From Tannerellaceae bacterium (GTDB lineage: Bacteria; Bacteroidota; Bacteroidia; Bacteroidales; Tannerellaceae), in contig JAISWO010000068.1 in assembly GCA_031271045.1 (NCBI GenBank), forward strand, positions 1 to 33,816: a stretch of 33,816 bases of DNA, read 5' to 3'. The notes under the pieces were generated by a model. It made no database searches. It worked only from the letters and a program-made list of their open reading frames with translations, and was not told the DNA's origin. A program made the translations under genes and the position numbers. Below, piece after piece: positions 1 through 33,816 of this stretch. Every line of letters starts with the position of its first letter. The stretch's first letter is position 1.

Positions 1-25
1 TTGCAGGAAAACCATACAACTCCTA

Positions 26-47
26 TTTGGGAACAATTTGGGAACAA
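26..47. repeat. 11-bp tandem duplication at the window edge
   Basis: The 11-mer TTTGGGAACAA occurs twice back to back (26-36 and 37-47). It lies in AT-rich sequence without a convincing gene, at the extreme left of the window. It could be an attachment-site or operator-like repeat, or chance; nothing nearby in the window decides this. Confidence 0.4.
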
Positions 48-182
48 ATTTTAAAACAAAAAATCTCAACTGATTCATTTTCAATCATGATTTAAACTCT
101 AATATACCCAGAGCCGGGGTATTTTATGCTTAACGGAATGATTCTCTGGCGCATAAAAATTAAATTTACCGGGCGGCAGTAA

Positions 183-212
183 TTTCATTTCTGAAGAAAA
201 AACATACCTTTG
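183..212 (+). promoter_or_regulatory. Bacteroidetes-type promoter for topA
   Basis: TACCTTTG at 205-212 matches the Bacteroidetes -7 consensus TAnnTTTG. TTTC at 183-186 is a near match to the -33 TTTG, with an 18-bp spacer. The topA ATG follows about 50 bp downstream. This is consensus matching only. Confidence 0.5.
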
Positions 213-263
213 CCGCGGGTAAACAGGTATGGATCTGTCCCCTAATAAAAGTTGAAGAAGAGT

Positions 264-2612
264 ATGCAAAAAAATCTTGTAATTGTGGAGTCGCCGGCCA
301 AGGCAAAGACCATTGAGAAGTTTCTGGGCAAAGAATTCAAAGTCATGTCGAGCTACGGACACATCCGCGATTTGAAACAAAAGGCCTTTAGTATTGACAT
401 CCATCACAATTACACGCCTGAGTATGTCGTTCCTGATGACAAGAAGAAAGTGGTGACCGAACTGAAAGCCGAAGCCCAAAAGGTGGAAATGGTCTGGCTG
501 GCATCCGATGAAGACCGCGAAGGAGAAGCCATCTCCTGGCACTTGTCGGAAGTACTGAAACTGGATCCAGAGAAGACCAGACGTATCGTCTTCCACGAAA
601 TCACTAAAAATGCCATCCTGCAAGCCATCAAGACACCGCGCGACATCGACCTCCACCTGGTAGACGCCCAGCAAGCGCGCCGCATACTGGACCGCATCGT
701 GGGATTTGAACTCTCTCCTGTGCTTTGGCGCAAGGTGAAGCCAGCTCTCTCGGCCGGGCGCGTGCAATCCGTAGCTGTACGTTTAGTCGTCGAGCGGGAA
801 CGCGAAATAAACGACTTCCTCTCCGAAGCCTCCTTCCGCATAACCGCCGAGCTCTACTTACCCGGCAACGAGGGCGCCATCCTGAAAGCCGAACTCAACA
901 AACGCCTCAAAACACGCCAGGAAGCCCGCCAGTTTCTGGAATCATGCAGCAACGCCACCTTCCGCATCGACGACGTCGCGACCAAGCCCGTAAAGAAATC
1001 GCCAGCAGCCCCCTTCACCACCTCCACCCTGCAACAGGAAGCCGCCCGTAAGCTCGGATTTTCCGTTTCGCAAACCATGGTCATCGCCCAGCGACTCTAC
1101 GAATCCGGGTTCATCACCTATATGCGTACCGACTCCGTCAACCTCAGTGACTTGGCTTTGGGAACAGCCAAAGAAACCATCCTAAACACTTACGGCGACA
1201 AATACTATAAATTCCGTAAGTACAGCGCCAAAACCAAAGGTGCCCAAGAAGCCCACGAAGCCATCCGCCCCACATATATTAATAATGAAACCATCAACGG
1301 AACGGCACAGGAAAAAAAACTGTATGACCTCATACGCAAACGCACCGTCGCCTGCCAGATGGCAGACGCCGAACTGGAACGCACTACCATCACAGTAGAC
1401 ATATCCGGACAAAAAGAAAAATTCATCGCCACAGGTGAAGTCATCATCTTCGACGGATTCCTTCAAGTCTACAACGAAAGCTCAGACGACGAAAACGAAA
1501 AAGAACCCGAAAGCGGCCTGCTCCCCGTAGTCCACATGGGCGAAGCCCTGAGCCTGAAAGAAATCGTAGCCACCGAACGCTTCACCCAGCGCCCGCCGCG
1601 CTATACGGAAGCCAGTCTGGTCCGCCGGCTTGAAGAATTGGGTATCGGCCGCCCGTCTACCTACGCCCCAACCATACAAACGATACAAAACAGGGAGTAT
1701 GTCGTCAAAGGCGACAAAGAAGGACTCGAACGCGCGTACTGCATCCTCGCCCTGCGCGAAGGAAAAATTACGGAAAAAGACAAAAAAGAAATCGCCGGAG
1801 CCGACCGCAACAAACTAATGCCTACAGACATCGGCGCCGTAGTCAACGACTTCTTGATGGAGTATTTTCCCGACGTGATGGACTACAACTTCACTGCCAA
1901 CGTAGAAAAAGAATTTGACAGCATAGCCGAAGGCGAAATGAACTGGAGAGACGCTATCGATCGCTTTTACAAAGTATTCCATCCCATCGTCGAACAAACA
2001 TCCGCCGCAAAGACCGAACGCAAAGCAGGCGAACGCGAACTGGGCATCGACCCGAAAACAGGACTTCCCGTCTTTGTCAAAATCGGACGTTTCGGCCCCG
2101 TCGTCCAATTAGGTGCCGCTGCCCAAGCTGACGACCAAAACGCCCTCAAGCCACAATTTGCCCCGCTCATGAAAGGACAGTCCATCGAAACAATCACCCT
2201 CCAAGACGCCCTCCGGCTCTTCGACCTGCCGCGAACCATAGGCGACTACGAAGAAAAGACAGTCGTAGCCGGTATCGGACGTTTCGGCCCTTTCATCCGT
2301 CACGACAGCAAATTCATCTCCATCCCCAAACAGCTCAGCCCGTTGACCATAACAATGGAAGAAGCCATCGAACTGATTGCCGAAAAACGACAGAAAGAAG
2401 CCCGACGCAACTTGAAGAAATTTGACGAAAATCCGGAAGTAGAACTCCTCAACGGACGCTTCGGCCCCTATATCGTTTATAGGGGAAAGAACTACAAAAT
2501 CCCCCGGACCATACAAGACCCCCAAGCCCTCACCCTGGAAGAGGTAATGGAAATAATACAGTCGGCCGGAGAAAAACCGGAGACCAAAAAGAAAGGAACC
2601 AAGAAAAAATAG
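264..2612 (+). CDS. topA: DNA topoisomerase I (type IA)
   Basis: This is a type IA topoisomerase, which relaxes negative supercoils by passing one strand through a transient single-strand break. The N-terminal TOPRIM domain opens with LVIVESPAKAKTIEKFLG and carries the acidic triad D82-x-D84-x-E86 in SDEDREGEAI. The catalytic tyrosine is Y286 in FITYMRTDS. The C-terminus has no zinc-finger cysteines; instead it has GRFGP-containing repeats near residues 608, 672 and 731, followed by a lysine-rich tail, an arrangement usual in Bacteroidetes. The reading frame is open from a TTG at 252, but the ATG at 264 puts the TOPRIM strand right at the N-terminus and is preferred, giving 782 residues, a normal length. 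The gene appears monocistronic with its own promoter. Confidence 0.97.
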   Translation: MQKNLVIVESPAKAKTIEKFLGKEFKVMSSYGHIRDLKQKAFSIDIHHNYTPEYVVPDDKKKVVTELKAEAQKVEMVWLASDEDREGEAISWHLSEVLKLDPEKTRRIVFHEITKNAILQAIKTPRDIDLHLVDAQQARRILDRIVGFELSPVLWRKVKPALSAGRVQSVAVRLVVEREREINDFLSEASFRITAELYLPGNEGAILKAELNKRLKTRQEARQFLESCSNATFRIDDVATKPVKKSPAAPFTTSTLQQEAARKLGFSVSQTMVIAQRLYESGFITYMRTDSVNLSDLALGTAKETILNTYGDKYYKFRKYSAKTKGAQEAHEAIRPTYINNETINGTAQEKKLYDLIRKRTVACQMADAELERTTITVDISGQKEKFIATGEVIIFDGFLQVYNESSDDENEKEPESGLLPVVHMGEALSLKEIVATERFTQRPPRYTEASLVRRLEELGIGRPSTYAPTIQTIQNREYVVKGDKEGLERAYCILALREGKITEKDKKEIAGADRNKLMPTDIGAVVNDFLMEYFPDVMDYNFTANVEKEFDSIAEGEMNWRDAIDRFYKVFHPIVEQTSAAKTERKAGERELGIDPKTGLPVFVKIGRFGPVVQLGAAAQADDQNALKPQFAPLMKGQSIETITLQDALRLFDLPRTIGDYEEKTVVAGIGRFGPFIRHDSKFISIPKQLSPLTITMEEAIELIAEKRQKEARRNLKKFDENPEVELLNGRFGPYIVYRGKNYKIPRTIQDPQALTLEEVMEIIQSAGEKPETKKKGTKKK

Positions 2613-2693
2613 CCTCACGCACCGAAAGAAGAAACACCCTGCCGGATCATTTGTTAAAAAAAATTATTTTTGACAGGAATATAATTCTTTTTT

Positions 2694-2724
2694 CTTGACT
2701 ATACATGAGCTTTGGCTATATTTG
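2694..2724 (+). promoter_or_regulatory. Bacteroidetes-type promoter for the oxidoreductase gene
   Basis: TATATTTG at 2717-2724 is a perfect TAnnTTTG -7 box. CTTG at 2694-2697 lies 19 bp upstream as a near -33 TTTG. It sits in the topA-oxidoreductase gap, about 75 bp before the chosen ATG. Confidence 0.65.
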
Positions 2725-2799
2725 CAGAGGTTTCGAACCAAATAAATAAAGAAAATAAACGTTTAATGAGACTGAGTGTTAACTAAAAAAATTATTGCT

Positions 2800-4281
2800 A
2801 TGTCAAACATTTCAAGAAGATCCTTTCTTCAAAAAAGCACAGCTGCCGCAGCGGCGCTGACAATTGTTCCCAACACCATTTTAGGGAAGAGTCATGGACA
2901 TATGGCTCCCACCGATAAATTAAACATTGCGGGTATCGGCATCGGAGGTATGGGTAATTCCAATCTCACCAATGTAGCTACAACCGAAAACATTGTAGCC
3001 CTTTGTGATATCGACTGGAAATACGCAAAACCCGTGTTCGACGCATACCCCCAAGCCAAAAAATATTGGGACTATCGCAAACTGTATGACGAGCTGGGAA
3101 AAGAAATCGACGCCGTAATTGTGGCCACTGCCGACCATACACACGCCATTATTGCCTCAGATGCCATCACCCTGAACAAGCATGTCTACGTACAGAAACC
3201 ATTGACCCATTCCGTTTACGAATCCCGTTTGCTCACCAAACTGGCCGCCAAACACAAAGTAGCCACCCAGATGGGGAACCAAGGCTCATCAGCGGAAGGC
3301 GTCGACCTCGTGTGCGAATGGATATGGAACGGAGAAATAGGCGAAGTACGCAAAGTAGAAGCCTTTACCGACCGCCCGATATGGCCGCAAGGACTGAACG
3401 CCCCCGAAAAGAAGGACAAAATCCCCTCTACCTTGAACTGGGATCTGTTCACCGGCCCGGCAGAACTGAAACCCTACAACAACATCTATCATCCCTGGAA
3501 CTGGCGCGGATGGTGGGCATACGGGACAGGCGCCTTAGGTGATATGGCCTGCCATATCCTCCACCCCGTATTCAAAGGCCTGAAACTGTCGTATCCTACC
3601 AAGGTACAAGGATCATCCACCCTGTTACTGCAAGACTGCGCCCCGCAAGCCCAGCATGTTAAATTAACCTTCCCCTCGCGCGACAACCTGCCGAAGGTAT
3701 CCATGCCCGAAGTAGAAGTACACTGGTATGACGGCGGCTTGAAACCCGACCTGCCCGAAGGCTATCCGGCCGGACGCAATCTGAACGATGCCGGCGGCGC
3801 CGTGATCTTCCACGGGACAAAAGATACGCTGATCTGTGGTTGCTACGGCGTGAATCCCTGGCTACTCTCCGGACGCAAACCAAATGCCCCCCAAGTATGC
3901 CGCCGCGTAGACAAAGCCATGCAGGGAGGACACGAACAAGACTGGCTGCGCGCCTGCAGAGAAAGCCCTGCCAACCGCGTAGCGCCGAAATCCGATTTCG
4001 CCGAAGCCGGCCCGTTCAACGAAATGGTCGTCATGGGCGTATTGGCTGTTCGTCTGCAAACCCTGAACAAAGAATTACTCTGGGACGGCGAAAACATGCG
4101 CTTCACGAATATAGCCGATAACGAAGAAATCCGTATTCTGATCAAGGACGACTTCAAGATTGTCGACGGAGACCCGAAATTCAACAAGATATGGACAGAT
4201 CCCGTCAATGCGAAACAATTTGCCGAAGAACTGATCAAACACAACTACCGCCAAGGATGGAAGCTGGTTGATCTGCCTTGA
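2800..4281 (+). CDS. Gfo/Idh/MocA-family oxidoreductase, Tat-exported
   Basis: This is an NAD(P)-dependent sugar oxidoreductase of the Gfo/Idh/MocA family. The N-terminus has a twin-arginine signal (SRRSFLQKS followed by an alanine-rich hydrophobic stretch), so the protein is probably exported folded to the periplasm. The Rossmann glycine motif GIGIGGMG lies at about residues 45-52. The usual catalytic-region E-K-P motif reads Q132-K133-P134 here. The reading frame is open from a GTG at 2776, but the ATG at 2800 begins the Tat signal directly and gives 493 residues. The gene is followed 50 bp later by a 3-keto-disaccharide hydrolase-type lipoprotein. Family knowledge suggests the pair oxidises and cleaves glycosides through 3-keto intermediates; the substrate cannot be read from sequence. 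Confidence 0.9.
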   Translation: MSNISRRSFLQKSTAAAAALTIVPNTILGKSHGHMAPTDKLNIAGIGIGGMGNSNLTNVATTENIVALCDIDWKYAKPVFDAYPQAKKYWDYRKLYDELGKEIDAVIVATADHTHAIIASDAITLNKHVYVQKPLTHSVYESRLLTKLAAKHKVATQMGNQGSSAEGVDLVCEWIWNGEIGEVRKVEAFTDRPIWPQGLNAPEKKDKIPSTLNWDLFTGPAELKPYNNIYHPWNWRGWWAYGTGALGDMACHILHPVFKGLKLSYPTKVQGSSTLLLQDCAPQAQHVKLTFPSRDNLPKVSMPEVEVHWYDGGLKPDLPEGYPAGRNLNDAGGAVIFHGTKDTLICGCYGVNPWLLSGRKPNAPQVCRRVDKAMQGGHEQDWLRACRESPANRVAPKSDFAEAGPFNEMVVMGVLAVRLQTLNKELLWDGENMRFTNIADNEEIRILIKDDFKIVDGDPKFNKIWTDPVNAKQFAEELIKHNYRQGWKLVDLP

Positions 4282-4331
4282 TGGAAGCCTTATATTGTAC
4301 AAACAAATTAAACATATAAGACAGCAAAAAA

Positions 4332-5117
4332 ATGAAAAGACTAATATTATTCGCATGTGCAGCCCTTACGATGTGTTATTTCACATCTTGCGGCGAAGGA
4401 AAGAAAGCCGAACAAGTCGTCGTCTCTCTGGACGAATTTCCCAAAGACGCGGACGGATGGATCACCCTTTTCGACGGGGAATCATTCAAAGGCTGGAGAG
4501 GATATAACCGGGCAGATATGCCGGAAGCATGGGTGATCGAAGACAAAACTATCCGTATAAAGGCTTCGGGAGCCGGAGAAGCCGGCGCAGCCAATGGCGG
4601 CGACATTATCTTCGCCCATAAGTTCAAAAACTTTGAACTCTCGCTGGAATGGAAAGTAGGAAAAGGTTCCAACTCCGGCATCTTCTATCTTGCCCAGGAA
4701 GTAGAAGGAGAACCTATCTACATCTCTTCCCCCGAATACCAGATACTGGATAATGAAAATCATCTGGATGCCACGATGGGTAAAGACGGCAACCGCCAGT
4801 CAGCCTCCTTATATGATATGATTCCGGCCAAACCGCAGAACGCTAAACCGCTCGGCGAATGGAACACCGCATCCATCATTTCGTATAAGGGAACGATCGT
4901 TCACAAGCAGAACGGCGAAAACGTACTGGAATATCATCTTTGGACGCCCCGGTGGAAAGAAATGCTCGACAACAGTAAATTCAGCAAAGAAGCATGGCCC
5001 CTGGCTTACGACCTGCTGCTGAATTGCGGTGGCGAAAACAAGGAAGGTTACATCGGACTTCAGGATCACGGAGAAGACGTCTGGTTCCGTAATATCAAAA
5101 TTAAGATTTTAGATTGA
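4332..5117 (+). CDS. DUF1080 / 3-keto-disaccharide hydrolase-domain lipoprotein
   Basis: The protein has 261 residues with a lipoprotein signal: a short basic start, a hydrophobic core and the lipobox FTSC with the lipidated cysteine at residue 20. The mature part carries the DUF1080 (PF06439) concanavalin-like fold, recognisable from GWITLFDGESFKGW near the start, the central NSGIFYLAQE region and the closing QDHGEDVWFRNIKIK strand. Members of this family hydrolyse 3-keto-glycosides or bind glycans. The gene lies directly downstream of the Gfo/Idh oxidoreductase and ahead of a strong terminator, so the two form a probable bicistronic unit. The specific substrate is unknown. Confidence 0.88.
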   Translation: MKRLILFACAALTMCYFTSCGEGKKAEQVVVSLDEFPKDADGWITLFDGESFKGWRGYNRADMPEAWVIEDKTIRIKASGAGEAGAANGGDIIFAHKFKNFELSLEWKVGKGSNSGIFYLAQEVEGEPIYISSPEYQILDNENHLDATMGKDGNRQSASLYDMIPAKPQNAKPLGEWNTASIISYKGTIVHKQNGENVLEYHLWTPRWKEMLDNSKFSKEAWPLAYDLLLNCGGENKEGYIGLQDHGEDVWFRNIKIKILD

Positions 5118-5136
5118 CTTTCTTATTTATTGTAAC

Positions 5137-5179
5137 ACACCCGGAGAGGCGGATAAGATCCGTTTCCCGGGTGTTTTTT
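5137..5179 (+). terminator. Rho-independent terminator after the DUF1080 gene
   Basis: ACACCCGG (5137-5144) pairs with CCGGGTGT (5167-5174), followed by a run of T to 5179. It separates the oxidoreductase/hydrolase unit from the dcw cluster. Confidence 0.85.
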
Positions 5180-5229
5180 GCCTATCCCATCATCCTGTTG
5201 AAAACTTTTTTCTTTTTTCCCTACAACTA

Positions 5230-5262
5230 TTTGGCTTGTTCATATATAAATGTATAATTTTA
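5230..5262 (+). promoter_or_regulatory. Candidate promoter of the dcw cluster
   Basis: TTTG at 5230-5233 and TAATTTTA at 5255-5262 (7 of 8 matches to TAnnTTTG) are separated by 21 bp. They lie between the preceding terminator and rsmH, in an AT-rich leader of about 70 bp. It is the only good candidate upstream of the cluster. Confidence 0.5.
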
Positions 5263-5333
5263 CATTCCAAAAGACACAGATTATTATTCCTAAAGACACA
5301 AATAACACAAAATACAAATAAAAGCAACGCAGG

Positions 5334-6254
5334 ATGAAGCATACAGAAACTTCATATCATATACCGGTACTGTTGGACGAGAGTGTGAGTGGCTTGCAAA
5401 TCCGTCCGGAGGGGATATATGTAGATGTCACTTTCGGAGGAGGAGGACATTCCCGCGCAATCCTGGAACGCTTAGGAGCTCAAGGACGCTTGTACGGTTT
5501 TGACCGGGACGCCGACGTTGAGCAACACCTGCCATCAGATGCCCGCTTTGTATTTGTACGCGGCAATTTCCGTTACTTGTATAATTTTATGCGTTACCAT
5601 CAGGTAGCAGACCGTATTGACGGCATCATAGCCGACCTGGGAGTATCATCGCACCATTTCGACACGAATGAACGGGGGTTCTCTTTCCGCTTCGACGGAC
5701 TTTTGGACATGCGTATGAACACCCGCTCCGAACGCACAGCAGCAGACGTACTGAATACATACACGGAAGAATCCCTGGCCAATATTTTTTACTCGTACGG
5801 CGAATTGAAAGCAGCACGCAAACTTGCATCGGCGCTGACGCAGGCACGTGAAATAAAAAAGATCCGGACAACGGACGACCTATTGAACATATTGAAACCC
5901 TTCATCGGGAAAGATAAAGAGAAAAAATTCCTGGCACAGGTATTCCAGGCTTTGCGCATAGAAATAAACGATGAGATGGAAGCCCTGAAAGAAATGTTGA
6001 AACATACCTTGCAGGTACTAAAACCCGGCGGACGGTTAGTCGTCATTACCTATCATTCATTGGAAGACAGGATCGTGAAAAATTTCATGAAGACCGGGAA
6101 CTTTGAAGGAAAAGTAGAACAGGATTTTTATGGGAACATACAGACTCCTTTTCGTCCGATAAATCAGAAAGTGATTGTGCCGCCGGAAGAAGAGATAGAA
6201 AGGAATCCCCGTTCGCGAAGCGCAAAATTGAGAATAGCAGAAAAAAAAGCATAA
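5334..6254 (+). CDS. rsmH: 16S rRNA (cytosine1402-N4)-methyltransferase RsmH
   Basis: RsmH (MraW) methylates N4 of C1402 of 16S rRNA in the ribosomal P site using S-adenosylmethionine. The N-terminus HIPVLLDESVSGL and the SAM-binding YVDVTFGGGGHSRAIL are diagnostic, as are IIADLGVSSHHFD and the C-terminal HSLEDRIVKNFMK block. At 306 residues it has a typical length. It is the first gene of the dcw block. In many bacteria, including many Bacteroidetes, mraZ precedes it, but no mraZ is present in the gap upstream. Confidence 0.97.
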   Translation: MKHTETSYHIPVLLDESVSGLQIRPEGIYVDVTFGGGGHSRAILERLGAQGRLYGFDRDADVEQHLPSDARFVFVRGNFRYLYNFMRYHQVADRIDGIIADLGVSSHHFDTNERGFSFRFDGLLDMRMNTRSERTAADVLNTYTEESLANIFYSYGELKAARKLASALTQAREIKKIRTTDDLLNILKPFIGKDKEKKFLAQVFQALRIEINDEMEALKEMLKHTLQVLKPGGRLVVITYHSLEDRIVKNFMKTGNFEGKVEQDFYGNIQTPFRPINQKVIVPPEEEIERNPRSRSAKLRIAEKKA

Positions 6255-6267
6255 CAGAAGAACGTAT

Positions 6268-6615
6268 ATGGAAGGGGAAAAGAAGAAGAAAAAAAGAAAA
6301 CAAAGACGTCTATCTTTTTTATACATCCTGGGAGGAGGATTGCTGAAAGAAGATTTTTTTGTGAAGCATATCCGGACGGTCGTATTGATAGCCATCCTGA
6401 CCCTTTGCTTCATAGGCAACCGGCACGCCTGTCTGTTGAAAATAAGGAAAATCGATACGTTGAAACAAGAATTGAGGGACGTACAATTGGAGTCGCTGTC
6501 CATTTCGGTAGAACTGGCCAGGTACAGCCGCCCTTCGATGGTGGAAGAACTGATAAAAAAACAACAGATTGATCTGGAGAGAGCCACTACCCCTCCTTAC
6601 GAACTATATAGATAA
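6268..6615 (+). CDS. ftsL: FtsL-like cell division protein
   Basis: This 115-residue protein sits between rsmH and ftsI, the standard ftsL position. It has a basic, lysine-rich cytoplasmic start, one transmembrane segment (about residues 38-57, TVVLIAILTLCFIG), then a coiled-coil-like stretch rich in leucine and charged residues (KIDTLKQELRDVQLESL). This topology is that of FtsL, which with FtsB and FtsQ bridges FtsZ-ring components to the FtsW/FtsI synthase. FtsL is poorly conserved in sequence, so the call rests on position, size and topology. It starts 13 bp after rsmH and ends 14 bp before ftsI. Confidence 0.85.
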   Translation: MEGEKKKKKRKQRRLSFLYILGGGLLKEDFFVKHIRTVVLIAILTLCFIGNRHACLLKIRKIDTLKQELRDVQLESLSISVELARYSRPSMVEELIKKQQIDLERATTPPYELYR

Positions 6616-6629
6616 TAATAAACAAAAGA

Positions 6630-8849
6630 ATGGAAGATACCGGCGAATCCAAAAACACGAGCAGCACACAAGGCAATAAGATATTTATCTACTATCTGCT
6701 TGTTTGCCTGGCACTTTTGGGAGTAGCGGCAGGTATCGTTTTTAACATCGTAAAAATCAGTCTGGTAGAGAAAAAAGAATGGCTGGCCATCGCAGAAAGA
6801 GAACAGACAAAAATCCCCGATCGCACCATACTCCCTAACCGGGGTAATATCTATTCGACCGACGGCCGGTTGATGGCCACCAGTTTTCCGCGCTATCGCA
6901 TCCTGATGGACTTCAAAGGAAATGCCATCGACACCTTAGCCTTTTATCAAAAACCCAAAGTGGCAAAAGGGAAATCACCGGATTCGACCGCCCTTGCCAA
7001 TGCCCGGAAGAACGGAGTTGACTCGCTGGCTTTCTACCTGTCGAAGAAACTCAACCGGGATGAAAATACCCTGAAAAATGAACTGAAAGACGCCCTGAAA
7101 CGAAAAACAGGCCGATACATGCTGCACAACAGACGCGTCTCCTTTGCAGATCTGAAAGAGATCAAACAATACCCTTTTATACGCCTGGGAAGAAACAGGA
7201 GCGGATTCATAGAAGAAACCTTTGTAGAGCGGCAACGCCCTTTCGGTTCGCTGGCTTCACGCACGATAGGCGATGTATATGCCACACTCGACTCCATCGG
7301 ACGAACGCAAGGACGAAACGGGCTGGAATTGCAATACGACTCCTTGCTGCGAGGTCAACCGGGCCGAAAAGCCATACGCCGTGAAGTCGGCGTATGGAGG
7401 GAAAAACCCATCATCGAAGCCATCGACGGAATGGACATACGTTCAACCATCGACATAGAGATACAAGATATTACGGAAAAAGCCCTGCTAAATGAATTAA
7501 TGCGTACCCAGGCAGAATCAGGGAGTATCATCGTCATGGAAGTAAAAACAGGCGAAATCAAGGCCATCACCAATATGGGACGCACAGCCTCCGGCTATGG
7601 AGAAGACAAGAACCGGGCAGTTTCCGATCTGCTCGAACCCGGTTCTACCTTCAAAGTAGCCTCTATCATGATCGCACTCGAAGACGGCGTGTGCCGGCCT
7701 GATGATATGGTCGACACAGGGAACGGCATTTACGACTACCTTAAAAACGGGAAACCGATACGGGATCATAACGCCAACAAAGGAGGCTATGGACTCATCT
7801 CCGTAGAGGAATCTATCTGGAACTCCTCCAACGTGGGAGTGGCCAAGGTGATCCTGAAAGGCTACGAACACGAGCCGATGAAATATATGAACGGTTTGGA
7901 ACGCATCGGTCTGATGGAAGATTTACGGATTGATATTCCCGGAGCAGGCCGTTCTATCTTCCGCAAACCCGACGAGAAAGGCTGGTCGAAAGCCTCCCTC
8001 CCTTGGATGTCGTTCGGGTATGAAACGCGAATACCTCCCATCTATATGCTGGCCTTTTATAACGCCATCGCCAATGATGGGAAAATGATGCGCCCAATCT
8101 TTGTCAAAGAAATCATGAAAGAGGGCAAAACGGTCGAACGCTTCGCGCCTGAAGTAATCAAAAGGTCTATCTGTTCCGACAAGACGCTCAAGATGATTCA
8201 AAATATGCTGACAGGAGTCGTAGAACACGGCACCGGATCTCCGGCCTACTCTCCCCACGTCCGCATTGCAGGCAAAACAGGCACGGCACAGATAGCCGAA
8301 GGCGGCATTTATGTCGGCACAGGGCACCAAGTATCTTTTGCCGGCTATTTCCCTGCCGACCATCCGGTCTATTCCTGCATAGCCGTTATCCGCCGGCCTT
8401 CGACGGCCTTCTACCCTTCGGGAGGAGCCATGTCGGGAGGAGTGGTGCGGACGGTGGCCGAAAAAATCTATGCTTCCCACACCCGCTTGGCTATACGGAA
8501 ATTACCGGTCGACTCCTCTGCCGTCCTCCTGCCTGCCCCCAAAGCAGGGGATGAAAAGGCCTTGCAGCAGGTCTTGGATGAACTGGATATTGATTTCGAC
8601 AGAACAGGGGTTAAATCGCCTTGGGTATTGACCTCGACCCGCAACGGCAAGATGAAGTTCAATGATATAACCATACCGGAAGGGCTTGTTCCCCACGTGA
8701 CCGGCATGGGAGCCAAAGACGCCGTCTACTTGCTGGAAAACGCCGGATTGCAAGTCCGGCTATCCGGAAAGGGGCGCGTGGTTTCACAATCCATCCAGCC
8801 GGGCCAACGGATAACGAAGGGACAGACGATTGCAATTACTTTGAAATAA
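6630..8849 (+). CDS. ftsI: Division-specific transpeptidase FtsI (PBP3) with PASTA domain
   Basis: FtsI is the class B penicillin-binding protein that crosslinks septal peptidoglycan with FtsW. The order is: a short cytoplasmic tail, one transmembrane anchor (about residues 17-40), the dimerisation/pedestal domain beginning with RTILPNRGNIYSTDGRLMA, and the transpeptidase. The three active-site motifs are S339-x-x-K (in EPGSTFKV), S399-S-N401 (in NSSNVGVAK) and K549-T-G551 (in AGKTGTAQ). A single C-terminal PASTA domain (about residues 676-739) follows, common in Bacteroidetes. At 739 residues it is longer than proteobacterial FtsI, which is explained by the PASTA domain. Confidence 0.96.
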   Translation: MEDTGESKNTSSTQGNKIFIYYLLVCLALLGVAAGIVFNIVKISLVEKKEWLAIAEREQTKIPDRTILPNRGNIYSTDGRLMATSFPRYRILMDFKGNAIDTLAFYQKPKVAKGKSPDSTALANARKNGVDSLAFYLSKKLNRDENTLKNELKDALKRKTGRYMLHNRRVSFADLKEIKQYPFIRLGRNRSGFIEETFVERQRPFGSLASRTIGDVYATLDSIGRTQGRNGLELQYDSLLRGQPGRKAIRREVGVWREKPIIEAIDGMDIRSTIDIEIQDITEKALLNELMRTQAESGSIIVMEVKTGEIKAITNMGRTASGYGEDKNRAVSDLLEPGSTFKVASIMIALEDGVCRPDDMVDTGNGIYDYLKNGKPIRDHNANKGGYGLISVEESIWNSSNVGVAKVILKGYEHEPMKYMNGLERIGLMEDLRIDIPGAGRSIFRKPDEKGWSKASLPWMSFGYETRIPPIYMLAFYNAIANDGKMMRPIFVKEIMKEGKTVERFAPEVIKRSICSDKTLKMIQNMLTGVVEHGTGSPAYSPHVRIAGKTGTAQIAEGGIYVGTGHQVSFAGYFPADHPVYSCIAVIRRPSTAFYPSGGAMSGGVVRTVAEKIYASHTRLAIRKLPVDSSAVLLPAPKAGDEKALQQVLDELDIDFDRTGVKSPWVLTSTRNGKMKFNDITIPEGLVPHVTGMGAKDAVYLLENAGLQVRLSGKGRVVSQSIQPGQRITKGQTIAITLK

Positions 8850-8858
8850 AGAAAAGAT

Positions 8859-10319
8859 ATGAGACTGAAGAAACTGACAGAAGCATTAGGACTACCGGGA
8901 TACGACAAAGCGGAAGACGTTGAAATTGCCGGCGGTATACAATCCGACTCCCGTAAGGTCGACCCGGGGACCCTCTTCGTAGCCGTACGGGGAACAGCAA
9001 CCGACGGACATGCCTACATCGAAAACGCGCTGGAGAAAGGAGCCGTAGCCGTTGTCTGCGAAGAAATACCGGAAGCGCTCCGGGGAAAAGCCCGCTTTGT
9101 GGTAGTAAAAGATTCAGCCAAAGCCTTAGGCTTGCTGATGGCCGCCTGGTATGACAATCCCTCCGAGAAACTGACCTTGGTCGGCGTAACCGGCACAAAC
9201 GGGAAAACCACCATTGCCACGCTGCTCTACGAAATGTTTCGCAAACTGGGCTATAAAGCAGGACTAATCTCTACCGTTTGCAATTACATAGATACCCAAG
9301 CCGTCCCTACAACCCACACAACGCCCGACGCCATCACCCTGCACGGTTTGCTGGCAGAGATGGTCGCCGCAGGATGTGAATATGCCTTCATGGAAGTCAG
9401 TTCGCATGCCGTCGACCAGCAACGTATCAGCGGCTTATCCTTCAAAGGAGGCATCTTCAGCAACCTGACCCGCGACCATCTGGATTATCACAAGACGGTA
9501 GAGAATTACCTGAATGCGAAAAAAACCTTTTTCGACAACCTGCCGCCTGAGGCTTTCGCCCTGACAAATCTCGACGATAAAACCGGCCCGGTGATGCTGC
9601 AAAATACAAAAGCCCGGAAACTGACCTACTCCCTCCGTACGCCGGCCGACTTCAAAGGCAAGATCCTGGAGTCGCATTTTGATGGAACGGAACTGCTTAT
9701 AAACGACCGGGAGGTAACGACCCGATTCACCGGCCGTTTTAATGCCTGCAACCTCTTGGCCGTCTACGGCGCCGCCGTTGCTTTGGGAGAAGACCCGGAA
9801 GAGGTGCTGATCGCTCTGAGCGCCCTGCATCCGGTTGCCGGACGTTTTGAGACAATCCCCTCGCCGCTTGGTTATACAGCCATTGTCGACTATGCTCATA
9901 CGCCGGATGCGTTGGTCAATGTCTTGAGCAGTATCCGGGAAGTACTCGGCAACCAAGGGAATATCATTACCGTAGTCGGCGCCGGGGGCAATCGCGACAA
10001 AGGCAAACGCCCAATCATGGCCCGGGAAGCCGTACGTCTGAGCGACCGGGTGATTCTTACTTCCGACAATCCCCGGATGGAAGAACCCGGCGACATACTC
10101 AACGATATGGCCGCCGGTTTGTCGCCTTCCGAAAGGGAACAAACACTGTCCATCGAAGATCGCACGCAGGCGATCCGGACAGCCGCTTTGCTGGCCCGCA
10201 AAGGCGACGTCATCCTCGTAGCCGGTAAAGGGCACGAAGATTATCAAGACATCAAAGGCGTCAAATATCCCTTCGACGACCGCGAGAAACTGAGAGCCAT
10301 TTTCCTCACCCAAAAATAA
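8859..10319 (+). CDS. murE: UDP-MurNAc-tripeptide synthetase MurE (meso-DAP adding)
   Basis: MurE adds the third stem-peptide residue to UDP-MurNAc-L-Ala-D-Glu in the cytoplasm, using ATP. The P-loop GTNGKTT lies at residues 112-118 (K116). The substrate-recognition motif reads D403-N-P-R406, which family knowledge links to meso-diaminopimelate rather than lysine, so this cell wall should be DAP-type. The C-terminal domain includes the [10 protein letters not shown] motif. At 486 residues it is typical. It begins 9 bp after ftsI and ends 12 bp before mraY. No murF follows; in this order murF must lie elsewhere in the genome. Confidence 0.97.
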
Positions 10320-10331
10320 AAAAGAACCCGA

Positions 10332-11594
10332 ATGCTCTACGACCTCTTTTCCTATCTGGATCAACTGGATTTCCCCGGGGCGGGAATGTTCAAGTATGTA
10401 TCTTTCCGTTCCGGTCTGGCGCTGATTCTATCCCTGTTTATATCAACCTCCATCGGAAGGAGAATCATCAACAAACTGCAACGATTGCAAATAGGCGAAA
10501 CCGTCCGCAACCTGGGGCTGGAAGGACAGATGAACAAAAAAGGCACCCCCACGATGGGAGGCATCATCATCATCATCGCCATCCTGATCCCTGTCTTGTT
10601 GTGCGCCCGGCTGAACAACGTCTACCTGATACTGATGCTGATTACGACCATCTGGCTGGGAGGCATCGGATTCGCGGACGATTACATCAAGGTGTTCCTC
10701 AGGAACAAAGAAGGGCTTCACGGACGTTTCAAGATCATCGGCCAGGTCGGGCTGGGGCTGATCGTAGGTTTGGTACTCTACTTCAGTCCCGACGTTGTGA
10801 TACGCGAGAACAGCGAGATACTCAACAAGGATCAGACCGTAGAGGACGTAAGGATACATTCCGAAGTAACCAAGTCGACCCAAACGACGATCCCTTTCCT
10901 GAAGAATAACAATTTCGACTATGCCTATCTGGCAGCCTGGGCCGGCGATCACCGGGAAGAAGCGACCTGGGCGGTATTCATACTGGTCGTTATTTTCATT
11001 GTAACGGCCGTTTCCAACGGCGCCAACCTGACCGACGGGCTGGACGGACTGGCCGCCGGCAGTTCGGCCATTATCGGCATTGCCCTGGGCATCCTGGCCT
11101 ATATGTCGTCGCACGCCGAGTTTGCCTCCTTCCTGAACATCATGTTTATTCCCGGCGCGGAGGAGCTGGTGGTCTTTGCCGCCGCCTTTTTCGGAGCCAC
11201 GGTCGGCTTCCTTTGGTATAACTCCTATCCGGCGCAGGTCTTTATGGGAGATACGGGCAGCCTTACCCTGGGAGGAATCATCGCCGTCTTTGCCATCATT
11301 ATCCGCAAAGAACTGCTTATTCCCATTTTGTGCGGAGTGTTTTTGGCCGAAAGCCTTTCGGTCATGCTGCAAGTGGCTTATTTCAAGTTCACAAAGAAAA
11401 AGTATGGCGTCGGAAAGCGCATATTCAAGATGACCCCCCTTCATCACCACTTCCAGAAAGCCGGCAATAGCGGCATAGATGCCATCCTGCAAAAGCCATA
11501 CGGCGTAATACCGGAATCAAAGATTGTCGTACGCTTCTGGTTAATCGGTATCATCCTGGCCGTTATAACAATTGTCACATTAAAGATGAGATAA
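10332..11594 (+). CDS. mraY: Phospho-MurNAc-pentapeptide transferase MraY
   Basis: MraY transfers phospho-MurNAc-pentapeptide to undecaprenyl phosphate, forming lipid I at the inner membrane. Diagnostic features are [13 protein letters not shown], the aspartate pair GFADDYIK, the [12 protein letters not shown] motif, the [11 protein letters not shown] loop and the C-terminal [12 protein letters not shown]. It has about ten membrane segments. At 420 residues it is longer than the roughly 360 of proteobacterial MraY, because of an extra hydrophilic loop at about residues 160-205, a length I regard as usual for Bacteroidetes. Its TAA stop shares one base with the ATG of murD (TAATG), indicating translational coupling. 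Confidence 0.97.
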
Positions 11595-13618
11595 TGAATA
11601 CAACAAGAATCCTGAAGCCGGCATTTGGAAACGTCTCCCATCCGGAAACCGTTCCAAGTTCCTCGGAAACATTTCTCAGAGATTCGGAAATGTTCCTCAG
11701 AGGCACGGAAACGTTTCTCAGAGATTCAGAGATGTTTCTCAGAGGCGCAGAAAGGTTTCTCAGAGACTCGGAAAAATTTCTCAGTGACTCAGATATGTTC
11801 CTCAATGAATCAGATCTATTTCTCAGTCCCTCAGAAAAGTTTTTCAGAGACACAGAAATGTTTCTCAGCGACTCCAAAGCGATTTGCAGCGACTCCAAAG
11901 TGCTTTTCGAAAGCTCCAACGCGATTTTAAAAGGCTCCAAAGAACTTTTCAGAGGTTCCAAAGCGCTTTTCGGAGGCTCACAAACGCTTTTCAAAGGATC
12001 CAAAGCGCTTTTCGGAGACTGCAAAGTACTTTTCAGAGGCTCCAAAGCGATTTGTAAGGACTCACAAACATTTGTAAGCCTCTCACAAACATTTGTAGAA
12101 GGCTCACAAACATTTGTAGAAGACTCACAAAAGTTTGTAAGAGACTCACAAACATTTGTGAGAAGCTTACAAACATTTGCGAGAGGCTTACAAAAGTTTG
12201 TAGAAGACTCACAAACATTTGTGGAAGACTCACAAATGTCTGTGGAAGGCTCACAAATGTCTGTGAAGAGCCCTCCTGCCAACGGGAAGAGGATCGCTGT
12301 CCTGGGAGCGGGAGAGAGCGGGACGGGTGCCGCTGTGCTGGCTAAGGCGAAAGGCTTCGACGTCTTTGTGTCGGACGCCTCCGGTATCAAGCCGGAATAC
12401 AAAGAGATGCTCGACGCCCGCCATATCCGCTGGGAAGAAGGCGGCCATAGCGAAGCGGAAATCCTTTCGGCCTGCGAAATCATCAAAAGCCCGGGCATCC
12501 CCAACACCGCCCCGCTGATAAAAAAGGCAATGGAAAGACGAATCCCGGTTATCTCGGAAATCGAATTTGCCGGACGTTATACCAACTCCACCATGATCTG
12601 CATTACGGGAAGCAACGGGAAAACAACCACCACCCGGCTGACCTACCACATACTCCAACAGGCCGGACTGGACGTAGGTCTGGCCGGCAACGTCGGCGCC
12701 AGCCTGGCGCTCCAAGTGGCGGAAAGCCCCCATGCCTGCTATGTCGTCGAGCTGAGCAGCTTCCAGTTAGACAATATGTACGACTTCAGGGCCCATATCG
12801 CCATCCTGCTGAATATAACCCCCGATCATCTGGACCGGTACGAATATAAAATGCAGAACTACGTTGAATCCAAATTCCGCATCCTGCGGAATCAGACGCC
12901 GGAAGATGCGTTTATCTACTGGAACGACGACCCGGTCATAGCCGCCGAAGTCGCCCTCCGCCATCCGGCCGCCACCTGCTATCCCTTTGCCGAAACGCGC
13001 AAAGACGGCGTAAAAGGATACACTGAAAACAAACAATTGGTTATTGACACAATAAATGGTTTATTTATTATGGAACAAGATTTATTGGCATTGACAGGTA
13101 CGCACAACCTGTACAACTCTTTGGCATCGGGCATTGCGGCCAAAATAACGGACATCCAGGACGAGAAGATCCGCGCTTCCCTGAGCGATTTCTCCGGCGT
13201 AGAACACCGCTTGGAGAAAGTTGCCCGCGTGCGGGGCGTAGATTATATCAACGACTCAAAGGCAACCAACGTCAACTCCTGCTGGTATGCGCTCAAAAGC
13301 ATGAATACCCCGGTGGTACTCATCCTCGGCGGCACAGACAAAGGCAACGACTATGCCGAAATAGAAGAATTAGTCGCACAAAAAGTACGCGCCCTGATAT
13401 TCCTCGGATTGGACAACAGCAAGCTGCACGCCTTCTTCGACGGCAAAGTCCCTTTGATCGAAGACGCCTGCTCGATGGAAGAAGCCGTCTCCACAGCCTA
13501 CCGCCTGTCGGAGAAAGGCGACACCGTGCTGCTCTCGCCCTGTTGTGCCAGCTTCGACCTCTTTGCCAACTATGAAGACAGAGGCAAGCAGTTCAAAACC
13601 TGCGTGCGCAATCTGTAA
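11594..13618 (+). CDS. murD: UDP-MurNAc-L-alanine:D-glutamate ligase MurD with a heptapeptide-repeat N-terminal extension
   Basis: MurD adds D-glutamate to UDP-MurNAc-L-Ala. The core starts at about K232 (KRIAVLGAGESGTGAA), has the P-loop GSNGKTTTT with K343, an NITPDHLDRY block and NDSKATN, and spans about 443 residues, the family's full length. The first 231 residues are foreign to Mur[10 protein letters not shown], two degenerate units, then 29 uninterrupted heptapeptides (residues 24-226). The ATG at 11594 overlaps the mraY stop, so it looks like the ancestral coupled start. In-frame ATGs at 12236 (M215) and 12257 (M222) could instead start a near-normal MurD, with GGAAGG just upstream of the latter. 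Whether the extension is translated, cleaved or bypassed cannot be told from sequence. No MurD catalytic motif appears damaged. Confidence 0.93.
   Translation: MNTTRILKPAFGNVSHPETVPSSSETFLRDSEMFLRGTETFLRDSEMFLRGAERFLRDSEKFLSDSDMFLNESDLFLSPSEKFFRDTEMFLSDSKAICSDSKVLFESSNAILKGSKELFRGSKALFGGSQTLFKGSKALFGDCKVLFRGSKAICKDSQTFVSLSQTFVEGSQTFVEDSQKFVRDSQTFVRSLQTFARGLQKFVEDSQTFVEDSQMSVEGSQMSVKSPPANGKRIAVLGAGESGTGAAVLAKAKGFDVFVSDASGIKPEYKEMLDARHIRWEEGGHSEAEILSACEIIKSPGIPNTAPLIKKAMERRIPVISEIEFAGRYTNSTMICITGSNGKTTTTRLTYHILQQAGLDVGLAGNVGASLALQVAESPHACYVVELSSFQLDNMYDFRAHIAILLNITPDHLDRYEYKMQNYVESKFRILRNQTPEDAFIYWNDDPVIAAEVALRHPAATCYPFAETRKDGVKGYTENKQLVIDTINGLFIMEQDLLALTGTHNLYNSLASGIAAKITDIQDEKIRASLSDFSGVEHRLEKVARVRGVDYINDSKATNVNSCWYALKSMNTPVVLILGGTDKGNDYAEIEELVAQKVRALIFLGLDNSKLHAFFDGKVPLIEDACSMEEAVSTAYRLSEKGDTVLLSPCCASFDLFANYEDRGKQFKTCVRNL
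11663..12271 (+). repeat. 29-unit, 21-bp tandem repeat array inside murD
   Basis: Twenty-nine consecutive 21-bp units run without any indel and code for heptapeptides at residues 24-226 of the MurD ORF; two degenerate units precede them (from about 11621). Family 1 (units 1-10, 11663-11872) encodes S-E-x-F-L-R-D/G. Family 2 (units 11-19, 11873-12061) encodes mostly S-K-A-L-F-x-G. Family 3 (units 20-29, 12062-12271) encodes S-Q-T-F-V-E/R-D. At the same place in each unit lies a 10-bp palindrome, GAAA-nn-TTTC, AAAG-nn-CTTT or CAAA-nn-TTTG by family. Eighteen of 29 units are perfect Watson-Crick palindromes by my count. The array is visibly poorer in G+C than the flanking genes. I do not recognise it as a named repeat family. 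Confidence 0.95.
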
Positions 13619-13640
13619 ACAAGGAAGAAAGGGACGTACG

Positions 13641-14879
13641 ATGGACCTGTTTAATCGATTATTCAAAGGTGACAGAGTGATATGGGTCATTTTCATGGCC
13701 CTGTGCATAGTCTCGGTCATCGAAGTATTCAGCGCCATCAGTACGCTTGCCTACAAAAGCGGCGACTACCTGGGGCCGGGCATTCGCCATGCCTCTTTCC
13801 TGCTGGGCGGCTTCCTTTTGATCCTGATCATACACAACCTGCCCTGCCGCTTCTTTTCCATTCTGATCGTCCTGATGCCCGTTTCGGCGCTCATACTGCT
13901 GTATACGCTCTTTTTCGGGGAAGAGATCAACGACTCCAGCCGTTGGATAAATCTGTTTGGGATCCGGTTCCAGCCTTCGGAGATAGCCAAACTCTCGTGC
14001 ATCGTGTATGTGTCATTCCTTTTGAGCAGGCGCAAAATGTATACCGACGCGCAGATCTTTAAATACATCCTGTGCGGCGTCACGGTTATTTGCGCCTTGA
14101 TTCTTCCGGAGAACTTCTCAACCGCGGCCATCCTGTTCCTTGTTTGCTTCCTTATGATGTTCATCGGGGGAATTTCACTCAAACGGATCGGGCTTTTGTC
14201 TGTCATACTCCTTTTGCTGGCCGTCTCTTTCTTTTCCCTCCTCCACAGCCTGCCCGACCCAATGATCAAGAAGTACGACATACTGGCGAAAATAAAACAT
14301 CGTACGGAAAACACCTTCACCCCCACCCCACCCCTGGATGCGAAAACGTATGACCTGAACGACTACAACCGCCAGGAGAGCTATGCCAAGATAGCGATCG
14401 CCAACGGCGGATTGGGCAAACTTCCCGGACATGGCCAACAGCGCGATACCCTGCCGCAGGCATACGCCGATTTCATCTACGCCATTATCATCGAAGAGAT
14501 GGGTATCATTGCCGGGTTTTTCGTCTTGCTGCTGTACATCATCCTGATCATACGTGTGGGAGCGATTGCACATAAATGCGACAAGCTGTTTCCGAAATTC
14601 CTTGTACTGGGCTGCGGACTGATGATCGGCGTCCAGGCATTGGCTAATATGGCCGTCGTGGTCGGTTTGTTTCCTGTCACCGGGCAGCCGTTGCCTTTGG
14701 TGAGCCGCGGAGGAACCTCTACGGTCATTACCTGCGTTTATTTCGGCATCATTTTGAGCGTAAGCCGTTTTGGTGCAGGCATGGGAAATGAAGACGATGA
14801 AGAGGATGAAGACGAAGAGCCCCAAGAGATCGAAGGGGAAAAGATCGAAGAAGAACACCGTATCGAAGATAAAAAATAA
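13641..14879 (+). CDS. ftsW: Septal peptidoglycan glycosyltransferase FtsW
   Basis: FtsW is the SEDS-family polymerase of septal peptidoglycan, working with FtsI. The sequence shows about ten transmembrane segments and family motifs: FGIRFQPSEIAKLSCIVYVS, the ANGGLGKLPGHGQQRDTLPQAYADFIYAIIIEE region and the closing PLVSRGGTS. The frame is open upstream into murD (from 13545), but the ATG at 13641, 22 bp after the murD stop, starts a normal FtsW of 412 residues (MDLFNRLFKGD). It ends in a highly acidic cytoplasmic tail of about 30 residues (EDDEEDEDEEPQE), which could contact other divisome proteins. Confidence 0.96.
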   Translation: MDLFNRLFKGDRVIWVIFMALCIVSVIEVFSAISTLAYKSGDYLGPGIRHASFLLGGFLLILIIHNLPCRFFSILIVLMPVSALILLYTLFFGEEINDSSRWINLFGIRFQPSEIAKLSCIVYVSFLLSRRKMYTDAQIFKYILCGVTVICALILPENFSTAAILFLVCFLMMFIGGISLKRIGLLSVILLLLAVSFFSLLHSLPDPMIKKYDILAKIKHRTENTFTPTPPLDAKTYDLNDYNRQESYAKIAIANGGLGKLPGHGQQRDTLPQAYADFIYAIIIEEMGIIAGFFVLLLYIILIIRVGAIAHKCDKLFPKFLVLGCGLMIGVQALANMAVVVGLFPVTGQPLPLVSRGGTSTVITCVYFGIILSVSRFGAGMGNEDDEEDEDEEPQEIEGEKIEEEHRIEDKK

Positions 14880-14882
14880 CGT

Positions 14883-17342
14883 ATGAAACCAAACTGCCGT
14901 ATCATCATAAGCGGAGGAGGAACGGGAGGGCATATCTTCCCGGCTATCGCCATCGCCGACGCACTGAAAGAACGTTGCCCGGAAGCCGAGATCCTTTTCG
15001 TCGGAGCCGACAACCGGATGGAGATGGAGCGTGTCCCGGCGGCCGGCTACCGGATCGTAGGACTGCCCGTAAGCGGATTCGACCGCGCCCATTTATACAA
15101 AAACATACACGTCCTTTTCCGGCTCGTCAAAAGTCTGCGCTTAGCCCGAAAAATTGTCAGCGACTTCAAGCCCGACATCGCCATCGGAGTAGGCGGATAT
15201 GCCGCCGCACCCACCCTTTGGGCCGCCGCCCAAAAACGTATCCCTGTCCTGATACAGGAACAAAACTCGTACGCCGGCCTTACAAATAAAATCCTGGCCC
15301 GGAAAGCCGGCGCCATCTGCGTCGCTTACGAAGGGATGGAACGCTTCTTCCCCGCCGACAAGATCGTAATCACCGGCAACCCCGTACGTAAAGACCTGGA
15401 AGACATCGCCGGGAAAAAGGCCGACGCCCTGGCCTTTTTCGGCCTCTCCCCAGAGAAGAAGACCCTCCTGGTGATCGGCGGCAGCCTGGGCGCCCGTACG
15501 ATCAACCACAGTATCCGGGAACACCTGGACATGCTGCTTGCCGGCGTACAGATCATCTGGCAGACCGGGCGCAGCTATTACAAAGAAGCCCTGACATACG
15601 TGGAGAGATATAAAGACAACCCCTCCATCCTCTGTTTCGACTTTATTACCCGCATGGACTATGCCTATGCCGCCGCCGACTTAGTCATCTCGCGCGCCGG
15701 AGCCGGGACGATCTCCGAACTCTGCCTGCTGGCCAAGCCGGTGATACTGACGCCTTCCCCCAACGTGGCAGAAGACCATCAAACCAAGAACGCCCTGGCA
15801 TTGGTAGCAAAAGATGCCGCCATTCTCGTACCCGACAAAGACGCCCGGACGCATTTGGCGTCCAAAGCGCTGGAGGTCATACAAGACGACAGGCTCCTTC
15901 TCTCGCTGAGCCGTCATATAGCCGCCTTAGCCCAACCCCATAGCGCCGGCCGCATTGCCGGCGAAGCCCTGCACCTGATGGGCGGAGGGAACGTTTATTT
16001 CGTAGGAGCCGGCGGTATCGGCATGAGCGCCCTGGCGCGTTATTTCCTCTCAAAAGGAAAACAGGTGGCCGGCTACGACCGCACCCCTTCCCCCCTGACG
16101 GAAGAACTGAACCGGGAAGGTGCCTCCATCCACTATACCGACGATGCCGGCCTGATTCCCGTAGACTTCCGCTCCTCGGCCCATACACTCGTTATCTATA
16201 CACCGGCCGTACCCGAATCGCACACCGAGCTGGCCTGGTTCCGCTCCCATAAATTCAACGTTCAGAAGCGGGCGCAAGTATTGGGAGAGATCACCCGCAA
16301 CACCCGCGGGCTTTGCATCGCCGGCACCCACGGGAAGACAACGACCTCTTCCATGACGGCCCACCTGCTCAAACAATCCCATGTCGACTGCAACGCCTTT
16401 CTGGGCGGCGTACTCAAAAACTACGACACGAACCTGATGCTCTCGGAAAAAAGCGACCTGACGGTGATTGAAGCAGACGAATACGATCGCTCCTTCCACT
16501 GGTTGACGCCCCACATGGCCGTTATTACCTCCGCCGACCCCGATCATCTGGACATATACGGCACGCCGGAAGCTTATCGCGAAAGCTTCGAGCATTTCAC
16601 ATCCCTGATACGCTCCGGTGGTTGCCTGATCCTGAAAGACGGCGCCCCCATCACCCCCCGCCTCAAACCCGGCGTCCGCCTCTACACCTATTCCGGCGCC
16701 GACAAGGGCGACTTCCACGCAGAAAACATCCGCATCGGTAACGGGGAGATATATTTCGATTTCGTTGCGCCGGACACACGTATCAACGACATACAATTGG
16801 GAGTCCCCGTAAAGGTGAACATCGAAAACGGCGTCGCCGCCATCGCCCTGGCCCATCTTAACGGCGTAAGGGCGGACGAGATAAAAAGAGGAATGTTGTC
16901 CTTTGAAGGAGCCCGACGCCGCTTCGACTTCCACCTGAAAAGAGACGACCTTGTACTCATCGACGATTACGCCCACCACCCTTCGGAACTCCGGGAAAGC
17001 ATCCTGTCGGTAAAAGAGCTGTATGCCGGGCGGAAAATAACCGGCATCTTCCAGCCTCATCTCTATTCCCGCACACGCGACTTTGCCGCCGGATTTGCCT
17101 CCGCCCTGTCGCTGCTGGATCAACTGATTTTACTGGACATCTATCCAGCCCGCGAAGAACCTCTGCCGGGCATAACGTCGCGGATCATCTTCGACAGCGT
17201 ATCCATCCCGGATAAGATCCTGTGCACAAAAGAAGAGCTCCTCCGGCGGATGGCTACCGGGACGTATGATGTCGTCCTGATGCTCGGAGCCGGCGACATC
17301 GACCGCCTGGTAGAACCCGTAAAACAAGCGCTGAACCGATGA
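14883..17342 (+). CDS. murG/murC: MurG-MurC fusion: lipid II synthase joined to UDP-MurNAc:L-alanine ligase
   Basis: One 819-residue ORF holds two complete enzymes. Residues 1 to about 367 are MurG, which transfers GlcNAc to lipid I at the inner face of the membrane: ISGGGTGGHIFPAIAIADAL, GGSLGARTINHSI and SRAGAGTISEL are present. From about residue 370 comes MurC, which adds L-alanine to UDP-MurNAc: NVYFVGAGGIGMSALARYF, the P-loop GTHGKTTTSS with K485, and DDYAHHPSE. The junction LHLMGGGNVYFVG has almost no linker. M366 at 15978 could serve as an internal MurC start. The separate murG and murC of relatives are adjacent in this order, so a lost stop and start easily explains the fusion. It starts 3 bp after ftsW and overlaps ftsQ by four bases. 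Confidence 0.93.
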   Translation: MKPNCRIIISGGGTGGHIFPAIAIADALKERCPEAEILFVGADNRMEMERVPAAGYRIVGLPVSGFDRAHLYKNIHVLFRLVKSLRLARKIVSDFKPDIAIGVGGYAAAPTLWAAAQKRIPVLIQEQNSYAGLTNKILARKAGAICVAYEGMERFFPADKIVITGNPVRKDLEDIAGKKADALAFFGLSPEKKTLLVIGGSLGARTINHSIREHLDMLLAGVQIIWQTGRSYYKEALTYVERYKDNPSILCFDFITRMDYAYAAADLVISRAGAGTISELCLLAKPVILTPSPNVAEDHQTKNALALVAKDAAILVPDKDARTHLASKALEVIQDDRLLLSLSRHIAALAQPHSAGRIAGEALHLMGGGNVYFVGAGGIGMSALARYFLSKGKQVAGYDRTPSPLTEELNREGASIHYTDDAGLIPVDFRSSAHTLVIYTPAVPESHTELAWFRSHKFNVQKRAQVLGEITRNTRGLCIAGTHGKTTTSSMTAHLLKQSHVDCNAFLGGVLKNYDTNLMLSEKSDLTVIEADEYDRSFHWLTPHMAVITSADPDHLDIYGTPEAYRESFEHFTSLIRSGGCLILKDGAPITPRLKPGVRLYTYSGADKGDFHAENIRIGNGEIYFDFVAPDTRINDIQLGVPVKVNIENGVAAIALAHLNGVRADEIKRGMLSFEGARRRFDFHLKRDDLVLIDDYAHHPSELRESILSVKELYAGRKITGIFQPHLYSRTRDFAAGFASALSLLDQLILLDIYPAREEPLPGITSRIIFDSVSIPDKILCTKEELLRRMATGTYDVVLMLGAGDIDRLVEPVKQALNR

Positions 17343-18070
17343 AAAAGATTCGCCTCTTATCCGTCATTCTTGCTTTCCTGCTGCTGGCTTACCTGGCAGG
17401 CATGGTCTTATTCTTCAACCCCCGGCAGGACGACCTCTGCAAAGATCTGTCAATAACCCTGCAAGAAAGCAAGAACACACATTTCATATCCAAAGCAACA
17501 CTTATCGCCGCGCTGAAACAGGCCGGCCTTTACCCTGTCGGCCGGCGGATGAACGAAATCAATACGGATAAGATCGAAACGGAATTGCTCAGAAACGAAA
17601 TCCTGGAACGGGTAGATGCCTACAAAACACCCTCCGGCATCCTCCGCATAGACGTAAAGCAAAAAACACCCATCATGCGGGTGATCGGCCCGGACAACAA
17701 CTTCTATATCGACAGCCAGGGAAGCCTGATGCCCACAAGCTGGCGCTACGCAGTCCACGTCCCCGTAGCCAGCGGATATGTAAGAAAAGAGTTAGCGATA
17801 ACCGAGTTATACGAATTTGCACTATTTTTGCAGGAGAATGAGTTCTGGAACAATCAGATTGAACAGATATACATACATCCCAACCGAGAAGTTGAACTGA
17901 CGCCGCGCGTGGGTGATCACCTCATCCTGTTAGGCACATTCGACAACTTCAGGGAGAAATTAAACAACCTGCAGCTCTTTTATGACCAGGCAATACCCAA
18001 AATCGGATGGGGGAAATACAGCATCATTAATCTGAAGTTTAAGAATCAGATAGTTTGTACTAAAAAATAA
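17339..18070 (+). CDS. ftsQ: Cell division protein FtsQ
   Basis: FtsQ is a bitopic inner-membrane protein that scaffolds FtsL/FtsB in the divisome. The 243-residue protein has a short basic cytoplasmic start, one transmembrane segment (about residues 5-25), and a periplasmic part with a POTRA-like region (RMNEINTDKIETELLRNEILERV) and the following RIDVKQKTPIMRVI strand. The ATGA overlap with the upstream murG/murC ORF indicates coupled translation. Sequence conservation of FtsQ is low, so position between murC and ftsA is important evidence. Confidence 0.88.
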   Translation: MKKIRLLSVILAFLLLAYLAGMVLFFNPRQDDLCKDLSITLQESKNTHFISKATLIAALKQAGLYPVGRRMNEINTDKIETELLRNEILERVDAYKTPSGILRIDVKQKTPIMRVIGPDNNFYIDSQGSLMPTSWRYAVHVPVASGYVRKELAITELYEFALFLQENEFWNNQIEQIYIHPNREVELTPRVGDHLILLGTFDNFREKLNNLQLFYDQAIPKIGWGKYSIINLKFKNQIVCTKK

Positions 18071-18075
18071 CGGAT

Positions 18076-19434
18076 ATGGCATACACAGACTTTATAGCAG
18101 CTATTTATTTGGGTACGTCCCGCATTACCGGGATTGTCGGCAGAAAAGAAGCCGGAACGCTTACGGTCACAGCTTACGAAACAGAATCTTCTGCCGGTTG
18201 TATCCGCAGGGGATGTATATATAATGTGAAAGATACGGCCGACAAAGTAGCGAAGCTCATCGGGAGACTGGAACATAGCATCCCCGGCAACCGCATTAAA
18301 AAGGTTTTTGTCGGGATCGGAGGACAATCCATCCGTTCGCTGGAACACACCGTGTCGCGAACCGGAAAAGCCGAAGAGATCGTAACCGAAGAGACCATGA
18401 AATCGCTGCTCGAAGAATGTAAAGCCTATCAGCCGGAAGAATTGGAAACGCTGTATATCATGCCGCCGGCCTGTTACATAGACGGGCAGATGGAGCTCCA
18501 TCCGGTAGGCGTTTCCTGCACGCAGATGGAAGCAAAATACCAACTGATAGTAGCCCATCCTGCGATAAGCAGACGTATCGAAGAATGTATCTCCGGGATC
18601 TTGAAACTGGAAATAGCCGGCATCCTGCCTTCGTCCATCGCCCTGGCCGAAGTGGTCCTGGCCGAAGACGAGAAAAAACGGGGATGCGCGCTGATCGACA
18701 TGGGCGCCGGTGTGACCTCACTCTCCGTATATAAAAACGGACTCTTGGCCGGTCTGTCCACCATTCCCTTGGGAGGCAACCTGATCACGAAAGACATTGC
18801 CGCCTTCCTCGGTATCGGGGAAGCCGACGCAGAAAAACTGAAACGAGAATACGGCAATGCCCTCGCGAATAAAGAAGACGATTCAACCTTCCGGATAGAT
18901 ACGGACCAGGAAGAAATGCAGCCCGTCAAACTATCCGAATTTCAGGCCGTAATAGAAGCCCGTTTGCAGGAAATACTCGAAAATGTTTCCCACCAACTCA
19001 ATGCCTCCATCGAACCGAAGGAGTTGCGCGCCGGAATCGTGATCACCGGCAAAGCAGCCAACATGGAGAACCTCCCAAGGGTTATACACGACCGCTTCCG
19101 AACAGAGAATCACTATGCTTTCATACGAAAAGATCTGGAGATAAAAGTGAGTCATCCGAACCTCTCTCCCGATGGAGTCGCCCTGGGCTTGCTGTTGGCA
19201 GGAAATGTCAACTGCGCAGAACAACAATTCCAACAACCTCCGGTAGCACATGCGCCGGTAGAACCCGCCCCTGTTATCCCCACTCCTGCCCCACCACCTC
19301 CGCCGGTAGAACAACCGGAACCGGGTCCTCCTGAAGGAGGAAAAACAGGAGGGAAAGGAAAGACAGGAGGAAAAGGAGGCAAGGTGCAAGATTTCCTTAA
19401 GGACTGGGCAGGTGATCTTTTCAAGGATGTATAA
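18076..19434 (+). CDS. ftsA: Cell division protein FtsA
   Basis: FtsA is the actin-fold ATPase that anchors FtsZ filaments to the membrane. The N-terminus has YTDFIAAIYLGTSRITGIVG, and the second phosphate-binding region reads CALIDMGAGVTSLSVYKNG. The conserved GG(N)LITKDIA segment follows. After the actin-like core comes a low-complexity linker (about residues 378-436) rich in proline, then glycine and lysine (GGKTGGKGKTGGKGGK). The protein ends in an amphipathic helix, VQDFLKDWAGDLFKDV, the expected membrane-targeting tail. Length is 452 residues, longer than E. coli FtsA because of the linker. It starts 5 bp after ftsQ. Confidence 0.96.
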   Translation: MAYTDFIAAIYLGTSRITGIVGRKEAGTLTVTAYETESSAGCIRRGCIYNVKDTADKVAKLIGRLEHSIPGNRIKKVFVGIGGQSIRSLEHTVSRTGKAEEIVTEETMKSLLEECKAYQPEELETLYIMPPACYIDGQMELHPVGVSCTQMEAKYQLIVAHPAISRRIEECISGILKLEIAGILPSSIALAEVVLAEDEKKRGCALIDMGAGVTSLSVYKNGLLAGLSTIPLGGNLITKDIAAFLGIGEADAEKLKREYGNALANKEDDSTFRIDTDQEEMQPVKLSEFQAVIEARLQEILENVSHQLNASIEPKELRAGIVITGKAANMENLPRVIHDRFRTENHYAFIRKDLEIKVSHPNLSPDGVALGLLLAGNVNCAEQQFQQPPVAHAPVEPAPVIPTPAPPPPPVEQPEPGPPEGGKTGGKGKTGGKGGKVQDFLKDWAGDLFKDV

Positions 19435-19446
19435 CAGAACAAGACA

Positions 19447-20712
19447 ATGGATACCTCAACATTATTGGATTTCGACTTAACGAAAGACGAACCGAAAATC
19501 ATCAAAGTAATCGGTGTCGGCGGCGGCGGCGGGAATGCCGTGACCCACATGTACCGCAAAGGCATACACGACGTATCGTTCCTGCTTTGCAATACCGACA
19601 AACAAGCGCTCCGGCGCTCGGACGTGCCGGATCTGCTGGTGCTGGGTGAATCCATCACCAAAGGATTGGGAGCCGGCAACAGACCCCAAAAAGCCAAAGA
19701 TGCCGCACAGGAAAGCGAAGAAGAGATAACGAACCGCCTGAAAGACGGCACCCAGATGGTCTTCGTCACAGCCGGAATGGGAGGAGGAACCGGCACAGGA
19801 GCCGCCCCCATCATCGCCCGGATAGCCAAAGACATGGATATTCTCACCGTCGGTATCGTGACGATCCCATTCCTGTTTGAAGGCGAACGCAAGATTATCC
19901 AGGCGCTTGAAGGAGTAGAAGAAATCCGCCGCAATGTAGACGCCCTGTTAGTCATTAACAACGAACGCCTGCGCGAGATATACCCCGACTTTACCATGAA
20001 GAACGCCTTTGCCAAAGCCGATGACACCTTAGCCATCGCCGCCAAAAGCATTGCCGAAATCATTACCCTCACCGGCTTGATAAACTTAGACTTTGCCGAT
20101 GTAAACACTACCATGAAAGATGGAGGCGTCGCCTTGATCAGTAACGGATACGGCGAAGGAGAGCGGCGCGTACAAACAGCCATAAACGATGCCTTGAACT
20201 CGCCTCTGCTGAACAATAACGATATTTTCACCGCACGGAAAATACTCCTCCACATCTCTTTCAGCGACGAAAATGAACTGCTGATGGAAGAGATAAACGA
20301 TGTGCACAACTTCATGTCCAAATTCAATTCCGGCATTGAAGTGATCTGGGGCACAACCATCGACAATACGTTGGGCAAACAAGTAAAAATGACCATCCTC
20401 GCCACCGGATTCGGCATAGAAGCCATCCCCGAAATAGCCGACAAATACCGTAGCGACATTCAGGACAAGATCAAAGAATACTACTCAGACATGGGAAAAG
20501 GCACAGGTCATTCCATCCCTTTCGCCATCCTCTCGGCCGAAGAGATGAACGACAACCAGTTCCTGTCCCTGCTGGAAGATTACCCGACCTACAATCGCGA
20601 TCCCAAAATCATCGCCGATTACCGGGCACAATGGAAGAAAAATTCCTCCGCCGCCCAAAACCCGCCCCCTTCCCCCAACAAAGGCCATACCGGACCGGTC
20701 ATTACTTTCTGA
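19447..20712 (+). CDS. ftsZ: Cell division GTPase FtsZ
   Basis: FtsZ is the tubulin-like GTPase that forms the Z ring. The N-terminal KVIGVGGGGGNAVTHMY and the tubulin signature GGGTGTGAAP (from G112) are clear, as is the NTDKQAL loop. The 421-residue protein has a short proline/serine-rich linker and ends GHTGPVITF; I do not see the classic proteobacterial C-terminal peptide that binds FtsA and ZipA. It starts 12 bp after ftsA. In the same direction after it come a YqeY-like gene and a phosphatase. Confidence 0.98.
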   Translation: MDTSTLLDFDLTKDEPKIIKVIGVGGGGGNAVTHMYRKGIHDVSFLLCNTDKQALRRSDVPDLLVLGESITKGLGAGNRPQKAKDAAQESEEEITNRLKDGTQMVFVTAGMGGGTGTGAAPIIARIAKDMDILTVGIVTIPFLFEGERKIIQALEGVEEIRRNVDALLVINNERLREIYPDFTMKNAFAKADDTLAIAAKSIAEIITLTGLINLDFADVNTTMKDGGVALISNGYGEGERRVQTAINDALNSPLLNNNDIFTARKILLHISFSDENELLMEEINDVHNFMSKFNSGIEVIWGTTIDNTLGKQVKMTILATGFGIEAIPEIADKYRSDIQDKIKEYYSDMGKGTGHSIPFAILSAEEMNDNQFLSLLEDYPTYNRDPKIIADYRAQWKKNSSAAQNPPPSPNKGHTGPVITF

Positions 20713-20739
20713 AACAACATCAATGCAACTGTCTTCCAT

Positions 20740-20820
20740 ATGGAAAAACAAGTAGCCGCAGAAGTAATAGCCTTGCAATTGAATAACTGTATCAACAATA
20801 TAAAACAACACGTATCATGA
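20740..20820 (+). CDS. Possible 26-codon leader ORF before the yqeY-like gene
   Basis: In the 104-bp gap between ftsZ and the yqeY-like gene, an ATG at 20740 opens a 26-residue frame (MEKQVAAEVIALQLNNCI and on) whose TGA overlaps the next ATG as ATGA. The overlap hints at a coupled leader peptide or small protein, but the length is short enough to arise by chance. I recognise no motif or membrane segment. Confidence 0.22.
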   Translation: MEKQVAAEVIALQLNNCINNIKQHVS

Positions 20821-21272
20821 ACCTATTCGAACAAGTAAGCGAAGACATCAAAGCCGCCATGCTGGCAAAAGACAAAGTGCGCCTCGAGGCCCTGAGAGGC
20901 ATCAAAAAAGAATTTCTCGAAGCGAAAACAGCCAAAGGCAGCGACGGCGAACTGACCGACGAAACAGCCGTCAGGATCATGCAAAAAATGGTCAAGCAAC
21001 GCAAAGAAAGCGCAGACATTTACACAGCCCAGCAACGGCCCGACCTCTCCGAAGGCGAGCTGGCCGAAGTAGCCGTCATCGAAGCTTATCTGCCCCGCCA
21101 AATGTCGCCCGCCGAACTGGAAGACGCCGTCAAAAACATCATCACCCAGACCGGCGCCCAAGGCCCCAAAGACATGGGCAAAGTCATGGGCGCCGCCACC
21201 AAAGCTCTGGCAGGAAAAGCCGAAGGACGACTCGTCTCCGAAACAGTCAAACGCCTGCTCAACCCATCATGA
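20817..21272 (+). CDS. GatB/YqeY-domain protein
   Basis: This 151-residue protein matches the YqeY family, small proteins related to the tail domain of GatB of the amidotransferase that makes Gln-tRNA(Gln). Typical features are the early KAAMLAKDKVRLEALRGIK helix, the central IEAYLPRQMSPAELEDAV segment and the closing GPKDMGKVMGAATKALAGKA region. The molecular function of stand-alone YqeY proteins is not settled; tRNA binding is a reasonable inference. It regularly follows ftsZ in Bacteroidales. Its TGA overlaps the ATG of the phosphatase gene by the ATGA pattern. Confidence 0.93.
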   Translation: MNLFEQVSEDIKAAMLAKDKVRLEALRGIKKEFLEAKTAKGSDGELTDETAVRIMQKMVKQRKESADIYTAQQRPDLSEGELAEVAVIEAYLPRQMSPAELEDAVKNIITQTGAQGPKDMGKVMGAATKALAGKAEGRLVSETVKRLLNPS

Positions 21273-21754
21273 CCCGCATACTGTTCGTCTGCCTCGGAAA
21301 CATCTGCCGGTCGCCGGCAGCAGAAGCCATACTGAAAAAGCAAATCAAAGACGCCGGCCTGGAAAACGACATCACCGTCGATTCGGCCGGCCTCTTAGAC
21401 TATCACGAAGGCGAACGGCCCGACCCCCGCATGAGGCGACATGCCGCCCTGCGAGGATACGTGCTCGACTCCCGCTCCCGACCCCTCAAAACAAAAGACT
21501 TTCTCGACTTCGACCGGATCATCGGCATGGACCATCAAAACATAGAAGCGCTCCACCGCCTGGCACCCGATGCAGCGTCGCAATGTAAAATACAAAAAAT
21601 GACCGACTACGACCCCGCCCGCCCTCAACGATACACCCACGTACCCGACCCCTATTACGGCGAAAGCGCAGATTTCGACCACGTCCTGGACATCCTGGAA
21701 GACACCTGCCGCGAATTGCTCAAAACCCTTTCCGCCCCACCCTGTTCGGCATAG
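21269..21754 (+). CDS. Low-molecular-weight protein tyrosine phosphatase
   Basis: This 161-residue protein has the LMW-PTP active-site loop near the N-terminus: C8-L-G-N-I-C-R14-S in VCLGNICRSPAAEA. The C-terminal VPDPYYGESADFDHVLDI carries the general-acid aspartate. These enzymes dephosphorylate phosphotyrosine proteins in the cytoplasm, and in some bacteria they act on polysaccharide kinases; no kinase or capsule gene lies nearby, so the partner is unknown. It overlaps the yqeY-like gene by four bases and is the last gene of the co-directional block that starts at rsmH. An arsenate reductase role is less likely given the DPYYG motif. Confidence 0.93.
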   Translation: MTRILFVCLGNICRSPAAEAILKKQIKDAGLENDITVDSAGLLDYHEGERPDPRMRRHAALRGYVLDSRSRPLKTKDFLDFDRIIGMDHQNIEALHRLAPDAASQCKIQKMTDYDPARPQRYTHVPDPYYGESADFDHVLDILEDTCRELLKTLSAPPCSA

Positions 21755-21803
21755 CGCCTTTTATGCGGAAATGTCGCAATTTCATCAACAATCACCGCTC
21801 ACG

Positions 21804-21880
21804 GCACAACACCATTGTGCAATGCTGCACAAAGCCATTGTGTAATGCTGCACAAAGCCGTTGTGCAAAAGCTCCACACG
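21804..21880. repeat. Small array of interleaved inverted repeats (GCACAA/TTGTGC)
   Basis: A 23-bp unit beginning CCATTGTGCAATGCTGCAC is present at 21812-21834, nearly exactly at 21835-21857, and degenerately at 21858-21880. Inside unit 1, TTGTGCA (21815-21821) pairs with TGCACAA (21826-21832) around a 4-nt loop; unit 2 does the same with one G-T pair. GCACAA at 21804-21809 can alternatively pair with TTGTGC at 21815-21820, so two competing hairpins are possible. The array lies just after the phosphatase stop codon, in its 3' untranslated region. Confidence 0.7.
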
Positions 21881-21904
21881 ATGCACAGCACAGCACACCA
21901 CAAT

Positions 21905-21940
21905 AAAAGAGCGCAGGCCCCGTAAAGGTTGCGCTCTTTT
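21905..21940. terminator. Bidirectional terminator between convergent genes
   Basis: AAAAGAGCGCA (21905-21915) pairs with TGCGCTCTTTT (21930-21940), an 11-bp stem with a T run on the 3' side of both strands. It sits between the phosphatase on the plus strand and the small gene on the minus strand, so it can end both transcripts. Confidence 0.9.
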
Positions 21941-21950
21941 CAGTTTTAAT

Positions 21951-22241
21951 TCAAGAAAAGATAAATGTCCGGAACAGTCTGTTGTCCGATAGTTCATCGT
22001 AAGCCTTGAGACTGATACCCAATTTACTGAGAAATAAACGAAGCTGATCGTCTGCCTGAGGAGTATAAACCTCCTTAACCCTCTTCATTTGTGCCCAGGA
22101 TGTCAATGCTTGCGCATCCTTTGGCTCCAACGTTGTATTTTCAACCCCTACCACTCTGTCCTTCTCAACGTCAAAAACTACAGCCCGATCGAAATGATTC
22201 GCAGGCTGTTTCCTGCTTTTTAATAATAACGCTATCTTCAT
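21951..22241 (-). CDS. Small conserved-looking protein, possibly NifB/NifX-like
   Basis: This 96-residue minus-strand ORF starts MKIALLLKSRKQPANHFDRA and includes FDVEKDRVVGVENTTLEP and LRLFLSKLGISLKAYDEL. The beginning and the late 'FL-x-KLGI-x-x-K-AYDEL' pattern resemble the NifB/NifX (dinitrogenase cofactor-like, PF02579) fold, but this is a weak resemblance and I would not assert a metal-cofactor role. There is no signal peptide or membrane segment. The gene is supported by its own promoter-like site and by the bidirectional terminator just after its stop. The plus-strand ORF overlapping it looks spurious. Confidence 0.7.
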   Translation of the reverse strand: MKIALLLKSRKQPANHFDRAVVFDVEKDRVVGVENTTLEPKDAQALTSWAQMKRVKEVYTPQADDQLRLFLSKLGISLKAYDELSDNRLFRTFIFS

Positions 22242-22269
22242 ACAGTTTCAGGTTTAAATTAATATTGCC

Positions 22270-22302
22270 CAAATATATACATAAAAAACGGGAAAAAACA
22301 AC
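22270..22302 (-). promoter_or_regulatory. Promoter for the small minus-strand gene
   Basis: On the minus strand, TATATTTG (22277 down to 22270) is a perfect -7 box and GTTG (22302-22299) a partial -33 box, spaced by 21 bp. The ATG at 22241 follows 28 bp after the -7 box. Confidence 0.6.
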
Positions 22303-22428
22303 TTTTCATATACAAGAACACAATAATTCCGGTCACACGCATAGTACGCAGCCCCGTTCAGGCCGCAAATAACCGCCCCCACTCACAGAGCAAGACTCTC
22401 AGGTCAAATTAAATTGCTGTCAAAGCAC

Positions 22429-22458
22429 TTTGTTATTAGAAAATCGTTCTTATATTTG
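22429..22458 (+). promoter_or_regulatory. Promoter for the MscS gene
   Basis: TTTG at 22429-22432 and TATATTTG at 22451-22458 match both Bacteroidetes promoter elements perfectly, with an 18-bp spacer. The ATG at 22492 lies 33 bp downstream. Confidence 0.75.
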
Positions 22459-22491
22459 CGCACATAATTAATATGTAAATCATTGTCATAC

Positions 22492-23337
22492 ATGAGAGTG
22501 CTGGAAATTGAATCTATCTCGCACGTCGGGAGCATACTGGAAGACCTTTTTCGCGAAGGAACTTCCTTAGGATTTATGGTCATAAAGGCCGCAGTGATCT
22601 TCCTTGCCGGCCGGTTACTCATTGGCCTGCTGAACAAATTAGTCAGGCGCCTGTTAGACAAGCGAGAAATTGAACCCTCTGTCAAGTCGTTCATGGCAAG
22701 CGCCGTGAATGTTGTGCTGATAGTCCTTCTGATCGTTTCAATCATCGGAGCACTGGGCATCGAAACGACCTCTTTTGCCGCGCTCCTGGCCTCGGCCGGA
22801 GTCGCCATCGGCATGGCCCTGAGCGGCAACCTCTCCAATTTCGCAGGAGGACTGATTATTTTGATCTTCAAACCCTTCAAGGTAAACGATTACATCCAAG
22901 CCCAAGGAACAGAAGGCACAGTGAAGGAAATACAGATATTCCACACCATACTGAATACACCCGACAACAAATTAACATATATCCCGAACGGATCATTAAG
23001 CAGCGGCGTGGTGACGAACTACAACGTAGAATCCCGCCGCGTAGAATGGATCTTCAGCGTAGACTACGGCACAGATTACGGCAAAGTAAAAAACATAACG
23101 GAAGCCATCCTGACCGCCGACTCCCGCATCTTGTCCAACCCGGCGCCGCCCTTTATCGCCTTGAGCGCCCTGGCCGATAGCAGCGTCAATGTAATCGTCC
23201 GCGTATGGGTGAAAACATCCGACTACTGGAACATCTATTACGACATCAACCGGGTCGTTTACGAAACCTACAATGCCCAGGGAATCAACTTCCCGTTCCC
23301 TCAACTGACCGTTCACCGTGGAGACACGACACATTAA
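22492..23337 (+). CDS. Small-conductance mechanosensitive channel, MscS family
   Basis: This 281-residue inner-membrane protein is an MscS-type channel, which opens under membrane tension to release solutes after osmotic downshock. It has three transmembrane segments in the first 130 residues; the third, pore-lining one is glycine/alanine rich (LLASAGVAIGMALSGNLSNFAGG) and leads into the family signature IILIFKPFKVNDYI. The following beta domain has GTVKEIQIFHTIL and the YIPNGSLSSGVVTNY block. The frame is open from a TTG at 22483; the ATG at 22492 is preferred. The gene appears monocistronic. Confidence 0.95.
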   Translation: MRVLEIESISHVGSILEDLFREGTSLGFMVIKAAVIFLAGRLLIGLLNKLVRRLLDKREIEPSVKSFMASAVNVVLIVLLIVSIIGALGIETTSFAALLASAGVAIGMALSGNLSNFAGGLIILIFKPFKVNDYIQAQGTEGTVKEIQIFHTILNTPDNKLTYIPNGSLSSGVVTNYNVESRRVEWIFSVDYGTDYGKVKNITEAILTADSRILSNPAPPFIALSALADSSVNVIVRVWVKTSDYWNIYYDINRVVYETYNAQGINFPFPQLTVHRGDTTH

Positions 23338-23368
23338 AAAAATAAAAAACAAAAGTATTTCGTCGTTT

Positions 23369-23401
23369 ATTGAATGAAGTATAAAAAAAGTTGTATTTTT
23401 G
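23369..23401 (+). promoter_or_regulatory. Promoter for tonB
   Basis: ATTG at 23369-23372 is a near -33 box and TATTTTTG at 23394-23401 a perfect -7 box, with a 21-bp spacer. The tonB ATG at 23446 follows 44 bp later. Confidence 0.65.
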
Positions 23402-23445
23402 CCCCGATGAGAAAAATGAGAAACACGTAAATAAAATATAATCAT

Positions 23446-24141
23446 ATGGAAATCAAAAAGACTAAAAGAGCTGACTTGGAAAACAGCAAAACTCCAAGTT
23501 TTCTGATGGGAATAATCGTCGGATGCGCTGTTTTATTTGTAGGATTCGAATGGGGGACAAGAGACGTTCAAGTCGTTGGCGATTCTGGTATTGCTGAAAT
23601 CATTGTCGAGGATGATATAGAAATCACAAGACCGGAAGATACCCCCCCGCCCCCACCACCACCACCCGCCCCTGCCATCGTTGAGGTACTGAATGTGGTC
23701 GAAGACGACGTAGAATTAGAACAGCAAGAAATTGTGTCAACTGAAGATACACAATCTTCAGCTCAGGTTCAGACCTATGTGGCTCCCGCTGCCGCTGTTC
23801 AGGAAGAAGAAGAAGAATCAGCCCAACCGATCTTCACGATCGTAGAAGACAACCCTGTCTTCCCCGGCGGAGACGTAGAACTGTTCAAATTCCTCAGCAC
23901 CTCAATCAGATACCCTGTCATTGCTCAGGAAAACGGAATTCAGGGACGAGTCACTTGTACTTTTGTAATCAATCGGGACGGAACAGTAGTAGACGCTGAA
24001 GTACTACGCGGTGTAGACCCCTCCTTAGACAAGGAAGCATTGCGAGTGATTAACTCCATGCCGAAATGGACGCCCGGCAAACAAAGAGGAAAACCCGTAC
24101 GCGTGAGATTCACCGTGCCTGTAACGTTTAGATTACAGTAA
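23446..24141 (+). CDS. tonB: Energy transducer TonB
   Basis: TonB transmits the proton motive force harvested by ExbB/ExbD to outer-membrane TonB-dependent transporters. This 231-residue protein has a basic cytoplasmic start, one transmembrane segment (about residues 17-37, SFLMGIIVGCAVLFVGFEWG), a proline-rich stretch (eight consecutive prolines in PPPPPPPPAPA), an acidic and glutamine-rich spacer, and a C-terminal TonB domain with YPVIAQENGIQGRVTCTFVI, DAEVLRGVDPSLDKEA and PKWTPGKQRGKPVRV. It is flanked by its own promoter and terminator. The exbB/exbD set lies about 2 kb downstream in the same direction. Confidence 0.95.
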   Translation: MEIKKTKRADLENSKTPSFLMGIIVGCAVLFVGFEWGTRDVQVVGDSGIAEIIVEDDIEITRPEDTPPPPPPPPAPAIVEVLNVVEDDVELEQQEIVSTEDTQSSAQVQTYVAPAAAVQEEEEESAQPIFTIVEDNPVFPGGDVELFKFLSTSIRYPVIAQENGIQGRVTCTFVINRDGTVVDAEVLRGVDPSLDKEALRVINSMPKWTPGKQRGKPVRVRFTVPVTFRLQ

Positions 24142-24161
24142 ATAAAAACCGAACTATACGG

Positions 24162-24187
24162 AAAGGGCTGCCCAGAGCAGCCTTTTT
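24162..24187 (+). terminator. Terminator after tonB
   Basis: GGCTGC (24166-24171) pairs with GCAGCC (24177-24182) around CCAGA, flanked by A residues on the left and followed by six T residues. It sits 20-45 bp after the tonB stop. Confidence 0.85.
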
Positions 24188-24209
24188 TATATCTCAGCTT
24201 GCACAAAAT

Positions 24210-25184
24210 ATGCTTTCTTTCAGTGATATCCTACAACGAGTGGAGTCGGCAATCGCCCAACTTCACTTTGACAAATCGCCGGACAGTCTGTATGCACCTA
24301 TCACGTATATCCTATCTTTGGGAGGCAAACGTATACGCCCGGCACTCACGCTGGCAGCTTGCAATATATATAGCGACGACATAGAACCATCCATCGCACC
24401 GGCACTCTGTCTGGAAGTCTTCCATAATTTCACGCTGCTGCACGACGACCTGATGGACCAGGCCGATAAACGCAGAAGCAAGCCCACCGTACACAAACTA
24501 TGGAACGAGAACACAGCCATTCTCTCCGGAGATGCCATGCTGATTGCCTCCTACCGACTGATGACAGGCAGCCATCCTTCTCACCTGAAGGAACTGCTGG
24601 ATATATTTACAGATACAGCCCTGGATATTTGCGGCGGACAACAATATGATATGGAATTTGAAACACGTACCGACGTGACGGAAGCGGAATACCTGGAAAT
24701 GATTCGCCTCAAGACAGCCGTACTCATAGCCTGTAGCCTGAAAACAGGAGCCATTACCGGAGGAGCCTCAAGCGAAGATGCCCAACATTTATATCACTAC
24801 GGACTTTGTGTCGGGATGGCCTTTCAACTGCAAGACGACCTGCTGGATGTGTACGGAGATACGCATACTTTTGGGAAAAACATAGGCGGAGACATCCTCT
24901 GCAATAAAAAAACATTCCTCCTGATACAAGCCTTAGCCCACGCCTCGGAAACACAGAAAGAAGAAATGCACCGGTGGTTTAAACAAACAACATTCGATCC
25001 CACCCAAAAGATTAACACTTTCCGGGAAATATATGATAACCTCGGATTAAAAAACACGACCATGCTGAAGATTGAAGAATTTTATACTAAAGCATTACAA
25101 CACCTTGAACAATTAAGAGTCCCGGATGAGCGACTATTCGTACTAAAGGAAACAGGCAAAATGTTATTACACCGCCAAGCTTAG
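24210..25184 (+). CDS. Polyprenyl (isoprenoid) diphosphate synthase
   Basis: This is a trans-type prenyltransferase that condenses isopentenyl diphosphate with allylic diphosphates in the cytoplasm. The first aspartate-rich motif is LLHDDLMDQADKRR (near residue 79), the second FQLQDDLLDVYGD (near residue 209), and the IPP-binding GGKRIRPALTL is near residue 35. At 324 residues it matches the family. Chain length cannot be fixed from sequence by eye; a product for menaquinone side chains or farnesyl/geranylgeranyl diphosphate is possible. tatD starts 4 bp after its stop, so the two are co-transcribed. Confidence 0.95.
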   Translation: MLSFSDILQRVESAIAQLHFDKSPDSLYAPITYILSLGGKRIRPALTLAACNIYSDDIEPSIAPALCLEVFHNFTLLHDDLMDQADKRRSKPTVHKLWNENTAILSGDAMLIASYRLMTGSHPSHLKELLDIFTDTALDICGGQQYDMEFETRTDVTEAEYLEMIRLKTAVLIACSLKTGAITGGASSEDAQHLYHYGLCVGMAFQLQDDLLDVYGDTHTFGKNIGGDILCNKKTFLLIQALAHASETQKEEMHRWFKQTTFDPTQKINTFREIYDNLGLKNTTMLKIEEFYTKALQHLEQLRVPDERLFVLKETGKMLLHRQA

Positions 25185-25188
25185 CCGA

Positions 25189-25968
25189 ATGGGAATAATA
25201 GACACACATTGCCATTTATATCTGGAGGCATTCGACACCGACAGGGACGAAGTAATCCGCGTAGCGCAAGCCGCCGGCATAGAACGCATCCTCTTGCCCA
25301 ACATAGACCTCTCAAGCATAGAGCCAATGCACACCTTATGCGACCGTCATCCCGATTTCGCTTCTCCGATGATGGGACTTCATCCCACAAGTGTAACCCG
25401 GAATTACCCAGCTATCCTTCGTGAGATGGAATCCCTCCTCCGGAAACGGACTTACTGCGCCATTGGCGAAATAGGCATTGACCTGTACTGGGATAAGACC
25501 TACCTGAAAGAACAAAAAGCCGCGTTCGAAGAACAATTGCAGTGGAGCATTGACCTGGACTTGCCGGTAGCCATCCACACAAGAGATGCCTTCCCCGAAG
25601 TATTCGACAGTATACACAAAGTAGGGAAAGAAAAATTAAAGGGAGTTTTTCACAGTTTTTCGGGAAAAGAACACCACCTGAAAGAAATAAAAACGTTAGG
25701 GAATTTCAAACTGGGAATAGGCGGAGTGGTTACATATAAGAACACCAAACTTCCGGAAACACTCGCTCAAACAACTATTGAACAGATTGTATTAGAAACC
25801 GATGCACCATTTCTCCCCCCTGTTCCTCACAGGGGGAAAAGAAATGAACCGCTCTATATCAAAGAAACAGCGGCAAGAATCGCATCCATATATAACCTAT
25901 CATACGAAGAAACAATAAATATTACCAGGAAGAACACAAATGAACTATTTAAAAAGATTTGCCACTAA
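25189..25968 (+). CDS. TatD-family metal-dependent DNase
   Basis: TatD-type enzymes are TIM-barrel metal-dependent nucleases linked to DNA repair and quality control. The metal-binding H7-x-H9 is in IDTHCHLYLEAFDTDR. IGEIGIDLYWDKT carries the bridging glutamate, LPVAIHTRDA and GVFHSFSG supply histidines, and ETDAPFLPP the catalytic aspartate. At 259 residues it has normal length. It is co-transcribed with the prenyl synthase 4 bp upstream; this pairing has no obvious functional meaning. Confidence 0.95.
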   Translation: MGIIDTHCHLYLEAFDTDRDEVIRVAQAAGIERILLPNIDLSSIEPMHTLCDRHPDFASPMMGLHPTSVTRNYPAILREMESLLRKRTYCAIGEIGIDLYWDKTYLKEQKAAFEEQLQWSIDLDLPVAIHTRDAFPEVFDSIHKVGKEKLKGVFHSFSGKEHHLKEIKTLGNFKLGIGGVVTYKNTKLPETLAQTTIEQIVLETDAPFLPPVPHRGKRNEPLYIKETAARIASIYNLSYEETINITRKNTNELFKKICH

Positions 25969-25972
25969 AACG

Positions 25973-26001
25973 TTTGTGATTATGTTTTTTTTCGTATTTT
26001 G
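25973..26001 (+). promoter_or_regulatory. Probable promoter of the tRNA-Ser gene
   Basis: TTTG at 25973-25976 is a perfect -33 box; TATTTTG at 25995-26001 is a -7 box one base shorter than the TAnnTTTG consensus, 18 bp away. The tRNA 5' end lies 35 bp downstream. The promoter overlaps no other gene. Confidence 0.5.
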
Positions 26002-26036
26002 CGCTCGTTTTGAAAGAAGGAGGTGACAGCCTTTTT

Positions 26037-26124
26037 GGAGAGATGCTCGAGTGGTTGAAGAGGCACGCCTGGAAAGCGTGTATACGCCTAAAGTGTATCG
26101 CGGGTTCGAATCCCGCTCTCTCCG
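26037..26124 (+). tRNA. tRNA-Ser (anticodon GGA)
   Basis: The acceptor stem GGAGAGA (26037-26043) pairs with TCTCTCC (26117-26123), leaving discriminator G at 26124. The anticodon arm CACGC-CTGGAAA-GCGTG gives anticodon GGA, reading UCC and UCU. The T arm is GCGGG-TTCGAAT-CCCGC. A long variable arm between anticodon and T arms is the class II feature of serine tRNAs. The 3' CCA is not encoded. Confidence 0.96.
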
Positions 26125-26200
26125 CAATTCATTGCAACAAAGCAGGAAACAATAAAATAACAAAATAAGAAAATTATTAATCTTTTAAATTAGACACACA

Positions 26201-26938
26201 ATGAAAAAGTTATTTGCTAAAGCATTCTTGGGTTTGTGCGCCCTTGGAACTTCTACTCTTATGTTTGCACAAGAAGCTACGGAACAAGTGATCGAAGGCG
26301 GTATTCACCATCAATTGAAAATTAAGTTTATTGAGGGTAGCGCCGATTTTATGGCAGCCATAGCAATCATCTTGATATTAGGATTGGGCTTCTGTTTAGA
26401 AAGAGTCATTTACTTGAACCTGGCCGAAATCAACCCCAGCAAACTGCTGAAAGGCATTGAAGAAGCACTTGACAAAGGAGATGTAGAAGGAGCTAAAGCA
26501 ATTGCACGCGACACCAGAGGCCCGATTGCTTCTATTTTGTATCAAGGATTGTCGAGAATAGACCAAGGTATCGACGTAGTTGAAAAATCTGTGATTTCAT
26601 ATGGCGGCGTACAAAGCGGTCTGCTGGAAAAGAACCTTTCCTGGATTACCCTGTTTATCGCGATTGCCCCTTCCGTAGGATTCATGGGTACGGTCGTGGG
26701 GATGATTATGGCATTCGACAACATTGAAAGAGTAGGCGATATCAGCCCGACAGTTGTTGCCGGAGGTATGAAAGTGGCGTTGATCACAACCGTAGGCGGT
26801 TTGATTGTTGCCTTGATCCTGCAGGTATTCTACAATTATCTGCTAAGTAAACTGGAAGCCATCCTGAACCAAATGGAAGACGCATCTATTTCCTTAGTTG
26901 ACATGGTATTGAAATACAATTATAAATACAACAAATAA
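26201..26938 (+). CDS. exbB: MotA/TolQ/ExbB proton channel family protein
   Basis: ExbB forms the pentameric inner-membrane proton channel that with ExbD powers TonB. The 245-residue protein has a signal-like hydrophobic N-terminus (LFAKAFLGLCALGTSTLMFA), then a first core transmembrane segment (AAIAIILILGLGFCLERVI), a cytoplasmic region with EEALDKGDVEGAKAIARD, and the paired transmembrane segments with the family signature IAPSVGFMGTVVGMIMAFDN and VAGGMKVALITTVGGLIVALI. Next come a small membrane protein and two ExbD genes, 7, 6 and -1 bp apart, forming one operon. Confidence 0.94.
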   Translation: MKKLFAKAFLGLCALGTSTLMFAQEATEQVIEGGIHHQLKIKFIEGSADFMAAIAIILILGLGFCLERVIYLNLAEINPSKLLKGIEEALDKGDVEGAKAIARDTRGPIASILYQGLSRIDQGIDVVEKSVISYGGVQSGLLEKNLSWITLFIAIAPSVGFMGTVVGMIMAFDNIERVGDISPTVVAGGMKVALITTVGGLIVALILQVFYNYLLSKLEAILNQMEDASISLVDMVLKYNYKYNK

Positions 26939-26945
26939 TTGAATC

Positions 26946-27422
26946 ATGGCTGTTACTAAAATAAGGAAATTTTCCAGTTGGGTATTGGTACTGTGTACCG
27001 TTATCCTGCTGGCGATTGTAGGACTGTTTTTCTTTGGCGGAAACAACGAGCCTTATAACGGACAATGGAACCCCAAATATACTGACCTCCTGCTATACTG
27101 GACGTACGCCCTGCTTGTTATAACAGTTGTAGCTATTGTGTTCTTTGTAGTTGTTCAATTTGCCGGAAATTTTAAAGCCAACCCAAAGAAAGCCCTTTTT
27201 GGATTAGGGATTATCGTATTATTTGCCATACTGTTTCTGGGAACGTATTCCATTGGAGACGGAACGCCTATGCCCGCTTTAGCCAAGCCGGAGACAGAAG
27301 ACTATAATACATCTGGCTGGTTGAAAGTGACGGATATGTTTTTCTATTCAATTTACATCATGGCTGCTCTGACTATCTTAGGAGTAATTGTAGGCAGCGT
27401 GAAGCGAGTTATTGAAAAATAA
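26946..27422 (+). CDS. Four-span membrane protein of the ExbB/ExbD operon, function unknown
   Basis: I do not recognise a named family. The 158-residue protein has four likely transmembrane segments: about residues 12-31 (VLVLCTVILLAIVGLFFFGG), 48-72 (YWTYALLVITVVAIVFFVVV), 78-98 (GLGIIVLFAILFLGTYSIG) and 127-148 (YSIYIMAALTILGVIVGSV). It begins 7 bp after exbB and ends 6 bp before the first exbD. From memory, a small membrane protein in this slot recurs in Bacteroidetes ExbB-ExbD loci, which suggests an accessory subunit of the energising complex. That role is inference. Confidence 0.85.
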   Translation: MAVTKIRKFSSWVLVLCTVILLAIVGLFFFGGNNEPYNGQWNPKYTDLLLYWTYALLVITVVAIVFFVVVQFAGNFKANPKKALFGLGIIVLFAILFLGTYSIGDGTPMPALAKPETEDYNTSGWLKVTDMFFYSIYIMAALTILGVIVGSVKRVIEK

Positions 27423-27428
27423 AAAGCT

Positions 27429-28019
27429 ATGGCAAGAAAAAAAAGAAAGGTGCCTCAGGTAAACTCTACCTCAACGGCCGACATTGCTTTTATGATGCTT
27501 CTGTTCTTCCTCCTGACCTCATCTATGGATACGGACAGGGGATTGCCGAGGCGTCTGCCGCAACCCGTACCCAAAGACCAAAAGGCTGCGGATGTGGATA
27601 TAAAGAAAAGGAACATCCTGGTGGTGCTCATCAACAGTACCAACCAAATACTCTGCGGAGACAGCTATATTCAACTGAATCAATTGAAAGACAAAATCAA
27701 AGAGTTCGTTGAAAATCCTACCAATAATGAACACATGCCTGAAAAAGTAGAGATAGATGTTCCTTATTACGGGAATAGGATGGTCACAAAAAATCATGTT
27801 ATCTCCCTACAAAACGACCGGGGTACAAACTATCAATCGTATATAGATGTGCAGAATGAAATTGCTGCCGCCTATAATGAATTGAGAGATAATATCTCTG
27901 CGCAAAAATTCGGGAAAAAATTTATCGACTTGGATGAAGAACAACAAAAGGCCGTGCAACTGATCTATCCGCAAAAGATATCGGAAGCCGAGCCTAAAAA
28001 TTATGGAGGAGTAAAATAA
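27429..28019 (+). CDS. exbD: ExbD/TolR family protein (first copy)
   Basis: ExbD dimers sit inside the ExbB pentamer and carry the proton-translocating aspartate. The 196-residue protein starts with a basic segment (MARKKRKVPQ), then the transmembrane helix TADIAFMMLLFFLLTSSM with the conserved D18, and a periplasmic domain. The periplasmic part is longer than in the second copy and contains a VVLINSTNQILCGDSYIQL strand pattern. Its last base is shared with the first base of the next gene (TAATG), so the two ExbD proteins are probably made in matched amounts and may form a heterodimer. Confidence 0.93.
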   Translation: MARKKRKVPQVNSTSTADIAFMMLLFFLLTSSMDTDRGLPRRLPQPVPKDQKAADVDIKKRNILVVLINSTNQILCGDSYIQLNQLKDKIKEFVENPTNNEHMPEKVEIDVPYYGNRMVTKNHVISLQNDRGTNYQSYIDVQNEIAAAYNELRDNISAQKFGKKFIDLDEEQQKAVQLIYPQKISEAEPKNYGGVK

Positions 28020-28486
28020 TGGGGAAATTTGGAGGAGGCGAAAAACGAGAAGTGCCTCAGCCCAGTATGGCATCATTATCCGACTTGGTATTTACGTTCT
28101 TGTTCTTCGTCATGATGGTAACATCCATGCGCGAAGTAACGTTGAAAGTAACATTCAGGGCGCCACAGGCAACTGAACTTCAGAAATTGGAAAAGAAATC
28201 GCTTATCACATTCATCTATGTAGGCGAACCAACACAAGAATTCAGAGCCAAGATGGGATCAGCAACACGTGTACAACTAAATGACAACTTTGCGGAAATA
28301 TCCGAGATTCAGGATTACATCGCACAAGAAAAGTCGAGTATGAAAGAAGAAGACCAACCCTTCATGACCGTCTCTATAAAAGCAGACAGGGAAACGAAGA
28401 TGGGAGTTATTACCGACGTCAAACAAGCGTTACGTGAAGCCTATGCTCTTAAGATCAGTTACTCAGCTTTAGGTAGAACTAAGTAA
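28019..28486 (+). CDS. exbD: ExbD/TolR family protein (second copy)
   Basis: This is the second ExbD, 155 residues. It has a short glycine-rich, charged start, the transmembrane helix SLSDLVFTFLFFVMMVTSM with conserved aspartate D22, and a periplasmic domain ending in KADRETKMGVITDVKQALREAYALKISYS, which matches the usual ExbD end. Sequence identity to the first copy is low outside the membrane helix, so this is an old paralogous pair and not a recent duplication. The operon ends in a strong terminator 20 bp later. Confidence 0.93.
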   Translation: MGKFGGGEKREVPQPSMASLSDLVFTFLFFVMMVTSMREVTLKVTFRAPQATELQKLEKKSLITFIYVGEPTQEFRAKMGSATRVQLNDNFAEISEIQDYIAQEKSSMKEEDQPFMTVSIKADRETKMGVITDVKQALREAYALKISYSALGRTK

Positions 28487-28506
28487 ATAAGGTCTACATT
28501 CATTAC

Positions 28507-28550
28507 AAAGAGAGGCTCCTGAACGAATTTCAGGCAGCCTCTCTTTCTTT
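28507..28550 (+). terminator. Terminator after the exb operon
   Basis: AAAGAGAGGCTCCTGAA (28507-28523) pairs with TTCAGGCAGCCTCTCTTT (28529-28546) with one bulge and is followed by a T-rich run. It is a long, stable stem placed just after the last exbD. Confidence 0.9.
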
Positions 28551-28661
28551 TGAACAATACACAAACAGGCAGAGAGACGTATTTAACCGTATAGTAGTCG
28601 AAAAATTATCTAATTGTAACAATAAAAGACGTTACCTTATCTCTCCGTATCTAAATTCATG

Positions 28662-28669
28662 TATCTTTG
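28662..28669 (+). promoter_or_regulatory. -7 box upstream of the acyltransferase pair
   Basis: TATCTTTG is a perfect TAnnTTTG match 22 bp before the ATG at 28691. No clear TTTG -33 element is seen at the right distance, so this promoter may need an activator or be weak. Confidence 0.5.
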
Positions 28670-28690
28670 TGGCGATAAGGTTTATGTGGA

Positions 28691-29530
28691 ATGACTAAAG
28701 AAGGAGATGTTATCCGGTTTATTGATGTAAAGGAAGTACTTCGGGAAAAGGCCCCTGCGCTTGCATCGAAACTTCCCCGTTTTGTGATAAATTATCTGAT
28801 TCGAATCGTCCATCAAGACGAAGTGAATGATGTCCTGACTCGTTATCACGACAAGGATGGAGTAGATTTTATGACAGAACTTCTTCATTATTTCGATCTG
28901 AAATTAGAATTGATCGGGGAAGATAATATCCCCCGGGAAGGACGTTATATCTATGCCTCCAATCATCCTCTGGGAGGACTTGACGGCGTTTGCCTGTCAG
29001 CCGTTTTGGGGAATTATTACAATGGAAAAATACGTTACTTCGTAAATGATATCCTCCTCTTTATTCCTAACCTCCGCTCCATTTTTATTCCTGTTAATAA
29101 ACATGGGCAACAAGACAAACGCACCGCCTTTCTTACCGATGAAGCCTACACTTCCGACAATCAGATCATAACTTTCCCCGCCGGCTTTTGCTCCCGCAAA
29201 AGAAAAGGAGAAATCACCGACCTGGAATGGAAAAAATCATTCATCCGGAAAGCCGTAGAATATCAACGTGACATCATTCCAGTCTATTTTGAAGGGAAAA
29301 ATTCCAATTTCTTCTATCACTTAGCCAATTTGAGAAAAAAAATCGGAGTGAAAACAAATCTGGAAATGCTTTACCTGTCTGATGAGCTTTTCAAAAGCAA
29401 ACATTCTACTTTCCGGATACATTTCGGCAAACCCATACCCTGGCAGACATTCGACCACAGCAAAAAAATCACCGAATGGGCTACATGGGTACGAGAACAC
29501 GCATACAATTTGAAAAATAATAACCCATAA
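28691..29530 (+). CDS. glsA: PlsC-like O-acyltransferase, probable glycine-lipid synthase GlsA
   Basis: This 279-residue protein has the glycerolipid acyltransferase motif H92-x4-D97 in SNHPLGGLDG, followed by a FIPVNKHGQ block and FPAGFCSRKRKGEI, as in the PlsC/LPLAT superfamily. It lies 24 bp upstream of a GNAT-type N-acyltransferase. In Bacteroides, a PlsC-like and a GNAT-like gene adjacent to the dcw region (glsA and glsB) make glycine lipids: GlsB N-acylates glycine with a 3-hydroxy fatty acid and GlsA adds the second acyl chain. The gene pair and neighbourhood match that arrangement, but a lysophospholipid acyltransferase role cannot be excluded. Confidence 0.8.
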   Translation: MTKEGDVIRFIDVKEVLREKAPALASKLPRFVINYLIRIVHQDEVNDVLTRYHDKDGVDFMTELLHYFDLKLELIGEDNIPREGRYIYASNHPLGGLDGVCLSAVLGNYYNGKIRYFVNDILLFIPNLRSIFIPVNKHGQQDKRTAFLTDEAYTSDNQIITFPAGFCSRKRKGEITDLEWKKSFIRKAVEYQRDIIPVYFEGKNSNFFYHLANLRKKIGVKTNLEMLYLSDELFKSKHSTFRIHFGKPIPWQTFDHSKKITEWATWVREHAYNLKNNNP

Positions 29531-29554
29531 TCTACGGTATTTATAGCCATCGTT

Positions 29555-30526
29555 ATGCAAAACATTATCAACCCTATCGACCGCTCGCTACTAAAAGCGG
29601 AACTTACTCCGGAAAAACTCCTGAGGAGAACAAACAAATCGAACAATGAAATATACATAACAACAGCACATGATTCTCCCAACATCATGTTGGAAATCGG
29701 CCGGCTGCGCGAGATAGCCTTTCGCTATTACGGAGGCGGCACAGGCGATTCGGTAGACATTGACGAATTTGACATTATGGATGGCGCTTACCGCCAGCTT
29801 ATTGTCTGGAATCCGAAAGAAGAGCAGATCCTGGGAGGTTATCGCTTCCTGTGCGGCCCGGATGTAAAATTCGATGCTGCCGGTAAACCCATATTAACGG
29901 CATCCCATTTGTTCAATTTTTCGCGGGAGTTTATCGAAAAATACCTCCCCTATACCGTAGAGTTAGGACGTGCGTTCGTCGCATTGGAATTTCAGGCCAC
30001 GCGGGAAGGCACGGCCAAAGGACTCTTCGTCCTCGACAACCTGTGGGATGGGCTCGGCGCCCTGTCGGTAGTCGACCCCACCCTGCAATACTACTTCGGG
30101 AAGGTTACGATGTTTAACACCTACAACCCGGAAGCCCGGGATATGATTCTTTACTTCCTGTCGAAACATTTCCCCGACCCCGACCAGCTGATAACTCCTA
30201 TTGACCCATTGCAGACGAATCCGGATTTAGAAAAGATGAAAAACCTTTTCCAGTCCGGCAATTACAAGGAGAATTACAAGATACTCAACCAAGAAGTCCG
30301 CAAGTTCAACATCAATGTACCTCCCTTAGTGAGCGCTTACATGAACCTGTCACCCAAGATGCGCTACTTCGGAACAACCATCAATCACAAATTTGGCGAA
30401 GTAGAAGAGACCGGCATCCTGATAGCCATCAGCGAAATTCTGGAAGAGAAAAAACAACGCCACATTGAGACCTACCTGACGGAAGAATATCCCTCTCAGC
30501 CTTTGCTGAAAGGCAATGGTCGCTAA
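29555..30526 (+). CDS. glsB: GNAT-fold N-acyltransferase, probable glycine N-acyltransferase GlsB
   Basis: The 323-residue protein belongs to the OlsB/hemolysin-like acyltransferase group. Recognisable parts are LEIGRLREIAFRYYGGGTGDSVDIDEFD, the ILGGYRFLCGPDV strand and the VELGRAFVALEFQ segment. Members transfer 3-hydroxyacyl chains from acyl-ACP to an amino acid amine group. In Bacteroides the corresponding enzyme makes N-acyl glycine, the first step of glycine-lipid synthesis. It is co-transcribed with the O-acyltransferase upstream. Substrate choice (glycine versus ornithine) is inferred from the lineage and not from residues I can point to. Confidence 0.8.
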   Translation: MQNIINPIDRSLLKAELTPEKLLRRTNKSNNEIYITTAHDSPNIMLEIGRLREIAFRYYGGGTGDSVDIDEFDIMDGAYRQLIVWNPKEEQILGGYRFLCGPDVKFDAAGKPILTASHLFNFSREFIEKYLPYTVELGRAFVALEFQATREGTAKGLFVLDNLWDGLGALSVVDPTLQYYFGKVTMFNTYNPEARDMILYFLSKHFPDPDQLITPIDPLQTNPDLEKMKNLFQSGNYKENYKILNQEVRKFNINVPPLVSAYMNLSPKMRYFGTTINHKFGEVEETGILIAISEILEEKKQRHIETYLTEEYPSQPLLKGNGR

Positions 30527-30582
30527 AGTAAAGCACACATCGTACTAATATTATATATGAATTAAAAACAGCAATTAAAATT

Positions 30583-31491
30583 ATGGAACAAAAAGTTGTG
30601 ATTTATCTCTGCTTATCTATTCTTGTTGTTGCCGGTATCCCTGCCCAGAGTCAAACACTCCAGAGCCTTATCGCTCCGGGTGCCAAGGTAGAAAAACTGG
30701 CCGAAGGATTTAGTTTTACCGAAGGCCCTGCTGTCGACAATCAGGGCAATGTGTATTTTACCGACCAGCCCAATAACCGCATCCATATCTGGTCGGTGGA
30801 TGGGAAACTCTCTACCTTTCACGAAAGTCCCGGACGAGCCAATGGGCTGTATTTCGACAAGCAGAACCGCCTGGTCTCATGCTCCGATCAAGACAATGAG
30901 ATATGGCGCTTCGATGCAACGAACGGTAGCTATACGGTTCTTGTGACAGATTTCAACGGGAAAAAACTGAACGGGCCTAATGATTTGTGGATTCATCCCA
31001 ATGGCGGTATCTACTTTACCGATCCACTGTATGCGCGCAATTACTGGACGCGCAGCCCGGAAATGCAGCAAGAAGGACAATATCTGTATTACCTCACACC
31101 CGACCACAAAAATGTGAAGCGGATTGATACCGACTTCGGACAACCGAACGGTATCATCGGTTCGCCGGACGGAAAACTGCTGTATGTGGCCGACATCCGG
31201 GCGCGCAAGACATACGCATACGACGTACAGCCGGACGGTTCACTGACCAACCGGAGGCTGTTCACCTCAATGGGGTCGGACGGCATGACGATGGATGAGA
31301 AAGGGAATATCTATCTGACAGGGCGAGGCGTCACTGTTTTCAATCCGACAGGGGAGCAGATCGGACAGATCCCCGTTGAAGCCAATTGGACGGCCAATGT
31401 CTGTTTCGGAGGGAAAGATATGCAGACCCTCTTTATCACCGCCTCACAATACCTTTACAGTCTGCGCATGAACGTAAAGGGAATCCGGTAA
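30583..31491 (+). CDS. Exported SMP-30/gluconolactonase-family protein
   Basis: This 302-residue protein has an N-terminal signal peptide (VVIYLCLSILVVAGIPAQSQ) and an SMP-30/gluconolactonase six-bladed propeller. Family hallmarks are AEGFSFTEGPAVDNQGNVYF with the metal-binding glutamate, NGPNDLWIHPNGGIYFTDP with the metal-binding asparagine, GQPNGIIGSPDGKLLYVAD and GSDGMTMDEKGNIYLTG. Such enzymes hydrolyse sugar lactones with a divalent metal. A periplasmic location would fit sugar oxidation, as with the exported Gfo/Idh enzyme at 2.8 kb, but the two are far apart. Its stop lies 4 bp from the convergent acyl-CoA synthetase stop, with no terminator visible between. Confidence 0.93.
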   Translation: MEQKVVIYLCLSILVVAGIPAQSQTLQSLIAPGAKVEKLAEGFSFTEGPAVDNQGNVYFTDQPNNRIHIWSVDGKLSTFHESPGRANGLYFDKQNRLVSCSDQDNEIWRFDATNGSYTVLVTDFNGKKLNGPNDLWIHPNGGIYFTDPLYARNYWTRSPEMQQEGQYLYYLTPDHKNVKRIDTDFGQPNGIIGSPDGKLLYVADIRARKTYAYDVQPDGSLTNRRLFTSMGSDGMTMDEKGNIYLTGRGVTVFNPTGEQIGQIPVEANWTANVCFGGKDMQTLFITASQYLYSLRMNVKGIR

Positions 31492-31495
31492 ACCG

Positions 31496-33307
31496 CTACT
31501 CTTTATACATCGACTCAATAAACGAGGCATATTTTTCCAGGATGACGGGACGCCGGAGTTTGAGTGTATCGGTTAATTCTCTCCCTTCCATCGTGAAAGG
31601 GGAAGGGAGAAGGATAAAACGTTTGATTTTCTCGTAAGAAGCTAGGTCTTTTTGATGCATTTCCACGCGCGATTCCATCAGCCGGTGGATGTCGGGATGT
31701 TTTATCAGGTTTTCATCATCGGCAAAGGGTATTCCTTTGTCCGAAGCATAGATTCGTAGCATATCGAAATCGGGCACAATGAGGGCGCCCACGAATTTAC
31801 GCTGGTCGCCGATCACAGCTATCTGCGCGATAAATTTATCGTTGCTCATCAGCATTTCGATAGCTTGCGGAGCTACATATTTTCCGTTGGAGGTTTTATA
31901 GAGGTCTTTGATGCGTTCGGTGAAGAAAAGCACGTCGCCTTCTAAACGTCCGGCATCGCCGGTACGGAAATAACCGTCTTCGGTAAAGACATTGACGTTT
32001 GCGTCGGGACGTTTGTAGTAGCCGGAGGTAACGGTTTGGCCGCGGACTAAGATCTCATTGTTGTTCGCCTCGTCTATTTTCACTTCCACACCGGGCATGA
32101 CGACGCCGATAGAACCTACGGTGAAGCGTTCACGCGGGCAGAAGGAGACTGTCGCCGTTGTTTCGCTCAGTCCATAGCCATAGGCCAAGGGAATATTTAC
32201 CGATTGGAGGAAGACGTTCACATCGTCCGATAAAGGCGCTCCGGCGACGGGGAAGAGGACGCCCCGTTCCACGCCCAGGACTTTTTTCAGCGCCGTGAAG
32301 ATGGTCTTATCATAGATGCCAAATTTCAGTTTCAGCCACAAAGGCGGCTTTCGTCCTTTGTTTTTGTATTCCATATTGTGCAAACGTCCGGTTTCGACAG
32401 CATCCCAGGCTATTTTCCTGAGGAAATGAGGGAAGTCGGCAATTTTTTCGTGCACACCGGTGTAGACTTTTTCCCAGAAACGCGGAACGTTGCACATCAT
32501 CGTAGGGCGCACCTCGACAAGGGTCTGTTGTATCATTTTCGGATCGCGGTTGATGGCTACCGTCACGCCGTTATACAAACAAAGGTACGTCCAGGCTTTC
32601 TCGAAGATATGCGTCAGAGGAAGGAAGCAAATTGAGGTTTGTTTGTCGGTAATGATAGGCAGGCGGATACCGTGGATGCGCATCGCTTCCAGGAAATTAT
32701 AATGATGAAGCACGACGCCTTTCGATTCGCCTGTCGTTCCGGAGGTATAGATAATGGTAGCTACGTCGCCTGGGGTTGCTGCTTTGGTACGGATCTTGAC
32801 CATCGTATCGGCGTGGGCATTGTCGCCCAGATGCGTGAAGTCGTCGAAGTAAATCGAGGTTTTATCGTCCGGATTCAGCTTCACTTTGGGGTCGAAGATG
32901 ATCAATCGTTTTAGCACGGTGGAGTTTTTCTGAACGATAAAGGCATTATTGTATTGCAACTGTTCACCGACAAAGAGAATGGAGATCCCTGCATCGTTGA
33001 CGATATAATCCACCTGTGCGGGCGAACTGGTGGCATACATCGGCACCGGGACGGCCCGGTTGGCAAACGCAGCAAAGTCGGTAACCAGACATTTGGGCAT
33101 ATTCTGCGAATAAAGTCCGATATTTTCCTGTTCCACGATACCAAACTCAGCCATCGCCTTGGCAGCTAAGGCAACCAAGCCGGCGAACTCGCGCCATGAT
33201 ATTTTTTCCCACTTCCCCGTCGTATCGTTACGGTATTTCAAAGCCGTCCGGGCCTCATACTTGCCGGCTTGCCGGTGAATCAGTTCTGCAAAAGGTATAT
33301 TATTCAT
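31496..33307 (-). CDS. Long-chain fatty acid-CoA ligase (AMP-binding)
   Basis: The 603-residue minus-strand protein is an adenylate-forming enzyme that activates fatty acids to acyl-AMP and then acyl-CoA. The P-loop ATIIYTSGTTGESKGVVLHH lies near residues 185-205; AYGYGLSETTATVSF is the acyl/adenylate-binding block; YFRTGDAGRLEGDVLFFTERIKD carries the adenylate-contacting aspartate and arginine; NGKYVAPQAIE has the domain-hinge lysine region. The length and the EKAWTYLCLYNG region match FadD15/FAA1-like long-chain synthetases common in Bacteroidetes. It runs against the other genes here and is probably a separate unit; a role in recycling fatty acids for membrane lipids is an inference. Confidence 0.95.
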   Translation of the reverse strand: MNNIPFAELIHRQAGKYEARTALKYRNDTTGKWEKISWREFAGLVALAAKAMAEFGIVEQENIGLYSQNMPKCLVTDFAAFANRAVPVPMYATSSPAQVDYIVNDAGISILFVGEQLQYNNAFIVQKNSTVLKRLIIFDPKVKLNPDDKTSIYFDDFTHLGDNAHADTMVKIRTKAATPGDVATIIYTSGTTGESKGVVLHHYNFLEAMRIHGIRLPIITDKQTSICFLPLTHIFEKAWTYLCLYNGVTVAINRDPKMIQQTLVEVRPTMMCNVPRFWEKVYTGVHEKIADFPHFLRKIAWDAVETGRLHNMEYKNKGRKPPLWLKLKFGIYDKTIFTALKKVLGVERGVLFPVAGAPLSDDVNVFLQSVNIPLAYGYGLSETTATVSFCPRERFTVGSIGVVMPGVEVKIDEANNNEILVRGQTVTSGYYKRPDANVNVFTEDGYFRTGDAGRLEGDVLFFTERIKDLYKTSNGKYVAPQAIEMLMSNDKFIAQIAVIGDQRKFVGALIVPDFDMLRIYASDKGIPFADDENLIKHPDIHRLMESRVEMHQKDLASYEKIKRFILLPSPFTMEGRELTDTLKLRRPVILEKYASFIESMYKE

Positions 33308-33494
33308 CGAATGTATAGTTTATGAAAAAGAATGACGACCTCATCATCCTCATGCCCCAAAGGTATTAAAAAAAAACCACACTGTCTTTCGCTAGAAAAA
33401 GTTGACTCACCAAAGAGTTAAAGATGCGTTTACACACAAAAAAACATCAGTATTATGCTGAAGTAATTAGGGTTTGCTGAAAAACCGTCAATCA
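33308..33494. other. AT-rich intergenic stretch without a gene
   Basis: Between the acyl-CoA synthetase start and the transposase remnant I see no open reading frame of note. On the minus strand TACCTTTT (33365-33358) is an imperfect -7 box 51 bp before the synthetase ATG and may be its promoter; no good -33 box accompanies it. Confidence 0.5.
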
Positions 33495-33525
33495 TCTGTA
33501 AATAAGATTAATCTGCTTAAATTTG
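33495..33525 (+). promoter_or_regulatory. Promoter-like site upstream of the transposase remnant
   Basis: TAAATTTG (33518-33525) is a perfect -7 box, with TCTG (33495-33498) as a weak -33 element at 19 bp. Downstream lies a 16-codon ORF (33547-33597, MKENAKVVHLPRYEGT) and then the broken transposase. It may be a leftover promoter of the element or a chance match. Confidence 0.35.
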
Positions 33526-33611
33526 CAAAAAGAAGAGCAAGGAAACATGAAGGAAAACGCAAAAGTCGTGCATTTACCCCGTTACGAAGGGACATAAGAG
33601 AGAAGACAGTT

Positions 33612-33816
33612 CCTTTTTCGTCTACAAGACCCATATAGAGATGAGCGCATCATAAGTGCAGCCACGGTTACTTCGGGCGAGAAAGGCGACGGACAGTAGC
33701 TTCAAATCTTGATAGAAAGAGCCCATTCAAAGGAATGGAAGTAGAGACCGTGCTTGCCGATGGCGATTACCCGACGATCAAGAATTTGGGGTATACGAAA
33801 GGGAATGATATATAGC
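33612..33816 (+). pseudogene. Decayed IS1182-like transposase fragment
   Basis: Reading across two frameshifts gives FFVYKTHIEMS (33614-33646), then DERIISAATVTSGEKGDGQ (33640-33696), a TAG at 33697, LQILIERAHSK (33700-33732), then GMEVETVLADGDYPTIKNL (from 33732) and YTKGNDI ending in TAG at 33813. This order, with 'YKTHI', 'TSGEK-DG', 'ERA' and a 'D-Y' motif, is that of the DDE domain of IS1182/IS4-type transposases. Two shifts near 33640 and 33731 and an internal stop make it non-functional. No intact N-terminal part is seen upstream, and the terminal inverted repeats are not identifiable within the window. Confidence 0.7.

Follow-up and report, generated by a model that had tools for sequence, protein, structure and literature searches.

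The murD gene of a Tannerellaceae bacterium carries a palindromic tandem array of noncoding type, which has probably been captured in frame behind the gene's coupled start and seems to be tolerated there as an N-terminal tail of MurD. This reading, built on sequence comparison, draws on the membership of the array in a genome-wide class, its absence from the corresponding junctions of 16 relatives, covarying dyads, neutral amino acid change and an open frame. The case illustrates how a noncoding repeat may become attached to an essential enzyme without disrupting it, where two genes adjoin with nothing in between. It also draws attention to a trait of these Bacteroidales genomes that has been little described: dense, often palindromic arrays with periods near multiples of two helical turns. 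Within the window (the whole stretch of 33,816 nucleotides that was analysed), the relevant features are the following.

10332 to 11594, plus strand: mraY, from the ORF list, with Pfam matches to Glycos_transf_4 and MraY_sig1
11594 to 11599, plus strand: ancestral start ATG and codon 2, AAT, as judged from the junction sequences of relatives
11600 to 11659, plus strand: lead segment, residues 3–22, holding one or two badly decayed units
11660 to 11869, plus strand: array section 1, 10 units, dyad GAAAnnTTTC, residues 23–92
11870 to 12058, plus strand: array section 2, 9 units, dyad CAAAGnnCTTT, residues 93–155
12059 to 12268, plus strand: array section 3, 10 units, dyad ACAAAcaTTTGT, residues 156–225
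12236 to 12259, plus strand: in-frame ATG codons at 12236 and 12257, in the last two units, as possible alternative MurD starts
12269 to 12286, plus strand: linker SPPANG, residues 226–231
12287 to 13618, plus strand: complete MurD core, residues 232–674, from K232 (Pfam)

We envisage that a palindromic minisatellite entered murD directly behind the coupled start codon and in frame. Ribosomes finishing mraY would then restart at 11594 and yield a MurD with about 230 extra residues, which the enzyme may tolerate because the N-terminus of its core is exposed, as we take it to be from MurD structures. A length of 21 bp amounts to two turns of B-DNA. It is also seven codons, such that the array could grow or shrink within the gene without a frameshift, and because of this a spacerless junction could absorb it.

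The locus and its mraY–murD junction

The murD frame spans 11594–13618 and encodes 674 residues; its start codon overlaps the stop of mraY in a TAATG at 11592–11596, just as the initial annotation had read it. That annotation also had the array running in frame into a complete MurD core at K232, and so it does: the frame is open, and MurD_N, Mur_ligase_M and Mur_ligase_C occur in order, all above their Pfam cut-offs. The core aligns with those of 24 relatives at 36–82% identity, the upper value belonging to the nearest named relative found. Besides the two ATG codons, in-frame GTG codons lie at 12242 and 12263 near the end of the array. A search of the bacterium's own genome returned no second copy of the lead segment, the other matches falling within 447–673 of the query. 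Further along the window, murG and murC are fused in a single 819-residue frame (14883–17342, plus strand) that carries both glycosyltransferase-28 domains and all three Mur ligase domains by Pfam; open frames of similar length occur at a match a few kb downstream of murD in four members of the family (G009, G011, G017 and G022). Here and below, G000 is the bacterium's own genome and other G-numbers denote comparison genomes, with one genome per species.

Relatives were compared at 88 junction loci, 87 from the family, own genome included, and one from another family (G025); 86 of these could be measured, G129 and G040 having no readable mraY. The distance from the mraY stop to the MurD core is at most 112 nt in 82 of the 86. 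The long junctions are those of the own genome (692 nt), G131 (625 nt), G095 (447 nt, with an array) and G096, where the long gap (L237) is an artefact of an incomplete mraY match. In G131 (L266), the space between mraY and murD holds an ORF some 190 residues long that looks ORF6N-like by eye, and no array. Within the genus, the core begins 5–17 nt after the mraY stop in all 16 other species measured (G002 was left out, its match being cut by a contig end), which leaves no room for an array. The own genome shares ATG-AAT over the mraY stop with G001, G003, G004, G005 and G007, codon 2 being AAA or AAG in others. In four of these sisters (G001, G003, G004 and G005) the array-free junction reads ATG-AAT-AAG or ATG-AAT-AAA, while in the own genome 690 bp lie between AAT and AAG, of which the segment 11600–12286, displaced codons included, makes up 687 nt of lead, array and linker. 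This supports the earlier proposal that the block was inserted, or grew, after a coupled start of ancestral origin and ahead of the enzyme.

The accompanying statement that MurD normally has no such segment holds for nearly all relatives examined but not for G095, a second species of the family, where a different 42-bp palindromic array is in frame with MurD. At the threshold used, 111 of 123 family genomes gave a MurD match, and among these only the own genome has an open murD frame of more than 600 residues, G095 being next with 590. Across the 88 loci, arrays precede murD in three genomes (G000, G095 and G129); against a density of one array per 5–11 kb, this is not clearly above chance, and enrichment of arrays at murD was set aside on that count. 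Immediately ahead of its murD, an uncultured Parabacteroides has a heptanucleotide repeat, AATTGAC (L061, 2953–2984).

Structure of the array

The array consists of 29 consecutive 21-bp units at 11660–12268 with zero indels, as had been noted at the outset; the residues first given, 24–226, denote the same block as our 23–225 in a register shifted by one residue. Tandem Repeats Finder (TRF) rows across it score 122–248, whereas 381 kb of the own genome, once dinucleotide-shuffled, yielded one two-copy match only, so the array is not a product of chance. Nor is an assembly error likely, judging from the sequence, because the units differ by 2–6 bases from the consensus of their own section, and because a comparable in-frame array is found in G095, which is a single contig.

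Alignment of the units shows three sections, which the initial annotation had not distinguished; they have their period in common, but the central palindrome of the unit changes from one to the next. Columns 7 and 16, for instance, pair as C-G in 10 units, G-C in 9, A-U in 8 and G-U in 1, with 1 unpaired, and across the four core pairs of the dyad, 88.8% of cells are paired. The covariation score of the dyad is 0.452 versus 0.164 in shuffles, a value reached by none of 500 shuffles, and it falls to 0.18 or less when one dyad arm is shifted by 1–3 columns; this covariation represents about two historical palindrome changes between three sections, inherited within sections, and not 29 independent events. 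The strand also folds far better than its shuffles do, with z of −5.0 as RNA and, for section 3, −9.7 as DNA.

Compensatory changes in the dyads and strong folding of the strand, together with the many arrays whose periods fall at multiples of about 21 bp, are what one would expect if the array acted here as DNA or RNA, either as a helically phased protein-binding array or as mRNA hairpins that set the output of murD relative to mraY. Such a role appears quite improbable, however, since the array is not conserved at the mraY–murD junction, which argues against a shared regulation, and many different unit sequences coexist in one genome, which argues against a single sequence-specific binder.

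Translation and protein-level constraint

The initial annotation offered, among other options, a dedicated binding or localisation domain. In its broader form, this explanation holds that the heptads S-x-x-[FL]-[LFV]-x-x make up a functional domain for binding, localisation or assembly, and the regular heptads with their hydrophobic pair lend it some appeal, as does a weak beta-roll-like match of the tail alone (E 5.5e-5; 23.6 bits, below the Pfam cut-off of 30). Given an F and L content of 22% in the array, some structure in the tail is possible. The pattern of substitution, on the other hand, shows no sign of constraint at the protein level: with 104 inferred changes among units, the observed/expected N/S ratio is 1.01 in the murD frame (0.81, 1.16 and 1.13 by section), and the five other frames give 0.77 to 1.43. 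The corresponding ratios for the G095 and G129 arrays, 0.64 and 0.62, come from 21 and 16 changes, numbers too small to carry weight. No Pfam model scores above cut-off over the array block, the tail in G095 is of quite different sequence, the 16 other same-genus junctions measured are free of any array, and the section 3 repeat is non-genic at five further places, in both orientations. A functional domain is thus not supported by substitution pattern or Pfam and strikes us as most improbable; an open heptad-repeat frame is, in itself, no evidence of a protein domain. Among the options first listed, it is the tolerated tandem expansion that the data favour.

Whether the tail is made at all is a separate matter. 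The murD frame has 0 stops across the 203 array codons, where a star-tree null expects about 3.8 (p=0.019, assuming independent substitutions); a control plus frame that was also open at the start gained 3 stops of 3.9 expected. One antisense frame is likewise free of stops, for which the same null gives a chance of 0.089. In G095, no ATG, GTG or TTG occurs in the 33 codons preceding the MurD core, so some translation of the array is likely in that genome. Openness alone is nevertheless weak evidence of translation, because an open array frame also runs into downstream genes that have a natural ATG after the array, as in three genes of G095 and one of G017 (judged by eye).

These cases bear on another explanation, under which the array amounts to an intergenic spacer, with MurD made from the in-array ATG at 12257 or 12236 and the coupled ATG useless. 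Five other open-frame arrays leave a natural ATG in place, namely the three G095 genes, the one in G017 and murD of G129, where the array ends just before the natural ATG in an intergenic arrangement. Further, the near-unity N/S ratio fits a spacer, and a local fold predicts the ATG at 12257 to be unpaired at 0.87 versus 0.31 for the ATG at 11594. Averaged over the start region, though, it is the 11594 site that is the more accessible (0.50 versus 0.37 at 12257); the ATG-AAT inherited from the ancestor is unaltered, no stop interrupts the frame before the core, and G095, with no ATG, GTG or TTG near its core, likely translates its array. We consider a spacer unlikely, if far from negligible, and regard translation of the murD array as, on balance, the likelier state of affairs from what the sequence holds.

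Tandem arrays across genome and family

In the own genome, the section 3 repeat recurs on both strands at five further places (C25, C68, C2, C20 and C70); the same search gave no clear match elsewhere in the genome for sections 1 and 2. On an ORF-based gene map, three of the five are clearly intergenic, free of any ORF across the array; the remaining two, C25 and C20, have small ORFs that run over the array, and all five count as non-genic by the ORF rule. Eight proteins neighbouring these places were scanned, and the five with a Pfam match include ribonucleotide reductase, methylmalonyl-CoA mutase and a glycoside hydrolase. The array-bearing gap before the mutase gene is 492 nt in the own genome; among the four relatives whose upstream gene could be located, the gap measures 134 nt in G005, 159 nt in G002, 167 nt in G001 and 538 nt, with no array detected, in G004. 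A different 42-bp array precedes the mutase gene in G011.

MITE ends were sought in the 120-nt flanks of the murD-family arrays, and no common leader or tail emerged, only unit ends extending at most about 7 nt past the TRF edge (C25/C2). The one MITE-like sign seen is a 26-nt inverted repeat in the flanks of a singleton 21-bp array elsewhere in the own genome (L187, 346–418). At 21804–21868 the window also holds a palindromic array with a 23-bp period; it belongs to another family (TTGTGCA..TGCACAA), which is found on two other contigs of the genome as well.

More broadly, we counted TRF arrays of at least 60 bp and a period of at least 15, calling genes by a crude longest-ORF rule with ATG starts. 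The own-genome sample of 381 kb (13.7% of the genome, weighted to contigs chosen for murD-family arrays) holds 35 arrays, or one per 11 kb sampled, divided into 28 non-genic and 7 coding rows; of the latter, the murD array accounts for two and a 69-bp repeat in one 1741-residue ORF for four, and one is doubtful. Non-genic periods are 21, 22, 23, 41, 42, 63, 69, 84, 126 and 167, the period comb fits best at 21.0 bp, and a dyad is present at p<=0.05 in 15 of the 26 non-genic arrays tested (2 of the 28 were left out by period or length). By sequence, four array families are each represented at several places, and there are singletons besides.

Sister species keep the period and change the words. 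Three AAAnnTTT cores spaced 21 bp apart occur in 6 of 18 same-genus genomes, own genome included, in three of them only once; TTTnnAAA is the pattern in G003 and G013, and 10 of the 18 have neither. Arrays are fewer in G007 and G020 (7 and 14 per 200 kb), with dyads in 4 of 7 and 1 of 5 tested, respectively. In G095, one contig of 3.01 Mb, 400 kb sampled by hand-spaced stretches, one of them chosen for holding murD, contain 77 arrays, or one per 5 kb; 56 are non-genic, 25 of these with a period of 41 or 42, the comb lies at 20.85 bp, and 20 of the 51 tested have a dyad (5 of the 56 were left out by period or length). The other 21 are coding by the ORF rule, and seven of those places were inspected. 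Several contigs of G003 and G013 (L161–L170) terminate inside an array or shortly past one, so arrays probably interrupt short-read assemblies and are undercounted in them.

Other genes bear comparable repeats. An FtsW-like protein of G013 and G006, so called from inspection by eye and from its position, has a C-terminus lengthened by NSEQL-type repeats that a 21-bp repeat encodes (L034, 4028–4106; L036, 185–257), and in G003 an 814-residue frame of outer-membrane look, LptD-like by eye, has five LMPDSLA-type heptapeptide repeats (L163, 1697–1797). A more speculative reading, less likely than not, is that genomes of this family harbour species-specific, often palindromic arrays with periods of whole paired helical turns, made and spread by a process that reads the geometry of DNA rather than its sequence; since 21 and 42 bp are whole codons, this process would feed in-frame tails into essential genes, and MurD would have captured one at least two times independently. 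If a quantum of about 21 bp is real, what copies and spaces the units becomes a testable question.

Comparison with known repeat systems

The open-access literature, judged from listings, yielded no account of such arrays beyond Porphyromonas gingivalis and none of a MurD tail. REP elements, a third point of comparison beside the P. gingivalis repeats and the palindromic repeats of Rickettsia, are linked to a transposase.

The arrays closely recall BrickBuilt, a minisatellite/MITE of P. gingivalis with 23-bp units, and the 41-, 23- and 22-nt direct repeats and 41-nt MITE464/PgRS of the same species (Klein 2015, PMC4596501, and work cited therein). Those too are dispersed, imperfect tandem units of 22–23 or 41 nt in a member of the Bacteroidales, and the genomes examined here have akin lengths of 21, 22, 23 and 41–42 bp. 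As with BrickBuilt, tandem units of about two helical turns occur at several genome places, six for the 21-bp murD-type family and three for the 23-bp family. Many BrickBuilt copies, however, have a leader, a tail and terminal inverted repeats in common, and the element is described as always intergenic; murD-family arrays have no common leader or tail, and the array in murD is intragenic, placed after codon 2 and ahead of the core. Unlike BrickBuilt, moreover, the own genome contains many unrelated unit sequences.

REP/BIME elements are likewise short palindromes in many copies, described as extragenic, 20–40 bp long and carrying a GTAG or CGTC tag (PMC3733652). The murD-type arrays differ in being strictly head-to-tail, at a fixed period of whole helical turns. 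Another close parallel is the RPE of Rickettsia, palindromic repeat DNA found in frame in metabolic genes and thought to be compatible with the host protein (PMC10969869). The murD array is similarly a palindromic element in frame in a gene whose orthologues are without it, but an RPE is given there as about 150 bp with a conserved peptide, whereas murD has 29 tandem 21-bp units at its extreme N-terminus, undergoing neutral change. The murD array works like an RPE, being a palindromic repeat carried in frame, and is built like BrickBuilt, but it departs from each in a defining feature.
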